From: Paracidovorax wautersii | GTDB lineage: Bacteria; Pseudomonadota; Gammaproteobacteria; Burkholderiales; Burkholderiaceae_C | Length of the DNA stretch: 64,000 nucleotides | Reading direction: 5' to 3' | Assembly: GCF_031453675.1 (NCBI RefSeq) | Contig: NZ_JAVIZX010000001.1 | Span: 1,944,001 to 2,008,000, forward strand | The notes under the pieces: generated by a model | Databases searched by the model: none | Told to the model about the DNA's origin: nothing | Seen by the model: only the letters and a program-made list of their open reading frames with translations | Made by a program: the position numbers and the translations under genes | Shown: positions 1 through 64,000 of the stretch, in pieces | How the letters are laid out: every line of letters begins with the position of its first letter | Numbering within the stretch: position 1 is the first letter of the stretch

Positions 1-84
1 CGGCGCTTTGTCTCCGGAGCGACCGGCGCGCAGGCCCGCGCGCGGGCCGCCTGCGGCGTGGCGCGCGGCCGCAACAGCCTGTCG

Positions 85-1080
85 TCAGGACGACAGCACC
101 CGCGCGAAAACGGTGGCATCCACGTTGCCGCCCGTCAGCGCCAGGCCCACGGATTGCCCCGCGATTAGGCTGCGCTCCTGCATCGCGGCGGCGAAGGCCG
201 CGGCGCCCGCGCCCTCGGCCACGTTGTGCGTGTCCATGAAGATCGCGCGCATGGCGGCGGCCACCTCGTCGTCGCTCACCTGCACGATGTGGTCGAGGTG
301 CGGCGCCAGGATGTCGAGCGCAGCCGGGTCCGCGACGCGGCAGGCCATGCCGTCGGCCAGCACGGTGGTGACGGGCGCCTCGACCACGCGGCCCACGGCC
401 AGCGAGTCGGCATACGTGGTGGCATGGCGGCTGACCACGCCGACGATGTGCACCCCGTGGCCCAGCGCGTGCTTGGCCGCGATGGCCGCGCACGCGCCCG
501 AGCCCTGGCCGATGGGCACGTAGGCGACCTGGAGCTGCGGCACGGCGCGCAGGAACTCCCACCAGTAGGTGCTCACGCCGCGCAGCAGGTCCTTGTGGAA
601 GCTGGGCACCATGTGCGCGCCGCGTTCCGAGGCCAGGCCCATGGCGTGCTCCCGCGCTTCCTGGAAGTCTTCGCCATGCTCGATCAGCGTGACGCCCAGG
701 GCGCGCATGGCGGCGTTCTTCTCCACCGAATTGCCCTGCGGCACGACGATGGTGCAGGCCACGCCGTGGCGGCGCGCCGCCCAGCCCATGCTCTGGCCGT
801 GGTTGCCGCGCGTGGCGCTGATGACCTCGCGCGGTAGCGCACCGCTGCGGGCCAGCTGGTCGAAGTAGGTCAGCCCGCCGCGGATCTTGAAGGCGCCCAC
901 GGGCGTGTGGTTCTCGTGCTTGAGCCAGCAGTCCGCACCCAGGCGCTCGCTGAGCAGGCCCCAGCGGTACTGCGGCGTGGCGGCGAAGTCCTGGTAGACC
1001 ACCTGCGCGGCGGCCTCGATGTCGGCCAGCGTGGGCAGGTTGGAAAGGTGGTCTGTGGAGGAGGGGGTACGGGCGTTCAT
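85..1080 (-). CDS. PLP-dependent threonine/serine dehydratase family protein
   Basis: A 331-residue fold-type II PLP enzyme, probably deaminating threonine, serine or a related hydroxy-amino acid to a 2-oxo acid in the cytoplasm. The PLP lysine is K65 in PVGAFKIRGG, followed by a TRGNHGQS motif, a glycine-rich phosphate loop IGQGSG and a C-terminal TGGN. There is no ACT regulatory domain, so it is not a full biosynthetic IlvA. The GSG-type loop also resembles EutB-like hydroxyectoine-utilisation dehydratases, so the substrate is open. The reading frame stays open far upstream, but the ATG at 1080 has an AAGG seven bases before it and overlaps the stop of the next gene upstream, which fixes the start. 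Confidence 0.85.
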   Translation of the reverse strand: MNARTPSSTDHLSNLPTLADIEAAAQVVYQDFAATPQYRWGLLSERLGADCWLKHENHTPVGAFKIRGGLTYFDQLARSGALPREVISATRGNHGQSMGWAARRHGVACTIVVPQGNSVEKNAAMRALGVTLIEHGEDFQEAREHAMGLASERGAHMVPSFHKDLLRGVSTYWWEFLRAVPQLQVAYVPIGQGSGACAAIAAKHALGHGVHIVGVVSRHATTYADSLAVGRVVEAPVTTVLADGMACRVADPAALDILAPHLDHIVQVSDDEVAAAMRAIFMDTHNVAEGAGAAAFAAAMQERSLIAGQSVGLALTGGNVDATVFARVLSS

Positions 1081-1718
1081 GCGGCGGCCTTCTTGTCGGT
1101 AAGGAGCTTCAGGGCGAGCAGGCCGAGCACGGTGCCCATCACGTAGCGCTGCGCGCGGATCCACTGCGGGCTGCGGTTGAGGAAGCCTGCAACCTGCGCC
1201 GCGAACAGCACGAGCACGGCGTTGACCAGCGCGCTGATGCCGATCTGCAGGGTACCCAGCGTCACGCTCTGCAGCAGCCACTGGCCGCGCTCGGGGTGCA
1301 GGAACTGCGGGAAGAACGACACGTAGAACATCGCCACCTTGGGGTTGAGGGCGTTGGTGAGAAAGCCCATCAGGAACAGCTTGCGTGGGCTGTCGGCCGG
1401 CAGCGTGCGCGTCTCGAACGGCGCCACGCCGCCCGGTTTGACCGCCTGCCACGCCAGCCACAGCAGGTAGGCGGCGCCGGCGATCCGCAGGGCGTCGAAG
1501 GCCAGGGGCACGGCGGCCAGCAGCGCGGTGAGGCCCGCCACGGCGGCCACGAGGTGCACGCCGAAGCCCGCGATCACGCCCGCCAGCGACAGCAGGCCGG
1601 CGCGCGGCCCCTGGGTAAGGCTGCGCGAGACGCAATAGACCATGTTGGGCCCGGGCGTGAGCACCAGCAGCAGGGCGGCGAGGGCGAACAGCAGCAGTTC
1701 CTGGGGTGTGAAAAGCAT
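1077..1718 (-). CDS. LysE/RhtB family amino-acid exporter
   Basis: A 213-residue inner-membrane protein of the LysE/RhtB family, which exports amino acids or derivatives. The N-terminus carries the family signature LTPGPNMVYC, followed by several hydrophobic segments and the conserved NPKVAMFYVSFFPQF stretch. The start overlaps the VOC-protein stop and its stop overlaps the dehydratase start (ATGA-type), so the three are translationally coupled. Next to a threonine/serine dehydratase, a plausible substrate is threonine, homoserine or a related amino acid; this is inference. Confidence 0.85.
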   Translation of the reverse strand: MLFTPQELLLFALAALLLVLTPGPNMVYCVSRSLTQGPRAGLLSLAGVIAGFGVHLVAAVAGLTALLAAVPLAFDALRIAGAAYLLWLAWQAVKPGGVAPFETRTLPADSPRKLFLMGFLTNALNPKVAMFYVSFFPQFLHPERGQWLLQSVTLGTLQIGISALVNAVLVLFAAQVAGFLNRSPQWIRAQRYVMGTVLGLLALKLLTDKKAAA

Positions 1719-2440
1719 CAGATGATCTCCGGGGACAAGGACGCGAGCGTGAGGGTGGCGCGCGGGGTGGACAGCACGGCCTCCAGGCGGGGCAGCGCAG
1801 CGTGGGCGACCGATACCCGGGGCGTGAGGCCGGCTGCGGCGCAGGCACCGGTGAGCGCAGGGGCGTCGGGATGGGCCAGGCGCAGGGCCTGCAGTTCCAC
1901 GCCGCTGGCCGGCAGGCTGTAGCAGGGGTGGCGGTCGCCCCACTGGATGAGGGTGGGCAGGCACCCGTCCATCAGGCGCTGGCCGTCGCTGCGCACGGTG
2001 ATCTGCCACTGCAGCAGGCCCAGCGACGTCGGCCGGCTGGCGGTGATGACGGCGCCCCGGTCCACGCCCCGCGCGGCCAGCGCGGCGTGGGCGGCGGCCA
2101 GGTCGGGCACGCTGGCCACCCAGTGGATCAGTTGCGGGCCCTGGCGGCGCACCTGCGCCTGCAGGCGCTCGTCGTCCATGTCGAACCAGCGCCTGGCGTC
2201 CGCAGCCAGGGCATGCGGTGCGCCTGGGTTGATGGCGATGATCTCCAGGTAGGCGCGCGGGTGGGCCGGGCTGGAGAGGTTGAGCAGCCGGTTGTGCGTG
2301 CCCATCAGCGGATGCTCGCCGCCGGGCGCGGGCGTGACGCCCAGCGTGCGCTTGCACCAGGCCGCGCCGTCGTCCAGCGTGGCGGCCAGCACCACCAGGT
2401 GGTCGATGCCGGGCTGCTGGTGGTCGATCCAGGGGCTCAT
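1718..2440 (-). CDS. VOC (glyoxalase-like) superfamily protein
   Basis: A 240-residue protein that opens with a GIDHLVVLAATLDDGAAW segment, typical of the glyoxalase-like domain found in VOC proteins annotated as hypothetical or glyoxalase-like. Later stretches include LEIIAINPG and PTLIQWGDRHP. I see no clear full metal triad, so the reaction is unknown. It overlaps the PhzF gene upstream by four bases and the LysE gene downstream by one base, so it belongs to the same transcript. The start at 2440 is the overlapping ATG. Confidence 0.7.
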   Translation of the reverse strand: MSPWIDHQQPGIDHLVVLAATLDDGAAWCKRTLGVTPAPGGEHPLMGTHNRLLNLSSPAHPRAYLEIIAINPGAPHALAADARRWFDMDDERLQAQVRRQGPQLIHWVASVPDLAAAHAALAARGVDRGAVITASRPTSLGLLQWQITVRSDGQRLMDGCLPTLIQWGDRHPCYSLPASGVELQALRLAHPDAPALTGACAAAGLTPRVSVAHAALPRLEAVLSTPRATLTLASLSPEII

Positions 2441-3315
2441 AGCCGCACCTCGCCGCTCACGCAGGTGACGGAGCTGCCGCCCACCCAGATCGTGTCCCCG
2501 TCCTGCTCCACGTACACGCGGCCAGCGCGGCCCAGTGCCGTGCCCTGCGCGGCGATGTAGCGCGGCGGCGCCAGGTTGGCGCCGATGAGCCATTGCGCCA
2601 GCGCGGCGTTCAGGCTGCCGGTGACCGGGTCTTCGGCCAGGCCGTTGTTGCCGGGGAAGAAGGCGCGCACCTCGAAGGCGATGCCCTCGCCCGCCCCGTG
2701 CGGGCCCACCACGCCGACCTTGGCGCGCGGGCCGACCACGCCCACGTCCAGCGTACCGAGGATGGAGGCGTCGGGCCGCAGGGCCAGCACCTGCTCGGCG
2801 CTGGAGAGCATCACGCCGCGCCAGTTGGGGCCGTTGTCGCACCAGGCGTGGGCGACGATGTCGGTGCGCGCGATGCCCAGGCCGCGGGCGATCCGCTCCA
2901 GGTCCAGTTCGTCCAGCGGGCCGCTCTTGAGCAGGGGCGGCGCCGCGAAGGCCAGGCGTTCGCCGTCCTGGCGCAGCGTGACCAGGCCCACGCCGCATTC
3001 CTGCACCACGCGACCCGGTGTGCGCGGCTGGCCACCTGCCTCCAGCCAGGCGTGGCAGCTGCCCAGCGTGGGGTGGCCGGCGAAGGGCAGCTCCCGCCCG
3101 GGGCAGAAGATGCGCACGCGGTAGTCCGCGCCGGCGGCGGCGCCCGCCTCGGTGGGCGGCAGCAGGAAGGTCGCCTCGGACAGATTGGTCCAGTTGGTGA
3201 ACTGCTGCATTTGCTCGGTACCCAGGCCGGCGCCATCCAGTACGATGGCGAGCGGGTTGCCCAGGTAGGGCGTGGCGGTGAACACATCGACTTGCTTGAA
3301 CGGGCGCTGCAGCAT
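2437..3315 (-). CDS. PhzF family protein (first copy)
   Basis: A 292-residue PhzF-like protein of the diaminopimelate-epimerase fold. It begins FKQVDVFTATPYLGNPLAIV, has the conserved glutamate E47 in NLSEATFLLPP (the catalytic acid in PhzF), the ELPFAGHPTLGS motif and the late EDPVTGSLNA motif. Known members isomerise or hydrolyse small carboxylates, but most have no assigned substrate. The start at 3315 gives the normal family N-terminus; the open frame continues upstream with low-quality sequence. A second, clearly related copy lies 213 bases upstream. Confidence 0.85.
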   Translation of the reverse strand: MLQRPFKQVDVFTATPYLGNPLAIVLDGAGLGTEQMQQFTNWTNLSEATFLLPPTEAGAAAGADYRVRIFCPGRELPFAGHPTLGSCHAWLEAGGQPRTPGRVVQECGVGLVTLRQDGERLAFAAPPLLKSGPLDELDLERIARGLGIARTDIVAHAWCDNGPNWRGVMLSSAEQVLALRPDASILGTLDVGVVGPRAKVGVVGPHGAGEGIAFEVRAFFPGNNGLAEDPVTGSLNAALAQWLIGANLAPPRYIAAQGTALGRAGRVYVEQDGDTIWVGGSSVTCVSGEVRL

Positions 3316-3528
3316 GTTGGGGCCTGTGAAGAGTGGTGGAAAAAACGGAGAAAAAGAATACGGGTCAACGGGGGCAGGGCAAGGCTCTGCCCTGGCGCCG
3401 CCGCAGGGCTGGCGGTGCCGATCCCTCGTCGCTTCAAAAAAAACTGGGAGCAGGGCAGCGTCAGCCGGGCGGCGCGGGGCGTCGTCGCAGGGCGGCACAG
3501 CGCCGGGATACGCGGGGCAAAGGGTGGC

Positions 3529-4392
3529 TCACAGCAAGGCCGTCCCTTCGATGCAGGTGATGCTCTCGCCGCCCACCCAGACCTGGCCCTGCGCGTCCTG
3601 CGCGATGTGCACGCGGCCGGCGCGGCCCAGGCGCTCGCCCTGCGCCACCAGGTAGCGCGGCGGGGCCAGCCCTTCGCCGATCAGCCACTGGGCGATGCTG
3701 GCGTTCAGGCTGCCGGTGACCGGGTCTTCGGCATTGCCCATGGGCGAGGCGAAGGCCCGCACCACCACGCCCGGCGCGGTGGTGTCGGCCGCTGCGTCAC
3801 CGACATGGACCACGCCCACGGACTGCCCCAGGTCCTGCAGCCGGGCGTGGTCGGGGTTCAGGGCCAGCACCGCCTCGGCGCTGTCGAGCAGCAGGCCCAG
3901 CCAGACGGGCCCGTTGTCCAGCAGCTGGGCGGCGCGGATCTGCGCCGGCCGCACGCCCAGGGCGCTGGCGATCAGCGGCAGCAGGGCCGGGCTGGGCTGG
4001 CCGCGGCGCAGCGCCGGCGCGGCAAAGGCCAGGCGGCCGCCGTCCTGCTGGATGTGCACCAGGCCCATGGCGCATTCCTGCACGATGCGCGGCGCCTGCC
4101 GGGGCGTGTGCCCGGCCTGCAGCCAGGCGTGGCAGCTGCCCAGCGTGGGGTGGCCGGCAAAGGGCAGTTCGCCGCTGGGCGAGAAGATGCGCACCCGGTA
4201 GTCGGCCCCATCCGCCGCACCCTGCGGCGTGGGCGGCAGCAGGAAGGTAGTCTCCGAGACGTTGGTCCAGGCGGCGAAGCGCTGCATGTCCTGGCCGGAC
4301 AGGTCCTCCGCATCCAGCACCACGGCCAGCGCATTCCCATCGCCGGGCCGGCGGCTGAACACGTCGATCTGCTTGAACGGGCGGGAGCGCAT
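3529..4392 (-). CDS. PhzF family protein (second copy)
   Basis: A 287-residue paralogue of the neighbouring PhzF-like protein. It starts FKQIDVFSRRPGDGNALAVV, keeps the catalytic-type glutamate E47 in NVSETTFLLPP, has the same ELPFAGHPTLGSCHAWLQAG block and EDPVTGSLNAS near the end. The two copies match in order along their whole length, so they look like a tandem duplication that has diverged mainly in the middle. The start at 4392 follows the GST stop by 37 bases. Substrate unknown. Confidence 0.85.
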   Translation of the reverse strand: MRSRPFKQIDVFSRRPGDGNALAVVLDAEDLSGQDMQRFAAWTNVSETTFLLPPTPQGAADGADYRVRIFSPSGELPFAGHPTLGSCHAWLQAGHTPRQAPRIVQECAMGLVHIQQDGGRLAFAAPALRRGQPSPALLPLIASALGVRPAQIRAAQLLDNGPVWLGLLLDSAEAVLALNPDHARLQDLGQSVGVVHVGDAAADTTAPGVVVRAFASPMGNAEDPVTGSLNASIAQWLIGEGLAPPRYLVAQGERLGRAGRVHIAQDAQGQVWVGGESITCIEGTALL

Positions 4393-4429
4393 GGCGATGG
4401 GCCTGTGGCGGGTGGTCGGTGCCGCAGCG

Positions 4430-5050
4430 TCAGGACAGGGCCTGGTCCAGCACGCCGCGCGCGCCGGTGCGGTCGAGCAGGGCCTGGTACCAGCGGTCCA
4501 GGTGCGGGCGGGCGGCGCGCTCCTGCGGCAGACCGTACCAGCGGTGCACCTCGCAGGCGACGGGAATGTCGGCCACGGTGAAGCGCTCGCCGGCCAGGAA
4601 GGCCTGGCGGGCCAGGCGCGCGTCCAGCAGATCCAGCAGCGGTTCCATGGCGGCCACCGACTGCGCGATGCGGGCGTCGTCCCGCTGCGCGGCCGGGGTG
4701 CGGATCCATTGCAGGAAGGCATCGCGGCCCGCGGGGTTCATCGTGGTCTGCTGCCAGTCCATCCACTGCTCGATGACGAAGCGCGTGGGCAGATCGTCGG
4801 CATACAGCGTGGCCGGCGCGTGGCGCGCGGCCAGGTAGCGCACGATCACGTTGGACTCCCACAGCACGTAGCCGTCGTCCTCGATCATCGGCACCAGGCC
4901 GTTGGGGTTCTGGCGCAGGTAGTCGGGCTCGCGCACCAGGCCGAACTGGCCGCCAGCGTCGGTGCGCTGGAACTCCAGCCCCAGCTCCTGGGCGGTCCAG
5001 ACGACCTTGCGTACGTTGATGGACGACACGCGTCCCCAGATGCGCAGCAT
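4430..5050 (-). CDS. glutathione S-transferase family protein
   Basis: A 206-residue cytosolic GST. The N-terminal thioredoxin-like domain (about residues 1-80) has GRVSSINVRKVVW, NPNGLVPMIEDDG and the glutathione-contacting ESNVIVRYLA. The helical C-terminal domain contains FLAGERFTVADIPVA, the usual N-capping region. It conjugates or uses glutathione; the substrate cannot be read from sequence. It lies between the aminotransferase (13 bases upstream) and the PhzF pair, apparently in the same transcript. Confidence 0.88.
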   Translation of the reverse strand: MLRIWGRVSSINVRKVVWTAQELGLEFQRTDAGGQFGLVREPDYLRQNPNGLVPMIEDDGYVLWESNVIVRYLAARHAPATLYADDLPTRFVIEQWMDWQQTTMNPAGRDAFLQWIRTPAAQRDDARIAQSVAAMEPLLDLLDARLARQAFLAGERFTVADIPVACEVHRWYGLPQERAARPHLDRWYQALLDRTGARGVLDQALS

Positions 5051-5063
5051 GGGCCTTCCTTCC

Positions 5064-6266
5064 TCAGGCAGCGACGGCCGGTGCGGCGGCGCGGGCGCGG
5101 ATGGCCGCGGCCAGCGCCGCGATGCCGGTGTTGATCTGCTGGGCGCTGGCCGTCACGAACGACAGGCGCAGCGTGCGCACATCGGCGTTGTCGGCATAGA
5201 AGGCCGCGCCGGGCACGAAGGCCACGTTGCGGTCCACCGCCTCGGGCAGCAGGTCCAGCGCGCTCATGCCCTCGGGCAGGCGCACCCACAGGAACATGCC
5301 GCCGTCGGGGCGGTTCCACTCCACCTGCAGGCCGGCCATCTCGCGCGCCAGGGCGTCGAGCATGGCGTCGCGCTGGTGCTTGTACAGCGCGCGGATGGTG
5401 GGCACGTGGCGGTCCAGGAAGCCGTCCTTCATCACCTCGGCCACCATGCGCTGGTTGAAGCTGGGGCTGTGCAGGTCGGCCGCCTGCTTGGCCTGCAGCA
5501 GCTTGGGGTAGATGCCCTTGGGCGCCACCAGGAAGCCCAGGCGCAGGCCCGGCGCGAGGATCTTGGAGAACGAGCCCAGGTAGATGCAGCCGTCGGGGTT
5601 GCGCGCGGTGAGCGGTAGCGCGGGCGGCTGGTCGAACCACAGGTCGCCGTAGGGGTTGTCTTCCACCAGGGGCAGATTCAGCTCGGCCGCCTGGGCGACC
5701 AGGGCGGCGCGGCGCGCTTCGGTCATGGTGCGGCCGGTCGGGTTCTGGAAGTTGGGCAGCACATACAGGAAGCGCGCGCGGTCGGCGCCGGTGCCCACCT
5801 TGGTGGCCAGGTCGTCCACCTGCACGCCTTCGTCGTCGCTGGCCACGCTGACCACCGTGGGCTCCATGGGGGCGAACGCCTGCAGCGCGCCCAGGTAGGT
5901 GGGCGTTTCCACCAGCATGCGGCTGCCGGCGTCCAGCAGCACCTTGGCGATCAGGTCCAGGCCCTGCTGCGAGCCGGTGGTGATCAGCACCTGGTCGGGG
6001 TTCACGTCCCAGGGCAGCATGCGGGCGACGGCCTCGCGCAGCGGCGCATAGCCCTCGCTGGCGGCGTACTGCAGGGCGGACTGGCCGTCCTTTTCCAGCA
6101 CGGCGGCGCAGGCCTGCGCGAAGGCGTCGATGGGGAAGGTCTTGGGCGAGGGCAGCCCACCGGCCAGGCTGATGATGCCGGGCTTCTCGGTGACCTTCAG
6201 GATCTCGCGGATCACCGAGGGGTTCATCTTTGCGGCGCGTGCGGCCAGGGTCCAGTTCGTCGTCAT
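5064..6266 (-). CDS. class I/II PLP-dependent aminotransferase
   Basis: A 400-residue fold-type I aminotransferase of the MocR-like/2-aminoadipate (LysN, KAT-II) group. It has SLAGGLPSPKTFPIDAF near the start, TTGSQQGLDLIAK, PNFQNPTGRTM and the PLP-lysine motif SFSKILAPGLRLG. The ATG at 6266 gives the familiar MTTNWTLAARAAKMNPS start and has GGAG nine bases upstream; an ATG 48 bases further up adds residues not typical of the family. It transfers amino groups between an amino acid and a 2-oxo acid; the substrate is not known. It may feed the GST/PhzF/LysE set downstream. Confidence 0.88.
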   Translation of the reverse strand: MTTNWTLAARAAKMNPSVIREILKVTEKPGIISLAGGLPSPKTFPIDAFAQACAAVLEKDGQSALQYAASEGYAPLREAVARMLPWDVNPDQVLITTGSQQGLDLIAKVLLDAGSRMLVETPTYLGALQAFAPMEPTVVSVASDDEGVQVDDLATKVGTGADRARFLYVLPNFQNPTGRTMTEARRAALVAQAAELNLPLVEDNPYGDLWFDQPPALPLTARNPDGCIYLGSFSKILAPGLRLGFLVAPKGIYPKLLQAKQAADLHSPSFNQRMVAEVMKDGFLDRHVPTIRALYKHQRDAMLDALAREMAGLQVEWNRPDGGMFLWVRLPEGMSALDLLPEAVDRNVAFVPGAAFYADNADVRTLRLSFVTASAQQINTGIAALAAAIRARAAAPAVAA

Positions 6267-6447
6267 ATCCGTTGATCTCCAGGAGGCGCGGCGGGTGCGC
6301 CCAAAGTCGTGCATTGAAAGTGCCGTTGTGCGGCAGTGGGTGGCGCTGCGGGTGGTGCCACGGCAGGGAGCTTAACCGCGTGGGCCACCCGCGCCAGCGG
6401 GGTGAATCGTGTGTTGCCTAGCATGCTTGGTGCCTGCGTTTTCTCGC

Positions 6448-7389
6448 TCAGCGGCGCACCGGCATGCGCCGGCCCAGGGCCACCGTGGCCAATACGGCGA
6501 GGCCGAAGCCCACGCTGACGGCATCGAGCCGCTCGCCCAGCAAGGGGACGGCCACCAGCATGCCCAGGAAGGGCTGGATCAGCTGCACCTGGCTCACGCG
6601 CACCGTGCCGCCCAGGGCCAGGCCGCGGTACCAGGCGAAGAAGCCCAGCCACATCGAGAAGACCGACACATAGGCGAACGCGCCCCAGGCGGTGGCCGGC
6701 AGCGGCGCCTGCGGCCACGACAGTGCGGCCAGCGGCACGGTGAGGGGCAGCGAGATCACCAGCGCCCAGCAGATGACGGCATCGGCACGCATGTGCTGCG
6801 ACAGCCGGGCGCCGTAGCCGTAGCCCACGGCGGCGAGCAGCATGGCGCCCATCAGCAGCAGATCGGCCGGGTGCAGCGCGATGCCTTCCGCGCCCGAGCG
6901 CAGCACGGCGAACGCCACCACCAGCGCCGTGCCCAGCAGCGCACAGGCCCAGAACGCGCCGGAGGGCCGCTGCCGGTGCAGCAGGGCACCCACCGCGGCG
7001 GTGGCCAGCGGCAGCAAGCCCACGATCACGCTCGCGTGCACGGCGCCCACGTAGCGCATCGCCAGCGAGGTCAGCAGCGGAAAGCCGAACACTACGCCCG
7101 CGGCGGTGAGCGCCAGCGGCCCCCAGTCCGCTCGCTGCGGCAGCGGCGCGCGGCGCACCGCCAGCAACGCGGCCGACAGCAGGCCGGCCACCACGGCACG
7201 GCCCATGGCGATGAACACGCTGTTCATCTGCGGGGCCTCGGGCGTGCCCACGGCCAGGCGCGTCATGGGCAGCGTGAGCGCGAAGATCGCCACGCCCAGT
7301 GCGCCGAACAGCAGGCCGCGGGCTTCGTCGGACAGCCCGGGGGGCGTGTGCGCGCCAGCGCTGACAGGAGGAGATGTGGGGGGCGGCAT
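6448..7389 (-). CDS. EamA (DMT) family transporter
   Basis: A 313-residue inner-membrane protein with two EamA repeats, about ten hydrophobic segments, beginning LLFGALGVAIFALTLPMTRLAVG. Typical family blocks include GVVFGFPLLTSLAMRYVGAVHASVI in the first half and RVSQVQLIQPFLGMLVAVPLLGE in the second. DMT proteins export metabolites or amino acids; the cargo is unknown here. It lies 181 bases upstream of the aminotransferase and 48 bases downstream of the LysE-type exporter, all on the minus strand. The first 19 residues are Pro/Ser-rich and may overextend the true start. Confidence 0.85.
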   Translation of the reverse strand: MPPPTSPPVSAGAHTPPGLSDEARGLLFGALGVAIFALTLPMTRLAVGTPEAPQMNSVFIAMGRAVVAGLLSAALLAVRRAPLPQRADWGPLALTAAGVVFGFPLLTSLAMRYVGAVHASVIVGLLPLATAAVGALLHRQRPSGAFWACALLGTALVVAFAVLRSGAEGIALHPADLLLMGAMLLAAVGYGYGARLSQHMRADAVICWALVISLPLTVPLAALSWPQAPLPATAWGAFAYVSVFSMWLGFFAWYRGLALGGTVRVSQVQLIQPFLGMLVAVPLLGERLDAVSVGFGLAVLATVALGRRMPVRR

Positions 7390-7437
7390 GCGGGGTTCTC
7401 GGGCGGGTATTCGTTGAGCTGCGGTGTGCGAAGGCGC

Positions 7438-8037
7438 TCAGGCGTTCACCATCCAGGCGGCGGTGAGCACCAGCACCAGCGCCATGCCGCGGTTGAACCA
7501 CAGCAGGCGGCGGCCCTGGGCCAGCCACTGGCGCAGCAGGGCACCCGTGGCGGCATAGGCCAGATTGCTGGCGAAGGCAAAGCCCAGCATCACCGGCACG
7601 ACGACGGCCAGGCGCTGCAGGGCGTCGTCGCGGCCGGCCACCCAGCCCGCCACGATGGTCAGCGCCAGCAGCCAGGCCTTGATGTTCACGAACTGCAGGG
7701 CCGCGCCCTGCCAGAAGCCCACGTTCAGGCGCGCGGCATCGGCCTCGGACAGGCGCGCGCTCTGGGCGAGCTTCCAGGCCAGGTACAGCAGGTAGGCGAT
7801 GCCCACCGCCTTGATGCCCAGGCGCAGCGGCGGCACCGCCACCACGATGGCCCCGATCCCGGCGGCGCACAGCAGCAGCAAGGCCGTCCAACCCACCGGC
7901 ACGGCGCACACGAAGCGCATGGATGCGCGCAGGCCGCGGTTGGCTGCGAGCGCTGTGGAGAGCGTGGTGTTGGGGCCGGGCGAGAAGCTCATCGCGGTGG
8001 CCAGCACCAGCAGGGCCGTGAATTCAACGAGAGGCAT
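7438..8037 (-). CDS. LysE/RhtB family exporter, second copy
   Basis: A 199-residue membrane protein of the LysE family with MSFSPGPNTTLSTALAANRG at the N-terminus, IAYLLYLAWKLAQS in the middle and VNIKAWLLALTIVAGW further on. The ATG at 8037 begins right before the first hydrophobic segment; the longer open frame upstream crosses the divergent promoter region and is not credible. It is the first gene of the minus-strand series and is divergent from the MocR-type regulator, which probably controls it. Confidence 0.85.
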   Translation of the reverse strand: MPLVEFTALLVLATAMSFSPGPNTTLSTALAANRGLRASMRFVCAVPVGWTALLLLCAAGIGAIVVAVPPLRLGIKAVGIAYLLYLAWKLAQSARLSEADAARLNVGFWQGAALQFVNIKAWLLALTIVAGWVAGRDDALQRLAVVVPVMLGFAFASNLAYAATGALLRQWLAQGRRLLWFNRGMALVLVLTAAWMVNA

Positions 8038-8088
8038 GAGGAGCGTCAAATCAAGAATCAGGGCTTCAATGTAGGGCGTGATTCCTAT

Positions 8089-8151
8089 ACAGTGCCGATA
8101 CACACACACTGACAAATGCATGAACTGTATTGGTCTGTGTAACGGCACAGT
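8089..8151. promoter_or_regulatory. candidate operator for the MocR-type regulator
   Basis: An imperfect inverted repeat in the divergent gap between the LysE-type exporter and the MocR regulator. The left arm 8089-8103 reads acagtgccgatacac; the right arm 8137-8151 reads gtgtaacggcacagt. The arms match at 13 of 15 positions when one is reversed and complemented, and they flank 33 bases. Position and symmetry fit a dimeric GntR/MocR regulator that controls both directions. Binding is inferred, not shown. Confidence 0.45.
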
Positions 8152-8170
8152 CACGCTCCAGGATCCCGCC

Positions 8171-9643
8171 ATGCTCACCCGTACCCCCGAGCGCACGCTC
8201 ACCGAACAGCTTGCCGAGCGCTTTGCCGAACGCATCCGCTCGCGCCTGCTGCCCGCAGGCGCCCGCCTGCCGTCGGTGCGCGAATGCGCGCGCCAGCAGG
8301 GGGTAAGCCCGTATACGGTGGTGGCCGCGTACGACCAGCTGCTGGCGCAGGGCCTGGTGGAGGCCCGGCGCCAGCGCGGCTTCTATGTGCGCGACTATCT
8401 ACAAAAAGTGCCTGAAACGCCCGCCGATCAAGCGCATGTAGCTATTAAAAATGAAGCGGATGTTCCGGTGTCTCCGCTGGGCACCATCGGCGTGCGCATG
8501 TCGGGCTCGCAGATCAACGCCACCGCGCTCATCCGCGGCATGTTCCACCAGGCGTCGAACAAGCCGCAGCCGGGCACGGGCGTGTTCCCGCCCGACTGGC
8601 TGGAAGAGGCGCGCTTCATGCCTGCCGCCGTGCGCAAGATCACCGCCAGCCGCGCGCTGCAGGACGGCTCGCTGAGCTACGGCGAGCCCATGGGCGACGC
8701 AGGGCTGCGCCAGGCCCTGTCGCGGCGGCTGGCCGCGCTCAACGTGCCGGCGCGGCCCGAGCAGATCATGACCACCGTGGGTGCCACGCATGCGCTCGAT
8801 ATCGTGAGCCGCACGCTGCTCAAGGCGGGTGACCCGGTGATGGTGGAAGAGCCCGGCTGGTCCGTGGAGTTCGCGCGGCTGGTGGCGCTGGGCATGCGCG
8901 TGCTGCCCGTGCCGCGCGGTCCCGACGGGCCCGATCTGGCTGTGATGGCGCGCTACTGCGAGGCGCACGCGCCCAAGCTCTTCGTGAGCGTGAGCGTGCT
9001 GCACAACCCCACGGGGTACAGCCTCTCGCCCGGCAGCGCGCACCAGATCCTGCAGTTGGCGCAGCAGCACGACTTCCACATCGTCGAGGACGACACCTAC
9101 AGCCACATCGCCCCCGACCACGCCACGCGCCTCACGGCCCTGGATGGGCTGCGCCGCACGATCTACGTGAATGGCTTCGCCAAGATCCTGGCGCCCAACT
9201 GGCGCGTGGGCTACCTGGCCGCGCCGCCCGACCTGGTGGAGCGCATGCTGGACACCAAGCTGCTGTCCACGCTCACCACGCCCTCCATCCTGGAAAAGGC
9301 GCTGGCGCTGTGCATCGACCAGGGCCAGCTGCGCCGCCATGCCGAGCGCATGCGGCTGCGCCTAGCGCAGGCCCGCTCGCGCAGCGTGCAACTGGCGCTG
9401 GACGCCGGCTGCACCTTCGCGGCGGAGCCCGCGGGCATGTTCGGCTGGGTGGAGACGGGCGTGGACACCGACATGCTGGCCCAGCGGCTGCTGGACGAGG
9501 GCTACCTGATCGCGCCGGGGGCGCTGTTCCACGCCACGCGCCAGCCCTGCACCCTCATGCGCATCAATTTCACCACCACGCAGAACGTGGCCTTCTGGCG
9601 CGTGTGGTCGCGCGTGGCGCGGGAGGCGGGCGGCCCGCGCTGA
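8171..9643 (+). CDS. MocR-type GntR regulator with aminotransferase domain
   Basis: A 490-residue regulator. Residues about 10-75 form a GntR winged helix-turn-helix (RLPSVRECARQQGVSPYTVV). Residues about 115-490 are a fold-type I aminotransferase domain with PEQIMTTVGATHALD, HNPTGYS and the PLP lysine near residue 337 in NGFAKILAPNWRVG. MocR proteins bind PLP and sense an amino acid or PLP itself. It is divergent from the exporter and aminotransferase genes it probably controls. The linker (about residues 77-96) is encoded by a copy of a dispersed repeat seen four other times in the window. The start at 8171 precedes the winged helix closely. Confidence 0.88.
   Translation: MLTRTPERTLTEQLAERFAERIRSRLLPAGARLPSVRECARQQGVSPYTVVAAYDQLLAQGLVEARRQRGFYVRDYLQKVPETPADQAHVAIKNEADVPVSPLGTIGVRMSGSQINATALIRGMFHQASNKPQPGTGVFPPDWLEEARFMPAAVRKITASRALQDGSLSYGEPMGDAGLRQALSRRLAALNVPARPEQIMTTVGATHALDIVSRTLLKAGDPVMVEEPGWSVEFARLVALGMRVLPVPRGPDGPDLAVMARYCEAHAPKLFVSVSVLHNPTGYSLSPGSAHQILQLAQQHDFHIVEDDTYSHIAPDHATRLTALDGLRRTIYVNGFAKILAPNWRVGYLAAPPDLVERMLDTKLLSTLTTPSILEKALALCIDQGQLRRHAERMRLRLAQARSRSVQLALDAGCTFAAEPAGMFGWVETGVDTDMLAQRLLDEGYLIAPGALFHATRQPCTLMRINFTTTQNVAFWRVWSRVAREAGGPR
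8396..8455 (+). repeat. dispersed repeat A, copy inside the MocR gene
   Basis: Carries the 16-base signature AAGCGC-NN-G-Y-AGCTAT (here 8430-8445) that recurs at 17935, 35528, 43577 and, on the minus strand, 55555. In this copy the element is read through in frame and encodes the linker between the DNA-binding and aminotransferase domains. The other copies are intergenic. Confidence 0.7.
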
Positions 9644-9680
9644 ATCTGGTGCCGGGCTGCTGCGGTCCGCCCCGCCCGCG

Positions 9681-10532
9681 TCAGGCCCTGCAGCGCAGGG
9701 CCGCCACGCCTTGGTAGCGGGTGCCGTTCGACAGCAGGGACGTGTAGCTAATCACCACCAGATAGGTGCCGTTGCCGCCATCGCCGATACCCACGACCGA
9801 GCCGGAGTTGCCGCCGAAATACCCCCCATTGAGGGCGGTGGAGGTGGGCGTGGCGACGGTGAGTTCGAGCGTGCCGGTTTCGAACGCGCTGCCCGCCTGC
9901 ACGCGGTAGCTGCCCGACACCACGGCCCCGGCGCTGGTGAACGTGAGCGTGGCGCTGCCCGTGGCGGTGCCGGTGTAATCGGCCGGCCGCACGCTGGCGC
10001 CACCGATGTAGGTGGGGGAGGTGAAGCTGCCGCCGTTGCAGGCGAACGTGCCGGACGTGGGGAGCGCAGCGAGCCGGTTGAACGCGACGTAGTGGGCGGC
10101 CGCGTTGTTGCCGGCCAGCACGGTGGTGCCGGTGCCGCTGGTGGCGGTGCCCAGCGTCCAGCGCCCCGCGGCATAGAACGCGTCGCCGCCGATGTCCTGC
10201 GTGACGGCGGGCGAGCCGGTCAGCCGGGTGTCGTTGAGGGCCGTCATGGCGCCGCTGGCAGTCTGCGTGAACGTGTCCAGGCGGCCGACGATCTGGGCGC
10301 CTGCGCCTTGCATGAAGTAACCCGGGTTGGCGTTCGCCTGGGCCACGAAGGGGGCGGAAACGCCGCCTGTGTCCTGCTGCTGCGGTGCAGGGGGGGCAAC
10401 GGTGCCGCCGCCGGGCGCCTGGGCGGCCTGGTCATCGCCGCCACCCCCGCCCCCGCCGCAGGCGGTGAGGAGCGCCGTGAGCGCGAAGAGACACAGGGGA
10501 CGGGAGGCAGAGAGAAGGCGGCTGGATGGCAT
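9681..10532 (-). CDS. putative secreted lipoprotein, function unknown
   Basis: A 283-residue protein with a lipoprotein signal peptide: a hydrophobic stretch then LTAC with cysteine at residue 25, followed by a run of glycines and a Pro/Gln-rich linker. The mature part is rich in Gly, Ser, Thr and Ala, with beta-type alternation (TGSATLTFTSAGAVVSGSYR) and an isolated cysteine near the middle and another near the end. I do not recognise the family. It would be lipidated and anchored in the outer or inner membrane. It converges with the MocR gene 37 bases away. The start at 10532 is chosen because it places the signal peptide at the N-terminus. Confidence 0.7.
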   Translation of the reverse strand: MPSSRLLSASRPLCLFALTALLTACGGGGGGGDDQAAQAPGGGTVAPPAPQQQDTGGVSAPFVAQANANPGYFMQGAGAQIVGRLDTFTQTASGAMTALNDTRLTGSPAVTQDIGGDAFYAAGRWTLGTATSGTGTTVLAGNNAAAHYVAFNRLAALPTSGTFACNGGSFTSPTYIGGASVRPADYTGTATGSATLTFTSAGAVVSGSYRVQAGSAFETGTLELTVATPTSTALNGGYFGGNSGSVVGIGDGGNGTYLVVISYTSLLSNGTRYQGVAALRCRA

Positions 10533-10890
10533 GGAGGATGGGTTGTGGTGACGGTTGCGGAGAAAAAGCGTGGCACGCGGACAGCGCCGCAGATTGCGGA
10601 GCGGCGTGCCGCATGGCGCGCGGCGGCGGTGCGGACGGTGGGCCGGCATGCCGGGTCTGGCCCGGGGCGATGGAGCGCATTGCACAAAACCCTGGGAGCC
10701 AAGCGGCACCGACCCACAGGCGCGCGACGCGCCAATGCAGCCCAGAATTGTCCGAGCCCCGCCAGCCCGTTCCGTGCAACAGAAAACGAGAGATGTATCA
10801 AAGATGCATCTGTGCTGGCGTCGGCACCTGCCGATGCGCCGCTTTACCGCCTGTACCAGATCCGCCGCGCTGGACGGGCAGCGCGCGCCT
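10533..10890. other. intergenic stretch between lipoprotein and HDOD genes
   Basis: About 360 bases with no convincing gene. It holds the promoter region of the lipoprotein gene (minus strand) and an imperfect inverted repeat at 10791-10811 (arms AGATGTATC and GATGCATCT, eight of nine paired, three-base spacer). No terminator with a T-run was seen. Confidence 0.5.
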
Positions 10891-12111
10891 TCAGTGGGCG
10901 GCCGGTGCCGGGCGCTCGACGTTCAGGTCGGCCAGCATGCGCAGCAGGCAGCGGTTGACGTGCTCCTGGCTCAGCTCGTGGGTCTCGCAGAGCTGGCGGA
11001 TGGCGCCGGTGTCTTCGGTTTCCAGCGCGCAGGCCATCTCCAGGCTCGGCGCGTAGGGCCCGGTGCGCAGTACGGCGGCATCGTAGATGCGCTCGGACAG
11101 CGGCAGGCGGCGCAGCACCGCACCCAGGGGCTCGCCCAGCAGCTCGTCGAGTTGTGAGAACAGGCCGCAGAGGTACACCTCGCGGCGCAGGTCGTTCTCG
11201 ACGCCGGCGTCCAGCAGGCGCTCGGTGAGCCGGGCACGCATGACCATCGCCTCGCGGATGGGCTGCAGGTTGGGGTCGGTGGCGGAGTGGGGCAACTGGT
11301 CGGAGAGCCAGCGCTTGAGCGAGCCGTAACCCATCATCACCAGGCCGCGGCGCAGCGAGTCCACGCCCGTGCGCAGGCCCAGCGCGGCCGAGTTGGTGTA
11401 GATCATGAAGCGGTAGGCCAGCAGCGGTTCCTCGCCCAGGATGGACTCGAAGGCCTCCAGCGATTGCTCCGCATCGATGGCCTTCATGAGCTTGAGCACC
11501 GTCTCGTGCGCCGGGTGCAGCGGATGGTGCCGCATGCCGTAGAGCACGTCCTCGACCGGCCAGCCGGCGACCGCCATCGCACGCTGCTGGTCCAGGCAGT
11601 GCTCCGCCAGCGCACGGCTGGGCAGGTTCTCGTAGACCTGCCCTGCGATCACCGGGCTGCGCCGGTGGGCGGTGGCCGCCGATTGCAGCGCTGTCACCGC
11701 GTCGGAATGCGACAGGCTCAACAGGCTGTTGTCGAAGAAGCGGGCGACGTCCTGTGCCGGCAGCTGCGCCATGTCTCCGCGCCACACGAGCTTGAGGCCT
11801 CGCTGGTGCGCGGCCTGCACGCGCTGGTGGATGGAGGAATCGGCCATCCAGTCGCCGCGCACCTCGATCCAGGGCGCGCCGACGGGCGCATGCTCCAGCA
11901 GGTCGCACAGCAGCTGGCGCGACTGGGCCGACAGCAGCAGCGGTGGCGAGCTGGCGGTCCACAACTCCTGGATGGTGCGCAGCAGGTGCGGCGCATCCAC
12001 CAGGTTGGCGCCATCGCTGTTGACGTACAGCTGGATGCCCGCCAACCTGCGCGCCGCATTCCAGAGGGGGCGATAGCCGAGGATCAGACTGCCGAGAACG
12101 GATTGGACCAT
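10891..12111 (-). CDS. degenerate EAL plus HDOD domain signalling protein
   Basis: A 406-residue protein of the YuxH/CdgJ type. The N-terminal half (about 1-200) matches the EAL/modified layout in these proteins but shows no EAL or DDFGTG catalytic motif, so c-di-GMP hydrolysis is unlikely. The C-terminal half (about 200-400) is an HDOD domain: ILGEEPLLAYRFMIYTNSAA, then RRGLVMMGYGSLKRWLSDQL. Related proteins influence motility, which fits its place immediately upstream of the flg operon end. It is on the same strand as flgL, which it follows by about 110 bases. Confidence 0.75.
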   Translation of the reverse strand: MVQSVLGSLILGYRPLWNAARRLAGIQLYVNSDGANLVDAPHLLRTIQELWTASSPPLLLSAQSRQLLCDLLEHAPVGAPWIEVRGDWMADSSIHQRVQAAHQRGLKLVWRGDMAQLPAQDVARFFDNSLLSLSHSDAVTALQSAATAHRRSPVIAGQVYENLPSRALAEHCLDQQRAMAVAGWPVEDVLYGMRHHPLHPAHETVLKLMKAIDAEQSLEAFESILGEEPLLAYRFMIYTNSAALGLRTGVDSLRRGLVMMGYGSLKRWLSDQLPHSATDPNLQPIREAMVMRARLTERLLDAGVENDLRREVYLCGLFSQLDELLGEPLGAVLRRLPLSERIYDAAVLRTGPYAPSLEMACALETEDTGAIRQLCETHELSQEHVNRCLLRMLADLNVERPAPAAH

Positions 12112-12221
12112 TTAGGAACTCGAGAACGGAACGATCGCGCCATTGTCGGAGATTGCAGGCCCTGCCGTCGGGTGCGGAAAACCCGCCAGCTACGGGCGAT
12201 GGCCGACCGGCGCCTGCGCGT

Positions 12222-13484
12222 TCAGCCGATGTAGTTGAACAGGGACAGCTTCTGCACCATCGCGTAGGACTGCAGGGCGGCCTGGTAGCCCACCTGGGTG
12301 TTCTTGAAGTCCGAGATGCCCTTCATCATGTCCAGGTCTTCCGCCCGCGACCGGTCGCCTTCCAGCTGGATCGAACGGTTCTCCTGGTCGCCCGTGATGC
12401 GGTCCGCCCGGTTGAGCAGTTCCCCGGCATAGCCCCGCATGTTGTGGATGCGTTCCAGACCGGCATCGATGTTGGCGAGCGCCTGCCCCACCACCTGCGC
12501 GGCCGCGGTGCTGTCCGGTGCATCGGCAATGCCGCGGATGGCATTGTCGATGTCGCTCAGCACGCTGACGCTGGGCTTGAGGGTGATGGTGTCGTTGGCC
12601 TTGGGCGTGCCGTTCAGCGTGAACGACATCACCTGGTCCGCACCTTCCGAGATCTTGATGGAAATGGGCTGCCCCGTCTTCACCGGAGCGGTCGTGGCGG
12701 TCGAGGTGGTGACGGTGCCGTCCTTGGCGGTCTTCGTCAGCGTGTAGCTGAGCGAGGTCGTGCCGTTGGCGGCGTCCACGGTCACGCCATCGATGCGCAT
12801 GCCGTATTGCGCACCGTCCAGCGTCTGCTGGTTGGACGTGGTGATGGCGCTGGTCGTCAGCGTGCTGCCGGGGTCTCCGCGGGTGATGCCTGCCGAATAC
12901 ACGCCATCGCGAACGGCGTCGAACATGAAAGCCGAGTGGCCGTCGATGCTTTGCGCGATGCCGGTGCCGGTGCTTCCCTGCTGGCCGGGCAGGCCCGAGA
13001 AGAGGTAGTCGGGGCCGGACGACAGCGGGCCCACGAAGGGTTCCAGGGCACTGCCCAGTGCGCCGAGCAGGGGCAGGCCGTTGGTGTCCTTGCGGTTGAT
13101 CACCTCGGTCAGCTGGTCGCGCAGGCTCTGGATCTGGTTGGAGATGGTCTTGCGGTCGGCCGGCGTCAGCGCCCCGCCTCCCGCTCCCACCACCAGCTGG
13201 CGCAGTTCCTGGGCAAGGTCCACCGCGTCGCCGAGGGCCGACTCCGCCTGGGCCACCGTGTTGCGCTGGTTGTCCAGGGCCCGCTGGTCCGCCTGGATGC
13301 GCGTGATGCGGGTCAGGGCGCGCTCGGCCTGGGCCGCCGCCACCGGGTCGTCGCTGGGCCGGACCACCCGCTTGCCGGAGGTGAGGTTCTCCTGCAGATC
13401 CACCAGCGCCGTCTGCCGGGAGTTCAGGTTGCGCAGGGTGCTGTCGTACATGTTGGCGGTACTGACGCGGTAGAAAGTGCTCAT
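12222..13484 (-). CDS. flgL: flagellar hook-filament junction protein FlgL (HAP3)
   Basis: A 420-residue flagellin-like junction protein, longer than the enterobacterial form of about 317. The N-terminal coiled region has RVSTANMYDSTLRNLNSRQ and LTSGKRVVRPSDDPVAA, the flagellin-type signature. The C-terminal helix ends QAALQSYAMVQKLSLFNYIG. The middle (about 150-330) is the extra, Thr-rich part. It is exported by the flagellar type III system and links FlgK to the filament. It is the last gene of the flg operon, 20 bases after flgK. Confidence 0.95.
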   Translation of the reverse strand: MSTFYRVSTANMYDSTLRNLNSRQTALVDLQENLTSGKRVVRPSDDPVAAAQAERALTRITRIQADQRALDNQRNTVAQAESALGDAVDLAQELRQLVVGAGGGALTPADRKTISNQIQSLRDQLTEVINRKDTNGLPLLGALGSALEPFVGPLSSGPDYLFSGLPGQQGSTGTGIAQSIDGHSAFMFDAVRDGVYSAGITRGDPGSTLTTSAITTSNQQTLDGAQYGMRIDGVTVDAANGTTSLSYTLTKTAKDGTVTTSTATTAPVKTGQPISIKISEGADQVMSFTLNGTPKANDTITLKPSVSVLSDIDNAIRGIADAPDSTAAAQVVGQALANIDAGLERIHNMRGYAGELLNRADRITGDQENRSIQLEGDRSRAEDLDMMKGISDFKNTQVGYQAALQSYAMVQKLSLFNYIG

Positions 13485-13504
13485 GTCATGCTCCGTGCGT
13501 TGGC

Positions 13505-15475
13505 TCAGCGGCCCATGCTCTGTATCAGGCTGTCGAAGATGCTCTGGGCGATCTGCAGCATCTTGGCGGACGCCTGGTACGCCTGCTGGTACTGGATCAG
13601 CTTGGCGGCCTCTTCGTCCAGGTTCACGCCCGACACCGCCGTGCGGTCCGCTTCCAGGTTGCTGGCGATGGACGAGGACAGATCGGCGGCGTACAGCGCG
13701 CTTTGCGCCCGCGTGCCGATCTGTGCCATGAGGCCGGCGTAGCCGTCGCTCATGGACGACTCATCGAACATCTTCACGTCGCGCAGGCCGGCCAGGGCCG
13801 TGGCGTTGCCGGCGTTGCGCTTGTAGGCATCGCCGTATTGCGGATCGAGCGCATTGCCCACGGTCACGGTGTCGCCGGTCTTGGGCGTGCCCTGCAGGGT
13901 GATCGACCAGCCGTTGATGGAGATGGGCTGGCCGGTCACGAAGGGTTGGCCCGTCGCTATCGCGGTGGGGGGATTGGTGCGACCGTCGAAGGCGTCGTAG
14001 GTGGTCGGCGGCCCGGCATTGAACTGCAGCAGGACGCCGCCCGTCGTCGGAGGCGTTGCCGCGGGATTGCCATTGGCCGGCAGCACCAGACCGCCGGGCT
14101 GGCCCGTGACGGCAAGCTTGGCCAGCTGCAGCGATCCGCTGTTAGATGTGCCCATGGCCGCGTTCACGGGATTGGCGGCCGCCAGATCGCGTGGCGAATA
14201 GATCTGCGTTTCGATGTTCGCGGCCGTGGCGCTGAACGGCTTGAACAGGACGCGCTCGCCGGCCGTTCCTGCCGCGGTCAGATTGAACGTCAGGCCGTCG
14301 ATCTGCTGCCCGGCCAGGTTGCCCAGGTCGGTGAAGGCGGTGGCCTTGCCATCCGACAGGCGGACGACCTGGCCTGCCGGCGGCGTGGTGAAGCGCACTT
14401 CATAGTCCGATGCCGCGAAACGGGTGGCGTCCGTGAACTGGACGACGCCCGCGGCCGTGCCGCTGGTGTAGGCCGGTGCGCTGGTCGGAACGGAGAACAG
14501 CTCCTTGCCCGGCTGCCCGTCGAGCGTGAGCCCGAGCTTCTGCTGCGCGTTCATGGTCATGCCGATGGCCTGCGCCATGCGCCCGAGGAGGTTGCGGCCC
14601 TCGGTCAGGTCGTTGTTGGCAAAGCGCAGCAAGCCGGAGACCTCGCCGCCGCCCAGCATGTTGTCGTCCAGCTCGACCGGAGCCGAGCCGGGCTGGCTGA
14701 AGAACAGCCGCATCTGGCCGCTGCCGGAGAACTGCTTGGACTCGGCCAGGGACAGCGTGGCTGCGGTGGTGCCGAGCACCAGCGGCTGGCTGTTGGCGAC
14801 GAACAGGCCGACGGTGCCGTCGTCGGCGGGCACCTGCGTGGTCTGGACGTACTGGTTCAGGTCCCGGATCAGCTGGTCGCGGCGGTCGAGCAGATCGTTG
14901 GGCGTTTGCCCATTGCCCTTGGTGCGTGCGATCTGGTCGTTGACGTCGGCAATGCTCTTGGACAGGCTGTTGATCTTGACGACGTCGTTCTGCAGCTGTT
15001 CATTGACCGAGTACTGGATCTCGCCCAGCTGCTCCGCGGCCGAACGCATGCGTGCCGCCATCTCGTTCATGCGCGTGAGCGTCACCGTGCGGGCCGTGAT
15101 GTCGGTGGGCGCCGCCACCACGTCGCCCAGCGAATTCATCATGTCGGTGATGGACGCCCCCAGCCCGGCCGTGCCGCCGCTGAAGATGTTCTGCATCTGC
15201 GTGAGCCGCTCGGCCCGCGTCACATCGGCGGCCTGCGTCGACCCGGCGGCCGCGGCCTGGCGCGTCAGCAGCTCGTTGTGGTTGCGCAGGATGGTCTCCA
15301 CCGACACGCCCTGGCCGATGTAGCCGCCCCCGGTGAACTGGCCCTGTACCGTCTGTTGCGACACCGACTGGCGCGAGTAGCCCGCCACGTTGACGTTGGC
15401 GATGTTGTGGCCCGTGGTCTGCAGGGCCACCTGGTTGGCCAGCAGGGCGCGGGCGCCGACGTTGAGCAAACTCAT
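13505..15475 (-). CDS. flgK: flagellar hook-associated protein FlgK (HAP1)
   Basis: A 656-residue protein that forms the first hook-filament junction ring. The N-terminus has the rod/hook-family motif LLANQVALQTTGHNIANVNVAGYSRQ (cut here from residue 11) and the C-terminus has GVNLDEEAAKLIQYQQAYQASAKM, both needed for assembly. The middle 350 residues are the variable exposed domain. The start at 15475 gives MSLLNVGARAL; the open frame continues upstream into repeat-like sequence that is not coding. It lies between flgJ (180 bases upstream) and flgL. Confidence 0.96.
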   Translation of the reverse strand: MSLLNVGARALLANQVALQTTGHNIANVNVAGYSRQSVSQQTVQGQFTGGGYIGQGVSVETILRNHNELLTRQAAAAGSTQAADVTRAERLTQMQNIFSGGTAGLGASITDMMNSLGDVVAAPTDITARTVTLTRMNEMAARMRSAAEQLGEIQYSVNEQLQNDVVKINSLSKSIADVNDQIARTKGNGQTPNDLLDRRDQLIRDLNQYVQTTQVPADDGTVGLFVANSQPLVLGTTAATLSLAESKQFSGSGQMRLFFSQPGSAPVELDDNMLGGGEVSGLLRFANNDLTEGRNLLGRMAQAIGMTMNAQQKLGLTLDGQPGKELFSVPTSAPAYTSGTAAGVVQFTDATRFAASDYEVRFTTPPAGQVVRLSDGKATAFTDLGNLAGQQIDGLTFNLTAAGTAGERVLFKPFSATAANIETQIYSPRDLAAANPVNAAMGTSNSGSLQLAKLAVTGQPGGLVLPANGNPAATPPTTGGVLLQFNAGPPTTYDAFDGRTNPPTAIATGQPFVTGQPISINGWSITLQGTPKTGDTVTVGNALDPQYGDAYKRNAGNATALAGLRDVKMFDESSMSDGYAGLMAQIGTRAQSALYAADLSSSIASNLEADRTAVSGVNLDEEAAKLIQYQQAYQASAKMLQIAQSIFDSLIQSMGR

Positions 15476-15540
15476 GCGACATTCCCTTTCAGGTGGTTCG
15501 CCAAAGGGTCGAGAGGCAACCGCCCGCGCGGCCCACGCCA

Positions 15541-15645
15541 GCGGCCGCCGCGCAAGGGCCGCCCCGCCGCGCTGGCGGCGTCCCCCTTCCCGCATTGCGC
15601 AGCAAAGCGTGAGAAGGGGGAAGCGACGAAGTCGCTCAGGGGGTA
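15541..15645 (-). repeat. dispersed repeat B between flgJ and flgK
   Basis: On the minus strand this reads CCCCCTGAGCGACTTCG, then a run ending GGGGGACGCCGCC and a GC-rich tail. The same order of blocks occurs at 54291-54340 between fliP and fliQ. It occupies most of the flgJ-flgK gap. I recognise this type of element from Comamonadaceae intergenic regions. Confidence 0.6.
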
Positions 15646-15655
15646 GTGACGCATG

Positions 15656-16600
15656 TCAGGCTTGGTTCTGCGTCGCGTTGCGTGCCATGTTCAGCGGCGC
15701 GACGTTGGCCGTGCTGTGGATGGCGCGGCTCAGCTTGGTGGCGTACTGCGGGTCGGTCGCGTAGCCGGCCTTCTGCAGCTCCGAGGCATAGGCCACGGCG
15801 GAGTGCGTCTTGCCGCGTGCCTTCTCGTAGCGCGGGTTGTCGTTGATCAGGCGGGCGTAGTCCTTGAACGAGTCTTCGTAGGAGTCGTAGGCGCGGAACT
15901 TCGCCGTGACCTTGCGCGGCGTGCCGTTGATGTACTCGGTGGTGGTGATCTCCGCCACCTTGCCCGTCCAGCCCTTGCCGGCCTTGATGCCGAACAGGTT
16001 GAACGAGTTGTCGCCGCCCTTGCTGCGGATCTCGCTCTTCCCCCAGCCGGTCTCGTGGCCGGCCTGGCCGAGCATGAAGTTGGCCGGGATGCCGCTTTCC
16101 TGGGCCACGCGCTCGGCGGCCGCCCGGTGGTGCTGCACGAAGTTGTCGCGGCCCTTGGGCGCCTGCGCCTTGGGGTCGCCCGGCACGCTGGCGGGGCGGG
16201 GCGCGCTGCTGCGCAGGCGGTTGACGTCCATGCTGAGGGTGGAGCCGGGCACCAGGTCGGGGTCGGCGCCGCCGCCCATCTTCTGGGCCAGCTGGCGCTG
16301 GATGGCTTCGGACAGCCCGCCGGGCATGCCGGACATCTGCACCGACAGTTGCTGGTCGAACATGTCGTTGGCCAGGTTGCTCTCGGCGCCGTCGAGCAGG
16401 CCGGACTTCATCGTCGCCTCGCGCATGCTCTTGATCATCTCGCGCATGAACAGCGATTCGAACTGCTTGGCGGCTTCCTTGGCGGCCTGCGGATCGTTCT
16501 GGCCGGCCTGGTACTTCAGCGCGTTGAGCGAGCGGGCGTCCACCGCCAGCGCATTGCTGGTGGATGCCGAGGTGGTGGCGGAGGGCAGGGAAAAGGCCAT
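15656..16600 (-). CDS. flgJ: FlgJ, rod cap with peptidoglycan hydrolase domain
   Basis: A 314-residue dual-domain protein. The N-terminal part (about 30-100) is the rod-capping domain, with KEAAKQFESLFMREMIKSMR. The C-terminal part (about 155-300) is a glucosaminidase-type domain with the catalytic glutamate in LGQAGHETGWGKSE and the NSFNLFGIKAGKGW motif. It opens the murein layer so that the rod can pass. It sits downstream of flgI, as in most beta- and gamma-proteobacteria. Confidence 0.96.
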   Translation of the reverse strand: MAFSLPSATTSASTSNALAVDARSLNALKYQAGQNDPQAAKEAAKQFESLFMREMIKSMREATMKSGLLDGAESNLANDMFDQQLSVQMSGMPGGLSEAIQRQLAQKMGGGADPDLVPGSTLSMDVNRLRSSAPRPASVPGDPKAQAPKGRDNFVQHHRAAAERVAQESGIPANFMLGQAGHETGWGKSEIRSKGGDNSFNLFGIKAGKGWTGKVAEITTTEYINGTPRKVTAKFRAYDSYEDSFKDYARLINDNPRYEKARGKTHSAVAYASELQKAGYATDPQYATKLSRAIHSTANVAPLNMARNATQNQA

Positions 16601-16649
16601 GGCGGCGTCTCCTGTCAGCGGCCCGTGCGGGTGGTTTGCGGGGCCATGG

Positions 16650-17789
16650 TCAGATCACTTCCAGCTCGGCGTTCAGAGCGCCGGCGGCCTTGATGGCCTG
16701 GAGGATGGCGAGCAGGTCCTGCGGCGTGGCGCCCAGGGTGTTGAGCGCGCGCACCACGTCGGCCAGCTGCGGCGATGCGGGAATCTGCATGACCTTGCTG
16801 CCGTCCTGCTTCAGGGTGATGTCGTTCTTCTCGGCCACCACGGTCTGGCCCTGCGACAGCGGGTTGGGCTGGCTGATGACGGGCGTGGAGCTGATGGTGA
16901 TGGACAGGTTGCCGTGCGCGATGGCGCAGGGGCCCAGCGTCACCGCCTGGTTGAGCACGATGGAGCCGGTGCGGGCGTTGATGACGACCTTGGCCGCCGG
17001 CGTGGAGTCGGGCAGCGTGAGCTCTTCCAGCTCGGCGATGAAGTTCACGCGGCTGCCGGGGTTCTGCGGCGCGCGTACCTGCACCGTGCGGCCGTCCAGG
17101 GCCGTGGCGATGCCGGGGCCCAGCTTGCCGTTGATGGCGTTGACCACCTTGCGGGCGGTCTGGAAGTCGGAGGCGTTCAGGCCCAGGTTGATGGTGTCGC
17201 CGTCATTGAGCGGCGTGGGCACCGAGCGTTCGACCTGTGCGCCCTCGGGGATGCGACCGGCGCTCAGGTGGTTGATCTGCACCTTGCTGCCGCCAGCGGA
17301 CGCGCCTGCGCCGCCCACGACCAGGTTGCCCTGTGCCAGGGCATAGATCTCGCCGTCGGCGCCGCGCAGCGGCGTGGCGATCAGCGTGCCGCCCTTGAGC
17401 GACTTGGCGTTGCCCATGGAGGCCACGCTGACGTCGATCGCCTGCCCGGGCTGGGCGAAGGCGGGCAACTGGGCGGTGACGATCACCGTGGCCACGTTCT
17501 TGAGCTGCGGCGCCGTGGTGCCCGGCGGCAGGCTGATGCCCATCTGCTGCAGGTAGTTCTGCATGGCCTGCGTGGTGATGGGCATCTGGGTGGTCTGGTC
17601 GCCTGTGCCGTCCAGGCCCACGACCAGGCCGTAGCCGGTCAGCTGGTTGCTGCGCACGCCCTGGATGGCGGCCACTTCCTTGATGCGCAGAGCCTGCGCT
17701 GGCAGGGCCGCGAACAGCGACCCCAGCACGGCCAGCAGCCCGAGGAGGCGCGCCGTCTGCGATAGAGGGAGGGTGGACAGGACTTTCAT
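16650..17789 (-). CDS. flgI: flagellar P-ring protein FlgI
   Basis: A 379-residue periplasmic protein that forms the P-ring around the rod in the peptidoglycan layer. An N-terminal signal peptide (LLGLLAVLGSLFAALPAQA) is followed by the family start LRIKEVAAIQGVRSNQLTGY and GLVVGLDGTGDQT. Length matches the family. The ATG at 17789 places the signal peptide correctly; the open frame runs further upstream into a proline-rich stretch that I do not accept. Confidence 0.96.
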   Translation of the reverse strand: MKVLSTLPLSQTARLLGLLAVLGSLFAALPAQALRIKEVAAIQGVRSNQLTGYGLVVGLDGTGDQTTQMPITTQAMQNYLQQMGISLPPGTTAPQLKNVATVIVTAQLPAFAQPGQAIDVSVASMGNAKSLKGGTLIATPLRGADGEIYALAQGNLVVGGAGASAGGSKVQINHLSAGRIPEGAQVERSVPTPLNDGDTINLGLNASDFQTARKVVNAINGKLGPGIATALDGRTVQVRAPQNPGSRVNFIAELEELTLPDSTPAAKVVINARTGSIVLNQAVTLGPCAIAHGNLSITISSTPVISQPNPLSQGQTVVAEKNDITLKQDGSKVMQIPASPQLADVVRALNTLGATPQDLLAILQAIKAAGALNAELEVI

Positions 17790-17907
17790 GGCCTCGATTG
17801 TGGGACGCCATGGATTTCCGGAATCGCCAAAAAGACGCCGGATCACCCGTCTTTTGGGGGCCACTGCCGGCGCTGCGGGCGGCCGTGGCGGATGAGGTTT
17901 TTCAAGC

Positions 17908-17960
17908 AAAAAAGGCCGCTAGCGCTTATCTGGTAAGCGCAAGCAGCTATCAATTTTGAT
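17908..17960 (+). repeat. dispersed repeat A between flgH and flgI
   Basis: Contains a near-perfect hairpin: 17918-17928 (GCTAGCGCTTA) pairs with 17934-17944 (TAAGCGCAAGC), ten of eleven positions, with a five-base loop. The shared signature AAGCGC-NN-G-Y-AGCTAT is at 17935-17950. It lies in the 250-base gap that interrupts the otherwise tight flg operon. Confidence 0.75.
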
Positions 17961-18040
17961 GGGTTGTGATCCGTGCCGGCAAAGCCGTACGGGCGGGGCA
18001 AAGGGCGGTCAGCCGCCCCTCACACCGTTCCCGCCGCCGG

Positions 18041-18739
18041 TCAGAACGGCGCCACCGAATTGAAGGCGCGCGACAGCCAGCCCATGGCCTGGGCCTCGCT
18101 CTGGGCACCGCGGCCGCGCGACTGCACGCGGGCATTGGCCACCAGCGTGGAGCTAACCATGCTGCCCGGCTGCAGCGAGCGCGGGTCGACCGTGCCGGAG
18201 AAGCGCAGCACGTCCACGTTCTCGTTCACGCCGATCTGCTTCTCGCCGGCCACCACCAGGTGCCCGTTGGGCAGCACCTCGATCACCGTGGTGGTGATGG
18301 CGCCCGTGAAGGTGTTGGTGCTTTCCGTGCCGCCCTTGCCGGAGAAGGCGTTGCTGCTGTTGCCGCCGACGTTCAGCTTGCCCAGGGAGGACGAGCCGAA
18401 GAAGGGCAGGGCGGTGATGCCGGCGGTCGTGGCGCCGGTGCGGTCGACCGTCGAGGTGGAGTTCTGCTTGGCCGAGACGTTCTCCACGATCTGGATCGTC
18501 ACCACATCGCCCACCAGGCGGGCGCGGCGGTCCTCGAAGATGGGGCGGTAGCTGGCCGCGTGGAACAGGCTGCCGGTGCTCGGGCCCGTGGGCCGGGGCG
18601 TGGCGGCCACGGGCGGCGGTGCCGTGGGCAGCAGATCCACCGGCGGCGGTGGGTTGAGCGTGGCGCAGCCGGTGGCGGCGAGCAAGGCGGCCAGCGCGCC
18701 CAGGCGCGGCAGGCAGGAGAAGAGAGGGTGGCGGGACAT
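18041..18739 (-). CDS. flgH: flagellar L-ring lipoprotein FlgH
   Basis: A 232-residue outer-membrane lipoprotein forming the L-ring. The signal peptide ends in a lipobox ATGC with cysteine 25. The family motifs are GSLFHAASYRPIFEDRRARLVGD (cut here at the 23rd residue in the protein but shown only in part), VVTIQIVENVSAKQ and, near the end, VDPRSLQPGS. Two ATGs lie nine bases apart; the second (18739) is preferred because AAGGA is eight bases before it, while the first almost touches the same AAGG. Confidence 0.94.
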   Translation of the reverse strand: MSRHPLFSCLPRLGALAALLAATGCATLNPPPPVDLLPTAPPPVAATPRPTGPSTGSLFHAASYRPIFEDRRARLVGDVVTIQIVENVSAKQNSTSTVDRTGATTAGITALPFFGSSSLGKLNVGGNSSNAFSGKGGTESTNTFTGAITTTVIEVLPNGHLVVAGEKQIGVNENVDVLRFSGTVDPRSLQPGSMVSSTLVANARVQSRGRGAQSEAQAMGWLSRAFNSVAPF

Positions 18740-18774
18740 GGCGGTCATCCTTGTTGGCGACAGGAGGGTGCGCT

Positions 18775-19557
18775 TTAGAGCTGCGCGAGCTTGGCCAGCA
18801 TCTGGTCCGACGTCTGGATGGCCTTCGAATTCATTTCGTAGGCGCGCTGGGTCTGGATCATGGTCACCAGCTCTTCCACGACGTTCACGTTCGACGTTTC
18901 CAGGAAGCCCTGGCGCATCGTGCCCAGGCCGTTGGTGCCGGGCGTGCCCTGCTGCGGCTGGCCGGACGCTGCGGACTCGCGGAACAGGTTTTGCCCGATC
19001 GGCTCCAGGCCGGGGGTGTTCACGAAGCTGGCCATGGCCAGCGTGCCGAGCTGCTGGGGTGCCGTGTTGCCCTGCACCGTGACGGAGACGGTGCCGTCTT
19101 CGCTGATGTTGATGCTCTTGGCGTTGGGCGGCACGGTGATGCCGTTGGCCACGGGCAGGCCGCTGGAGGTGACGATGCGGCCCTGCGAGTCGAGCTGGAA
19201 CGAGCCGTCGCGGGTATAGGCCGTGGTGCCGTCGGGCATGGTCACTTCGAAGAAACCGTTGCCGTTGATGGCCACGTCCAGGTTGCCGTTGGACTGCTGC
19301 AGGCTGCCCTGCGTGAAGTTGCGGGCGGTGGCCACGGTGCGCACGCCCAGGCCCAGGTGCAGGCCGGTGGGGAGCTGGTTTTCCTCGGTGGTCTGCGAGC
19401 CCACCTGGCGCAGGTTCTGGTAGATCAGGTCTTCGAACACCGCGTTGTTGCGCTTGTAGCCGGTGGTGGAGACGTTGGCCAGGTTGTGGGAGATCACGTC
19501 CAGCTGCGTTTGCTGGGCGGTCATGCCGGTCTTGGCAATCCAAAGCGAATTGATCAT
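18775..19557 (-). CDS. flgG: flagellar distal rod protein FlgG
   Basis: A 260-residue rod protein, the usual family length. It begins [20 protein letters not shown] and has [17 protein letters not shown], the rod/hook N-terminal motif, then [20 protein letters not shown]. The C-terminal motif is [20 protein letters not shown]. FlgG forms the distal rod that carries the L and P rings. It lies 19 bases downstream of flgF and 36 bases upstream of flgH. Confidence 0.97.
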
Positions 19558-19576
19558 GGTCGTTTACCTCGTGGGT

Positions 19577-20317
19577 TCAGCCGTTGATGCTGAGCAGCTG
19601 CGCTGCGCTCTTGTCGTCGTTTTCGGCGGTCTGCATCAGACGCATCTGGTGCTCAAACTGCCGGGCTGCCGCGATCATTCCCACCATGCTTTCGACGGCG
19701 TTGACGTTGGAGCCTTCCAGTGCGCCCGAGAGCAGGCGGGCGTTGGGATCGTTGGGCATGGGTTCGCCCGAACGGGGGCGGAACAGCGTGTCGTCGCCGC
19801 GGCGCAGCGGGTCTTCGGGGGTCGGCGTGGCCAGCTTGATGCGGCCGATGGCCTGAGGCCGCTGGCCCGCTACGGTCGCGGTGAGGGTGCCGTCGGCGCC
19901 CAGCGCCACATCGGCGCCCTGCGGCACGTCGATCGGGCCGCCGCCATCGGACAGCACGGGCAGGCCGGTACTGTTCACGAGCTGGCCTGCCGCCGTCACC
20001 TGGAACGAGCCGCCGCGGGTATAGGCCTCCAGGCCGTCCAGCCCCTGCACCGCGAACCAGGCATTGCCCGACGCCATGGCGTCCAGGTTGCGGCCGGTGC
20101 GCTGCACCGGGCCAGGCGTCTCCACATGGCCGGAGGTGGCCTCGAGCGAGAACACGCGCGTCTTGGAGCCGTCGCCCTGCAATGGCACGGAGCGGAAGGT
20201 GGACATCTCGGCACGGAAGCCGTTGGTGGAGACGTTCGCCAGGTTGTTGGACAGCACCGCCTGCCTGTGCGCGGCAGCGTTGGCGCCCGTCATGGAGGTG
20301 TAGATGAGGCGGTCCAT
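19577..20317 (-). CDS. flgF: flagellar proximal rod protein FlgF
   Basis: A 246-residue rod protein. The start is MDRLIYTSMTGANAAAHRQA, with NNLANVSTNGFRAEMSTFRS following, and the C-terminal block GSNVNAVESMVGMIAAARQF. The MDR-LIY start is typical of FlgF and separates it from FlgG next door. It is exported by the flagellar type III system and forms part of the proximal rod. Downstream spacing to flgG is 19 bases and it follows flgE by 44 bases. Confidence 0.96.
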   Translation of the reverse strand: MDRLIYTSMTGANAAAHRQAVLSNNLANVSTNGFRAEMSTFRSVPLQGDGSKTRVFSLEATSGHVETPGPVQRTGRNLDAMASGNAWFAVQGLDGLEAYTRGGSFQVTAAGQLVNSTGLPVLSDGGGPIDVPQGADVALGADGTLTATVAGQRPQAIGRIKLATPTPEDPLRRGDDTLFRPRSGEPMPNDPNARLLSGALEGSNVNAVESMVGMIAAARQFEHQMRLMQTAENDDKSAAQLLSING

Positions 20318-20361
20318 CGAGGTGCTCCGGAATCAGGGGGTGGACGTCAGTCGCTGTAGCG

Positions 20362-21624
20362 TCAGCGCAGGTTCACCAGGGTGGACATCACCTGGTCCTG
20401 CGTCTTGATGGTCTGCGCATTGGCCTGGTAGGCGCGCTGCGCGGTCATCATGTTCACCAGTTCGGCCGTGAGGTCCACGTTGGACTCTTCCAGCGCGCCG
20501 GAGCGCAGCGCGCCGAAGTTGCCTTCGGACGGCGTGCCCATCACCGGCTGGCCGGATTCGAAGGTTTCGACCCAGTTGTTGCCGCCCACGGCCATCAGGC
20601 CCTGGGTGTTGCGGAAGCTGGCCAGCGCGACCTGCCCCTCAGCGCGCGTTACGCCGTTGGAGTAGCGGGCCATGACCGTGCCGTTGTCCTCGATGTTGAT
20701 GCCGGTGAGCATGCCCGAGGCATAGCCGTCCTGCGACAGATCGGACACGGAGAACTTGGAGCCGAACTGCGTCACGTCGCTGAGTTTGAGGTCCACCGAG
20801 TAGTTGGGCAGGTTGTTCGGGTTGGGCGGCGTGGGGCTGATCGTCATCGGCAGCGCGAAGCCCGAAGCCGGCGGTGCAGCGGCGGGACCGGTGATCTTGC
20901 CGTTGTTGTCGAAGGTGATGTTGCCCAGCGAGGGCGCCGCGGTGTCCAGCGAGTCGTACACGGCCCAGGTGTTGGAGCCCGTCTTCTCGAAATACAGGTT
21001 CACCGGCTTGGCCACGCCCTGGCTGTCGTACACGTTGAGCGAGGTGCCGTAGGTGGAACGCGGCGTGGCCGGCACCGGCGGGGTGGCCGTGGCATCGCCT
21101 GCGGCCAGGGGGGCCCGCGCGTCGAGGTTGAACTCGGCCGTGATCGATGCCGTCTGCTTGGCCGGAATCGGGGCGGACGTGGGGAACTGCAGCGGCACCG
21201 CATTGCTGGAGGTGCGCAGGCCCGTGGCGGGGTCCAGCGAGTAACCCATGACCCCGGCGCCGCTGTTGGTCACCACGTTGCCCCGGTCGTCCAGCTTGAA
21301 GTTGCCGGCACGGGTGTAGGCGCGGGAGCCGTCGCCCTGCTGCAGCGTGAAGAAGCCGTTGCCGTTGATGGCCACATCCAGGCTGTTGCCCGTGACGCTG
21401 AGGTTGCCCTGGGCGAATTGCTGGGCAATGGCCGCGGTCTCCACGCCGATGCCGGCGTTCTGCCCGCCGCCCCCGCCCGCGCCGATGGCGCTGGCCACCA
21501 TCTCGGCGAATTCCGTGCGAGAGGCCTTGAAGCCGGTCGTGTTGGAGTTGGCGATGTTGTGGCCGATCACGTCCAGGTTCTTGCTGGAGGCGTTCAGGCC
21601 GGACAGGCCTTGCTGGAAACTCAT
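20362..21624 (-). CDS. flgE: flagellar hook protein FlgE
   Basis: A 420-residue protein that polymerises into the hook. The N-terminus is MSFQQGLSGLNASSKNLDVI, with GHNIANSNTTGFKASRTEFA after it. The C-terminal motif is ESNVDLTAELVNMMTAQRAY, then TIKTQDQVMSTLVNLR. The middle carries the D1/D2 insert. It lies between flgD and flgF, in the standard order, 55 bases after flgD. Confidence 0.97.
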   Translation of the reverse strand: MSFQQGLSGLNASSKNLDVIGHNIANSNTTGFKASRTEFAEMVASAIGAGGGGGQNAGIGVETAAIAQQFAQGNLSVTGNSLDVAINGNGFFTLQQGDGSRAYTRAGNFKLDDRGNVVTNSGAGVMGYSLDPATGLRTSSNAVPLQFPTSAPIPAKQTASITAEFNLDARAPLAAGDATATPPVPATPRSTYGTSLNVYDSQGVAKPVNLYFEKTGSNTWAVYDSLDTAAPSLGNITFDNNGKITGPAAAPPASGFALPMTISPTPPNPNNLPNYSVDLKLSDVTQFGSKFSVSDLSQDGYASGMLTGINIEDNGTVMARYSNGVTRAEGQVALASFRNTQGLMAVGGNNWVETFESGQPVMGTPSEGNFGALRSGALEESNVDLTAELVNMMTAQRAYQANAQTIKTQDQVMSTLVNLR

Positions 21625-21679
21625 GGTGTGCTCCTCGGGAAGGGGTGCGGGGTGGGGATGCTCGGGTGGGTGCGCCGGT

Positions 21680-22345
21680 TCACAGAACGGCGCGGATCTG
21701 GCTGTAATTGACGGTGGCGCCCGTGTCCAAGTTCAGCGTCAGGGCGCCGTTGCTGGTGCCCGTGCCTGTCACCTTGGCGGCGATCAGCGGGGTGGCCGTC
21801 ACGGCGCCTTCCTTGGTGGTGGCGACCACGCGGAACTTCAGGTCGCTGGCGTTGCCGGCGTACTGGCTGGCGTCCCATTCGAAATCGTGGCGGCCCTTTT
21901 CCAGCGCGCCCATGTCCACGGTGCCCACGACCATGCCGCCCGGGGTGACGACCTCGACCTTCGTGCTGGTGGCAGACCCTGCCAGGTCGAACTGGCCCTT
22001 GCCGAGCTTGTCCGTGTAGGCCAGCTTGTCGCCCTCGGCCAGCACCGAGCGGCCGATCATCTGCGTGCCCTGCAGCGTCTGCATGGTGCTGAATTGCTCG
22101 GCCATGGTCTGCATGGTCAGGTTGAGCGTCTGGATGCCCGTCACCGTGTTGATCTGCGCCATCTGCGAGGTCATCTGGGCGTTGTCCAGCGGGTTCATCG
22201 GGTCCTGGTTGTTGAGCTGCGCCACCAGTAGCTTGAGGAACCGATCCTGCATGGCGCTGGCGTCCGAGGTGTTCGCCGTGGACGTGCCCGCATTGGCGGC
22301 AGCGTTGTTTGTGCTGGTGGTGGAATTGACGGGGGAAAAGATCAT
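21680..22345 (-). CDS. flgD: flagellar hook cap protein FlgD
   Basis: A 221-residue hook-capping scaffold needed for FlgE assembly. The N-terminal part has the core motif FLKLLVAQLNNQDPMNPLDN, followed by AQMTSQMAQINTVTGIQTLN. The C-terminal half is a beta-rich FlgD Ig/tudor-like region (VVTPGGMVVGTVDMGALEKG, then HDFEWDAS). It is not found in the finished hook. It lies between flgC (21 bases upstream) and flgE. Confidence 0.96.
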   Translation of the reverse strand: MIFSPVNSTTSTNNAAANAGTSTANTSDASAMQDRFLKLLVAQLNNQDPMNPLDNAQMTSQMAQINTVTGIQTLNLTMQTMAEQFSTMQTLQGTQMIGRSVLAEGDKLAYTDKLGKGQFDLAGSATSTKVEVVTPGGMVVGTVDMGALEKGRHDFEWDASQYAGNASDLKFRVVATTKEGAVTATPLIAAKVTGTGTSNGALTLNLDTGATVNYSQIRAVL

Positions 22346-22366
22346 GGCGGCGGCTTTCCTGAGGGC

Positions 22367-22771
22367 TTACTGCCCCATCTGCAAGGTCTTGAGCAGCAGC
22401 GTCTTGGCCGTGTTCATGACTTCGACGTTGTTCTGGTAGGAGCGCGAGGCGGAGATCATGTTGACCATCTCCTCCACGGCGTTCACGTTGGAATGGGTGA
22501 CATAGCCTTCCGCGTCTGCGGAGGGGTGGCTGGGGTCGTGGATGCGCCGGCCCGGCAGGTCGCTTTCCTGGATGGAGCTGACGCGCACGCCTGCGGAACT
22601 GTCTGCGCCCATGGGCGTGGTCTGGAACACCACCTGGCGCGCCTTGTAGCTCTGGCCGTCCGGGCCGGCCACGGCATCCACGTTGGCCAGGTTGCTGGCC
22701 ACGGTGTTCAGGCGCTGGGACTGCGCGCTGATGGCGCTGCCCGAGACGTTGAAGATGGAGAACATGGACAT
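22367..22771 (-). CDS. flgC: flagellar proximal rod protein FlgC
   Basis: A 134-residue rod protein of typical length. It starts MSMFSIFNVSGSAISAQSQR, has LNTVASNLANVDAVAGPDGQ and the C-terminal motif SNVNAVEEMVNMISASRSYQ. It forms the proximal rod with FlgB and FlgF. It lies 30 bases downstream of flgB. Confidence 0.97.
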   Translation of the reverse strand: MSMFSIFNVSGSAISAQSQRLNTVASNLANVDAVAGPDGQSYKARQVVFQTTPMGADSSAGVRVSSIQESDLPGRRIHDPSHPSADAEGYVTHSNVNAVEEMVNMISASRSYQNNVEVMNTAKTLLLKTLQMGQ

Positions 22772-22801
22772 GGCGGCGGTCGCTTTCAGTCGGTGTCTGG
22801 T

Positions 22802-23221
22802 TTATTGGCCCTGGATGGCGCCCAGCATCGTCTTGGCGTTGCTGTTGATGAAACGCAGCGTGGCTTCGTAGCGCACCGCGTTGTCCACGAAGGCCGCACG
22901 CTCCCGGTCCATGTCCACCGTGTTGTTGTCCATGCTGGGAGATGTCTGCAGCGAGTAGCCCAGCGTGCTCCCGGAATGGAAGCCCGTCTGCGCGGCCGGC
23001 AGCGGGATGTGGCGCGGGTCGGTCGCGCTCTGCAGCCGGGTGGTCCCGGGCTTGTCGGCCTGCTCCACTTCCCGCAGGGCGTCGGCAAACTTGAAGTCGC
23101 GCGCTACATAGCCGGGCGTGTCCGCGTTGGCGATATTGCTCGCGATGGCGCGCTGGCGCTCGGAACGCAGCAGGAGCGCGTTGCCGTGGAAATCCAGCCT
23201 TTCGGTCATCTTGTCGAGCAT
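22802..23221 (-). CDS. flgB: flagellar proximal rod protein FlgB
   Basis: A 139-residue rod protein, the first gene of the flgBCDEFGHIJKL series. It has LLLRSERQRAIASNIANADT and PGYVARDFKFADALREVEQA, and ends with YEATLRFINSNAKTMLGAIQ. The ATG at 23221 is chosen because GAGG stands five bases upstream; another in-frame ATG is four codons later. It is divergent from flgA across a 223-base region. Confidence 0.95.
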   Translation of the reverse strand: MLDKMTERLDFHGNALLLRSERQRAIASNIANADTPGYVARDFKFADALREVEQADKPGTTRLQSATDPRHIPLPAAQTGFHSGSTLGYSLQTSPSMDNNTVDMDRERAAFVDNAVRYEATLRFINSNAKTMLGAIQGQ

Positions 23222-23444
23222 GGGGTCCTCACGCGACGGGTTGCAGGGGGTGCCGGGCAGATTTCCGGCGTGAAGCGATTGTGAAATTCCGGCGGTTTTC
23301 CTAAAGGGCGAAGAACGTGGCGATTGGCGCGCAGTTCCGGGCATCGGCGCGCGCCTGCCGCCCTACAGTTCCATCGGTGCCATGGCGTGCCCCTCTCAGG
23401 TGGGGCGGGCCGGACGCCTGCATTTCCCGCTCAGGAGGTTTTCC

Positions 23445-24212
23445 ATGTCCCCACGTCCCTTCATCGCTGCCCTTGTCCATCCGCTGCGCCGCGCCGGGCA
23501 CGGCATCGCCCTGTGCGCAGGACTGGCCATGGGAGGGGGGGCGGGCGTGACGGCCCATGCCCAGGCAGTCGCCGACCCGATGGCGGAGCTGGGCGGCATC
23601 TCCCAACGCTGGCTGGATGCTGCGCTGCAGCAGGGGCAGGGGGGCAATCTGCCGCTGCGCATGGAAATTGCGGTCGGTGCGCTGGACTCCCGGCTGCGGC
23701 TCGCCCCGTGCAATCGGGTGGAGCCGTATCTGCCCGCGGGCTCCCGTCTGTGGGGACGCACCCGGCTGGGCCTGCGCTGCGTGGATGGACCCTCGCAATG
23801 GAACGTCTTCCTGCCGGTCACCGTCAAGGCCTTCGGCCCGGCTTGGGTGTTGACCGGGAACGTGGCATCGGGGGCCGTACTGTCCGCCTCGGATGCCATG
23901 GAGGCGGAGGTCGACTGGGCCGCCGAATCGGCGGCGATCGTGGCGCAGCCGGAAGCCTGGGTTGGCCAGACGGCCACGCGCCATCTGGTGGCCGGCCAGG
24001 CCGTTCGCCAGAATATGGTGCGGGCGCCCGAGATGTTCAAGGCGGGCTCGATGGTTCGGGTGGTCGCGCAGGGCGTCGGCTACTCCGTCACCTCGTCGGG
24101 TCAAGCCATGTCTGGCGGTGCTGCCGGCCAAAATATTCGCATCAGAATGACTAATGGCCGGATAATCAGTGGCACAGTTGCGGAGGATGGAACAATCGAG
24201 GCCGCTCTGTAA
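23445..24212 (+). CDS. flgA: P-ring assembly chaperone FlgA
   Basis: A 255-residue periplasmic chaperone for FlgI. It has an N-terminal signal peptide (hydrophobic core LCAGLAMGGGAGV, probable cut after AHA), the FlgA body with LRLAPCNRVEPYLPAGSRLW, and a C-terminal SAF-type domain with RHLVAGQAVRQNMVRAPEMF, ending NGRIISGTVAEDGTIEAAL. The ATG at 23445 has a perfect AGGAGG six bases upstream, so it is preferred over the upstream in-frame ATG at 23382. Divergent from flgB. Confidence 0.95.
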   Translation: MSPRPFIAALVHPLRRAGHGIALCAGLAMGGGAGVTAHAQAVADPMAELGGISQRWLDAALQQGQGGNLPLRMEIAVGALDSRLRLAPCNRVEPYLPAGSRLWGRTRLGLRCVDGPSQWNVFLPVTVKAFGPAWVLTGNVASGAVLSASDAMEAEVDWAAESAAIVAQPEAWVGQTATRHLVAGQAVRQNMVRAPEMFKAGSMVRVVAQGVGYSVTSSGQAMSGGAAGQNIRIRMTNGRIISGTVAEDGTIEAAL

Positions 24213-24234
24213 CGTTTTGAGCGCAATAAACTTC

Positions 24235-24261
24235 TAAAGTCTGGGTCGGGACGGTCGAAAA
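24235..24261 (+). promoter_or_regulatory. sigma-28 (FliA) promoter of flgM
   Basis: TAAAGTCT at 24235-24242, an 11-base spacer, then GTCGAAAA at 24254-24261. Compared with the known FliA consensus TAAAGTTT-N11-GCCGATAA the spacing is exact and the -10 matches six of eight. It lies 43 bases before the flgM start, so FlgM is made late under the sigma factor it inhibits. Confidence 0.8.
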
Positions 24262-24303
24262 CATTGCTACTGGGCTCCAACTACAGGGGCAGTGGAGAGA
24301 GCA

Positions 24304-24627
24304 ATGAAGATAGGTCAAAACCCGGAGATTGCCAACGCGTTGTCACAGGCGACGTCTGCCAAGCAGCAGGCGAAGACACCTGCGCCTGCCGTCGAAACGG
24401 CAACGACCCAGGCTGCGTCCGCCTTCGCTGCCGGCGTGCCCGTCACTTTCTCGTCCTCTGCCAAGGCACTGGAACAGACCGGCCGCAATGCCGGCGAGTT
24501 CGATGCGAACAAGGTGAAGGCGGTGAAGGCGTCCATCGAAAAGGGCACGTTCACCATCGATGCAGACGCCATTGCTGACAAACTGCTTTCCAACGCCCAG
24601 GAAGTGCTCTCCCGTTCCGGCAAATAA
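24304..24627 (+). CDS. flgM: anti-sigma-28 factor FlgM
   Basis: A 107-residue anti-sigma factor that binds FliA until the hook is finished, then is exported. The N-terminus MKIGQNPEIA is unstructured and Ala/Thr-rich; the C-terminal half carries the FliA-binding helices (FDANKVKAVKASIEKGTFTI, then DADAIADKLL). Start at 24304 has GGAGAGA upstream. It is followed 43 bases later by flgN, and a sigma-28 promoter precedes it. Confidence 0.93.
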   Translation: MKIGQNPEIANALSQATSAKQQAKTPAPAVETATTQAASAFAAGVPVTFSSSAKALEQTGRNAGEFDANKVKAVKASIEKGTFTIDADAIADKLLSNAQEVLSRSGK

Positions 24628-24670
24628 GCACCCTGATGCCTGAAAGGCGTGGCCGGCGATACACTGCGTC

Positions 24671-25039
24671 ATGTCGTTCGAAGCCCAACTGGCCGTTGCC
24701 GAATCGCAGCTCCATGAAGTCAAAACCGCGCTGCTGAGTACGCATGCGACGGATCTCGAGCGCTGCGCCGCGCTCTTGAGGCAGACCGCAGCCACCCTGG
24801 CCGCTGCTGCCGCCGAGTCGACCGGCACGAACGCCCAGCCACGTACCCCCGCCTTCACGCAGCGCTTGCGTGCCATTCAGGCCGAACTCTCCATTCAGCG
24901 CGAGCAATTGCAGCGGTTGCTGGTCTTGGCGGAAGCCCAGGCCGCCACATTCCTGCCACCGAAGGATGCAAGCACTTACGGCAACGGACCGGGGCCTATG
25001 GGCGCAAGTCGTGCCCGCATCTATCGGTCCAACAGTTGA
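24671..25039 (+). CDS. flgN: FlgN-family export chaperone
   Basis: A 122-residue, mostly helical protein placed where flgN usually lies, directly after flgM. The helices FEAQLAVAESQLHEVKTALL and RLRAIQAELSIQREQLQRLL fit the FlgN coiled-coil. FlgN binds the C-termini of FlgK and FlgL and takes them to the export gate. The identification rests mainly on position, size and helical pattern. Confidence 0.8.
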   Translation: MSFEAQLAVAESQLHEVKTALLSTHATDLERCAALLRQTAATLAAAAAESTGTNAQPRTPAFTQRLRAIQAELSIQREQLQRLLVLAEAQAATFLPPKDASTYGNGPGPMGASRARIYRSNS

Positions 25040-25189
25040 GGGGCGCGTGGCCGGCGGCGTTCGCCGGCTGAGACGCACGCAATCCGGCACCGCCTTGGAA
25101 CCTCAGCACTGCGGTCTTTCCCACTGAGCCACCGGGTGCCTGGCGGCGCGGACAGGCCCTGCGGCCATGCAGGGCGGCCGCTGCAGACC

Positions 25190-25969
25190 TTATTCCTTTT
25201 CAGATGGCGCGTGCATGTGCCGGCCAAAGTAGAGGCTGGTGCGGAAGAGCAGCTCGGTGCTGCGGTAGAAGATGATGTACTTCTTGCGCGGTCCGCCCCG
25301 GGTCAGGCCGATTTCGGGCGTCCGGAAGTCCACGAAGCACCCATGGTCGCTGGCCAGCTTGATCAGCGAGAGCGGGGTCCAGTACGCGACGTGCCCAGGC
25401 ACGAAGGGGTACTGGTGAAAGCTCATGTCCGTTCCATCGTAGATATTGGAACTGCAGATCAGGATACCGTCGTTCTTCAGCAGCTTGAGCAGCGATTCGA
25501 AATGGGCGACCGGTTCGGTGAAGTGCTCTATCACTTCCGACGCAAGGACCACGTCCGAGGGCGTTGCGTCCGCGATGGGCTCGAAGTTTTCGGCTTCCTG
25601 CATGTTTTCCAGGTCGACCAGTTTGGTCGATACACCGGGATACGCACGTTTGACCCACAAGTGGTCGGTATTGAGTCCGGAGCCGAAAAAGCTGATGCTG
25701 GCGTTGGGCTTGCCCACGATTTCCAGGCCCATCTCGGCCATGTAGAACTCACGGCCGGGTCGTTCGTCGGTGGCATTGCGCAGCGTACGCAACAGGCCTT
25801 CGCTGGCGCCTGTCACCACCTTCTTGTACTGGCCAAGATTTTCGGGATGCCGCACGAACCCGCAGGCCTTGCACTCGTACCCGCTCATGGTCTTGTCTTT
25901 GTAGGGCGCTACGCGGCAGGTGTTCGTGATGACTTCTTCCTCGCCTCCGCAAACAGGACATTGGCTCAT
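25190..25969 (-). CDS. class I SAM methyltransferase with N-terminal zinc ribbon
   Basis: A 259-residue protein. The N-terminus has paired cysteines (CPVCGGEEE and later YECKACGFVRHP), a zinc-ribbon-like element. The class I methyltransferase core has motif I as ISFFGSGLNTD, an acidic strand end KLVDLENM, VVLASEVIEHFTEPVAHFES and LLKNDGILICSSNI. The likely substrate is a sugar, polyol or phosphate group on a surface structure, given the next two genes, but this is inference. The start at 25969 has GGAG six bases upstream; an ATG four codons earlier has none. It is the last of the three-gene insert after fliA. Confidence 0.8.
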   Translation of the reverse strand: MSQCPVCGGEEEVITNTCRVAPYKDKTMSGYECKACGFVRHPENLGQYKKVVTGASEGLLRTLRNATDERPGREFYMAEMGLEIVGKPNASISFFGSGLNTDHLWVKRAYPGVSTKLVDLENMQEAENFEPIADATPSDVVLASEVIEHFTEPVAHFESLLKLLKNDGILICSSNIYDGTDMSFHQYPFVPGHVAYWTPLSLIKLASDHGCFVDFRTPEIGLTRGGPRKKYIIFYRSTELLFRTSLYFGRHMHAPSEKE

Positions 25970-26022
25970 CGGGTTCTCCATGACGGGGTTGTGTAATTGA
26001 TGGGAAATCGGCGAGAGAGGGG

Positions 26023-27366
26023 CTACACCCGCAAAATGACGCCGGTGTCGGCCGCACTCAGCAGCTTGGCGGATGCCAGCGCCACTTCGTAGGGGCTCAA
26101 CAGGGACCGCTGGTCCTCGTTGGCGAAGTTGCTGCGGCGCATGCTGGTGTCGGTGCGCCCGGGAACGACGCAGTTGACCCGCACGCCGTCTTCCTTCCAC
26201 TCGTCGGCCAGCGCCTGGGTCAGGTTCACGATGGCCGCCTTGCATGCGGAGTAGGCGGAATAGTCAGCCCGCCCCCTGGTGAAGGACGACGACGAGAACT
26301 GCAGCAGCATGCCTTTGGACGCCTTCAATGCCGCATGGCTGCATTGCGCCACGTTGAGAGCACCCAGGAGATTGACCGACACCTGTTCTGCCACCTGCTG
26401 GGGCGACTGCTGTTCGAGGGGGCTCTTGATCAACAGACCGGCCGCGTTGATGACGTTGTCGATGCGTCCCCATTGGTCCAGCAGGCCATTGATCGATGCC
26501 GCCACTTGGCCGTGGTCGGCGATGTTGCAGCCATTGCGGCGCGAGATGCTGTGCACCGTGCCGCCCGCCTCTTCCAGGATCTGCACGATGGCTTTACCGA
26601 TACCCATGCTGCCGCCGAAGACGATGGAATGCGTTCCCTTGAGATGCAGCCCGCCCAGATTGGGCGCCAGTTGCTGCTGGCGGATGCGAAAGAGCTCATC
26701 GGCGAGGACGAGATCGATGGAGTCGGTGATCTTGATGTTCTCGGAACTGCCCTTGACGATGCGAACCTGCCCCATCGGATGGCAGGCGAGGTAGATGCCG
26801 CAGTCGTCCGTGTAGTCGCCCAGCTTCTCGACCCCGATCTCCTCGTAGCTTTTCAACAGGGCCTGGTAGCGAAAGCCCTGGGGCGTTTGGCCGCGGTAGA
26901 TGTGGTCCCGCTTGGGGATGCTCTGGATGAATCCGTCGCGCTCGACGATGATGGTGTCGCTGGTCTTGATCGCCACATCGACAGCTTCGTAGAAGGACAG
27001 CGCCTCGACGACGTCATGGATGATCTGGTGGCTCAGAAAGGGACGTGCGGAATCGTGGAGGATGACGTTCTTGGGGGGATCGGCCCGCAGGTACCGCAGC
27101 GCCGCATAGGCGGACGCCTGGCGGGACGACCCGCCGACGATCACTTCGGCCCGGGTGTCCTTGAAGAGCTCCTTCGTGTACGCGAGTGCATCGGCCGGCA
27201 CGGTGATGACGATGCGGGCGTCGGGCGCATAGCTGTGCAGGCAGGCGAAGCTGTGCTCCACGACCGTCTTGCCGGCGACCCGGATGAACTGCTTCGGGAT
27301 CGGCGACTCCAGTCGGGTGCCGCTGCCACCGGCCAGCAGCACATAGGCCTGGTCGTTGTTCAGCAT
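26023..27366 (-). CDS. bifunctional cytidylyltransferase / SDR reductase (CDP-ribitol synthase type)
   Basis: A 447-residue fusion. Residues about 1-225 are an IspD-family cytidylyltransferase (LLAGGSGTRLESPIPKQF at the N-terminus, then VILHDSARPFLS and KITDSIDLVLADELFRI). Residues about 240-447 are a short-chain dehydrogenase: cofactor loop VFGGSMGIGKAI, NVINAAG, and the catalytic YxxxK in YSAYSACK. This domain order is that of Haemophilus Acs1/Bcs1, which reduce ribulose 5-phosphate and make CDP-ribitol. An MEP-pathway IspD would not be fused to an SDR nor lie here. It overlaps the LicD-type gene by seven bases, so the two are coupled. Confidence 0.82.
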   Translation of the reverse strand: MLNNDQAYVLLAGGSGTRLESPIPKQFIRVAGKTVVEHSFACLHSYAPDARIVITVPADALAYTKELFKDTRAEVIVGGSSRQASAYAALRYLRADPPKNVILHDSARPFLSHQIIHDVVEALSFYEAVDVAIKTSDTIIVERDGFIQSIPKRDHIYRGQTPQGFRYQALLKSYEEIGVEKLGDYTDDCGIYLACHPMGQVRIVKGSSENIKITDSIDLVLADELFRIRQQQLAPNLGGLHLKGTHSIVFGGSMGIGKAIVQILEEAGGTVHSISRRNGCNIADHGQVAASINGLLDQWGRIDNVINAAGLLIKSPLEQQSPQQVAEQVSVNLLGALNVAQCSHAALKASKGMLLQFSSSSFTRGRADYSAYSACKAAIVNLTQALADEWKEDGVRVNCVVPGRTDTSMRRSNFANEDQRSLLSPYEVALASAKLLSAADTGVILRV

Positions 27367-28946
27367 GCGATGGCCTCTGCGCTCTGCTCCTGCAGCAGGC
27401 TTTGGAGTTGCTGCAGCGTGTCGTCGCTCATGCCCAGCGGCTTGCTCTTTTGCGTATCCATCAGGCGGATCACCCTCTCCAACTTGTCATTGTTTCGATC
27501 GCGCAGAGCCTCAAGAGCCCGCAGCCGGCCGACGATCTGGTACACCGGCCCGCCCACATCGACCGTTGCGGGAGATTCCAGGTGGGAGATGTAGCCGGGG
27601 TCGGATTTCCGCCAATCGCCGAAATTCTCTGCGAGCTTCTTCTCGACATCGTCCGGGACGTAAAAGTCGATCCCCAGGAACTGCGCCGATTTGATGGCGA
27701 ACGGAGAAAAGGCAAATTTCTGCAGATAGCCGAAGTAGGACTCCACGCCCGTCACCAGCATGCCGTCCTCGGGGCGGTAGATGAAGATGTCGATGTTGAC
27801 GCCGGACGGGTTGTGCTTGACCGCCAGGTGGTAGGCGTGCCGGCCGTTCACGTGGGTGAAGTCCACGCCGAACAGGCCGGTCTTGAGCAGGGTGTCGATG
27901 ATGTCGAACTGGCCCTCCCAGCCGATGATGCCTACGTCGATGTCCTTGTCGTGCGCCAGCAGTTTGCCTTCGCGGGCGTAGCCGAGCAGCGTGCCGGACA
28001 CCAGGAAGGGCTTGTGTCCCAGCGGCGCTAGTGCGGTCTGCAGATCAAGCAGCGCCTTCGAGGCTTCATCAGCATCGAATTTGGGCTTGGCCGCCGGGTC
28101 GTTGTCTTCAAGGCGGGTGATTGTTGCTTTCTTCGCAGCAAGCAGCCCGATCACTTCGTCGAGCTTGGCGACGCTTTGCGGAAACTCCCCCAGATGGCAG
28201 TGGGCGCGGGCGATGTTGATGCAGGCTGCCAGCCGGTCCAACGGCGTGGTGGCGTTCTGCGCATGCCGGATGACGGCGCGGTGATCGCCGCAGAGGTGAT
28301 AGGTGCGGCAGGCATACAAGGCCAAGCTGCTGCGGATCTGAATCACCTCGTACAAGGTACTGACCAGGCTTTGCCGGATACGGACATAGCATGTGGCCAG
28401 CTTCTCCACCGGGTCGTTCATGCTCAGGAACTCCTGCCGGCGAAACAGGGTCTGGATGATCAGCAGCCAGGGCTTGACGTCGATCTTGCGCCGGATCAGT
28501 TCGGAGACGATGGTCTCCAGCAGGTCGAAGCGCTTCTGGTCCACGGCGAGTTCCACCGCCCCGACCCAGTCATCCGTGTCTGCGCGGCACTTTCGCAGGT
28601 CGGCCGGCTCCAGCGTGCGGCGATGCAGGAGATGGGACGCAACCACCTGCAGTGCGCTGCGGCCGGGCAGCGAGGCGAAGCCCTCGGTCTCCGCGCCCCG
28701 TCCGAGGGACTGGTACACGGCGAGCCACCGGGCGTGGTGCGCATGGTCGGCGAGGTTCTCCACGGCCAGCGAGGCGAGGTAGATCACGGTCGCGGGAAGC
28801 CGCATCATGCGTGCGGCATCGAGCAGGGCCGGGCTGAGAAGATCGTTCTCCCACTCATGCAGCGTCACCTGCTCCAGGTCGTCGTAAGCCTTGGCGTGGA
28901 GCAGGTGGTTGATCAGTGCCAGCTGGGGGAATTGTTTGTAAGACAT
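27360..28946 (-). CDS. LicD/fukutin-type phosphotransferase with helical N-terminal region
   Basis: A 528-residue protein. The first 300 residues are helical and TPR-like in character (LDRLAACINIARAHCHLGEF). The LicD/fukutin nucleotidyltransferase fold begins near residue 310 with FLVSGTLLGYAREGKLLAHD, then DKDIDVGI, the metal-binding DxDxD pattern, and a later VNIDIFIYRPEDG. LicD adds phosphocholine; human fukutin and FKRP add ribitol phosphate from CDP-ribitol. The coupled downstream gene is a CDP-ribitol synthase type, so ribitol-phosphate transfer is the best guess. Start at 28946 has AAGGA six bases upstream. It follows fliA by 59 bases on the same strand. Confidence 0.8.
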   Translation of the reverse strand: MSYKQFPQLALINHLLHAKAYDDLEQVTLHEWENDLLSPALLDAARMMRLPATVIYLASLAVENLADHAHHARWLAVYQSLGRGAETEGFASLPGRSALQVVASHLLHRRTLEPADLRKCRADTDDWVGAVELAVDQKRFDLLETIVSELIRRKIDVKPWLLIIQTLFRRQEFLSMNDPVEKLATCYVRIRQSLVSTLYEVIQIRSSLALYACRTYHLCGDHRAVIRHAQNATTPLDRLAACINIARAHCHLGEFPQSVAKLDEVIGLLAAKKATITRLEDNDPAAKPKFDADEASKALLDLQTALAPLGHKPFLVSGTLLGYAREGKLLAHDKDIDVGIIGWEGQFDIIDTLLKTGLFGVDFTHVNGRHAYHLAVKHNPSGVNIDIFIYRPEDGMLVTGVESYFGYLQKFAFSPFAIKSAQFLGIDFYVPDDVEKKLAENFGDWRKSDPGYISHLESPATVDVGGPVYQIVGRLRALEALRDRNNDKLERVIRLMDTQKSKPLGMSDDTLQQLQSLLQEQSAEAIAC

Positions 28947-29005
28947 GCGGTGTCCTTGGCTCCAGCACGCGAGGTGTGGAGCGGAGTTCATACCCGTGGG
29001 GGTGG

Positions 29006-29722
29006 TCAGTGCGCCCGCATCTTGGCGCGCAATCGGGCGATCGACTGGCTGTGCAGCTGGCATACGCGCGACTCGGTCACGCCCAGCACTGCTGCAATCT
29101 CCTTGAGGTTCATGTCGTGCTCGTAGTACATGCCCATCACGTACTGCTCCCGCTCGGGCAAGGTCTTGATGGCCGCGACGAGAGACGACTTGAGGCGCTG
29201 GTCGCGCAGCACGGCCATGGGGTCGGCCTCGCTGTCGGCCACGTGCCGGTCGAGAAAGCCTTCCTCGTCGTCGTCGCCGCGCGTCATGTCCTCCAGGTAC
29301 ACCAGCTGCGTGCCGCGCACCTTGCCCAGCAGCGTCTGGTAGTCCTCCAGCGACAGGCCCAGTTCGTCCGCGATCTCGGACTCCATCGGACTGCGGCCGA
29401 GCTTCTGCTCCATGCGCTGAACGGCGTGCTCGATCTCCTTCTGGCTCTTGCGGGAGCTGCGGCTCATCCAGTCGCCCTCGCGCAGTTCGTCGAGCATGGC
29501 GCCGCGGATGCGCTGGGTGGCGAAGGTCTCGAACTGCACGCCTTGGGCCGCTTCGTAGCGCGTCAGGGCTTCGGACAGTCCGATCATTCCGACCTGTATC
29601 AGATCGTCCAGCTCCACGTTGGGCGGGAGCTTGGCGATCATGTGGTGCGCGATCCGCCGTACCAGCGGTACGTGCTGGCGGATCAGCGCATCGCGATCAA
29701 GCTGGCCTTTGGCGGTGTACAT
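29006..29722 (-). CDS. fliA: flagellar sigma factor FliA (sigma-28)
   Basis: A 238-residue sigma-70-family factor for late flagellar genes. Region 2 includes LDDLIQVGMIGLSEALTRYE and FETFATQRIRGAMLDELREG; region 4 includes MNLKEIAAVLGVTESRVCQL. MYTAKG at 29722 is the usual FliA start. It lies next to the flhG-like gene and begins four bases after its stop. Its own targets are probably flgM, fliC and fliD in this window. Confidence 0.97.
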   Translation of the reverse strand: MYTAKGQLDRDALIRQHVPLVRRIAHHMIAKLPPNVELDDLIQVGMIGLSEALTRYEAAQGVQFETFATQRIRGAMLDELREGDWMSRSSRKSQKEIEHAVQRMEQKLGRSPMESEIADELGLSLEDYQTLLGKVRGTQLVYLEDMTRGDDDEEGFLDRHVADSEADPMAVLRDQRLKSSLVAAIKTLPEREQYVMGMYYEHDMNLKEIAAVLGVTESRVCQLHSQSIARLRAKMRAH

Positions 29723-29726
29723 CGGG

Positions 29727-30530
29727 TCAATGGCTCCGAACGAAATGCGCAGGAACGTCGGTATGGTGGCTCGCGGGCAACATCGGTGATGCGGCGCCCA
29801 TGGTGCCCGCGTTTTCCAGCAGTTGCAAGGCCAGGCGCTGGATGTCCTGCGGGTTGGATGCCTTGACCGTCGTGGTGCGCAACGGCGTGCCCAGGTGGCG
29901 CTCCGAGCACCGTTGCAGGGTCTGCAGGGCCGCTTCGGCTGCAGCGGCGCGGCGGGCATTGCCCGGCGGCAGTATGGACGCCACGGTGCATTGCAGTCCT
30001 GCGTGCAGTGTCATGTGCTTGAGCTGCTGGTAGCTCTGCACCACGCCGGCTGCCCCTGGCGCCGCCAGGATGAGCGGTACCGTCGCGCTGCCGCGCAGGA
30101 TGGGTGCCATGGTCTCCGGCGGCGCATACAGGGCCACCAGGGCATAGGCACGAAAGTGCGGGTGCAGCCGCTGCAGCGCGCTGCCGTCGTTCCAGTGGGA
30201 ACGCTCGGCCAGGCGCACCAGTCCGTGGGCCGCCGGGATCACGGCGAGCGATGCGGATCCCGCGGCGCCCGTGTCCGCGCAGAGGCTGCCCTGCCAGGAG
30301 GGCGCGGCCAGCAGATGCTCCAGGCCGGGCGCATCCTCGGTCTCCTCGGCGGTGCCGTCGAGCACGGCGACCGGATAGCCCAGGCGTTGCAGGCTGGCGC
30401 AGACCTGCCACAGCGTCTCCAGGCCCAGCGGCGTGCCGGGGCGGCTGAGGATGGCCAGCACGCGCAGATCGGCCTGCGGCATGAAGCTGTGCAGGCTGGA
30501 TCCCTGGTGGAGGCCGGTATCAAGCAACAT
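29727..30530 (-). CDS. FlhG/FleN-like protein without a P-loop
   Basis: A 267-residue protein in the flhG slot, between flhF and fliA. It keeps the shape of a ParA/MinD-type ATPase (VLAILSRPGTPLGLETLWQV, then RLGYPVAVLDG) but lacks the KGGVGKT Walker A signature and the acidic DAD after the VLD strand. It overlaps the end of flhF by 11 bases. True FlhG sets flagellar number through its ATPase; this one may regulate only by binding, or has lost the role. Family assignment is by position and weak similarity. Confidence 0.65.
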   Translation of the reverse strand: MLLDTGLHQGSSLHSFMPQADLRVLAILSRPGTPLGLETLWQVCASLQRLGYPVAVLDGTAEETEDAPGLEHLLAAPSWQGSLCADTGAAGSASLAVIPAAHGLVRLAERSHWNDGSALQRLHPHFRAYALVALYAPPETMAPILRGSATVPLILAAPGAAGVVQSYQQLKHMTLHAGLQCTVASILPPGNARRAAAAEAALQTLQRCSERHLGTPLRTTTVKASNPQDIQRLALQLLENAGTMGAASPMLPASHHTDVPAHFVRSH

Positions 30531-32070
30531 CGGCGTAGCTCCTGTCGGCAGACAGCTCCGGCGAATGGGAGAAGAAAAAATTCAGGTCGGCCGCCTTCGG
30601 GTCGAAGGCCGACTTGATGGGTGAACGCATCGAGGTGCCGATCAGCTTGTGCGCGTCTGCGGCTTCCCAGTCTTCCGGCACGCGCTGGCCATTGGTCACG
30701 CCGCGCAGCACCATCTGGTGGCGGATCAGCGCATCGATGGAGGGGCCGAGCTTCACGGCCTCGTCCACCTTGGACAGGATGGCCTGTTGCGAGCCGGTGG
30801 TCTTGAAAGCGGTGAGCACGTCGTCCAGCGTGTCGCCGTGGCTGCCGGCGTTGAGCACCAGCAGGCGGTTCACGTTGGGCAGGTTCAGCACGTCCAGCAT
30901 GTCGCGCTTGCGCGGATCGCGCGGGGCCACCCCCGTGGTGTCGATCAGCACCATCTTCTTGCCCGACAGAAGACCCAGCAGGTCCTGCAGCGCGGCACGG
31001 TCGTGGGCCAGATGGGCGACGATGCCGAGCATGCGGCCGTAGGTGCGCAGCTGCTCGTGGGCACCGACGCGGTAGGTGTCCAGGGTGATCAGGCCCACGC
31101 TGCCGGGGCCGTGGATGCGCGCGCACAGCGCGGCCAGCTTGGCGGTGGTGGTGGTCTTGCCCACACCGGTGGAGCCGACCATGGCGTAGATGCCGCCTTC
31201 TTCGTACAGCGGGCGAGACTGGGCGTCGGTGCGCAGGTTGCGCTCCAGCACCTCCATGAGCCAGCGCACGGCGTCGCCGGCGGAGAGATCCTCGGGCATG
31301 CGCTCCAGCACGGCGCGGGCCAGTGCGGGCGAGTAGCCGGCACGGATCATCTTCAGCATCAGGTTCGAGTGGATCGGGTTCTGGCGCGCCTGTCCCAGCC
31401 AGGCCAGGGTGTTGAAGCGGTCCTCGATGAGTTCCTTCATCGATTGCAGCTCGTTCATCAGGCCTTGCTGCTGCTGGTTGCCGAGCGACGGCATCGCCGG
31501 GGCGGCGGCCGCGGCGCGGCGGGGTGCCGGTTCGGGCGGCAGGTCCATCGGGATGCTGCGCAGCGGATTGTGGCGGGCCACAGGCGCTGCTTGCGCCGGC
31601 TGGCGCTCACGCTGTTCCAGCGACCGGGCCTGGCCGCGCGGCTCGGCGGCAGGCGTGTCCTCGGGGCCGCCGTTCAGGGCTTCATGGCGGCGGCGCAGCA
31701 TGCGCTCACGCACGTAGTCCTGGAACGACAGCGTGCTCATGGCCAGCTGTTCGGTGTCTTGGTGGACGACGTTGCGGGCCGGCTCGCCCAAGGGGGCGGG
31801 GCGCTGCTGCGTGCGCACCGGGCTGGCCGCCAGGTCGGAGGCGCGTTCCTGCAGACGGCTGATCGGGGGCTGCTGCTGCGGGCGCTGCTGCATCTGCTGC
31901 TGCTCCTGGCCCGACTCCAGCGAGGACAGCGTGTCCTCGGCCGTGGCGACGACCTCGACGCCGTTGGGCGTCTGGCGGTTGGACAGGATGAGCGTGCCGT
32001 CCCCGAAGGCCATACGGGCCTTGGCCAGGGCCTCCCGCGACGTGGGGGCGTAGAAGCGCTTGATGTTCAT
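30520..32070 (-). CDS. flhF: flagellar SRP-like GTPase FlhF
   Basis: A 516-residue SRP-family GTPase that sets the position of polar flagella. The N-terminus MNIKRFYAPTSREALAKARM is the FlhF start. A Gln/Pro-rich low-complexity region (about 60-180) follows, then the NG domain with P-loop GSTGVGKTTTTAKLAA near residue 300, DTYRVGAHEQLRTYG and LIDTTGVAPRD. The G3 position reads DTTG in place of the usual DTAG. It overlaps flhA upstream and the flhG-like gene downstream, indicating coupling. Confidence 0.95.
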   Translation of the reverse strand: MNIKRFYAPTSREALAKARMAFGDGTLILSNRQTPNGVEVVATAEDTLSSLESGQEQQQMQQRPQQQPPISRLQERASDLAASPVRTQQRPAPLGEPARNVVHQDTEQLAMSTLSFQDYVRERMLRRRHEALNGGPEDTPAAEPRGQARSLEQRERQPAQAAPVARHNPLRSIPMDLPPEPAPRRAAAAAPAMPSLGNQQQQGLMNELQSMKELIEDRFNTLAWLGQARQNPIHSNLMLKMIRAGYSPALARAVLERMPEDLSAGDAVRWLMEVLERNLRTDAQSRPLYEEGGIYAMVGSTGVGKTTTTAKLAALCARIHGPGSVGLITLDTYRVGAHEQLRTYGRMLGIVAHLAHDRAALQDLLGLLSGKKMVLIDTTGVAPRDPRKRDMLDVLNLPNVNRLLVLNAGSHGDTLDDVLTAFKTTGSQQAILSKVDEAVKLGPSIDALIRHQMVLRGVTNGQRVPEDWEAADAHKLIGTSMRSPIKSAFDPKAADLNFFFSHSPELSADRSYADVA

Positions 32071-34151
32071 GCTGATGCACCTTTGAGGATCGGGCCGATG
32101 CGGATCGTGTGGGTTTCAGGGATCTCGCTGTGGGCGAGCACCTGCAGGCGGGGGGCGACGCGGCGCACCAGGCGGGCGATGGCGTTGCGGATCTGGTCGG
32201 GAACGAGCAGGCAGGCGGGCATGCCCATCTCTTCCTGCTTGAGGGCCACTTCAGCGGCCTTCTGGGTGAGGATGTCGGCCACGCCGGGGTCGAGCGAGGG
32301 GCCGCCGGCATTGCCCAGGGCCTGCACCAGCAGGCGCTCCAGGCCGGGTTCGATGGCGATCACGTTCAGCTCGCGGGTCGGGCCGTAGATCTGCTGCACG
32401 ATGGCCGGCGACAGGGCGATGCGCACGCGGCGGGCCAGCTCGACCGGGTCCTGCGTCACGACGGCGTGCTCGGCCAGCGTCTCGATGATGGTGCGGATGT
32501 CGCGGATGTGCACAGACTCTTCCAGCAGCAGCTGGAGGACTTTCTGGAACGTTGCGATGGACACCATTTTGGGGACGACTTCTTCGATGAGCTTGGGGGC
32601 CAGTTTGGCGACGTGTTCCACGAGTTGCTGGGTTTCCGTGCGGCTCAGGAGCTTGGCTGCCTGCACTTGCATCAAGTGTGACAAATGGGTCGCCATCACG
32701 GTTTCCGAATCAACGACCGTAAAGCCCGCCATTTGTGCCGCTTCCTTCTGGTTGGTGTCGATCCAGTGGGCCGGCAGGCCGAAGGCCGGGTCGGTCGTGG
32801 GCGTGCCGATCAGCGGCGTGCTGATGCCGCCCGGGTTGATGGCCAGGTGCATGCCGGGGAAGGCCTCGCCTTCGCCCACCACGACGCCGCGCAGGGTGAT
32901 GCGGTAGGCGCTGGGCTTGAGCTCCAGGTTGTCGCGCACGTGCACGGCTGGCGGCAGGAAGCCGACTTCCTGCGCGAACTTGCGGCGCACGCCCTTGATG
33001 CGGGTCAGCAGGTCACCCTGGCGGTTCTTGTCCACCAGCGCGATCAGGCGGTAGCCCAGCTCCAGGCCCAGCAGATCCACGGGCTGCAGATCGTCCCAGG
33101 TGGCCTCCCCGTCGCCTTGCGGCGCGGCGGGTGCCTCTTCGGCGGGCGCCGGCTTGCGCTGCTGCTGCAGGAGCAGCCAGGCCCCGTAGCCGATGCCGCC
33201 GCCCATGACCAGGAACACCGCGTGGGGCATGCCGGGGATCAGGCCCAGCAGGATCAGGATGGCAGCGGTCACGCCCAGCACGCGCGGCGACATGAAGAGC
33301 TGCTGCACGATCTGGCGGCCCATGTCCTCTTCCTTGCCCACGCGCGAGATCACCATGGCGGCCGCCACCGAGATCAGCAGGCCGGGAATCTGCGCGACCA
33401 GCGCGTCGCCCACCGCCAGCAGGATGTAGCTGTCGGCGGCTTGGCCGGCCGACAGGCCGTGCTGCAGCATGCCGATGGCGAAGCCGCCCACGATGTTGAT
33501 GATCAGGATCAGGATGCCGGCCACCGCGTCGCCGCGCACGAACTTGGAAGCACCGTCCATGGAGCCGAAGAAGTTGGCCTCTTCACCCACCTCTGCACGG
33601 CGGCGCTTGGCTTCCTTCTCGTCGATCAGGCCGGCATTCAGGTCGGCGTCCACGGCCATCTGCTTGCCGGGCATCGCGTCCAGAGTGAAGCGGGCCGACA
33701 CCTCGGCGATCCGCTCCGCGCCCTTGGTCACCACCACGAAGTTGATCACCACCAGGATGGTGAACACGATCAGACCGACCGCGAAGTTGCCGCCGATCAG
33801 GAAGTGGCCGAAGGCCTCGATCACGGCGCCGGCGGCCCCCGGGCCGGTGTGGCCCTCCAGCAGCACCACGCGGGTGGAAGCCACGTTCAGCGACAGCCGC
33901 ATCAGCGTGGTCAGCAGCAGCACGGACGGGAAGGCTGCGAAGTCCAGCGGCCGCACCATATAGGCGGCCACCATCATCACCATCAGCGCGACGGCGATGT
34001 TCAGCGTGAAGAACGTGTCCAGCAGCCAGGCCGGGATGGGCAGCACCATCAGCGCGAGGATGGCCACCACCAGCAACGGGGCCGAAAGGCCCTGCAGCGC
34101 CGAGCGGTTGGAGCTGGCCCACTGGCGGGCGGAATGCATGGAAGGCGTCAT
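32067..34151 (-). CDS. flhA: flagellar export gate protein FlhA
   Basis: A 694-residue integral membrane protein, the main component of the flagellar type III export gate. The N-terminal half has about eight hydrophobic segments. The FHIPEP-family signature is EVSARFTLDAMPGKQMAVDA, before a cytoplasmic loop with DEKEAKRRR. The C-terminal cytoplasmic domain has QLVEHVAKLAPKLIEEVVP. It overlaps flhB and flhF by four bases each, ATGA style. Confidence 0.97.
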   Translation of the reverse strand: MTPSMHSARQWASSNRSALQGLSAPLLVVAILALMVLPIPAWLLDTFFTLNIAVALMVMMVAAYMVRPLDFAAFPSVLLLTTLMRLSLNVASTRVVLLEGHTGPGAAGAVIEAFGHFLIGGNFAVGLIVFTILVVINFVVVTKGAERIAEVSARFTLDAMPGKQMAVDADLNAGLIDEKEAKRRRAEVGEEANFFGSMDGASKFVRGDAVAGILILIINIVGGFAIGMLQHGLSAGQAADSYILLAVGDALVAQIPGLLISVAAAMVISRVGKEEDMGRQIVQQLFMSPRVLGVTAAILILLGLIPGMPHAVFLVMGGGIGYGAWLLLQQQRKPAPAEEAPAAPQGDGEATWDDLQPVDLLGLELGYRLIALVDKNRQGDLLTRIKGVRRKFAQEVGFLPPAVHVRDNLELKPSAYRITLRGVVVGEGEAFPGMHLAINPGGISTPLIGTPTTDPAFGLPAHWIDTNQKEAAQMAGFTVVDSETVMATHLSHLMQVQAAKLLSRTETQQLVEHVAKLAPKLIEEVVPKMVSIATFQKVLQLLLEESVHIRDIRTIIETLAEHAVVTQDPVELARRVRIALSPAIVQQIYGPTRELNVIAIEPGLERLLVQALGNAGGPSLDPGVADILTQKAAEVALKQEEMGMPACLLVPDQIRNAIARLVRRVAPRLQVLAHSEIPETHTIRIGPILKGASA

Positions 34152-35329
34152 GGTGCGTTACCTGCGGCCGTAGCGGCGGTGGCGGAAGCGGCGGGCCGCG
34201 GCTGATGGGGATCCAACTCGGGCGGAATGAACGGGTCCGGCTGCGCATCGGGCATCCGGCCTTCCCCGCGCATCGCCGCCTTCAGCCGGTACACATAGGC
34301 CAGCACCTGGGCCACGGCGGAGAACAGCGCGGCAGGAATGGGCTGCTCCAACTCGGCGTGGGCATAGAGCGCCCGGGCGAGCATGGGCGATTGCAGCACC
34401 GGCACGGCATGCTGCTCGGCGATGTCGCGGATGCGGAAGGCCAGCAGATCGGTGCCCTTGGAGATCACCTGGGGCGCGTTCATCGTGGCCTCGTCGTACT
34501 TGAGTGCCACGGCGTAGTGGGTCGGGTTCATCACCACGAAGTCGGCCTTGGGCACCTTGGAGAGGCTCGCCCGGTTGGCGATCTCGCGGGCCCGCTGGCG
34601 CTGGCGCCCCTTGATCTCGGGGTTGCCGTCCGACTCCTTGTGCTCCTGCTTCACTTCCTGGTGCGACATCTTCAGGCGCGACTTGAAGAAGTACGCCTGC
34701 AGCGGCACGTCGATCACGGCGGCGAGGAACACCACCAGCAGCAGCAAAGACATGCCGGCGGTGAGCCATTCGGCCACCTGCCGCAAGGCCACGGGCGAGG
34801 GTTGCAGTACCAGCATGGTGACCTTCTCGATGCTGGTGCTCATGAAGTTCCAGGCGACGATGGTCAGGATGATGGTCATCAGCACCATCTTGCCCACGTT
34901 GGTCATCTGCTGCTTGGAGAACAGGTTGGCGAAGCCCGAGAGCGGGTTGAGCCGGTTGAACTGGGGGGTGATCGGCTTGAAGCTGAAGATCATTCCGCCA
35001 GAGCCCAGGGCGCTCACCAGGGCGGCGCAGCCGGTCAGCAGCGCGAAGACGGCGCTGGCAATGATGCCGATGCGGGCCATGTCCACCAGCCGCTGCAGCA
35101 TGCTGCCGGAGGACTGCACGGTGGCGGCGTTGAAGGTCAGATGCTGGGTCAGCGCCTGCAGCAGGTGCTCGGTGAGCGTGGGCGCCAGCACGAACATGGA
35201 CGCAGCGCCCACGCCGAGCACCGCCAGGTGCGACAGATCCCGCGAACGCGCGGCCTGGCCGTCGGTACGCGCTTTTTGCAGCTTCCGCTCGGTCGCTGGG
35301 AGGTTCTTGTCTTGGCTGGAGGAGTCCAT
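34148..35329 (-). CDS. flhB: flagellar export switch protein FlhB
   Basis: A 393-residue protein with four membrane segments and a cytoplasmic autocleaving domain that switches export from hook to filament substrates. The cleavage motif is NPTH in FVVMNPTHYAVALKYDEA. The N-terminus is basic with TERKLQKARTDGQAARSRDL. A Pro/Ala-rich tail follows the cytoplasmic domain and is longer than in enteric FlhB. The gene is the first of flhB-flhA-flhF, 272 bases downstream of cheZ. Confidence 0.96.
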   Translation of the reverse strand: MDSSSQDKNLPATERKLQKARTDGQAARSRDLSHLAVLGVGAASMFVLAPTLTEHLLQALTQHLTFNAATVQSSGSMLQRLVDMARIGIIASAVFALLTGCAALVSALGSGGMIFSFKPITPQFNRLNPLSGFANLFSKQQMTNVGKMVLMTIILTIVAWNFMSTSIEKVTMLVLQPSPVALRQVAEWLTAGMSLLLLVVFLAAVIDVPLQAYFFKSRLKMSHQEVKQEHKESDGNPEIKGRQRQRAREIANRASLSKVPKADFVVMNPTHYAVALKYDEATMNAPQVISKGTDLLAFRIRDIAEQHAVPVLQSPMLARALYAHAELEQPIPAALFSAVAQVLAYVYRLKAAMRGEGRMPDAQPDPFIPPELDPHQPRPAASATAATAAGNAP

Positions 35330-35464
35330 GGTGGCATGACGGCTGGGTCATGCCATTGTCGTGAGGGGCCGCTCCCGCTAAAGCCCGAATAGAAGGCCTG
35401 TCCGCCCACTATTCCCCTGGGCGCCGGCCGTGGGGCGCCTTTCAGGGGGTTGCTATGCTAAACG

Positions 35465-35550
35465 TAGCTATATGCGCTTGCCGGTATTGGGTTTGCGATA
35501 AAAAAATACCAGAAATCATTGATGGGCAAGCGCATGCAGCTATCAAAATG
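35465..35550 (+). repeat. dispersed repeat A with long inverted arms, between cheZ and flhB
   Basis: Outer arms 35465-35482 (TAGCTATATGCGCTTGCC) and 35525-35542 (GGCAAGCGCATGCAGCTA) pair at 16 of 18 positions. An inner pair, GGTATT at 35483 and AATACC at 35505, sits inside the loop. The shared signature is at 35528-35543. On an RNA this would fold into a long two-part hairpin in the cheZ-flhB gap. Confidence 0.8.
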
Positions 35551-35601
35551 ATAAAGGCTGCCGCGCGCCGTGGCTCCGGTGCGGGCACGGCGCGCTCCGG
35601 G

Positions 35602-36240
35602 TCAGAACCCGAGGCTGGCGAGCAGGTCGTCCACTTCCGACTGGTTGGAGACCACGTTGGCCGTGTTCTCCGGGTCGACCACCGGTCCCTGCAGCGGTGC
35701 GCGCTGGGCTTCGGGCGCCGGCGTGACCGGCTGCGTATTCTGCGGCGCCGTCTGGATCAGCAGCTGCACCAGCTGCTGCTCGATCGTCGAGGCGAGATTG
35801 ACCACGCGGGCGATCACCTGGCCCGTCAGGTCATGGAAGTCCTGCGCCATCATGATCTCGGTCAGGTGGCCATCGGCCTCCTTGGTGACCCGCTCCACGT
35901 CGGTCAGGAAATTGAAGATCTCGCCCTTGGCCACGGCGGCCACCGGGTCGGCGACCAGCGAATTGACCACGCGCCGCGTCTCCGCAGCGATGAAGTCGTG
36001 CTGGGCCTTGGCCTGCTCCACGCGGTTGAGCACCTTCTCGGCCGCCTCGCCCGTCAGGCGCGCGATGTACGACAGGCGGCTCTGCGCATCCGGCAGCTCG
36101 CCCATCGAGCCGCGCAGTTGGTCGGCGTAGCCCAGTTCGTTCAGCGAATCGTGCAGCTGCCGGGTGAGCTGGCCGATCTTCTGGTGGACGTCGTCGCCCC
36201 CGGCATCCGGCGCGCCGGTGTTCGCTGCGTTCATGGTCAC
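35602..36240 (-). CDS. cheZ: CheY-P phosphatase CheZ
   Basis: A 212-residue helical protein that removes phosphate from CheY. The active-site segment is [20 protein letters not shown], holding the Asp and Gln equivalents of E. coli D143 and Q147. The C-terminus [10 protein letters not shown] is the CheY-binding tail. It overlaps cheY by four bases, so phosphatase and substrate are co-made. Confidence 0.96.
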
Positions 36241-36623
36241 AGTCCCATTTTCTTGAGGATCAGGGTCACCTTCTCTTCGAGGGTGGCCTTGGTGAACGGC
36301 TTGACGATGTAGCCGGCGGCACCGCCCTGGGCAGCGGCCACGATGTCTTCCTTGCGGGCCTCGGCGGTCACCATCAGGACCGGCAGGTGCTTGAGCTTGT
36401 CGTCCTTCTTGATTTCGCCCAGCAGTTGGAAGCCGTTCATGTTCGGCATGTTGATGTCGGTGACCACGAAGTCGAACTTGCCATTGCGCAGCTTGTTCAG
36501 CGCAGCGACGCCGTCCTCGGCCTCGTCGGCATCAGCAAAGCCGCTTTCCTTGAGCAGGTTGCGGACGATGCGCCGCATGGTGGAGAAGTCGTCAACGATC
36601 AAAAAACGAAGGGCAGTGGTCAC
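36237..36623 (-). CDS. cheY: chemotaxis response regulator CheY
   Basis: A 128-residue single-domain receiver. It shows [20 protein letters not shown], with the acidic pair, the phosphorylated Asp in [16 protein letters not shown], the Thr of [10 protein letters not shown] and the Lys of GYIVKPFTK. It binds FliM when phosphorylated. It is in one transcript with cheZ and motAB. A second CheY lies in the cheA operon at 58068. Confidence 0.97.
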
Positions 36624-36667
36624 GTGGGACCCTTTCGGTCGGAAATTACGTTAGAGATTGTCTGGGG

Positions 36668-37630
36668 CTATCGACTCTGTGACAAGTCGTTACTGCCTGG
36701 CGCGGATGCGGGATTGTCCTGCTTTTGTGCAGCAAGCTCCGGCAACGTCACCTGTGTCGTGCCTTTGCCCATCAGTCTTTCCTCTGCCTCGCGCGTCAAC
36801 ACCGTGATGGTAATGCGGCGGTTGACCGGCGCGCGAGGGTTGCTGGGATCCAACAGATCGCTGGCCGCCAAGCCGACGACGCGGCCCAGCTTGGCATCCG
36901 GCATGCCGGCTGCGACGAGTTCGCGGCGCGAGGCGTTGGCCCGGTCGGCTGACAGCTCCCAGTTGCTGTAGCCGCGGTCGCCATTGCCGTAAGGCGCGGC
37001 GTCGGTGTGGCCGGCCAGGCTGATGCGGTTTTCCACCCCGTTCAGGGCAGAGCCGATTTCGCGCAGGATGTCGCGCATGTAGGGTTTTACCAACGCACTG
37101 CCGCTGTCGAACATGGGCCGGTTCTGGTCGTCGACGATCTGGATCTGCAGCCCGTCCGGCGTGATGTCGATCCGGATCTGAGAGCGGTATTCGCGCAACT
37201 TGATGTTTTCGGTGATCACCGAATCGATCTTGGCCTGCAGCGCCTTGATCCGCATCTGGTCCTGGCGCGCCTGTTCCGCCTTGGCGTTTTCGATGTTCAT
37301 GCGCCGGCTGGTATTGGTGCTGTCGGAGTCCGACCGGCGCACCTGGCCGTGCACCTTGGACAGATCGTTGCCGCCGCCGGGAATCACGCTGGAGCTGTTG
37401 CCGGCGCCGTCGCCGCCGGTCATCGCCACCTTCAGCGGCGAAGAGAAATAGGCCGCGATGCCCTGCAACTCCCCCTTGGCGGTGGAACCCAGCAGCCACA
37501 TCAGCAGGAAGAACGCCATCATGGCCGTCACGAAGTCGGCATAGGCGATCTTCCAGGCACCGCCATGGACAGCGTGGCCGCCCTTCTTGACGCGCTTGAT
37601 GATGATCGGTTGGAGCTTCTTTTCCGCCAT
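36668..37630 (-). CDS. motB: flagellar stator protein MotB
   Basis: A 320-residue stator subunit. The single membrane helix follows WKIAYADFVTAMMAFFLLMW with the proton-carrying aspartate D32. The periplasmic OmpA/MotB domain has LAGHTDAAPYGNGDRGYSNW and ELSADRANASRRELVAAGMP, which hold the stator to peptidoglycan. It begins 27 bases after motA. Confidence 0.97.
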   Translation of the reverse strand: MAEKKLQPIIIKRVKKGGHAVHGGAWKIAYADFVTAMMAFFLLMWLLGSTAKGELQGIAAYFSSPLKVAMTGGDGAGNSSSVIPGGGNDLSKVHGQVRRSDSDSTNTSRRMNIENAKAEQARQDQMRIKALQAKIDSVITENIKLREYRSQIRIDITPDGLQIQIVDDQNRPMFDSGSALVKPYMRDILREIGSALNGVENRISLAGHTDAAPYGNGDRGYSNWELSADRANASRRELVAAGMPDAKLGRVVGLAASDLLDPSNPRAPVNRRITITVLTREAEERLMGKGTTQVTLPELAAQKQDNPASAPGSNDLSQSR

Positions 37631-37657
37631 GGCGCAATCCAGCAGCGCAGTACGCGC

Positions 37658-38518
37658 TTACTTTTTGCCCTTCACGTGGCTTTCGAGCTCGCTGAAGCTC
37701 GGCCGATCGCCCGAGAACAGCACCTTGCGGCCGAACTCGATGGCCGTCGACGGGTTGTAGCCCTGCATGCTGGCCAGCAGCGTGGATTTGATGCACAGCA
37801 GCTCCTTGGCGGCGTCTTCGGTCTTTTGCTCCACCAGGCCGCCGAGCGGCTCCACCACGCCATAGGCCAGCAGAATGCCCAGGAAGGTCCCGACCAGCGC
37901 CGAGCCGATCATGCCGCCCAGCACCGAAGGCGGCTGCCCCACCGAGCCCATGGTGTTCACCACCCCGAGCACGGCCGCCACGATCCCGAAGGCGGGCAGG
38001 GCGCCCGCCAGACGCGCCAGCGCGGCGACGGGGGCATGTGCCTCCTGGTGGTGGGTTTCAATCTCGCTGTCCATCAGCGCTTCGATCTCGTGGGCGTTCA
38101 GGTTACCCGAGACCATCATGCGCAGGTAGTCGGTGGTGAATTCGATCACGTGGTGATCGCTGCCCACGGTCGGGTACTTCTTGAAGATTTCGGATTCCCC
38201 AGGGCTTTCCACATCCTTCTCGATCGCCATCAGGCCTTCCTTGCGGGCCTTCTGCAGGATCTCATAGAGCATGGCCATCAGTTCCATGTACCGCGCCTTG
38301 GTGTACTTGGAGCCCTTGAAGGCCATGGGGAGCGCCGCGAGGGTCGCTTTGAGCACCTTGGGCTGGTTGTTCACCACGAAGGCGCCGAGCGCGCCGCCCA
38401 GGATGGTGATGATCTCGAACGGCAGGGCCTTCAGGATGACCGAGATGTTCCCGCCATGCACGATGTACACGCCGAAGATGCAGCCGAGGCAGACGATGTA
38501 ACCGATGATGACGAACAT
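37658..38518 (-). CDS. motA: flagellar stator protein MotA
   Basis: A 286-residue membrane protein with four helices that forms the proton channel with MotB. The first helix is FVIIGYIVCLGCIFGVYIVH, then PFEIITILGGALGAFVV. Helices 3 and 4 are LPAFGIVAAVLGVVNTMGSV and LVGTFLGILLAYGVVEPLGG. It is the first gene of the motA-motB-cheY-cheZ-flhBAF-fliA transcript. Confidence 0.97.
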   Translation of the reverse strand: MFVIIGYIVCLGCIFGVYIVHGGNISVILKALPFEIITILGGALGAFVVNNQPKVLKATLAALPMAFKGSKYTKARYMELMAMLYEILQKARKEGLMAIEKDVESPGESEIFKKYPTVGSDHHVIEFTTDYLRMMVSGNLNAHEIEALMDSEIETHHQEAHAPVAALARLAGALPAFGIVAAVLGVVNTMGSVGQPPSVLGGMIGSALVGTFLGILLAYGVVEPLGGLVEQKTEDAAKELLCIKSTLLASMQGYNPSTAIEFGRKVLFSGDRPSFSELESHVKGKK

Positions 38519-38925
38519 AGGGGTATTTTGTCAGAGTCTTTTTCAGGACAACCCCTGAATAAGGCGCGTCCGGCGGGCTTTTAGGCGGCTTATCTATGGG
38601 CAGAAACGCTGGGGCAGCCCTGGCACATTGATACATCTTCGGACATTGGGACCAAATCTGAATGACTTTCTGCTGGCGAGTTTGATATGCGCCGTTGAAG
38701 CTCTGGCGAACCCTCCCTGTCCAAACCTCGCAAGAAAAAAGTTGCGTCCTATCCCTAAAGTCCGCGGGGGGCCGTCCGATAACTCTCTCAGCAGGGACGA
38801 AAGCCCTGTACCCCAGCAGGAGCCGATGCAAAACGGCGCAGGCCAGGGGAAAAGGGCCGGCGTCCGCTGGCATTGAAGAAATCGGCAGCGCGCCGGCAAG
38901 TCCGGCCTATTAAGGAGCTATCACC
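38519..38925. other. intergenic region between motA and the first flagellin gene
   Basis: About 400 bases between divergent motA and fliC. It contains the sigma-28 promoter of the flagellin gene at 38756-38782 and a strong AAGGAG before the fliC start. I saw no convincing FliA site for motA on the other strand; a TAAA-like box there has a poor -10. No coding evidence. Confidence 0.6.
38756..38782 (+). promoter_or_regulatory. sigma-28 (FliA) promoter of the first flagellin gene
   Basis: TAAAGTCC at 38756-38763, an 11-base spacer, then TCCGATAA at 38775-38782. The -10 matches the FliA consensus at seven of eight positions and the spacing is exact. The leader from here to the ATG is about 140 bases, long for a flagellin. 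Confidence 0.88.
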
Positions 38926-39771
38926 ATGGCAGCAACTATCAATACCAACATCAGTTCGCTGAATGCTCAGCGCAACCTGAATGGAACCCAGTCGTCTCTG
39001 GCGACGTCCATGCAGCGCTTGTCTTCTGGCCTGCGTGTGAACAGCGCCAAGGACGATGCCGCCGGCCTGGCCATCGCCGAGCGTATGAACGCCCAAGTCC
39101 GCGGCATGAACGTGGCCGTGCGTAACGCCAACGACGGCATCTCCTTGGCGCAGACCGCTGAAGGCGCGCTGGGCAAGATCGGCGACAACCTGCAGCGTAT
39201 GCGTGAATTGGCCGTGCAGGCAGCCAACGACTCGAACAACTCGACCGACCGTACCGCGCTGGACAATGAATACAAGCAACTGGCCCAGGAAAATGCCCGG
39301 GTGATTGCTAATACCAAGTTCAACGGCCAGGCGTTGCTGACGGGTTCCGGCGGCACCGGTGGCTCGTTCACCTTCCAGATCGGCGCGAACACGTCGGGAG
39401 ACAACCAGATTTCCGTCGCTACTTCGAACATCGCCACGGCCATGACGGCGTCGACCCAAGGTTCTGCTGCCACGCTCGGCGCTACCGCCGCCTCGGCACG
39501 TACCGCGATGGACGCAATCGATACCGCATTGAACCAGATCAACAGCAAGCGTTCGGAATTCGGTGCCGTGCAGAACCGCTTCGATGCAGTGGTCGCCAAC
39601 CTGCAGGTGGCTTCCGAGAACCAAGCCGCAGCCCGCGGCCGGATCATGGACGCCGACTTTGCCTCTGAAACCGCCAACCTGTCGCGGTCCCAGATCCTGC
39701 AGCAGGCTGGTACGGCCATGGTGGCCCAGGCCAACCAGCTGCCCCAGGGCGTGCTGTCCCTGCTGCGTTAA
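38926..39771 (+). CDS. fliC: flagellin (first copy)
   Basis: A 281-residue filament protein. The N-terminal D0/D1 helices begin [19 protein letters not shown], with [19 protein letters not shown], the flg22-type region, at about residues 29-50. The C-terminal helices end [20 protein letters not shown] and [13 protein letters not shown]. There is almost no central D2/D3 domain, so it is a short flagellin. It has a FliA promoter and is followed by a strong terminator. The second copy is nearly identical in both end domains. Confidence 0.96.
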
Positions 39772-39812
39772 TCGGTTTGCGCCCGCCTCCGGCGCGTGGC
39801 GATCAGCTCCCA

Positions 39813-39844
39813 CCCCGGCCAGCGCCTCGCTGGCCGGGGTTTTT
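39813..39844 (+). terminator. Rho-independent terminator after the first flagellin
   Basis: A 12-base stem, CCCCGGCCAGCG at 39813-39824 and CGCTGGCCGGGG at 39828-39839, with a three-base loop, followed by TTTTT. It should separate the two flagellin transcripts. Confidence 0.9.
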
Positions 39845-40019
39845 CGTTTCTGGGGCGAACTGGGGGGGGAATGGTGCTCTCTTCGGGGTTTTGGGCCGGC
39901 CCCATCTCTGCAGAATCAGTCCCATCCAGAGCACGGCGTTGGCCGACCCTGGAGCGGCGTCGCTTGTTGCGCGCCTCATGGGCGGCGGTGCCGTCAACTG
40001 AATCAGGAGCTGATCCACC

Positions 40020-40874
40020 ATGGCATCTACCATCAACACGAATCTGGCCTCGCTGAATGCGCAACGCAATCTCAGCACCTCTCAGCTGTCTCTGGCAACG
40101 TCCATGCAGCGCCTGTCCTCCGGTTTGCGCGTGAACAGCGCCAAGGACGATGCTGCCGGCCTGGCCATCGCCGAGCGCATGAACACCCAGGTGCGGGGCA
40201 TGAACGTCGCCATCCGCAATTCCAACGACGGCATCTCGCTGGCGCAGACGGCCGAAGGGGCCCTGGGCAAGATCAGCGACAACCTGCAGCGCATGCGTGA
40301 ACTGGCGGTGCAGGCTGCGAATGACACCAATGGCGGATCCGACCGCACCGCCCTGGACAACGAATTCAAGCAGCTGGCGGCAGAAAATGCGCGTGTGATC
40401 GCTAACACCAAGTTCAACGGGCAGCCTTTGCTTACCGGCTCTGGCGGCACTGGCGGCACGTTCACTTTCCAGGTAGGTGCCAACACGGGCGCGGACAATC
40501 AGATCAGCATCACTACCTCCGCCATTGCGACAAGCATGGGGGCGGTGACGCAAGGTACGACTTCGGCTGCTACCTTGGGCATCACTGCGACGACCGCGCG
40601 GGCGGCGATGGACGCTATCGACACCGCCTTGACGGCCATCAACGGGGCACGGTCCACCTTTGGTGCATCGCAAAACCGCTTCGAAGCCGTGATTTCCAAT
40701 CTGCAGGTCGCCTCGGAGAATCAGGCGGCGGCCCGCGGCCGTATCATGGATGCGGACTTTGCGGCAGAAACCGCCAACCTGTCCCGTGCCCAGATTCTCC
40801 AGCAGGCGGGAACCGCCATGGTGGCGCAGGCCAACCAGATTCCGCAGACGGTGCTGCAGCTGCTCCAGGGGTAA
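40020..40874 (+). CDS. fliC: flagellin (second copy)
   Basis: A 284-residue flagellin, paralogous to the first copy 249 bases upstream. It starts [20 protein letters not shown] and keeps the same D0/D1 helices; differences cluster in the short centre and at a few N-terminal sites. It ends QTVLQLLQG. AGGAG precedes the ATG. I found no good FliA promoter in the gap after the terminator, so its expression may differ from the first copy. Confidence 0.95.
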   Translation: MASTINTNLASLNAQRNLSTSQLSLATSMQRLSSGLRVNSAKDDAAGLAIAERMNTQVRGMNVAIRNSNDGISLAQTAEGALGKISDNLQRMRELAVQAANDTNGGSDRTALDNEFKQLAAENARVIANTKFNGQPLLTGSGGTGGTFTFQVGANTGADNQISITTSAIATSMGAVTQGTTSAATLGITATTARAAMDAIDTALTAINGARSTFGASQNRFEAVISNLQVASENQAAARGRIMDADFAAETANLSRAQILQQAGTAMVAQANQIPQTVLQLLQG

Positions 40875-40904
40875 ACGGGCCCGGTTCGGCGGGCGGGTGA
40901 ACCC

Positions 40905-40931
40905 TCAAGTTTCCCGCAAGGCAGCCGAAAA
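40905..40931 (+). promoter_or_regulatory. sigma-28 (FliA) promoter of fliD
   Basis: TCAAGTTT at 40905-40912, an 11-base spacer, then GCCGAAAA at 40924-40931. The -10 matches the FliA consensus at seven of eight, and the -35 at seven of eight. It lies about 100 bases before fliD. Confidence 0.85.
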
Positions 40932-40970
40932 CGTGCTTGATGCCTGGTGATGTTCCTGGCGTCGCTCGAT

Positions 40971-41010
40971 CCGCGAGGTAGGCCCCTGGCTGGCCTCGCG
41001 GCCCGGTTTT
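40971..41010 (+). terminator. possible hairpin in the fliD leader
   Basis: CCGCGAGG at 40971-40978 pairs with CCTCGCGG at 40994-41001, with GGCC/GGCC able to extend inside. A short TTTT follows at 41007-41010. It could end transcripts from the second flagellin, or act in the fliD leader, since it lies between the fliD promoter and its start. Confidence 0.45.
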
Positions 41011-41028
41011 CGTTTCAGGAGAGTCAAG

Positions 41029-42429
41029 ATGGCCCTTTCATCCCTGGGTATTGCCAGCGGTATCGACGAATCCGTCATCACGCAACTCGTGGCGTTGGAA
41101 AAGAAGCCGCTCCAGACCCTGCAAACCAAGGCGACGGCGGTCAATTCCCAGATCTCGACCTATGCGCGGATCAAGTCGCTGATGTCGACCCTGTCCGATG
41201 CGGCGAACAAGCTGGGGCAGTCGGCCACGTGGAACTCCAAGGTGGCGACGTCGTCCAGCAGCGCGGTGTCCGCCACGGTCACCAGTGCGGCTCAAGGCGC
41301 CTCCTATGACATCGGCGTGAGCCAGCTGGCACAGGCGCAGTCCACGTCTTCCTCGGCAGTTCCCAAAGACACCAAGCTCGGTGCCGGCACCCTGTCCATC
41401 CAACTGGGGACGTGGTCGGGCGCCGCCGGGTCGGAGCAGTTCGCCGCCGGCAGTGCCTCGGCCGTGTCGGTCGAAGTCAAGGATACCGACACGCTCAGCG
41501 ATATCGCCAGCAAGATCAACAAGGCCAACAGCGGCGTGACCGCCTCGGTCCTTCGCGATGCGTCGGGCGAGCGCCTGCTGTTCCGCTCCAGTGCCACGGG
41601 CGAGTCGACCGGCTTTCGTGTTCAGTCGTCCGACAGCGCGTTGTCCTCTCTGGCCTTCGATCCGGAGTCCGCGCCCGGCCAGGGCATGGCCGCCAATGCA
41701 GTGCAGTACGGCAAGAACGCTCAGGCCACGATCAACGGCATCTCCGTTTCGTCCACCACCAACGCCTTCACCGACACGCTGCCGGGATTGAGCTTCACCG
41801 TGTCCCAGGTCACGACCACGACCGGCCCGGCCGTGGTGACGGTGAGCACGGACACCGACGCGTTGAAGAAAGGTGTCCAGGATTTCGTTACGGCCTACAA
41901 CGCCTTGAACGATCTGCTGGGTTCTTCTACGAAGTATGACGAAGCGTCCAAGACGGCTGGGGCCTTGCAGGGCGACAGTACGACGGTGGGACTGCAGAAC
42001 GCTCTGCGCTCGGTGGTTGCCTCCTCCACCGCGGGCGGCGCCTTTGCGCGCCTGGCCGACATCGGTGTGGACATCCAGAAGGGCGGCAAGATGGTCATCA
42101 ACGACACCAAGCTCACCGCCGCGCTGAAGAATCCTTCCGCCCTGCAGGCCATGTTTGCCGGCGGCGAGGGCGTCGAGGGCCTGGGGACGAAGGTCAGGTC
42201 CTTCGCCACCAAGGCGCTGGGGGTCGAGGGCACCATCGAGAACAAGACCAATGCGCTGAATTCCGCCGTCAAGCGCAATTCCGACGAGCAGGACCGCGTC
42301 AACGACCGCGCCAGCCGTGTAGAGAAGCAGCTGCGCGAGAAATACCAGGCACTGGACACAAAGATGGCGTCCCTGACGGCCCTGAACTCCTATATCGGTC
42401 AGCAGGTGACCATGTGGAACAAGAGCTGA
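41029..42429 (+). CDS. fliD: filament cap protein FliD (HAP2)
   Basis: A 466-residue filament cap protein. The N-terminus MALSSLGIASGIDESVITQL is the FliD start (GIASGID). The central region has DTLSDIASKINKANSGVTAS and the C-terminal coiled part LNSAVKRNSDEQDRVNDRAS, then KYQALDTKMASLTALNSYIG. It folds incoming flagellin at the filament tip. The sigma-28 promoter is 98 bases upstream; fliS and fliT follow. Confidence 0.95.
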   Translation: MALSSLGIASGIDESVITQLVALEKKPLQTLQTKATAVNSQISTYARIKSLMSTLSDAANKLGQSATWNSKVATSSSSAVSATVTSAAQGASYDIGVSQLAQAQSTSSSAVPKDTKLGAGTLSIQLGTWSGAAGSEQFAAGSASAVSVEVKDTDTLSDIASKINKANSGVTASVLRDASGERLLFRSSATGESTGFRVQSSDSALSSLAFDPESAPGQGMAANAVQYGKNAQATINGISVSSTTNAFTDTLPGLSFTVSQVTTTTGPAVVTVSTDTDALKKGVQDFVTAYNALNDLLGSSTKYDEASKTAGALQGDSTTVGLQNALRSVVASSTAGGAFARLADIGVDIQKGGKMVINDTKLTAALKNPSALQAMFAGGEGVEGLGTKVRSFATKALGVEGTIENKTNALNSAVKRNSDEQDRVNDRASRVEKQLREKYQALDTKMASLTALNSYIGQQVTMWNKS

Positions 42430-42551
42430 TGGGCTGAGCGCAGCCTGTGGGTTTCGCTGTGGCAGACGATGGTGTTTTACGTCGAGAAGTCTTCAAGTTT
42501 CCGACCACTCCGCCGATATGAAAGGTAATACGGAGCATGAAGGAGTCGTCG

Positions 42552-42962
42552 ATGTTTACCCCAGTCAGTTCACGCGCAGCCATGGCCTACCGCCAGGTCG
42601 GGGTGCAGTCCCTGGTGGCAGGGGCATCACCGCATATGTTGATCAAGATGCTTTTCGACGGTCTGACGCAATCCCTCATCGCCGCCCAAGGTGCTCTCCA
42701 GCGGGGAGACATCAACGAAAAGGGGCGGCAGCTGGGCAAGGCGGTCCGCATTCTTGAAGAAGGGCTGAAGGCCGGTCTGGACCTCAACCAGGGCGGCGAT
42801 GTCGCGGCCAACCTGGCCTCGCTCTACGATTACTCCAGCCGGCGCCTGACGCTGGCGAATCTCAAAAACGACGCATCCATGATTGAGGAAATCCTCGGTT
42901 TGATCGCTCCCGTGGCCCAGAGCTGGGAGCAGATCGGCGCCATGCCAGGCCGGGGAGTTTGA
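42552..42962 (+). CDS. fliS: flagellin chaperone FliS
   Basis: A 136-residue helical chaperone that binds flagellin C-termini before export. The family motif YRQVGVQSLVAGASPHMLIK and MLFDGLTQSLIAAQGAL are present, then NLASLYDYSSRRLTLANLKN. The ATG at 42552 has GGAG six bases upstream; the earlier in-frame ATG at 42537 is badly spaced from any ribosome-binding site. It precedes fliT by one base. Confidence 0.93.
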   Translation: MFTPVSSRAAMAYRQVGVQSLVAGASPHMLIKMLFDGLTQSLIAAQGALQRGDINEKGRQLGKAVRILEEGLKAGLDLNQGGDVAANLASLYDYSSRRLTLANLKNDASMIEEILGLIAPVAQSWEQIGAMPGRGV

Positions 42963-42963
42963 A

Positions 42964-43263
42964 ATGCCCGAAATGCTGATTGACTACTACAAAGCCATCG
43001 AAGACAGCAGCGCCAAGATGCTGGAGGCCGCCAAGCTGGAAGACTGGGACGGCGTCGTGCGCCACGAGGGCACCTGCGCGGTGCTGATCGAGCAACTGCG
43101 CTTCAAGTCCCAGGAGCAGGAACTGCTGCCCGAGCACCGCAAGGAAAAGACGCGCATCATGCAGCGCATCCTGCGCAACGATGCACAGATCCGCAGCCTG
43201 GCGGAACCCTGGCTGGCGCAGTTCGAACACCTGTTCGAAGGGCAGCCCCAGATGATGCACTGA
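42964..43263 (+). CDS. fliT: FliT-like flagellar chaperone
   Basis: A 99-residue mostly helical protein directly after fliS, in the normal fliDST order. The helices YYKAIEDSSAKMLEAAKLED and RHEGTCAVLIEQLRFKSQEQ fit the FliT fold. FliT binds FliD and, in enteric bacteria, FlhDC. A strong terminator follows. The identification rests on order, size and helical character. Confidence 0.82.
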   Translation: MPEMLIDYYKAIEDSSAKMLEAAKLEDWDGVVRHEGTCAVLIEQLRFKSQEQELLPEHRKEKTRIMQRILRNDAQIRSLAEPWLAQFEHLFEGQPQMMH

Positions 43264-43316
43264 CCCCCAGAGGTCAGGACTGCCCGGAATTTCAAACCAA
43301 GTAGGGTGGGAGAGCG

Positions 43317-43349
43317 AAAGGCCGGCGCCGTGAGGTGCCGGCCTTTTTT
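43317..43349 (+). terminator. Rho-independent terminator of the fliDST operon
   Basis: AAAGGCCGGCGCC at 43317-43329 pairs with GGTGCCGGCCTTT at 43334-43346 over a GTGA loop, with one G-T pair, and is followed by a T-run to 43349. The A-run before the stem makes it usable in both directions. Confidence 0.92.
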
Positions 43350-43540
43350 AATGCCTGTTGTCAGCCGGTGGTAGACGCCGCAGCCGTGCGTCGTCCGCGA
43401 TGAGCTTTTTTCAGAGGGTTGCGTGCGCGTCCGCTGGGGTGTTACCGCAGGGCGACGCAGGTCGGGTGCACAGAAGCAGCAGTCCCTGAATGAACGGGGC
43501 CGGACCGGGGTGGCGGATGGAGAACTTGCGGTGAAGTGAG

Positions 43541-43607
43541 ATTTTGAGCCAAATCGGTCTCTAGCCCAATATGGTAAAGCGCTGGTAGCTATAAATAAAA
43601 TAGCAAA
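43541..43607 (+). repeat. dispersed repeat A downstream of fliE
   Basis: Signature AAGCGC-TG-G-T-AGCTAT at 43577-43592, followed by an A/T-rich tail, and preceded by attttgagccaaatcgg, also typical of this family as I know it from Comamonadaceae. It lies just past the fliE stop. Confidence 0.7.
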
Positions 43608-43667
43608 TGATCGCGCCCGCCTGCGGGGCGCGCCGGCCGGGCAGGGCGCCCGCTGGCGCCTTCGCCG

Positions 43668-43979
43668 TCACACCTGCATGTTCATGATGTCGGTGTAGGC
43701 CTGCACCATCCGGTTGCGCACGTGCAGCGTCGCCTGGAAGCCGATCTGTGCCTTTTGCATGGCCACCATGGTCTCTTCGATGCTGACGTTGGGGTTTTCC
43801 AGCTGCACTTCGCGCTGTAGGTCGCTCGAGCGGTTCTGGGCGGCGCTGACCGACTGCAGGGCACCTTTCAGCGCCGTCGAGAAGCCGGCGTCCTGAGGAG
43901 CGTCCTGGGTCGTGGTGACGCGGCGTGCCAGGCCGGTGCCCGTGAGGGGGGCGGTAGGGCTTGCAATGCGGAGGTCCAT
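43668..43979 (-). CDS. fliE: flagellar hook-basal body protein FliE
   Basis: A 103-residue protein that joins the MS ring to the rod. The C-terminal half is diagnostic: LENPNVSIEETMVAMQKAQI, then FQATLHVRNRMVQAYTDIMN. MDLRIAS at 43979 is the likely start; the open frame continues upstream with proline-rich residues. It is divergent from fliF, which is the usual beta-proteobacterial layout. Confidence 0.93.
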   Translation of the reverse strand: MDLRIASPTAPLTGTGLARRVTTTQDAPQDAGFSTALKGALQSVSAAQNRSSDLQREVQLENPNVSIEETMVAMQKAQIGFQATLHVRNRMVQAYTDIMNMQV

Positions 43980-44100
43980 GGCGGTCGGGTCTCGGTGGTC
44001 AGGGGTGGAGCGGGATGGTGCAATCCTAGGCATCCGGGGCGCGGGCATCGTGGTGAAATGATGGACAAAGGCGCGCTTTATCGGGTGAACGTCGGCGGGG

Positions 44101-44116
44101 GGCTGTCCAATAATCG
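44101..44116 (+). promoter_or_regulatory. shared motif upstream of fliF
   Basis: GGCTGTCCAATAATCG, which matches GGCTGCCCAATAATGG at 50985-51000 upstream of fliL at 14 of 16 positions. The AATAAT core could be a -10 box. It ends 46 bases before fliF. No clear -35 was found, so the role is only proposed. Confidence 0.35.
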
Positions 44117-44161
44117 CTCCACCGCCAGAGTCCCGCCCTGGCTTGCCTACTGGAAAGCACG

Positions 44162-45859
44162 ATGTCCGCAGTCGCTGAAGTCCCTGTCATCCCTCCTGCT
44201 CCCGCCGGCCCCTCGTGGCTGCAGCGGTTGTCGGCCCTTGACCGTGCCACACGCCTGAAGGCCGGGGCCGGCATCGTGCTGCTGATCGCCGGGATCGTGG
44301 CCGCGCTGGTGTTCAGCCGCCAGCCGGACTACCGGGTGCTGTTTTCCAATCTGAGCGACAAGGACGGTGGTGCGATCGTGGCCCAGCTGACCACGATGAA
44401 CGTGCCCTACAAGTACACCGAAGGCGGCGGCGCCATCCTGATTCCGGCCGACCGGGTGCACGACGTGCGCCTGCGCCTGGCCACCCAGGGACTTCCCAAG
44501 GGCTCGGTGACTGGCTTCGAGCTGATGGAGAGCACCCGTTTCGGCGTGACCCAGTTCCAGGAACGCCTGAATTTCCAGCGCGGGCTGGAAGGGGAGCTGA
44601 CGCGCTCCATCCAGGCGCTGTCGTCCGTCCAGAGCGCTCGCGTGCATCTGGCCCTGCCCAACCAGAACGGTTTTTTCCGCGAGCAGCAAAAGCCCTCGGC
44701 TTCCGTGCTGCTCAGCCTGTACCCGGGCCGCTTCCTCGACCGCACCCAGTTGGCCGGCATCGTGCACCTGGTGGCGTCCAGCGTGCCCGAAATGTCGCCC
44801 ACGGCCGTGAGCGTGCTGGACGACACCGGCAAGCTGCTCTCGCAGTCGCCCGACGGCGCCGCCGGCACGGGCGTGGATGCCCAGCAGTTGACCTACGTGC
44901 AGCAGATCGAGCAGCAGTACACCCGCCGCATCCTCGACATCCTCGAGCCGGTGGTGGGCAAGAACAACGTCAAGGCGCAGGTGACGGCCGAGGTGGACTT
45001 CAGCCAGACGGAGTCCACTTCCGAGCAGCACCGCCCCAATCAGACGCCGGACGCCAGCGCCGTGCGCAGCCAGCAGATCGTCGAAAGCTCCGGCCAGCAG
45101 GGCAATGCCCAGCCGCCCACCGGTGTGCCCGGCGCCACGACGAACCAGCCGCCCCAGCCTTCCACCGCGCCCGTCAACGGTGCCAACCCGGCGCCCACGG
45201 CGGCCGGCCAGCAGGGTGCCCAGATCGCCAACAACAAGCGCGAATCCATCACCAACTACGAAGTGGACAAGACCACCCGCGTCACGCGCGGCGGCAGCGG
45301 CGCCATCAAGCGGGTGAGCGCGGCCGTGGTGGTCAACTACCAGGCCGCCAGCGATGGCGCCGGCAAGCCGCCGGTCACCAAGGCGCTGACGCCCCAGCAA
45401 CTGGAGCAGATGACCGCGCTGGTGCGTGAGACCATCGGCTTCAACAGCGAGCGCGGCGACTCGGTCAACCTGATGAACACGCCCTTCCTGGTGGAAGATG
45501 TGCAAACCGCCGATCTGCCGCTGTGGAAGCAGCCCGAGATGGTGGAGCTGGCCAAGAGCCTGGGCTGGCCGCTGGGCATCTCCCTGTTCGCGGCGCTCAT
45601 CCTGCTGGGCCTGGTGCGTCCGGCCATCAAGGGCATGGGCAAGCCTCGCGCCGTGCCGGTGGTCGCCGGCGGCCAGGGCGGCCAGCTCGATGCGCTGGAG
45701 TCGGAGGCGCTCGAACGCCCGGCCCTGCCCGCGCCCACCCGCGCCGAGGATCTGCCCGCCACGCCCGAGCAGCTGCGCCTGGAGGATGCCCGTACGCTGG
45801 CCAAGCAGAACCCGGTGGCCGTGGCCAACATCCTCAAGACCTGGGTCAACGGCGATTGA
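44162..45859 (+). CDS. fliF: flagellar MS-ring protein FliF
   Basis: A 565-residue protein that builds the MS ring in the inner membrane. The first membrane helix is AGAGIVLLIAGIVAALVFS (about 37-55) and the second is near the C-terminus in LGISLFAALILLGLVRPAI. The YscJ-type domain has FSNLSDKDGGAIVAQLTTMN and LATQGLPKGSVTGFELME. A Gln/Pro-rich segment (about 300-360) lies in the periplasmic part. The cytoplasmic C-terminus binds FliG, encoded next. Confidence 0.97.
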   Translation: MSAVAEVPVIPPAPAGPSWLQRLSALDRATRLKAGAGIVLLIAGIVAALVFSRQPDYRVLFSNLSDKDGGAIVAQLTTMNVPYKYTEGGGAILIPADRVHDVRLRLATQGLPKGSVTGFELMESTRFGVTQFQERLNFQRGLEGELTRSIQALSSVQSARVHLALPNQNGFFREQQKPSASVLLSLYPGRFLDRTQLAGIVHLVASSVPEMSPTAVSVLDDTGKLLSQSPDGAAGTGVDAQQLTYVQQIEQQYTRRILDILEPVVGKNNVKAQVTAEVDFSQTESTSEQHRPNQTPDASAVRSQQIVESSGQQGNAQPPTGVPGATTNQPPQPSTAPVNGANPAPTAAGQQGAQIANNKRESITNYEVDKTTRVTRGGSGAIKRVSAAVVVNYQAASDGAGKPPVTKALTPQQLEQMTALVRETIGFNSERGDSVNLMNTPFLVEDVQTADLPLWKQPEMVELAKSLGWPLGISLFAALILLGLVRPAIKGMGKPRAVPVVAGGQGGQLDALESEALERPALPAPTRAEDLPATPEQLRLEDARTLAKQNPVAVANILKTWVNGD

Positions 45860-45886
45860 TCCGCCACTAGCGAGAGCGAGTTTTCT

Positions 45887-46882
45887 ATGGACGAGCAGGG
45901 CCTCAACGACGCCGCGATCATGCTGATGTCCCTCGGCGAGGAAGAGGCTGCCGAGGTCTTCAAGCACCTGTCGCCCAAAGAGGTGCAGAAGCTGGGTGAA
46001 ACCATCGCCCGCATGAAGTCGGTGTCCAAGGACAAGGTGGACTCGGTCATCAACCGCTTCTCCAACGACGCAGCGGCTCAGAGCCTGCTGGTGTCGGACA
46101 CCAGCAACTACGTGCGCTCGGTGCTCAAGCGGGCCCTGGGCGATGACAAGGCCGCGCTGCTGATCGACCGCATCCTGCAGGGCGGCGACGTTTCCGGCAT
46201 CGAAAGCCTGAAGTGGATGGACCCGCTGTCCGTCGCCGAACTGCTGCGCAATGAACACCCCCAGATCGTCGCCGCCATCCTGGTCCATCTGGATCCGGAC
46301 CAGTCGTCGGCCATCCTCATGCAGCTGACCGACCGCCAGCGCAGCGAGGTGCTGCTGCGCGTGGCTACGCTGGAGGGCATCCAGCCCACGGCCCTCAAGG
46401 ATTTGAACGAGGTGCTGTTCAAGGTGCTGGCGGGCGGCGACAAGGTGCGCAAGAGCTCGCTGGGCGGCGTGAAGGCGGCGGCAGAGATCATCAACCTGCT
46501 GGGCTCGGGCATGGACGGCGTGGTAATCGAGTCCATCCGCGGTTTCGATCCCGACCTGGCGCAGAAGATCATGGACAAGATGTTCGTGTTCGACGACGTG
46601 ATGAAGCTCGACGACCGCGCCATCCAGACCGTGCTGCGCGAGGTCGCTTCTGAAACCCTGGTCGTGGCCCTCAAGGGCGCCCAGCCCGAGCTGCGCGAGA
46701 AGTTCCTGTCCAACATGTCGTCGCGCGCCGCCGAGGCCCTGCGCGAAGACCTGGAGTCGCGCGGCCCGATGCGGCTGTCCGAGGTGGAGGCGCAGCAGAA
46801 GGAAATTCTCAAGACCGTGCGCCGCCTGTCGGACGAAGGCCAGATCGTGATCGGAGGCGGCGGCGATGACGCATTCGTCTAA
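45887..46882 (+). CDS. fliG: flagellar motor switch protein FliG
   Basis: A 331-residue rotor protein, the exact usual length. It begins MDEQGLNDAAIMLMSLGEEE, has NEHPQIVAAILVHLDPDQSS in the middle domain, and the C-terminal torque helix FDDVMKLDDRAIQTVLREVA with its charged residues that face MotA. It follows fliF by 27 bases and overlaps fliH by 17. Confidence 0.97.
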   Translation: MDEQGLNDAAIMLMSLGEEEAAEVFKHLSPKEVQKLGETIARMKSVSKDKVDSVINRFSNDAAAQSLLVSDTSNYVRSVLKRALGDDKAALLIDRILQGGDVSGIESLKWMDPLSVAELLRNEHPQIVAAILVHLDPDQSSAILMQLTDRQRSEVLLRVATLEGIQPTALKDLNEVLFKVLAGGDKVRKSSLGGVKAAAEIINLLGSGMDGVVIESIRGFDPDLAQKIMDKMFVFDDVMKLDDRAIQTVLREVASETLVVALKGAQPELREKFLSNMSSRAAEALREDLESRGPMRLSEVEAQQKEILKTVRRLSDEGQIVIGGGGDDAFV

Positions 46883-47597
46883 TTCGCGCTACTACACGCG
46901 GTTCATTCCCAGCGAAGAGGTCGGCGACGTCACGCGCTGGCACTTCGGCGCCGTGGACGGCTCCGAACCCGTGCTGCCCGCCACCCCGGCCGAGCCGGAC
47001 GCCCCCCTGCCAGCCCCGGGCATCAGCGAGGCCGAGCACCTCGCGCTGCTGGAACAGGCGCGCGAGGAGGCCTTTGCGCGTGGCGCCGAGGAAGGCCGGG
47101 CCCAGGCCCGCCTGGAATGGCAGCAGCGCATGGACGACTATGTGGCCGGTCAGGGGCGCGAGGCCGCCGACCGGCTGGCGCAATTGGCCGGCGCCCTGGA
47201 GTCGGGGCTGAACGACATGCAGCAGCGCATGGCGCAGGAGGTCTTGGAACTGGCCTGCGACATCGCCCGCCAGGTGGTCCGCCAGGAAGTCTCGGGCAAC
47301 CCCCAGGCCCTGTTGCCGGTGGTGCGCGAAGCGCTGGGCATGCTGGTGGGCGAGGCCCGGCCGGTCACCGTGCGGCTGAACCCACAGGACTGGGAGGCGC
47401 TGGAGCAGCCGCTGCGCGAGGAATTCGCCGCTACCAAGGTGCACTGGCTGGCCGATGCCGTCGTCCTGCCGGGCGATTGCCTGGTGGAGTCGGCCGGCAC
47501 GGTGGTGGATGGCTCCCTGGACAAGCGCTGGCGCCGTGCCATCGCCGCGCTGGGCCTGGCCTCCGCATGGCAGCAGGACGGCGGCCATGGCGATTAA
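46866..47597 (+). CDS. fliH: flagellar export regulator FliH
   Basis: A 243-residue peripheral protein that holds the FliI ATPase in check and at the export gate. It has a coiled [20 protein letters not shown] segment and [20 protein letters not shown], and the C-terminal FliI-binding part. It overlaps fliG at its start and fliI at its end. Confidence 0.93.
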
Positions 47598-48981
47598 GGA
47601 CGCCCAGGACTGGGACCGCTTCATCGGCGATGCGCGCGGCCGTCTGGCCGACGGCACGCCGCTGGAGACGCGGGGCACGCTCACACGGCTCACCGGTCTG
47701 GTGCTGGAGGCCGCCGGCATCCGCGTGCCCGTGGGTTCGCAGTGCCTAGTGCAGATGCCCGAGCAGGAGCCGGTGCTCGCCGAGGTGGTCGGGTTTTCCG
47801 CCGACAAGGCCTTCCTGATGCCGGCCGGCGACATCCATGGCCTGTCCAGCGGCGCGCGGGTCACGCCTGCCGCGCCGTATGTGCCTTCGCCGCGGTTGGG
47901 CGAAGAGGTGCGCCCCACGGGCGGGGCCGGCATGCTGCGCCTGCCCATGGGCGACGGGCTGCTCGGCCGCGTGGTGGATTCGCAGGGCACGCCGCTGGAC
48001 CACGGCGGCCCCCTGCACAACGTCTCTTCCGAGCCCATGGGCCGGCGCCAGATCAACGCCATGGACCGCGACCCCGTGCGCGAGACGCTCGACACCGGCG
48101 TGCGCGCCATCAATGCCCTGCTGACCGTGGGCCGCGGGCAGCGCCTGGGCCTGTTCGCCGGCTCCGGCGTGGGCAAGAGCGTGCTGCTGGGCATGATGGC
48201 CCGCTACACCCAGGCCGACGTGATCGTGGTCGGGCTGATCGGCGAGCGCGGGCGCGAGGTGAAGGAATTCGTGGAGGACATCCTGGGCGAGAGCGACCGG
48301 GGCCGTGCGGTCGTGGTGGCCGCCCCCGCGGATGCGCCGCCGCTGCTGCGCATGCAGGGCGCGGCCTACGCCACGGCCATCGCCGAGCACTTCCGCGACA
48401 AGGGCCAGCACGTGCTGCTGCTCATGGACTCGCTCACCCGCTACGCCATGGCCCAGCGCGAGATCGCCCTGGCCATCGGCGAGCCCCCGGCCACCAAGGG
48501 CTACCCGCCGAGCTGCTTCGCCAAGCTGCCGGCGCTGGTCGAGCGCAGCGGCAACGGCCTGCACGGCGTCGGCTCGATCACTGCCTTCTACACCGTGCTC
48601 TCCGAGGGCGACGACCAGCAGGACCCGATCGCCGATGCGGCGCGCGCCATCTTGGACGGCCACTTCGTGCTGTCGCGGGCGCTGGCGGAGACCGGGCACT
48701 TCCCGGCCATCGACATCGAGCAATCGGCCTCGCGCGTGATGCACAACGTGGTCTCGCGCGAACATTTCGACATGGCGCGGCGCTTCCGCGCCACGTATTC
48801 CCGCTACCAGAAGAGCAAGGACCTGATCCAGGTGGGCGCCTACATGGCCGGCTCCGATCCGCAGCTGGACGACGCCATCCGCCTGCAGCCGGCCATGGCG
48901 GCTTTCCTGCAGCAGGACATGTTCGAGGCGGCGCCGATGGACGACACCCTCACGGCCATGGCGGCCGTGCTGGAGGCTTGA
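47587..48981 (+). CDS. fliI: flagellum-specific ATPase FliI
   Basis: A 464-residue F1-beta-like ATPase that helps deliver export substrates. Walker A is GSGVGKS in [20 protein letters not shown]; Walker B lies in [40 protein letters not shown] (start residue shared) is the family signature. The ATG at 47587 gives MAIKDAQDW and overlaps the fliH stop by 11 bases; open sequence further upstream is out of family. Confidence 0.97.
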
Positions 48982-48985
48982 CGCC

Positions 48986-49450
48986 ATGGCTTCGCTGAAC
49001 ACCTTCCTGGTGGCGGTGGAGATGGCAGAGCGCCAGCGCGACGCCGCCCGCCAAGCGCTGCAGGACGCACGCCATGCCCGCTACGCCGCGCAGCAGCAGC
49101 TCGACCAGCTGGCAGGCTATGCGCAGGAAACGCAGGGCCGCTGGGGCATGCGGGCCGATGCGGCCATCAAGCCCGAGGTGATGTACCACCACTACCAGTT
49201 CATGGATCGCCTTGCGCACGCCATCGGCCTGCAGTCCGGCGCGGTGGGAGACCAGGACGGCCGGGTGGATGCTGCGGCGCAGGCCCTGCTGCAGGCCGAG
49301 CTGCGGCTGGCCAGCCTGAAGAAGGTGGTGGAGAAGCGGCGGCGCGACATGGAGCAAGCCCAGTCGCGCAGGGATCAGAAGCAGACCGACGAGCGCGCCT
49401 CGCTGCAGTTCAGGAATGCCGCCGGCGGCCCGCTGGGCCAGGAGTTTTGA
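48986..49450 (+). CDS. fliJ: flagellar export protein FliJ
   Basis: A 154-residue coiled-coil protein that links FliI to FlhA. It has long helices with LVAVEMAERQRDAARQALQD and KKVVEKRRRDMEQAQSRRDQ. The gene lies directly between fliI (four bases upstream) and fliK, as usual. Confidence 0.94.
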   Translation: MASLNTFLVAVEMAERQRDAARQALQDARHARYAAQQQLDQLAGYAQETQGRWGMRADAAIKPEVMYHHYQFMDRLAHAIGLQSGAVGDQDGRVDAAAQALLQAELRLASLKKVVEKRRRDMEQAQSRRDQKQTDERASLQFRNAAGGPLGQEF

Positions 49451-49451
49451 C

Positions 49452-50771
49452 ATGGAAAAAGCACGTATTTCTTCTTCGCAACACGCGCACGAACCGCGGG
49501 CCGCGCGCGGCGCCGGCAAGCCGTCCGCCTCCAGCCAGAACGCCGAACAGGCGACGGGCACCTCTGGCGGCTTTTCGCTGCTGCTGGCCTCACTGTCCGA
49601 CGGCTCTGAGCCGCTTTCTGATGGCTTTGCCACACCGGTGACCGCTGTAGACTGGGCTGCCATCGGTGTGGCCGACGCGGCCCAGCTTGCCGCATTTCAA
49701 AGTGGACTGCCCAGCGGGTTGCCGCCCGGCGCGCCCTGGCAGTCCGCCGGAGAACATGCGCCAACGGCTGCAGGCCGTTTGCTGGGAGACGGACTGGGCG
49801 GCGGTAAGGCCGGCCTGAACAGCCTGGTCGGCCAGACGGCGATGCTGGACGGTGCGGCCGAGACGGCCGCCGTCAACGGCACGGCGGTGCCGGGCAGCGG
49901 CGCGGCACCGGGGCGGGGTGTCGCTGGTGGCCGCCAGACCTCGATTTTGGCTGCGGGGGGGAGCGACGCCACGGCCCGCCTGGACGCCGCGCTGAATTCG
50001 GCGCTGCGGGGCACGGCCAAGGACGAAACCAAGGGCGCGGGCGTGGCAGACGCCGGTGCGGCCTTCTCCCTTGCACCCGCGGCGGCGGGGGCGCTGTCCG
50101 CAGAGCGGCGCGATGTGGTCGCAGGCCACCCGGGCGCCGAGGCCCGCGGCTTCGCGGACGGGGCCACGGCCCTGCCGGCGGGCGCGCTGGCGGGCTTGGC
50201 CGATGTCGCCGCCGGCAGTGGCGACGGCCGCTCGGGGGGCCGAGGCGGAGAGTCGGCCGGCAATGGCGCATCGCCGTCGGCGGCGCTGGCCGTGGGCGAG
50301 CCGGGGGCGGAGCCGTCCGGCGCGGATGCCGCGTTCTCGCTGGATGCGGCCCTGGCCGACCCCGCGCAGGCGGGCATGGAAGACCAGCTCGCCGAGCAGG
50401 TTGCCTTCTGGGTGAACCAGAAAACGCAGAACGCCGAACTCACCCTGGACCGGGACGGCCAGCCGGTGGAGGTGACGGTGTCGCTCACCGGCAACGAGGC
50501 GCATGTCTCCTTCCGCAGCGATCAGGCCCAGACCCGCGAGCTGCTGGACGCCAGCGTCGCCCAGCTGCGCGATCTGCTCCAGAGTGAAGGGCTGCAACTG
50601 GCGGGTGTGTCCGTCGGCACCTCGGGCGGCCAGGGCGCGCGGGAGGGCGACGCCCCGCGGGACGGCGGCCGCCAGGGCGCACGCGAGGCCACGGTGCGCG
50701 CGGCAGCCCCTGCCGGCACGGCCGGGCGCGCCCAGGTGGCGACCGACCGGTCGGTCGACATCTTCGTCTGA
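49452..50771 (+). CDS. fliK: flagellar hook-length control protein FliK
   Basis: A 439-residue molecular ruler. The first 300 residues are low-complexity, rich in Ala and Gly. The C-terminal Flg_hook domain has QNAELTLDRDGQPVEVTVSL and VAQLRDLLQSEGLQLAGVSV, which signals FlhB to switch export. The ATG at 49452 lies one base after the fliJ stop and gives MEKARISSS; an upstream in-frame ATG inside fliJ is not preferred. Confidence 0.92.
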   Translation: MEKARISSSQHAHEPRAARGAGKPSASSQNAEQATGTSGGFSLLLASLSDGSEPLSDGFATPVTAVDWAAIGVADAAQLAAFQSGLPSGLPPGAPWQSAGEHAPTAAGRLLGDGLGGGKAGLNSLVGQTAMLDGAAETAAVNGTAVPGSGAAPGRGVAGGRQTSILAAGGSDATARLDAALNSALRGTAKDETKGAGVADAGAAFSLAPAAAGALSAERRDVVAGHPGAEARGFADGATALPAGALAGLADVAAGSGDGRSGGRGGESAGNGASPSAALAVGEPGAEPSGADAAFSLDAALADPAQAGMEDQLAEQVAFWVNQKTQNAELTLDRDGQPVEVTVSLTGNEAHVSFRSDQAQTRELLDASVAQLRDLLQSEGLQLAGVSVGTSGGQGAREGDAPRDGGRQGAREATVRAAAPAGTAGRAQVATDRSVDIFV

Positions 50772-51081
50772 CGCGGGTCCCGACAGGGCGGCTTCTTCCT
50801 TCCTTCGAGCGGGGCCGCCCGACTGCAGTCCCGCAACGCAGGCGATTGCTGCGTCAGCGCGAACCCGCGGCGCGGCGATCCCATCTCACCAGCAAGCGCC
50901 CCAGCAGGAGCGCGCCTGACGGGCCGGTCCAAGCCACGGGAAAGCCAGGGATTGGGCGGCTATTCTGGCTATCATGAACCGCCCGGCTGCCCAATAATGG
51001 GCCATCCCGCCAGAGCCGTCCGTGCGGATGGCCCGGCTGCCCCTCCCTCTCTCCGCATGCGTTGCGCAAGGAAGACCCACC
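50772..51081. other. intergenic region between fliK and fliL
   Basis: About 310 bases that break the fli operon. It holds a GGGCGGC/GCCGCCC stem (50786-50792 and 50814-50820) without a T-run, a second inverted repeat ATTGGGCGGC/GCTGCCCAAT (50951-50960 and 50986-50995, nine of ten), and the motif shared with the fliF upstream region. It is a good place for an internal promoter of the fliLMNOPQR part. Confidence 0.5.
50985..51000 (+). promoter_or_regulatory. shared motif upstream of fliL
   Basis: GGCTGCCCAATAATGG, matching the fliF upstream motif at 44101 in 14 of 16 positions. It ends 82 bases before the fliL GTG and overlaps the right arm of a local inverted repeat. Proposed as a shared promoter element; not proven. 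Confidence 0.35.
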
Positions 51082-51669
51082 GTGTCCGCCAATACCCCCG
51101 CTGCCCCCGCGGCGCCAGCCAAAAGCAAGAAGATGGTCATCATCCTGGCGGTGGTGGCCTTGCTCGTCGTGGCCGGCGGTGCGGCCGCGTGGTTCGTGCT
51201 GTCGAGCCGCCAGCACGCGGCCGAAGAGGGCGAGGAGGTCGGCGGCAAGCAGGCGCATGCCGAGGCCGCAACGCCCAAGACACCCCCGACGTTCCTGCCC
51301 ATCGAGAACATGGTGGTCAATCTGGCCGACCCCGGGGGCGACCGTTTCGCGCAGATCGGGATCACGCTCGAGCTGGCGGACGCCAAGACCGAAACGCTGG
51401 TCAAACAGTACCTGCCCAGCATCCGCAGCGGCATCCTCATGCTGGTCTCCCAGCGCACGGCCGAGGAACTGCTCGGCCGCGAAGGCAAGGAGAAACTGGC
51501 GCAGGACATCCGCCGCGAGGTGTCCAAGCCGCTGGGCTTCACGGTGCCCAAGCCGCGCAAGGCGCGCGCACCCAACCCCGACGACGAGGAAGAGGGCGAA
51601 GCCCCCCGGCCGCGGGCCGACACCAACCCGGTGCGCCAGGTGCTGTTCTCCAGTTTCATCATCCAGTAA
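51082..51669 (+). CDS. fliL: flagellar basal-body-associated protein FliL
   Basis: A 195-residue inner-membrane protein that supports the stator. One membrane helix, MVIILAVVALLVVAGGAAAW, is near residue 19, then the periplasmic domain with FLPIENMVVNLADPGGDRFA and RSGILMLVSQRTAEELLGRE. An unusual charged segment DDEEEGEAPRPRADT lies near the end. The GTG at 51082 is chosen because AAGGAAG stands seven bases upstream; an in-frame ATG 60 bases earlier has no such site. Confidence 0.9.
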   Translation: MSANTPAAPAAPAKSKKMVIILAVVALLVVAGGAAAWFVLSSRQHAAEEGEEVGGKQAHAEAATPKTPPTFLPIENMVVNLADPGGDRFAQIGITLELADAKTETLVKQYLPSIRSGILMLVSQRTAEELLGREGKEKLAQDIRREVSKPLGFTVPKPRKARAPNPDDEEEGEAPRPRADTNPVRQVLFSSFIIQ

Positions 51670-51690
51670 GCCGGGCCGGAGAACCATCGC

Positions 51691-52695
51691 ATGAGTGATT
51701 CGTTTCTTTCCCAGGAAGAGGTCGATGCCCTTCTGGAGGGGGTGACCGGCGAGAGCCAGAAGACGGCCCACGAGGAGGTCGATTCCGGCGCGGTCCGCAA
51801 CTACGACATCTCCAGCCAAGAGCGCATCGTTCGTGGCCGCATGCCGACGATGGAAATCGTCAACGAACGGTTCGCGCGCAATTTCCGCATCGGCCTGTTC
51901 AACTTCATCCGCCGCAGCCCCGAAATCTCGGTCGGCACGGTGTCCGTGCAGCGCTACAGCGCCTTTCTGCGCGAGCTGGCGGTGCCCACCAACTTCAACA
52001 TCGTGGCCATCCGCCCGCTGCGCGGCAGCGGCCTGATCGTCTGCGAGCCCTCCCTGGTGTTCGGCATCATCGACACGCTCTACGGCGGCGTCGGCAAGTT
52101 CCAGACCCGCATCGAAGGGCGTGATTTCTCGCCCACCGAGCAGCGCGTGATCAACCGGCTGGTGGACGTGATCTGCGCCGAGTACAAGAAAGCCTGGCAC
52201 GGCATCTATCCGCTGGAGCTGGACTACCAGCGCTCGGAGATGCAGCCCCAGTTCGCCAACATCGCCACGCCCAGCGAGATCGTCGTGTCCACGGCTTTCC
52301 AGCTGGAGATCGGCGACTTGGCGGGCGCCATCCACATCTGCATGCCGTACGCCACGCTGGAGCCGATCCGCGACGTGCTGTATTCGTCCACGCAGGGCGA
52401 CTCCATCGAGGTGGATCGCCGCTGGGTGCGCGTGCTCACGCGCGAGATCCAAGCCGCCGAGGTGACCCTGGTGGCCGAGCTGGCCCGCGCCGACGCCACG
52501 GTGGAGCAATTGCTGGCCATGAAGCCGGGCGACTTCATCGAGCTCGACCGCGAACCGCGTATCCGCGCCTCCATCGGGGGCGTACCGATTTTTGAATGCC
52601 AGTACGGCACGCACAACTCCAAGTATGCGATCCGCATCGAGGAATGCCTGCGCAACGCCGACAGCAGCTGGCTGGGAGAGAAGAATGGCAACTGA
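51691..52695 (+). CDS. fliM: flagellar motor switch protein FliM
   Basis: A 334-residue C-ring protein. The N-terminal peptide SFLSQEEVDALLEGVTG is the CheY-P docking site, followed by the CheC-like middle domain with GLFNFIRRSPEISVGTVSVQ and a C-terminal SPOA domain (IELDREPRIRASIGGVPIFE). It overlaps fliN by 11 bases. Confidence 0.97.
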   Translation: MSDSFLSQEEVDALLEGVTGESQKTAHEEVDSGAVRNYDISSQERIVRGRMPTMEIVNERFARNFRIGLFNFIRRSPEISVGTVSVQRYSAFLRELAVPTNFNIVAIRPLRGSGLIVCEPSLVFGIIDTLYGGVGKFQTRIEGRDFSPTEQRVINRLVDVICAEYKKAWHGIYPLELDYQRSEMQPQFANIATPSEIVVSTAFQLEIGDLAGAIHICMPYATLEPIRDVLYSSTQGDSIEVDRRWVRVLTREIQAAEVTLVAELARADATVEQLLAMKPGDFIELDREPRIRASIGGVPIFECQYGTHNSKYAIRIEECLRNADSSWLGEKNGN

Positions 52696-53119
52696 AGACA
52701 ACAAGGACGGTGACGATCCGTTCGCAGGCTGGGCCGAGGCGCTTGAAGAGCAGAAGACCTCGGAAGGCGCCCCCGGCGATGCCGAGCAGGGCGGCCCCCT
52801 CTCGGGCGAGCCCGTGCGGCCGTTCTCTGCCTCCGGCAGCAACGATGCGCCGGTCAACGACATCAACATGGTGCTGGACATCCCCGTTCAGCTGTCCGTG
52901 GAGCTGGGTCGTACCAAGGTGCCCATCAAATACATCCTGCAGCTGGCGCAGGGCTCGGTGGTCGAGCTGGACGCGCTGGCTGGCGAGCCCATGGACGTGC
53001 TGGTCAACGGCTACCTCATAGCCCAGGGTGAAGTGGTGGTGGTGAACGACAAGTTCGGTATCCGCCTGACCGACGTGGTCACGCCTTCGGAGCGCCTGCG
53101 CCGTGTCAGCCGGGGGTAG
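52685..53119 (+). CDS. fliN: flagellar motor switch protein FliN
   Basis: A 144-residue C-ring protein. The N-terminal 60 residues are acidic and variable; the C-terminal SPOA domain has INMVLDIPVQLSVELGRTKV, then GEPMDVLVNGYLIAQGEVVV and FGIRLTDVV. The ATG at 52685 overlaps the end of fliM and gives the MATEDNKDGDDP start. Confidence 0.96.
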   Translation: MATEDNKDGDDPFAGWAEALEEQKTSEGAPGDAEQGGPLSGEPVRPFSASGSNDAPVNDINMVLDIPVQLSVELGRTKVPIKYILQLAQGSVVELDALAGEPMDVLVNGYLIAQGEVVVVNDKFGIRLTDVVTPSERLRRVSRG

Positions 53120-53123
53120 CCAG

Positions 53124-53495
53124 ATGACCCAGACGCTGCTGGTCGTGGTGCTCTTCGTGGCGGCCATGGCGGCCCTGCCATGGTTGATCCGCCGGTTGCA
53201 GCAGCGGCAGTCGGGATTGTTCTCGGCCAGTGGCGGCGTGTCCAAGGTGCTGTCCGCCGTGGCCGTGGGCCCGCAGCAGCGCGTGGTGACGGTAGAGGTC
53301 GGGCCGGAGCACCAGCGCACGGTGCTGGTGCTGGGCGTGACGGCTCAGCAGATCAATTGCCTGCACGTGCTGCCTGCGCCGGGCGCCGGCGCGGTGGCCG
53401 TTCCGGCGGCATCTCCCGCTGCCGCCGTGGCGCCGAGCTTCGCGGGCGAGATGGCGACCGCCTCCGCGCGGATGGACAAGCCTTCCCATGGCTGA
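53124..53495 (+). CDS. fliO: flagellar export protein FliO
   Basis: A 123-residue protein with one N-terminal membrane helix ([19 protein letters not shown]) and a small cytoplasmic domain with [20 protein letters not shown] and [16 protein letters not shown], typical of FliO, which assists FliP ring assembly. The tail is Ala-rich. It overlaps fliP by eight bases. Confidence 0.92.
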
Positions 53496-54282
53496 GCGCA
53501 CGGTCACTCTCCCGGGCCTGCGCGCGGCAGGCGGCATGCTGCGCAGCCGCAGCGCCTGGATGGTGCTGGGCGCCGCGCTGCTGGCACCAGCGGCCATGGC
53601 GCAGAACGCCGGCTCGCTGCCGGTGCTGGTCGGCGCAGGCAGCGGCAGCAACAGCTATTCGGTGCCCATCCAGACGCTGCTGTTCTTCACCGCGCTCTCC
53701 TTTCTGCCTGCGGTGCTGCTGATGATGACGGGCTTCACCCGCATCGTCATCGTGCTGTCGCTGCTGCGCCAGGCCATCGGCACGCAGTCGGCGCCGCCCA
53801 ACCAGGTCATCATCGGCCTGTCGCTCTTCCTGACTTTCTTCGTCATGGGCCCCACGCTGGACCGCGTGTACCAGGAGGCCTACGTGCCGTACACGACGAA
53901 CGCGCTGACCTTCGAGCAGGCGCTGGAGAAGGCCGAGGCGCCCATGCGCGGCTTCATGCTCAAGCAGACGCGCCAGTCCGACTTCGCCTTGTTCTCGCGC
54001 CTGGCCAAGCTGCCCGAAGGCACCACGGCCGAGACGGCGCCGCTGCGCGTGCTGGTGCCGGCCTTCGTCACCAGCGAGCTCAAGTCGGCCTTCCAGATCG
54101 GCTTCATGATCTTCATCCCGTTTCTGGTGATCGACATGGTGGTGTCGTCCATCCTCATGTCGCTGGGCATGATGATGCTGTCGCCCGTGCTGGTGGCGCT
54201 GCCCTTCAAGCTGATGCTGTTCGTGCTGGCGGACGGCTGGAACCTGCTCATCGGCTCGCTGGCCGCGAGCTTCGCCGTATGA
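53488..54282 (+). CDS. fliP: flagellar export gate protein FliP
   Basis: A 264-residue membrane protein of the export gate. It has a cleavable N-terminal signal-like segment, then [20 protein letters not shown] and [20 protein letters not shown], and near the end [20 protein letters not shown] and [12 protein letters not shown]-like residues ([16 protein letters not shown]). These are the FliP signatures. Following fliQ is 168 bases away because a repeat lies between. Confidence 0.96.
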
Positions 54283-54290
54283 GGCGAATC

Positions 54291-54340
54291 CCCCCTGAGT
54301 CGCTTCGCGCCTTCGCCCTTCAGGGGACGCCGCCCGTGGC
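54291..54340 (+). repeat. dispersed repeat B between fliP and fliQ
   Basis: CCCCCTGAGTCGCTTCG at 54291 on, then TTCAGGGGACGCCGCC. CCCCTGA (54292-54298) and TCAGGGG (54320-54326) can pair. The same block order occurs on the minus strand at 15541-15645 between flgJ and flgK. Confidence 0.6.
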
Positions 54341-54450
54341 CGCGCGAAGCCCGTCCCACGGTGTCTGCTGGCTTGGCCTGCTCCGCGGCCTTCAGACGAT
54401 GCGGGCGGTGGGCCGGCGACCGGCGCTAGCGGTCTTGAAAGGATGACGGC

Positions 54451-54720
54451 ATGACCTCCCAATTCGTTCTGACCATCGGCCGCGAGGCGCTCACGCTGCT
54501 GCTCATGATCTCCATGCCGGTGCTGGGCGTGGTGATGGCCGTGGGCCTGCTCGTCAGCATCTTCCAGGCCGTCACGCAGATCCACGAGGCCACGCTGGCC
54601 TTCGTGCCCAAGCTGGTGGCAGCCATGGTGGTGTTCGCCATCGCCGGGCCCTGGATGATCTCCACGCTGGTGGATTACCTGCGGCGCATGATCGAATCCA
54701 TTCCGTCGGTCATCGGCTAG
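54451..54720 (+). CDS. fliQ: flagellar export gate protein FliQ
   Basis: An 89-residue protein with two membrane helices, the standard size. It has TIGREALTLLLMISMPVLGV and SIFQAVTQIHEATLAFVPKL, then VFAIAGPWMISTLVDYLRR. It forms the export gate with FliP and FliR. Confidence 0.97.
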   Translation: MTSQFVLTIGREALTLLLMISMPVLGVVMAVGLLVSIFQAVTQIHEATLAFVPKLVAAMVVFAIAGPWMISTLVDYLRRMIESIPSVIG

Positions 54721-54764
54721 CCCGGCGCTACCGGCCTGCGTCCCGCCCGAAGCCCTCCGCGCGC

Positions 54765-55535
54765 GTGATCACGTTCTCCGAAGCCCAGATCATGGCCTGG
54801 CTGTCGCCGGTGCTGTGGCCGTTCATCCGCGTGCTGGCGGTGTTCACTTCGGCGCCGGTGTTCTCGATGCGGGCCATCCCCATGCGGGCCAAGATCGGTC
54901 TGGCCTTTCTGGTGGCCGTGTGCGCGCAGGCCGTGCTGCCCGAGCAGCCGGTGATCGACCTGAACGGCCGGGGCGCGCTGGGCGCCGTGGCCCAGCAGAT
55001 CGCCGTCGGGCTGGCCATCGGCTTCTCGGTGCGGCTGGTGTTCGCGGCGGTGGAACTGGCCGGCGAGGTGATCGGCCTGCAGATGGGGCTGAACTTCGCC
55101 TCGTTCTTCGACCCGCTGGCCAATGCGCAGGTGAGCGCGGTGGCACGTTTCTTCGGCAACATGGCGACGCTGCTGTTCATCGTCATCAACGGGCATCTGC
55201 TGATCCTGATGGCCGTGGTCAAGAGCTTCGAGCGCTTCCCCGTGGACGGCAACTTCCTGCAGTCGTTGGCGCAGATGCGGCTGTACGAGCTGGGGGCCTC
55301 GCTCTTTTCCAGCGCGCTGTGGATTGCGCTGCCCATGATCGCGCTGCTGCTGTTCGTGAACCTGGCGCTCGGGATCATCTCCCGCGTCGCGCCACAGATG
55401 AACATCTACGCCGTGGGGTTCCCGGTCACCCTGACGGTGGGCATGCTGGGCATCACGGCCACGCTGCCCATGCTGGAGCAGCCGGTGATGGCGCTGATGC
55501 AGCAGTCGATCGACCTGTTCGCATCCCAGCGTTGA
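54765..55535 (+). CDS. fliR: flagellar export gate protein FliR
   Basis: A 256-residue membrane protein with several helices. The start is GTG at 54765, giving the normal ITFSEAQIMAWLSPVLWPFI N-terminus, with weak ribosome-binding signal. Family blocks are RAIPMRAKIGLAFLVAV, ELAGEVIGLQMGLNFASFFD and ISRVAPQMNIYAVGFPVTLT. It is the last gene of the fli run, followed by repeat A and a convergent two-component pair. Confidence 0.96.
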   Translation: MITFSEAQIMAWLSPVLWPFIRVLAVFTSAPVFSMRAIPMRAKIGLAFLVAVCAQAVLPEQPVIDLNGRGALGAVAQQIAVGLAIGFSVRLVFAAVELAGEVIGLQMGLNFASFFDPLANAQVSAVARFFGNMATLLFIVINGHLLILMAVVKSFERFPVDGNFLQSLAQMRLYELGASLFSSALWIALPMIALLLFVNLALGIISRVAPQMNIYAVGFPVTLTVGMLGITATLPMLEQPVMALMQQSIDLFASQR

Positions 55536-55544
55536 CGCGGGTGC

Positions 55545-55645
55545 TATGGTTTAAATAGCTGCTTGCGCTTGTCAGTCAAGCAAATCAAATACAAAAGGCA
55601 TTGAAAGCGTTTTCCGGTAAGCGCAGTGTGCTCTTATTTTTGATA
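55545..55645 (-). repeat. dispersed repeat A between fliR and the response regulator
   Basis: The signature is on the minus strand at 55555-55570 (plus strand ATAGCT-GC-TT-GCGCTT). It fills most of the gap between convergent genes, and an A/T-rich second half (to about 55645) with a partial inverted arm GTAAGCGCAG follows. It may also act as a bidirectional terminator. Confidence 0.65.
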
Positions 55646-55652
55646 ATGCGCG

Positions 55653-56282
55653 TTACACCAGCTGGTTGCGGATCGCGTACACCGTCAGCTCGGCGTTGTT
55701 GGCCAGTTTGAGCTTTTCCAGCACGCGGGCGCGGTAGACGCTCACCGTCTTGGGGCTGAGCATCAGCTCCTCGGCGATGTCCGACAGGCGCCGGCCCGAG
55801 GCGATCTTGACCAGTGTCTGCAGCTCGCGCTCCGACAGCGCTTCGTGCGGCAGCTCGCTCGTGGGTTGCGACAGGCTGTCGGCCAGCATCTGCGCCACCT
55901 CGGGCGTGAGGTACTTGCGGCCCTGCACCACGGTGCGCACGGCGGCGATCAGCTCCACCGGGTCGCCCGCCTTGTTGGCGTAGCCCTGGGCGCCGGCGCG
56001 CAGGCAGCGAAGCGCGTACTGGTCTTCCGGGTACATCGAGACGATCAGCACCTTGAGCGCGGCGTGCGTCTCCTTCAGGCTGGCCAGCACCTCCAGGCCG
56101 CTGCGGCCGGGCAGGTTCAGGTCGAGCAGCAGCACATCGCACGGGGCGCTGCGCAGCACGTCGCGCAGCTCGGCGTAGCTGCCGGCCTCGCCCGTCACTG
56201 TGATGTCGGTGGCCTCGGTCAGCGTGTCGCGGATGCCGCGCCGCAGCACCGCATGGTCATCGCAAAGCACCACATTGATCAC
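55653..56282 (-). CDS. NarL/FixJ-type response regulator
   Basis: A 209-residue two-domain regulator. The receiver (about 1-120) has VLCDDHAVLRRGI, the phosphorylated Asp in DVLLLDLNLPGRSGLEVL and YANKAGDPVELI. The LuxR-type helix-turn-helix (about 145-205) has LSERELQTLVKIASGRRLSD and LMLSPKTVSVYRARVLEKL. The GTG at 56282 overlaps the kinase stop as GTGA and has GAGAGG upstream, so it is preferred over an ATG 33 bases earlier. Cognate to the kinase upstream. Confidence 0.9.
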   Translation of the reverse strand: MINVVLCDDHAVLRRGIRDTLTEATDITVTGEAGSYAELRDVLRSAPCDVLLLDLNLPGRSGLEVLASLKETHAALKVLIVSMYPEDQYALRCLRAGAQGYANKAGDPVELIAAVRTVVQGRKYLTPEVAQMLADSLSQPTSELPHEALSERELQTLVKIASGRRLSDIAEELMLSPKTVSVYRARVLEKLKLANNAELTVYAIRNQLV

Positions 56283-57391
56283 TGCGCCTCTCCCTCGTCG
56301 TTGGTTCTCGCCCATGGTAGCGGCACCGTCACGATGACCGACGTGCCGCGCCCGGGCTGGCTGCTGATGTCCAGCCAGCCGCCCACCGTCTTCGCCCGCT
56401 CCTGCAGGCCGCGCAGCCCGAACGACCGGGGCTTGGTCTGGCTGGCGGCCAGGTCCATGCCGCAGCCGTCGTCCGTCACCTCCAGGGTCAGCACGCCCTC
56501 GCTGTCGGACAGGTCGATGCGCACCCGCCCGGCTTGGGCGTACTTGGTGATGTTGGTGAGCGCCTCCTGCGCCGTCCGGTAGGCCACCAGCTGGATCTCG
56601 GCGGGCGCCTCGATGGCCTCGCGCCCCACGGTGACGCGGGCCGGCACGCCGGTGCGGCGCTCGAAGCTCTCCGCCAGCCACTGCACGGCCGCCACCAGTC
56701 CCTGGTCCAGGATAGGCGGGCGCAGGTTCATCATGATGCGCTGGCTGGCGCCGATGGCGTGTGTCAGCATGTCCGTCGCCGTGGCCGCGTGCTCCTGCAG
56801 GCCCCCGGGCGGCGCATGCCGGCAGATCCACGCCAGATCGAACTTCACGGCTGTGAGCGCACCGCCGATGTCGTCGTGGATCTCCCGCGCGATGGAGGCG
56901 CGTTCCTGCTCGATGGACGTCTGCAGGTGCTCCGTCAGCTCGGCCAGCCGGCGTTCGGAGGCGGCCAGCTCGGCGGTAGCGTGCTCCCGGGCGCGCCGGG
57001 CCTGGAAGACCTCGATCGCCCGGGTGATCACATGGGGCAGGCGGCCCATGTCGTCCTTGAGCAGATAGTCGGCAATGCCCAGGCGCATGGCGTCGACCGC
57101 AGCGGCCTCGCCGATGGCGCCGGAGAGCAGCACGAAGGGCGGCGGTGCCGGCTGGCGTGAAACATGCTCCCAGGCATCGAGCGCGGTGAAGCCGGGCAGC
57201 CGGTAATCGGCCAGGATCAGATCCAGCGGCTCTTGCGCCACGTAATGGATAAACCCTTCCAGGGTGTCGGCGTGGCGCATTTCATACACGAGACCGGCCC
57301 GGCGCAGCGTCCTGCAGGCCAATTCGTGGTCCACGATGGAATCTTCGAGATGGAGGATGCGCAAGGCGCGGTCCGATGCGTCAGAGTCCAT
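56279..57391 (-). CDS. hybrid histidine kinase with N-terminal receiver domain
   Basis: A 370-residue cytoplasmic kinase without membrane helices. Residues about 10-125 are a receiver domain (ILHLEDSIVDHELACRTLRR, then LILADYRLPGFTALDAW with the acceptor Asp). Then a HisKA_3 dimerisation domain with IAREIHDDIGGALTAVKFDL holding the phosphorylated His, and a HATPase with RTAQEALTNITKYAQAGRVR, DDGCGMD and FGLRGLQERAKTVGGWLDIS. It is coupled to the response regulator by overlap. Start at 57391 is the first ATG before the receiver; upstream ATGs exist and no clear ribosome-binding site decides. Confidence 0.88.
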   Translation of the reverse strand: MDSDASDRALRILHLEDSIVDHELACRTLRRAGLVYEMRHADTLEGFIHYVAQEPLDLILADYRLPGFTALDAWEHVSRQPAPPPFVLLSGAIGEAAAVDAMRLGIADYLLKDDMGRLPHVITRAIEVFQARRAREHATAELAASERRLAELTEHLQTSIEQERASIAREIHDDIGGALTAVKFDLAWICRHAPPGGLQEHAATATDMLTHAIGASQRIMMNLRPPILDQGLVAAVQWLAESFERRTGVPARVTVGREAIEAPAEIQLVAYRTAQEALTNITKYAQAGRVRIDLSDSEGVLTLEVTDDGCGMDLAASQTKPRSFGLRGLQERAKTVGGWLDISSQPGRGTSVIVTVPLPWARTNDEGEAQ

Positions 57392-57566
57392 GGGAGCCGC
57401 TATCATAGGATACATATTGGAACAAATAAGCGCGTTGGTCCCGAGAGTCCGCATTCAGGACAGGCGGTCAAATGCCGAAGCAGTCACAGTGACGGCATGA
57501 TGCCGGTGTCAGGGTGCTGGAAGGATTCTTGCGAGCTTTGCAGCCGCCTGCAGCGACGGAGTAACG

Positions 57567-58013
57567 ATGCAATCTACGCTAACAACGTCTGATGAGCCAG
57601 GGGTACAGGTCCCCGTGATGGTGGCAGCCGAGTTGCAGGACTCGCTGTTGGTCGTCATGCACGACCTGCACCGGCTGGAGGGGCTGCTCAGCCACGCCAC
57701 CGACAACCTGCTCGAACGCTTCGGCGAGGCCAACAATGCCCTCACGGACGCCGTGGTCGGCGATTCGGTCGAACTGGCTGCACTGCGCACCGCGTTGCGC
57801 AGCGCCGTGACCGAGCTGCAGTTCCATGACATGGCCTCGCAGCTCATCTGGCACACCACCAAGGTCCTGCAGGGCTGCGCGTTCCGGCTGGCCTCCGAGG
57901 CCATGGGCCACGAAGACGGAGAGGAAGCCGCCCCGTTCGCCGAGATGGCGCCCGACCGGCCCAATCCCGTCACGCAAAGTGAGATGGACGCAGGATCCAT
58001 TGACCTGTTCTGA
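57567..58013 (+). CDS. chemotaxis-operon protein of unknown function, CheZ-like segment
   Basis: A 148-residue helical protein, first gene before cheY and cheA. Its segment TELQFHDMASQLIWHTTKVL resembles the CheZ active-site helix (QDFxDLTGQ), with Asp and Gln at similar places. The C-terminus is MDAGSIDLF, close to the GGSVDLF end of CheD in the same operon. It could be a CheY phosphatase or docking protein; I do not know its family. An open frame exists only from 57567, with no strong ribosome-binding site. Confidence 0.7.
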   Translation: MQSTLTTSDEPGVQVPVMVAAELQDSLLVVMHDLHRLEGLLSHATDNLLERFGEANNALTDAVVGDSVELAALRTALRSAVTELQFHDMASQLIWHTTKVLQGCAFRLASEAMGHEDGEEAAPFAEMAPDRPNPVTQSEMDAGSIDLF

Positions 58014-58067
58014 AGCCCGCCGTCCCGTACTGGTTAATCTATACATTCAAGTCCGTTGGAGCCCTAC

Positions 58068-58430
58068 ATGCAATCGATTCTTGCCGTTGATGACTCTCCG
58101 TCCATGAGAAAGATGGTCTCCTTCACCCTGACGGGTGCGGGGTACCACGTGGTGGAGGCGGTGGACGGCCAGGACGCGCTCGAAAAGGCCGAGGCCCACG
58201 AGATCCACCTGGTGCTGGCCGACCAGAACATGCCGCGCCTCGACGGCATCGGCCTCACCCGCAAGCTGCGCGAGCACCCCCGCTTCAAGACCGTTCCCAT
58301 CCTGATCCTGACCACCGAGTCCAGCGACCAGATGAAGCAGGCCGGCCGCAGCGCAGGTGCCACGGGCTGGCTGGTCAAGCCGTTCGACCCCAACCGCCTC
58401 ATCGAGGTGATTCAGAAGGTGATCCGCTGA
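58068..58430 (+). CDS. second chemotaxis response regulator (CheY-like)
   Basis: A 120-residue receiver, MQSILAVDDSPSMRKMVSFT, with the phosphorylated Asp in HLVLADQNMPRLDGIGLT, LILTTESS and WLVKPFDPN. The ATG at 58068 has GGAG six bases upstream; a TTG 12 bases earlier also opens the frame. It lies 42 bases before cheA, so CheA probably phosphorylates it. It differs from the motAB-linked CheY and may serve as phosphate sink or second output. Confidence 0.93.
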   Translation: MQSILAVDDSPSMRKMVSFTLTGAGYHVVEAVDGQDALEKAEAHEIHLVLADQNMPRLDGIGLTRKLREHPRFKTVPILILTTESSDQMKQAGRSAGATGWLVKPFDPNRLIEVIQKVIR

Positions 58431-58472
58431 GCGGGCCCGATTACAACGACAAGCACACAGGAGCCCGGACAC

Positions 58473-60612
58473 ATGGCGGACACCTATCAGGAAGGCGGCG
58501 GCGCCGACTTCGACCTCAGTCAGTTCTATCAGATCTTCTTTGAAGAGGCCGGCGAAAACCTGGACCAGATGGAGCAGATGCTGCTCGATCTGGACCTGAG
58601 CGCAGCCAACGACGAAGAGCTCAACGGCATCTTCCGCTGCGCCCACTCCATCAAGGGCGGCTCGGCCACGTTCGGCTTTTCCGACGTGGCCGAACTGACC
58701 CACCAGATGGAGTCGCTGCTGGACCGCCTGCGCCGCCACGAACTGCAGCCGATTCCCCAGATGGTGGACGTGTTGCTTGAATCGGCCGACGCATCGCGCA
58801 GCCTGCTGGCGCGCCACCAGGCAGGCGGGCAGGGCGATGCCGTGTCCACCACCGAACTCGTGCGGCGCATCAGCGAACTGGCGGCCGGCGGTGTGCCCAG
58901 CGAGGCGCCCGCCCCGGCTCCCGCGCCCGTGCCCGTACCTCCCCCTCCTGCCCCCGTGGCACCCCCCGCCGGCCCCCGCCGCGGCGGCAGCCCCGGCTGC
59001 AGGCGGTGCCCGTGCGCTGGAAATCCACATCGGCCCGCTGGAGCGCCTGGAGCAGGCAGACGCCATCAAGGAACTGTTCCGCGACATTCCCGGCCTGGGC
59101 AGCATTGCCGACATTGCGCCTGCGCAGCCCGGCATGCGGTCCTTCGCCGTGCAGACCACGTCCACCGATGACGACCTGCTCGACCTGTTTGCCTTCCACG
59201 TCTCCAAGGAGCAGGTGAGCATCCGCGCCGCCGGCGGTGCCGATGCCGCCCCCGCCGAGGCTGCGGAACCGGAAGAGCATGCCGTGGCGCTGGCGCCCGG
59301 CGAAGCGCCCTACGGCTTCTTCGAGGACTCCCCGGGCGCCCCCGGCGCCGCGGCCCCTGCGCAGGCCGCCGCGGCACCCGCAGCCGGCACTGCCGTGGCC
59401 ACCCGCACCGCGGCCGCCGAGCCCAAGGCCGTGAGCCAGGCCCAGATGGAGTCCACCACGATCCGCGTGGCGGTGAACAAGGTCGACCAGCTCATCAACC
59501 TCGTCGGCGAACTGGTCATCACCCAGGCCATGCTGGCGCAGAACAGCCGGGGCCTGGACGCAGCCGCCAACCAGCAGCTGCTGGCCGGCCTGGCAGACCT
59601 GGACCGCAATACGCGCGACCTGCAGGAATCGGTCATGTCGATCCGCATGATCCCGATGTCGATCGTGTTCAACCGCTTCCCCCGCATGCTGCGCGACCTG
59701 GCCAACAAGCTGGGCAAGAAGGTGGACTTCGTCACGCACGGCGAGGCGACGGAACTCGACAAGAGCCTGGTCGAGAAGATCACCGACCCGCTGACCCACT
59801 TGGTACGCAACAGCTGCGACCACGGCATCGAGATGCCCGAGGACCGGCTGGCCGCTGGCAAGCCGGAGCACGGCACCATCACGCTGTCCGCCTCCCACCA
59901 GGGCGGCTCGATCGTGATCGAGGTCCGGGATGACGGCAAGGGCATGTCCCGCGAGAAGATCCTGCGCAAGGCGCGCGAGCGCGGCCTGGATGTGTCGGAC
60001 CAGATGACCGACCAGGAAGTCTGGAACCTGATCTTTGCGCCCGGCTTCTCCACCGCCGACGTGGTGACCGACGTGTCGGGACGCGGCGTGGGCATGGACG
60101 TGGTGAAGAAGAACATCGCCGCGCTGAATGGCTCGGTCGAGATCGACTCCGCTGAAGGCTTCGGCATGCGGGTGTCCGTGCGCCTGCCGCTGACCCTGGC
60201 CATCATGGACGGCATGTCGGTCGGCGTGGGCGACGAGGTGTACATCCTCCCGCTGTCGTCCGTGGTGGAGTCCTTCCAGGTCAATCCGGACGACGTGAAC
60301 ACCGTGGCGCAGGGCTCCCAGCTCGTCAAGGTGCGCGAGGAGTACATGCCCGTGATCTCGCTGGAGCGGGTGTTCCAGGTGCCGCGCGGAGACAGCAGCA
60401 AGTCGAGCACCATCATGGTGGTCGTCGAGGCGGACGGCAGCCGGGTCGCCCTGCTGGTGGACGAACTGCTGGGCCAGCACCAGGTGGTGGTCAAGAACCT
60501 GGAGACCAATTACCGCAAGGTCACCAATGTGTCCGGGGCGACCATCCTGGGCGACGGCACCGTGGCCCTGATCCTGGACACCGGGGCCCTGGTGCGCCGG
60601 GCGCGCCACTGA
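58473..60612 (+). CDS. cheA: chemotaxis histidine kinase CheA, interrupted by a frameshift
   Basis: The sequence encodes a complete CheA of about 712 residues only if one base is skipped. The first frame (from 58473) gives HPt with the phosphorylated His in FRCAHSIKGGSATFGF and a Pro-rich linker, then leaves family and stops at 59171. The second frame takes over inside the linker near 58962-58977, where runs of six and five C lie, and gives the dimerisation domain, HATPase (LVRNSCDHGIEMPEDR, VRDDGKGMSREKI, DVSGRGVGMDVVKKN) and the CheW-like domain to 60612. Removing one C restores V-A-P-P-A-G-P-A-A-A-A-A-P in one frame. It is either a sequencing error or a real mutation or switch. Confidence 0.9.
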
Positions 60613-60645
60613 TCGTTGGACGTTGAGCAAACAAGGAGTGTCGGC

Positions 60646-61134
60646 ATGAGTGTGATGGAAAAGACGGGTGAGAACGTGGCCGCCGGCGCCAGGGAATACC
60701 TCACCTTCCGGCTGGACCAGGAAGAGTACGGGATCGATATCCTGAAGGTGCAGGAAATCCGCGGCTACGAGCCGCCGACCCGCATCGCCAACGCACCGTC
60801 CTTCATCAAGGGCGTGACCAACCTGCGCGGCACGATCGTTCCCATCGTGGACATGCGGCTGAAGTTCAACTGCTCGAAGGCCGAGTACAACAGCTTCACC
60901 GTGGTCATCATCCTGAACCTGCGCAACCGGGTGGTCGGCATCGTGGTGGACTCGGTGAGCGATGTGATGGAGCTCACGCCGGACAACATCCGGTCCGCTC
61001 CGGACATCGACAGCGCCATCGACAACAACTGCATCCTGGGACTGGGCTCCGTGGGCGAGCGGATGTTGATCCTGCTGGACATCGAAAAGCTGATGTCCGG
61101 GGTGGACATGGGATTGGCAACGGCCGAGGCCTGA
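60646..61134 (+). CDS. cheW: chemotaxis coupling protein CheW
   Basis: A 162-residue adaptor between CheA and receptors. It has YLTFRLDQEEYGIDILKVQE, then IANAPSFIKGVTNLRGTIVP, IVDMRLKF and LILLDIEKLM near the end. The ATG at 60646 has AGGAG seven bases upstream. It lies 33 bases after cheA. No chemoreceptor gene separates it from cheR, although receptor genes often do in related operons. Confidence 0.96.
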   Translation: MSVMEKTGENVAAGAREYLTFRLDQEEYGIDILKVQEIRGYEPPTRIANAPSFIKGVTNLRGTIVPIVDMRLKFNCSKAEYNSFTVVIILNLRNRVVGIVVDSVSDVMELTPDNIRSAPDIDSAIDNNCILGLGSVGERMLILLDIEKLMSGVDMGLATAEA

Positions 61135-61142
61135 CCGCCGGA

Positions 61143-61171
61143 CCGGACGGGCGCCGCAGGGTGCCGTCCGG
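61143..61171 (+). other. GC-rich hairpin between cheW and cheR
   Basis: CCGGACGG at 61143-61150 pairs with CCGTCCGG at 61164-61171 just after the cheW stop. There is no T-run, so I read it as an RNA stability or attenuation element and not as a sure terminator. Confidence 0.4.
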
Positions 61172-61233
61172 CGGCGCTCTGTCGGCAGGTACTGCCTCCA
61201 CGCGGATTGAACAATTAGCTGGCTGGACCCGCA

Positions 61234-62139
61234 ATGCGCCAAAGCACAAGTACCGAACGTGAATCCCCGGCGCCTCGCAGCGCCCTCCGGGCCGCCGCCG
61301 ACACGGCGCCCCCTCCGCCCGGGCCGCTGACCCAGGGGCGCGAGTTCGTCTGGACCAATGCCGACTTCGCGCGCGTCCAGGGGTTGATCTACCAGCGCGC
61401 GGGCATCAGCCTGCACGACGGCAAGCACGCCATGGTCTACAGCCGGCTGTCCCGCCGGCTGCGCGAAACCGGTCATTCGAGCTTTCACGACTATCTGAGC
61501 TGGCTCGAAAAGCACGACGGACCAGAGTGGCAGGAGTTCGTCAACGCTCTGACCACCAACCTGACCGCGTTTTTCCGCGAGCAGCACCACTTCGAGATCT
61601 TTGCCACCCATCTGCGCACGCGCCCGAGCGGGCCCTGGCATGTCTGGTGCAACGCCGCCTCCACGGGGGAGGAGCCGTACTCGATCGTGATGACCGCCAT
61701 GGAAGCCTTGGGCAACCACGGCTCGTTCAAGCTGACGGCCAGCGACATCGACTCCCGCGTGCTGGCGACGGCGGCGGACGGCATCTACCGGCTGGACAGC
61801 CTCAAGGGGCTGAGTCCGGAGCGGCTGCAGCGCTTCTTTCTGCGCGGCAAGGCGTCCAACGCCGGCCTGGTGCGCGCCAAGCCAGAGCTGCGCAAGATGA
61901 TCGACTTCATGAGCGTGAACCTGATTCGCGACGACTGGCCCTTCCGCGAGCCGTTCGACGTCGTGTTCTGCCGCAATGTCATGATCTATTTCGATGCCCC
62001 GACGCAGCGCCGCGTGCTGGAACGCATTCACCGGGTGCTGAAGCCGGGAGGCATGCTCTTCGTGGGCCACGCCGAGAATTTCAGCGAATCCCGGGACCTG
62101 TTCACGCTCCGTGGAAAGACGGTCTATGAGCGCCGTTGA
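61234..62139 (+). CDS. cheR: chemoreceptor methyltransferase CheR
   Basis: A 301-residue SAM-dependent methyltransferase for receptor glutamates. An N-terminal helical domain (QGREFVWTNADFARVQGLIY, then MVYSRLSRRLRETGHSSFHD) is followed by LTTNLTAFFREQHHFEIFAT, the SAM site WCNAASTGEEPYSI and VVFCRNVMIYFDAPTQRRVL. The first 40 residues are variable and Pro/Ala-rich. It lies 99 bases after cheW. Confidence 0.96.
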   Translation: MRQSTSTERESPAPRSALRAAADTAPPPPGPLTQGREFVWTNADFARVQGLIYQRAGISLHDGKHAMVYSRLSRRLRETGHSSFHDYLSWLEKHDGPEWQEFVNALTTNLTAFFREQHHFEIFATHLRTRPSGPWHVWCNAASTGEEPYSIVMTAMEALGNHGSFKLTASDIDSRVLATAADGIYRLDSLKGLSPERLQRFFLRGKASNAGLVRAKPELRKMIDFMSVNLIRDDWPFREPFDVVFCRNVMIYFDAPTQRRVLERIHRVLKPGGMLFVGHAENFSESRDLFTLRGKTVYERR

Positions 62140-62169
62140 TCCGTTCGCCCCGTTACGCAAGAAGCATCC

Positions 62170-62934
62170 ATGACCACCACCCGTCCCGGTTTGCCACCGG
62201 TGCCCAGTGCCCAGACACCTGCCGCTTCCGCGCTCGGGACGGCGGAGCGCCGCCGCGCACCCCGCATCGCGCCCCTGAGCGCCGATGTCTACGCGGCCAG
62301 TTCCGCGCCTGCCAAGCAGGCTTCGTTGCAGGAGCTCAAGGCCCAGCCGCGCAAGCCCGGCGAAGCGTCGTTCTTCTTTCTCGATCACCATTTCCAGCAC
62401 AACGCGGTCAAGGTCCTGCCCGGCGAATTCTTCGTCTCCAACGAGAGCATGGTGATCATGACGGTGCTGGGCTCGTGCATCGCAGCCTGCCTGTGGGACA
62501 GCCGTGCGCGCATCGGCGGCATGAACCATTTCATGCTGCCCGACGGCGACGCCAACGACGTGTCGGGCCGCTATGGCTCGTACGCCATGGAACTGCTGAT
62601 CAACGAAATGCTCAAGCTCGGCGCCCGCCGGGAGACCATGCAGGCCAAGATCTTCGGCGGCGCGCAGGTCATGCACAACTTCACCACGATGAACGTCGGC
62701 GAGCGCAACACCAACTTCGTGCTCAACTACCTGCAGACCGAGCGGATTCCGATCGTGTCCGAAGATGTGCTCGACATCTATCCGCGCAAGGTCGTGTTCT
62801 TCCCGGTCACCGGCAAGGCCATGGTCAAGCGGCTGGCCCATGCCCATCCCGAAGCGCTGGTCGCACAGGAGGTCAAGGGCAATGCGGTCACGGTGGCCAA
62901 GACGACCTCGGGCGGCTCGGTGGATCTGTTTTGA
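62170..62934 (+). CDS. cheD: receptor deamidase CheD
   Basis: A 254-residue deamidase that converts receptor Gln to Glu. The catalytic Cys is in [12 protein letters not shown] and the His in [10 protein letters not shown]. It has [20 protein letters not shown] and [15 protein letters not shown] variable N-terminus of about 65 residues makes it longer than the small CheD forms (about 160-200). The C-terminus GGSVDLF is like that of the 57567 protein. It is between cheR and cheB. Confidence 0.96.
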
Positions 62935-62950
62935 TGGAAGGGTTGACGGA

Positions 62951-64000
62951 ATGAGCAGGAAGATCCGCGTGATCGTGGTGGATGACTCGGCGCTGGTGCG
63001 CAGCCTGCTGGCGGAGATCATCAACCGCCAGCGGGACATGGAGTGCATCGGCACGGCCAACGATCCTTTGATCGCCCGCGAAATGATCCGGGAGATGAAC
63101 CCGGACGTCATCACGCTCGACGTCGAGATGCCCCGCATGGACGGCATCGATTTCCTGGGCCGTCTGATGCGGCTGCGGCCCATGCCCGTGGTGATGATCT
63201 CCACGCTGACGGAGCGGGGCGCCGAGGTGACCATGCGCGCGCTCGAACTGGGTGCCGTCGACTTCGTCGCCAAGCCGCGCGTCGGCCTGGCCGGCGGACT
63301 CAACGAGCTGGCTGACAAGATCGTGGACAAGATCCGCGTCGCAGCAGTCGCCCATGTACGCCGCGCGCCTGCGCGGGATCCGGCCAGCATCGTCCACCCC
63401 ACGGCTGGTGGCACAGCGGCGGCGGCAGCGCCGGTGTCGTCCACAGCCCTGCTCGGCCGGCTTTCGACCGAGAAGCTCATCTGCATCGGCGCTTCCACCG
63501 GCGGCACCGAGGCCATCCGCGAAGTGCTGGTGCAGCTGCCGGCCGATTCGCCGGCCATCGTCATCACCCAGCACATGCCGCCCGGTTTCACCACCAGTTT
63601 TGCCGCACGGCTCAACGGGCTGTGCCAGATCACGGTCAAGGAAGCGGTGAACGGCGAGCGCATCCTGCCGGGGCATGCCTACATCGCGCCCGGCGGGCGG
63701 CAATTCCATGTGGCCCGCAGCGGCGCCAACTATGTCGCCGTCGTGGATGACGGGCCGCCGGTCAATCGCCACAAGCCTTCGGTGGAGGTGCTGTTCAAGT
63801 CCGCCGCGGCCGTGGTGGGCCGCAACGCCTACGGCATCATGCTGACCGGCATGGGCAACGACGGTGCCGCCGCCATGCGCGAGATGAAGGACGCCGGCAG
63901 CTATAACTATGTGCAGGACGAAGCCAGCTGCATCGTCTTCGGGATGCCCCGCGAGGCCATTGCCCATGGTGCGGCCGACGAGGTGCTGCCGCTCACCCAG
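62951..64000 (+). CDS. cheB: chemotaxis methylesterase CheB (cut by the window end)
   Basis: 350 codons are visible; the frame is open to the last base, and only a few C-terminal residues should be missing. The receiver domain has [20 protein letters not shown] and the acceptor Asp in [19 protein letters not shown]. After an Ala-rich linker, the esterase domain has the catalytic Ser in [11 protein letters not shown], the His in ITQHMPPGF and the late Asp in [12 protein letters not shown]. It removes receptor methyl groups in answer to CheA phosphorylation. Confidence 0.96.

Follow-up and report, generated by a model that had tools for sequence, protein, structure and literature searches.

Genes between fliA and flgN

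The window, the whole stretch of 64,000 nucleotides that was analysed, contains a complete flagellar cluster that includes two fliC genes. The first-pass annotation had placed three minus-strand genes between fliA and flgN, two of them overlapping by 7 bases, and this part held, as all three open reading frames were confirmed in position and strand. The sigma-28 gene fliA (29006..29722, minus strand) is followed on the same strand, 59 bases after its stop, by the start of a gene for a LicD-type protein of 528 residues (27360..28946, minus), in which a TPR-like solenoid is fused to a LicD/FKRP-type phosphotransferase. This gene overlaps, at 27360-27366, an IspD-SDR fusion gene (26023..27366, minus; 447 residues), whose product is a proposed ribulose-5-phosphate reductase and CDP-ribitol synthase. 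The third gene (25190..25969, minus; 259 residues) encodes a zinc-ribbon class I SAM methyltransferase, for which the start MSQCPVCGG was chosen as the one common to homologues without an upstream ATG.

The flgN gene (24671..25039, plus) is convergent with the trio, and flgM and flgA also lie on the plus strand. The two fliC genes (38926..39771 and 40020..40874, both plus) encode the proposed acceptors. No good sigma-28 promoter was seen upstream of the trio, with none above 9 of 12, and transcription by read-through from fliA is assumed. No other glycan genes were seen beside the trio.

The IspD-SDR fusion

The fusion carries an IspD-type cytidylyltransferase (residues 9-225; Pfam IspD, 4.7e-46) and a short-chain reductase (residues 241-447; adh_short, 4.3e-31) in one chain. 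Its closest solved relatives are the TarI enzymes, which are ribitol-5-phosphate cytidylyltransferases, and it clusters with these enzymes and with the Bcs1-like fusions of capsule/O-antigen-type loci, apart from the organism's own IspD. The motifs GGxGxR, PKQF, GQTPQ, GGxxGIG, Ser-Ser-Ser and YSxxK are common to the window and capsule-locus fusions, which also share the SDR Ser/Tyr/Lys set, and the SDR half can be aligned over its whole length with fusions that adjoin a TagF-type transferase. A housekeeping ispD-ispF pair is found elsewhere in the genome (G000:C1, about 4188 kb); one motif reads TDDC in the fusion, TDEA in the housekeeping IspD and TDAC in TarI.

Bcs1 converts ribulose 5-phosphate to CDP-ribitol (PMC10299916), and CDP-ribitol is proposed as the product of the fusion, an inference without an assay. 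The fusion scores 151.2 bits against the NCBIfam model for D-ribitol-5-phosphate cytidylyltransferase, under the cut-off of 166; because that model spans a single cytidylyltransferase domain only, the claim of membership in the Bcs1/Acs1 type is lowered only modestly. The fusion is also under the cut-off for NCBIfam ispD, and since it reaches neither cut-off another pentitol is possible. Distant relatives (38-41% identity) belong to capsule/O-antigen-type loci that also encode TagF or LicD transferases, a LicD gene being present in two cases. In the tree, the fusions of flagellar loci group together with full support, separate from the capsule fusions.

The LicD-type transferase

The LicD protein is modelled (pLDDT 88) with two domains, a separate helical solenoid of residues 1-272 and a catalytic domain of nucleotidyltransferase fold at residues 290-475, followed by a helical tail. 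The catalytic domain contains SGT at 317-319 and the aspartates D333, D335, D337 and D386. The SGTLLG and DKDxD motifs are kept in 12 homologues, with T319 and I336 the sole variable positions; S317-G318 and the four aspartates are invariant across this set, and T319 is present in 11 of the 12. The window protein itself falls below the Pfam LicD cut-off (5.8e-4; 20.5 bits against 22.6), and all 11 homologues scanned match the family, the best at 9.6e-9.

FKRP is the top structural match to the model (VIA-align Z 15.8, rmsd 2.8 A over 153 residues; Foldseek E 2.6e-5, probability 1.00), above a structural background of ANT(2'')/LnuA at Z 12-13. FKRP requires D360, D362, D364 and D416 and carries an hG[GS] motif (PMC6965139), and these correspond to D333, D335, D337 and D386 and to S317-G318-T319. 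The window transferase thus keeps the FKRP catalytic aspartates; transfer of an alditol phosphate from a CDP donor is inferred from sequence and model, without an assay.

The solenoid half matches TPR families of Pfam in some homologues only (best 4.1e-5), and its Foldseek match to the TPR domain of O-GlcNAc transferase has E 7e-3. In the model, this half looks similar to the TPR architecture of FlmG, a transferase that binds flagellin. Compared with the Hydrogenophaga copies, identity is 39-44% in the N-terminal domain, 66-70% in the C-terminal domain and 75-85% in the fusion, suggesting that the presumed acceptor-binding half evolves fastest.

The methyltransferase

The methyltransferase matches Methyltransf_23 (8.6e-9), and its structure model is poor (pLDDT 48.5). 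It is an accessory gene confined to the fliA-linked sub-group and absent from the fliC-linked loci; in its place, two loci have a HAD-like protein and one has a different methyltransferase. Its proposed role in capping the product is unproven.

Distribution and gene neighbourhoods

The trio follows fliA in the same order and place in five Hydrogenophaga-group genomes, and this conservation in other species argues that the trio is not a chance assembly. Full-length LicD homologues adjoin flagellin genes in six further genomes (G088, G162, G1534, G1548, G1515 and Octadecabacter arcticus), in differing arrangements and mostly directly beside fliC, and a chance location was rejected on this evidence. 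Flagellar linkage therefore holds for 12/12 of the full-length LicD homologues found. The G088 copy adjoins both fliC and the pseudaminic-acid genes pseB, pseC, pseF and pseG; the pseudaminic-acid pathway is a typical flagellin sugar pathway. Such neighbouring sugar genes suggest a glycan acceptor at other loci, but there are none beside the window trio. In two homologous flagellar loci (G1548 and Octadecabacter), a TagD-like glycerol-3-phosphate cytidylyltransferase replaces the fusion, so donors may be swappable.

The trio is rare and patchy, being present in 5/401 genomes of the family and, within the genus, in this species alone (1/17). In 15/16 other congeners the site is empty, with fliA abutting flgN. 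C-terminal-only LicD matches in other genomes (L028-L033) have no recognised flagellar genes nearby. Plasmid-borne LicD-domain matches in Paracoccus and Phaeobacter were set aside, as they cover the C-terminal part only and have capsule-type surroundings. The phylum-wide search used a single sequence as query, and no LicD homologue was found in the phage collection.

Every computationally testable part of the first-pass annotation came out favourably, with nothing experimental to add. The reading of the fusion as an Acs1/Bcs1-type enzyme making CDP-ribitol is supported by domains, motifs and grouping, the product remaining inferred. The call of a LicD/fukutin-type transferase with SGTLLG and DxDxD held, and the parallel drawn to FKRP and fukutin is supported computationally by the structural match and the catalytic aspartates. 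A flagellar target, inferred then from one position, is strengthened by at least six other arrangements in which the linkage recurs. The suggested methyl cap stays weak, resting on one sub-group, and the suggested survey of whether the trio tracks with fliA across the family gave a negative answer. Homologues found mainly in capsule or LPS loci, without a flagellar link, were to have refuted the idea; only the distant fusions and the LicD proteins matched in the C-terminal part alone fit that description.

A putative flagellin-modification module

Sequence or model shows which domains and catalytic residues are present, how the operon is ordered, that it is linked to flagellar genes and that it is inserted at an otherwise empty site. 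The best explanation is a horizontally mobile flagellin-modification module that places ribitol phosphate, a reading held with moderate confidence in the absence of biochemical or mass data. The identity of the donor, the nature of the acceptor (protein or glycan), the order of steps and the methylation are all inferred. In this scheme, the SDR half would reduce D-ribulose 5-phosphate with NAD(P)H to D-ribitol 5-phosphate, which the IspD half would join to CMP to give CDP-ribitol. By analogy to FlmG, the solenoid of the LicD protein may bind unexported flagellin in the cytoplasm. The FKRP-like domain would then transfer ribitol 5-phosphate, rather than ribitol alone, from CDP-ribitol to a flagellin hydroxyl with release of CMP; alternatively, the hydroxyl may belong to a small sugar already on flagellin. 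The methyltransferase would subsequently methylate the product or the acceptor, in the fliA-linked sub-group only.

A bolder reading, to which the balance of evidence does not quite extend, is that the TPR-LicD family puts alditol phosphates directly on flagellin Ser/Thr through a protein-phosphodiester-alditol link, with swappable donor modules (ribitol phosphate here, glycerol phosphate with the TagD-like enzyme) and horizontal spread across alpha- and betaproteobacteria. The analysis leaves unresolved both the choice between ribitol and another pentitol and that between protein and glycan attachment.

Comparison with known systems

Human ISPD and fukutin/FKRP, acting on alpha-dystroglycan (PMC4873967, PMC6965139), likewise combine an IspD-type CDP-ribitol synthase with LicD-fold ribitol-phosphate transferases and a protein-borne acceptor. 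FKRP shares the four catalytic aspartates and the glycine motif with the window LicD protein, but it has a GalNAc-transferase-like stem where the latter has the TPR-like solenoid. Unlike human ISPD, the window fusion is bacterial and has a reductase domain whose catalytic residues are present. The capsule-locus CDP-ribitol synthases Bcs1 and Acs1 of Haemophilus influenzae (PMC10299916 for Bcs1) catalyse the same reaction as is proposed here. Bcs1 and Acs1 have the IspD-SDR domain order, as does the window fusion, although no direct sequence comparison was made. The window locus is, however, flagellar rather than capsular, and its transferase is of the LicD type, whereas Bcs3 has a TagF-like CroT domain. 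In surface-polysaccharide loci of Proteus and Parabacteroides, IspD-SDR and LicD genes are adjacent or one gene apart, but the LicD proteins are short and lack the solenoid, and the fusion is only about 39% identical.

Two flagellin-modifying systems are also comparable. FlmG of Caulobacter (PMC7591256) has an N-terminal TPR-type solenoid and a C-terminal transferase, and its TPR domain by itself binds flagellins (PMC7591256); flagellin is the acceptor for FlmG and the proposed one here. The catalytic domain of FlmG is a GT-B enzyme that adds pseudaminic acid, whereas that of the window protein is a LicD phosphotransferase. The type A modification of Clostridioides difficile (cd0240-cd0244; PMC8861647) places a phosphate-linked small molecule on flagellin and includes a methyltransferase in its cluster, but the modification is GlcNAc-phospho-N-methylthreonine and no CDP-ribitol synthase is described.

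Alternative explanations

The fusion might make a different CDP-activated alcohol, such as CDP-arabinitol, CDP-xylitol or another alditol, that is moved to flagellin with architecture and target unchanged. The score under the ribitol-specific cut-off allows for this, and the glycerol-3-phosphate cytidylyltransferase in homologous flagellar loci indicates that the transferase family is not restricted to ribitol. The TarI enzymes as closest solved relatives and the end-to-end alignment of the SDR half with TagF-adjacent fusions argue against it. Ribulose 5-phosphate is also a common cellular ketopentose phosphate, which further makes this alternative unlikely. It is likewise improbable that the trio modifies LPS, capsule or some other glycan of the envelope, with its flagellar location incidental. 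Capsule/O-antigen-type loci do contain distant fusions, twice with a LicD gene alongside, and remote LicD domains also occur in capsule-type surroundings. Yet every full-length LicD homologue found is flagellar-linked, in several arrangements and for the most part next to fliC, the fusions from flagellar loci group by themselves, and the trio has no other glycan genes by it.

The position directly behind fliA might instead reflect proteins that are inactive, or that regulate flagellar gene expression without modifying the filament. There is very little to recommend this, given that the known catalytic residues of both fusion and transferase are all kept across homologues and that other copies are not adjacent to fliA. 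Finally, the IspD domain match could indicate an isoprenoid IspD with the LicD protein as a chance neighbour. This identity was rejected and is almost ruled out by the distinct ispD-ispF pair, the reductase in the fusion and its travelling with LicD, and the difference between TDDC and TDEA.

Significance and related observations

In the open-access literature searched, which does not cover subscription papers, nothing was found that pairs flagellin with CDP-ribitol, LicD with flagellin glycosylation or flagellin with fukutin. To our knowledge, which does not rest on a full search, ribitol phosphate occurs on no protein except alpha-dystroglycan, and on bacterial surfaces only on polysaccharides. 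If the favoured reading is correct, it would provide a bacterial protein target for ribitol phosphate, a soluble bacterial model of FKRP chemistry and a donor-swapping enzyme family that uses CDP-ribitol or CDP-glycerol. The filament would acquire a negatively charged coat, so that phage binding, immune sensing or surface behaviour might change.

No PF01973 (Maf) flagellin glycosyltransferase was found in the genome, in a search whose positive controls are not proteins known to modify flagellin. One gene of the GT41 family is present, about 0.75 Mb from the trio.

A candidate ribitol-phosphate module in the flagellar cluster

Three minus-strand genes lie between fliA and flgN: a LicD-type transferase gene (27360-28946), an IspD-short-chain reductase fusion gene (26023-27366) and a zinc-ribbon methyltransferase gene (25190-25969). 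The LicD gene starts 59 bases downstream of the fliA stop and overlaps the fusion gene by 7 bases, and a gap of 53 bases precedes the methyltransferase gene; the first-pass annotation's account of the three genes and the overlap thus held. The surrounding cluster extends from flgL to fliR with che genes, mot genes and two fliC, most of which we take to be such from reading translations, with a Pfam check for a few. The GC content of the trio is lower, at 58.7-63.4%, than the 67.3% of the whole window. That annotation's further claim, a ribitol-phosphate module for the flagellum, is the best interpretation available, with donor, acceptor and modification all lacking experimental proof. To this the present analysis adds a protein family, agreement at the catalytic site, a history of insertion and a pattern of donor swapping.

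Flagellar linkage of the homologues

A homologue search that ignored genomic context found full-length LicD proteins in the window species, five Hydrogenophaga-group genomes (loci L009-L012 and L052), genomes G088, G162, G1534, G1548 and G1515, and the Octadecabacter arcticus plasmid pOA238_118. All 12 are encoded inside or adjoining flagellar genes, in seven arrangements. The window and the five Hydrogenophaga-group genomes share (a), fliA-LicD-fusion-methyltransferase. In (b), from G088, genes for a HAD-like protein, the fusion and LicD are divergent from two fliC and adjoin pseB, C, F and G. The order in (c), from G162, is flgK, flgL, fliD, fliC, fliC, LicD and fusion, followed by the contig end, and in (d), from G1534, it is fliD, fliC, LicD and fusion with a different methyltransferase. 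In (e), from G1548, LicD is flanked by a TPR-GT41 glycosyltransferase gene and a glycerol-3-phosphate cytidylyltransferase gene (TIGR01518 match above cut-off) beside fliC; (f), from G1515, reads fliC, LicD, GT2, second LicD, and (g), from Octadecabacter, reads flagellin, TagD-like, LicD, Stf0-type sulfotransferase.

Because the flagellar cluster is only about 1% of the window's genome, this linkage is not due to chance, with the caveat that the genomes are partly related. Homologues mainly in capsule or LPS loci would have refuted the flagellar claim; only distant fusions and LicD proteins matching over the C-terminal domain alone lie elsewhere. No flagellar genes were recognised among the neighbours of the latter (L028-L033, Paracoccus, Phaeobacter).

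The fusion, the transferase and the methyltransferase

Pfam matches the fusion to IspD over residues 9-225 (4.7e-46) and to short-chain reductases over residues 280-417 (4.3e-31), and among solved structures ribitol-5-phosphate cytidylyltransferases come closest (E 7.7e-35 and 8e-33). When it is aligned with fusions from other loci, both halves retain their signature residues. A role as an isoprenoid enzyme was rejected, since the genome carries a separate ispD-ispF pair. Haemophilus Bcs1, which converts ribulose 5-phosphate, NADPH and CTP to CDP-ribitol (PMC10299916), offers a parallel for the proposed reaction, without direct sequence comparison. As the fusion falls 15 bits short of the NCBIfam ribitol model, a pentitol other than ribitol cannot be ruled out. 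A branch with full support (100/100) separates the nine flagellar fusions from the others. Of the non-flagellar fusions (38-41% identity), one adjoins a TagF-type transferase (PF04464), one lies within a capsule-export-type locus, that of Proteus is in an O-antigen-like locus with a LicD gene, and that of Parabacteroides is in a polysaccharide locus with LicD immediately downstream.

For the window LicD protein, Pfam detects only the core LicD motif; the family is matched in all 11 homologues scanned, several of which also match TPR models. An AlphaFold2 model built from 11 homologues (mean pLDDT 88) predicts a helical solenoid over residues 3-272 and a nucleotidyltransferase fold from 290 on. 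The human ribitol-phosphate transferase FKRP is the best structure by both Foldseek (E 2.6e-5) and VIA-align (Z 15.8, 2.8 A, 153 residues), with other nucleotidyltransferases at only Z 12-13. By motif and spacing, D333, D335, D337 and D386 correspond to D360, D362, D364 and D416, which are essential in FKRP (PMC6965139). The predicted solenoid is plausibly TPR-like, a label that is not firm because its match to TPR proteins, led by the TPR domain of O-GlcNAc transferase, reaches only Foldseek E 7e-3.

The CxxC...CxxC zinc ribbon and class I SAM domain of the methyltransferase are conserved in six genomes, in all of which its gene is third in the operon. It is an accessory, given that it is absent from the fliC-linked loci.

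Proposed mechanism and acceptor

LicD-domain proteins transfer phosphate together with an alcohol (PMC4873967). In the proposed mechanism, the fusion would make CDP-ribitol, the solenoid would hold flagellin and the FKRP-like domain would move ribitol phosphate. The solenoid has a parallel in Caulobacter FlmG, whose TPR domain by itself binds flagellins (PMC7591256), and the Clostridioides difficile type A structure is a parallel for a phosphate-linked flagellin decoration with methylation (PMC8861647). Identity to the same Hydrogenophaga copies is 39-44% in the LicD N-domain versus 66-70% in the catalytic domain, as might be expected if the N-domain follows the acceptor, an inference from sequence alone.

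The acceptor could be a sugar or the protein itself. The Pse, GT41 and GT2 neighbours in (b), (e) and (f) favour a sugar at those loci. Next to the window trio no glycosyltransferase was observed, and the window's genome gave no Maf-type match, so direct attachment to flagellin stays possible in the window species. That genome carries a GT41 (O-GlcNAc-transferase-like) gene (G000:C1:1199983-1201053), 0.75 Mb from the flagellar cluster, which might supply a sugar on flagellin.

Variation at homologous loci

Glycerol-3-phosphate cytidylyltransferase-like genes replace the fusion beside fliC and TPR-LicD in G1548 (L054:10591-11034) and Octadecabacter (L048:10928-11338), which suggests glycerol-phosphate flagellin. 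The Octadecabacter Stf0-type sulfotransferase gene (L048:12886-13629) directly follows the flagellin-linked LicD gene, and this flagellin is perhaps sulfated. The second LicD gene of G1515 is short (L055:5487-6320) and, like the GT2 gene, adjoins TPR-LicD and fliC. In the fliC-linked locus of G088, the gene immediately after the fusion encodes an 845-aa protein that is HAD-like at its N-terminus (L016:5869-8406), and a 531-aa protein without a Pfam match (L016:4088-5683) is encoded between this gene and the Pse genes; the start of a protein similar to the former is at the contig end of L017.

Insertion history

The LicD gene is present in one of 17 species of the genus, that of the window. The site is empty in 15 of the 16 other congeners, where flgN follows fliA (the gap, where measured, is about 105-220 bases); in the remaining one, other genes occupy the site. 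Identity to most Hydrogenophaga copies is 85% for the fusion versus about 76% for FliA and about 80% for FlhA, which fits transfer between lineages. The fliA-flgN gap may be prone to insertion. In congener G089, LPS-type genes (L075:4981-8080) follow fliA in place of flgN, splitting the flagellar cluster, and in several Hydrogenophaga unrelated genes lie between the methyltransferase gene and flgN, or replace flgN (L010:13806-21611, L011:13829-17223 and L012:13770-14924).
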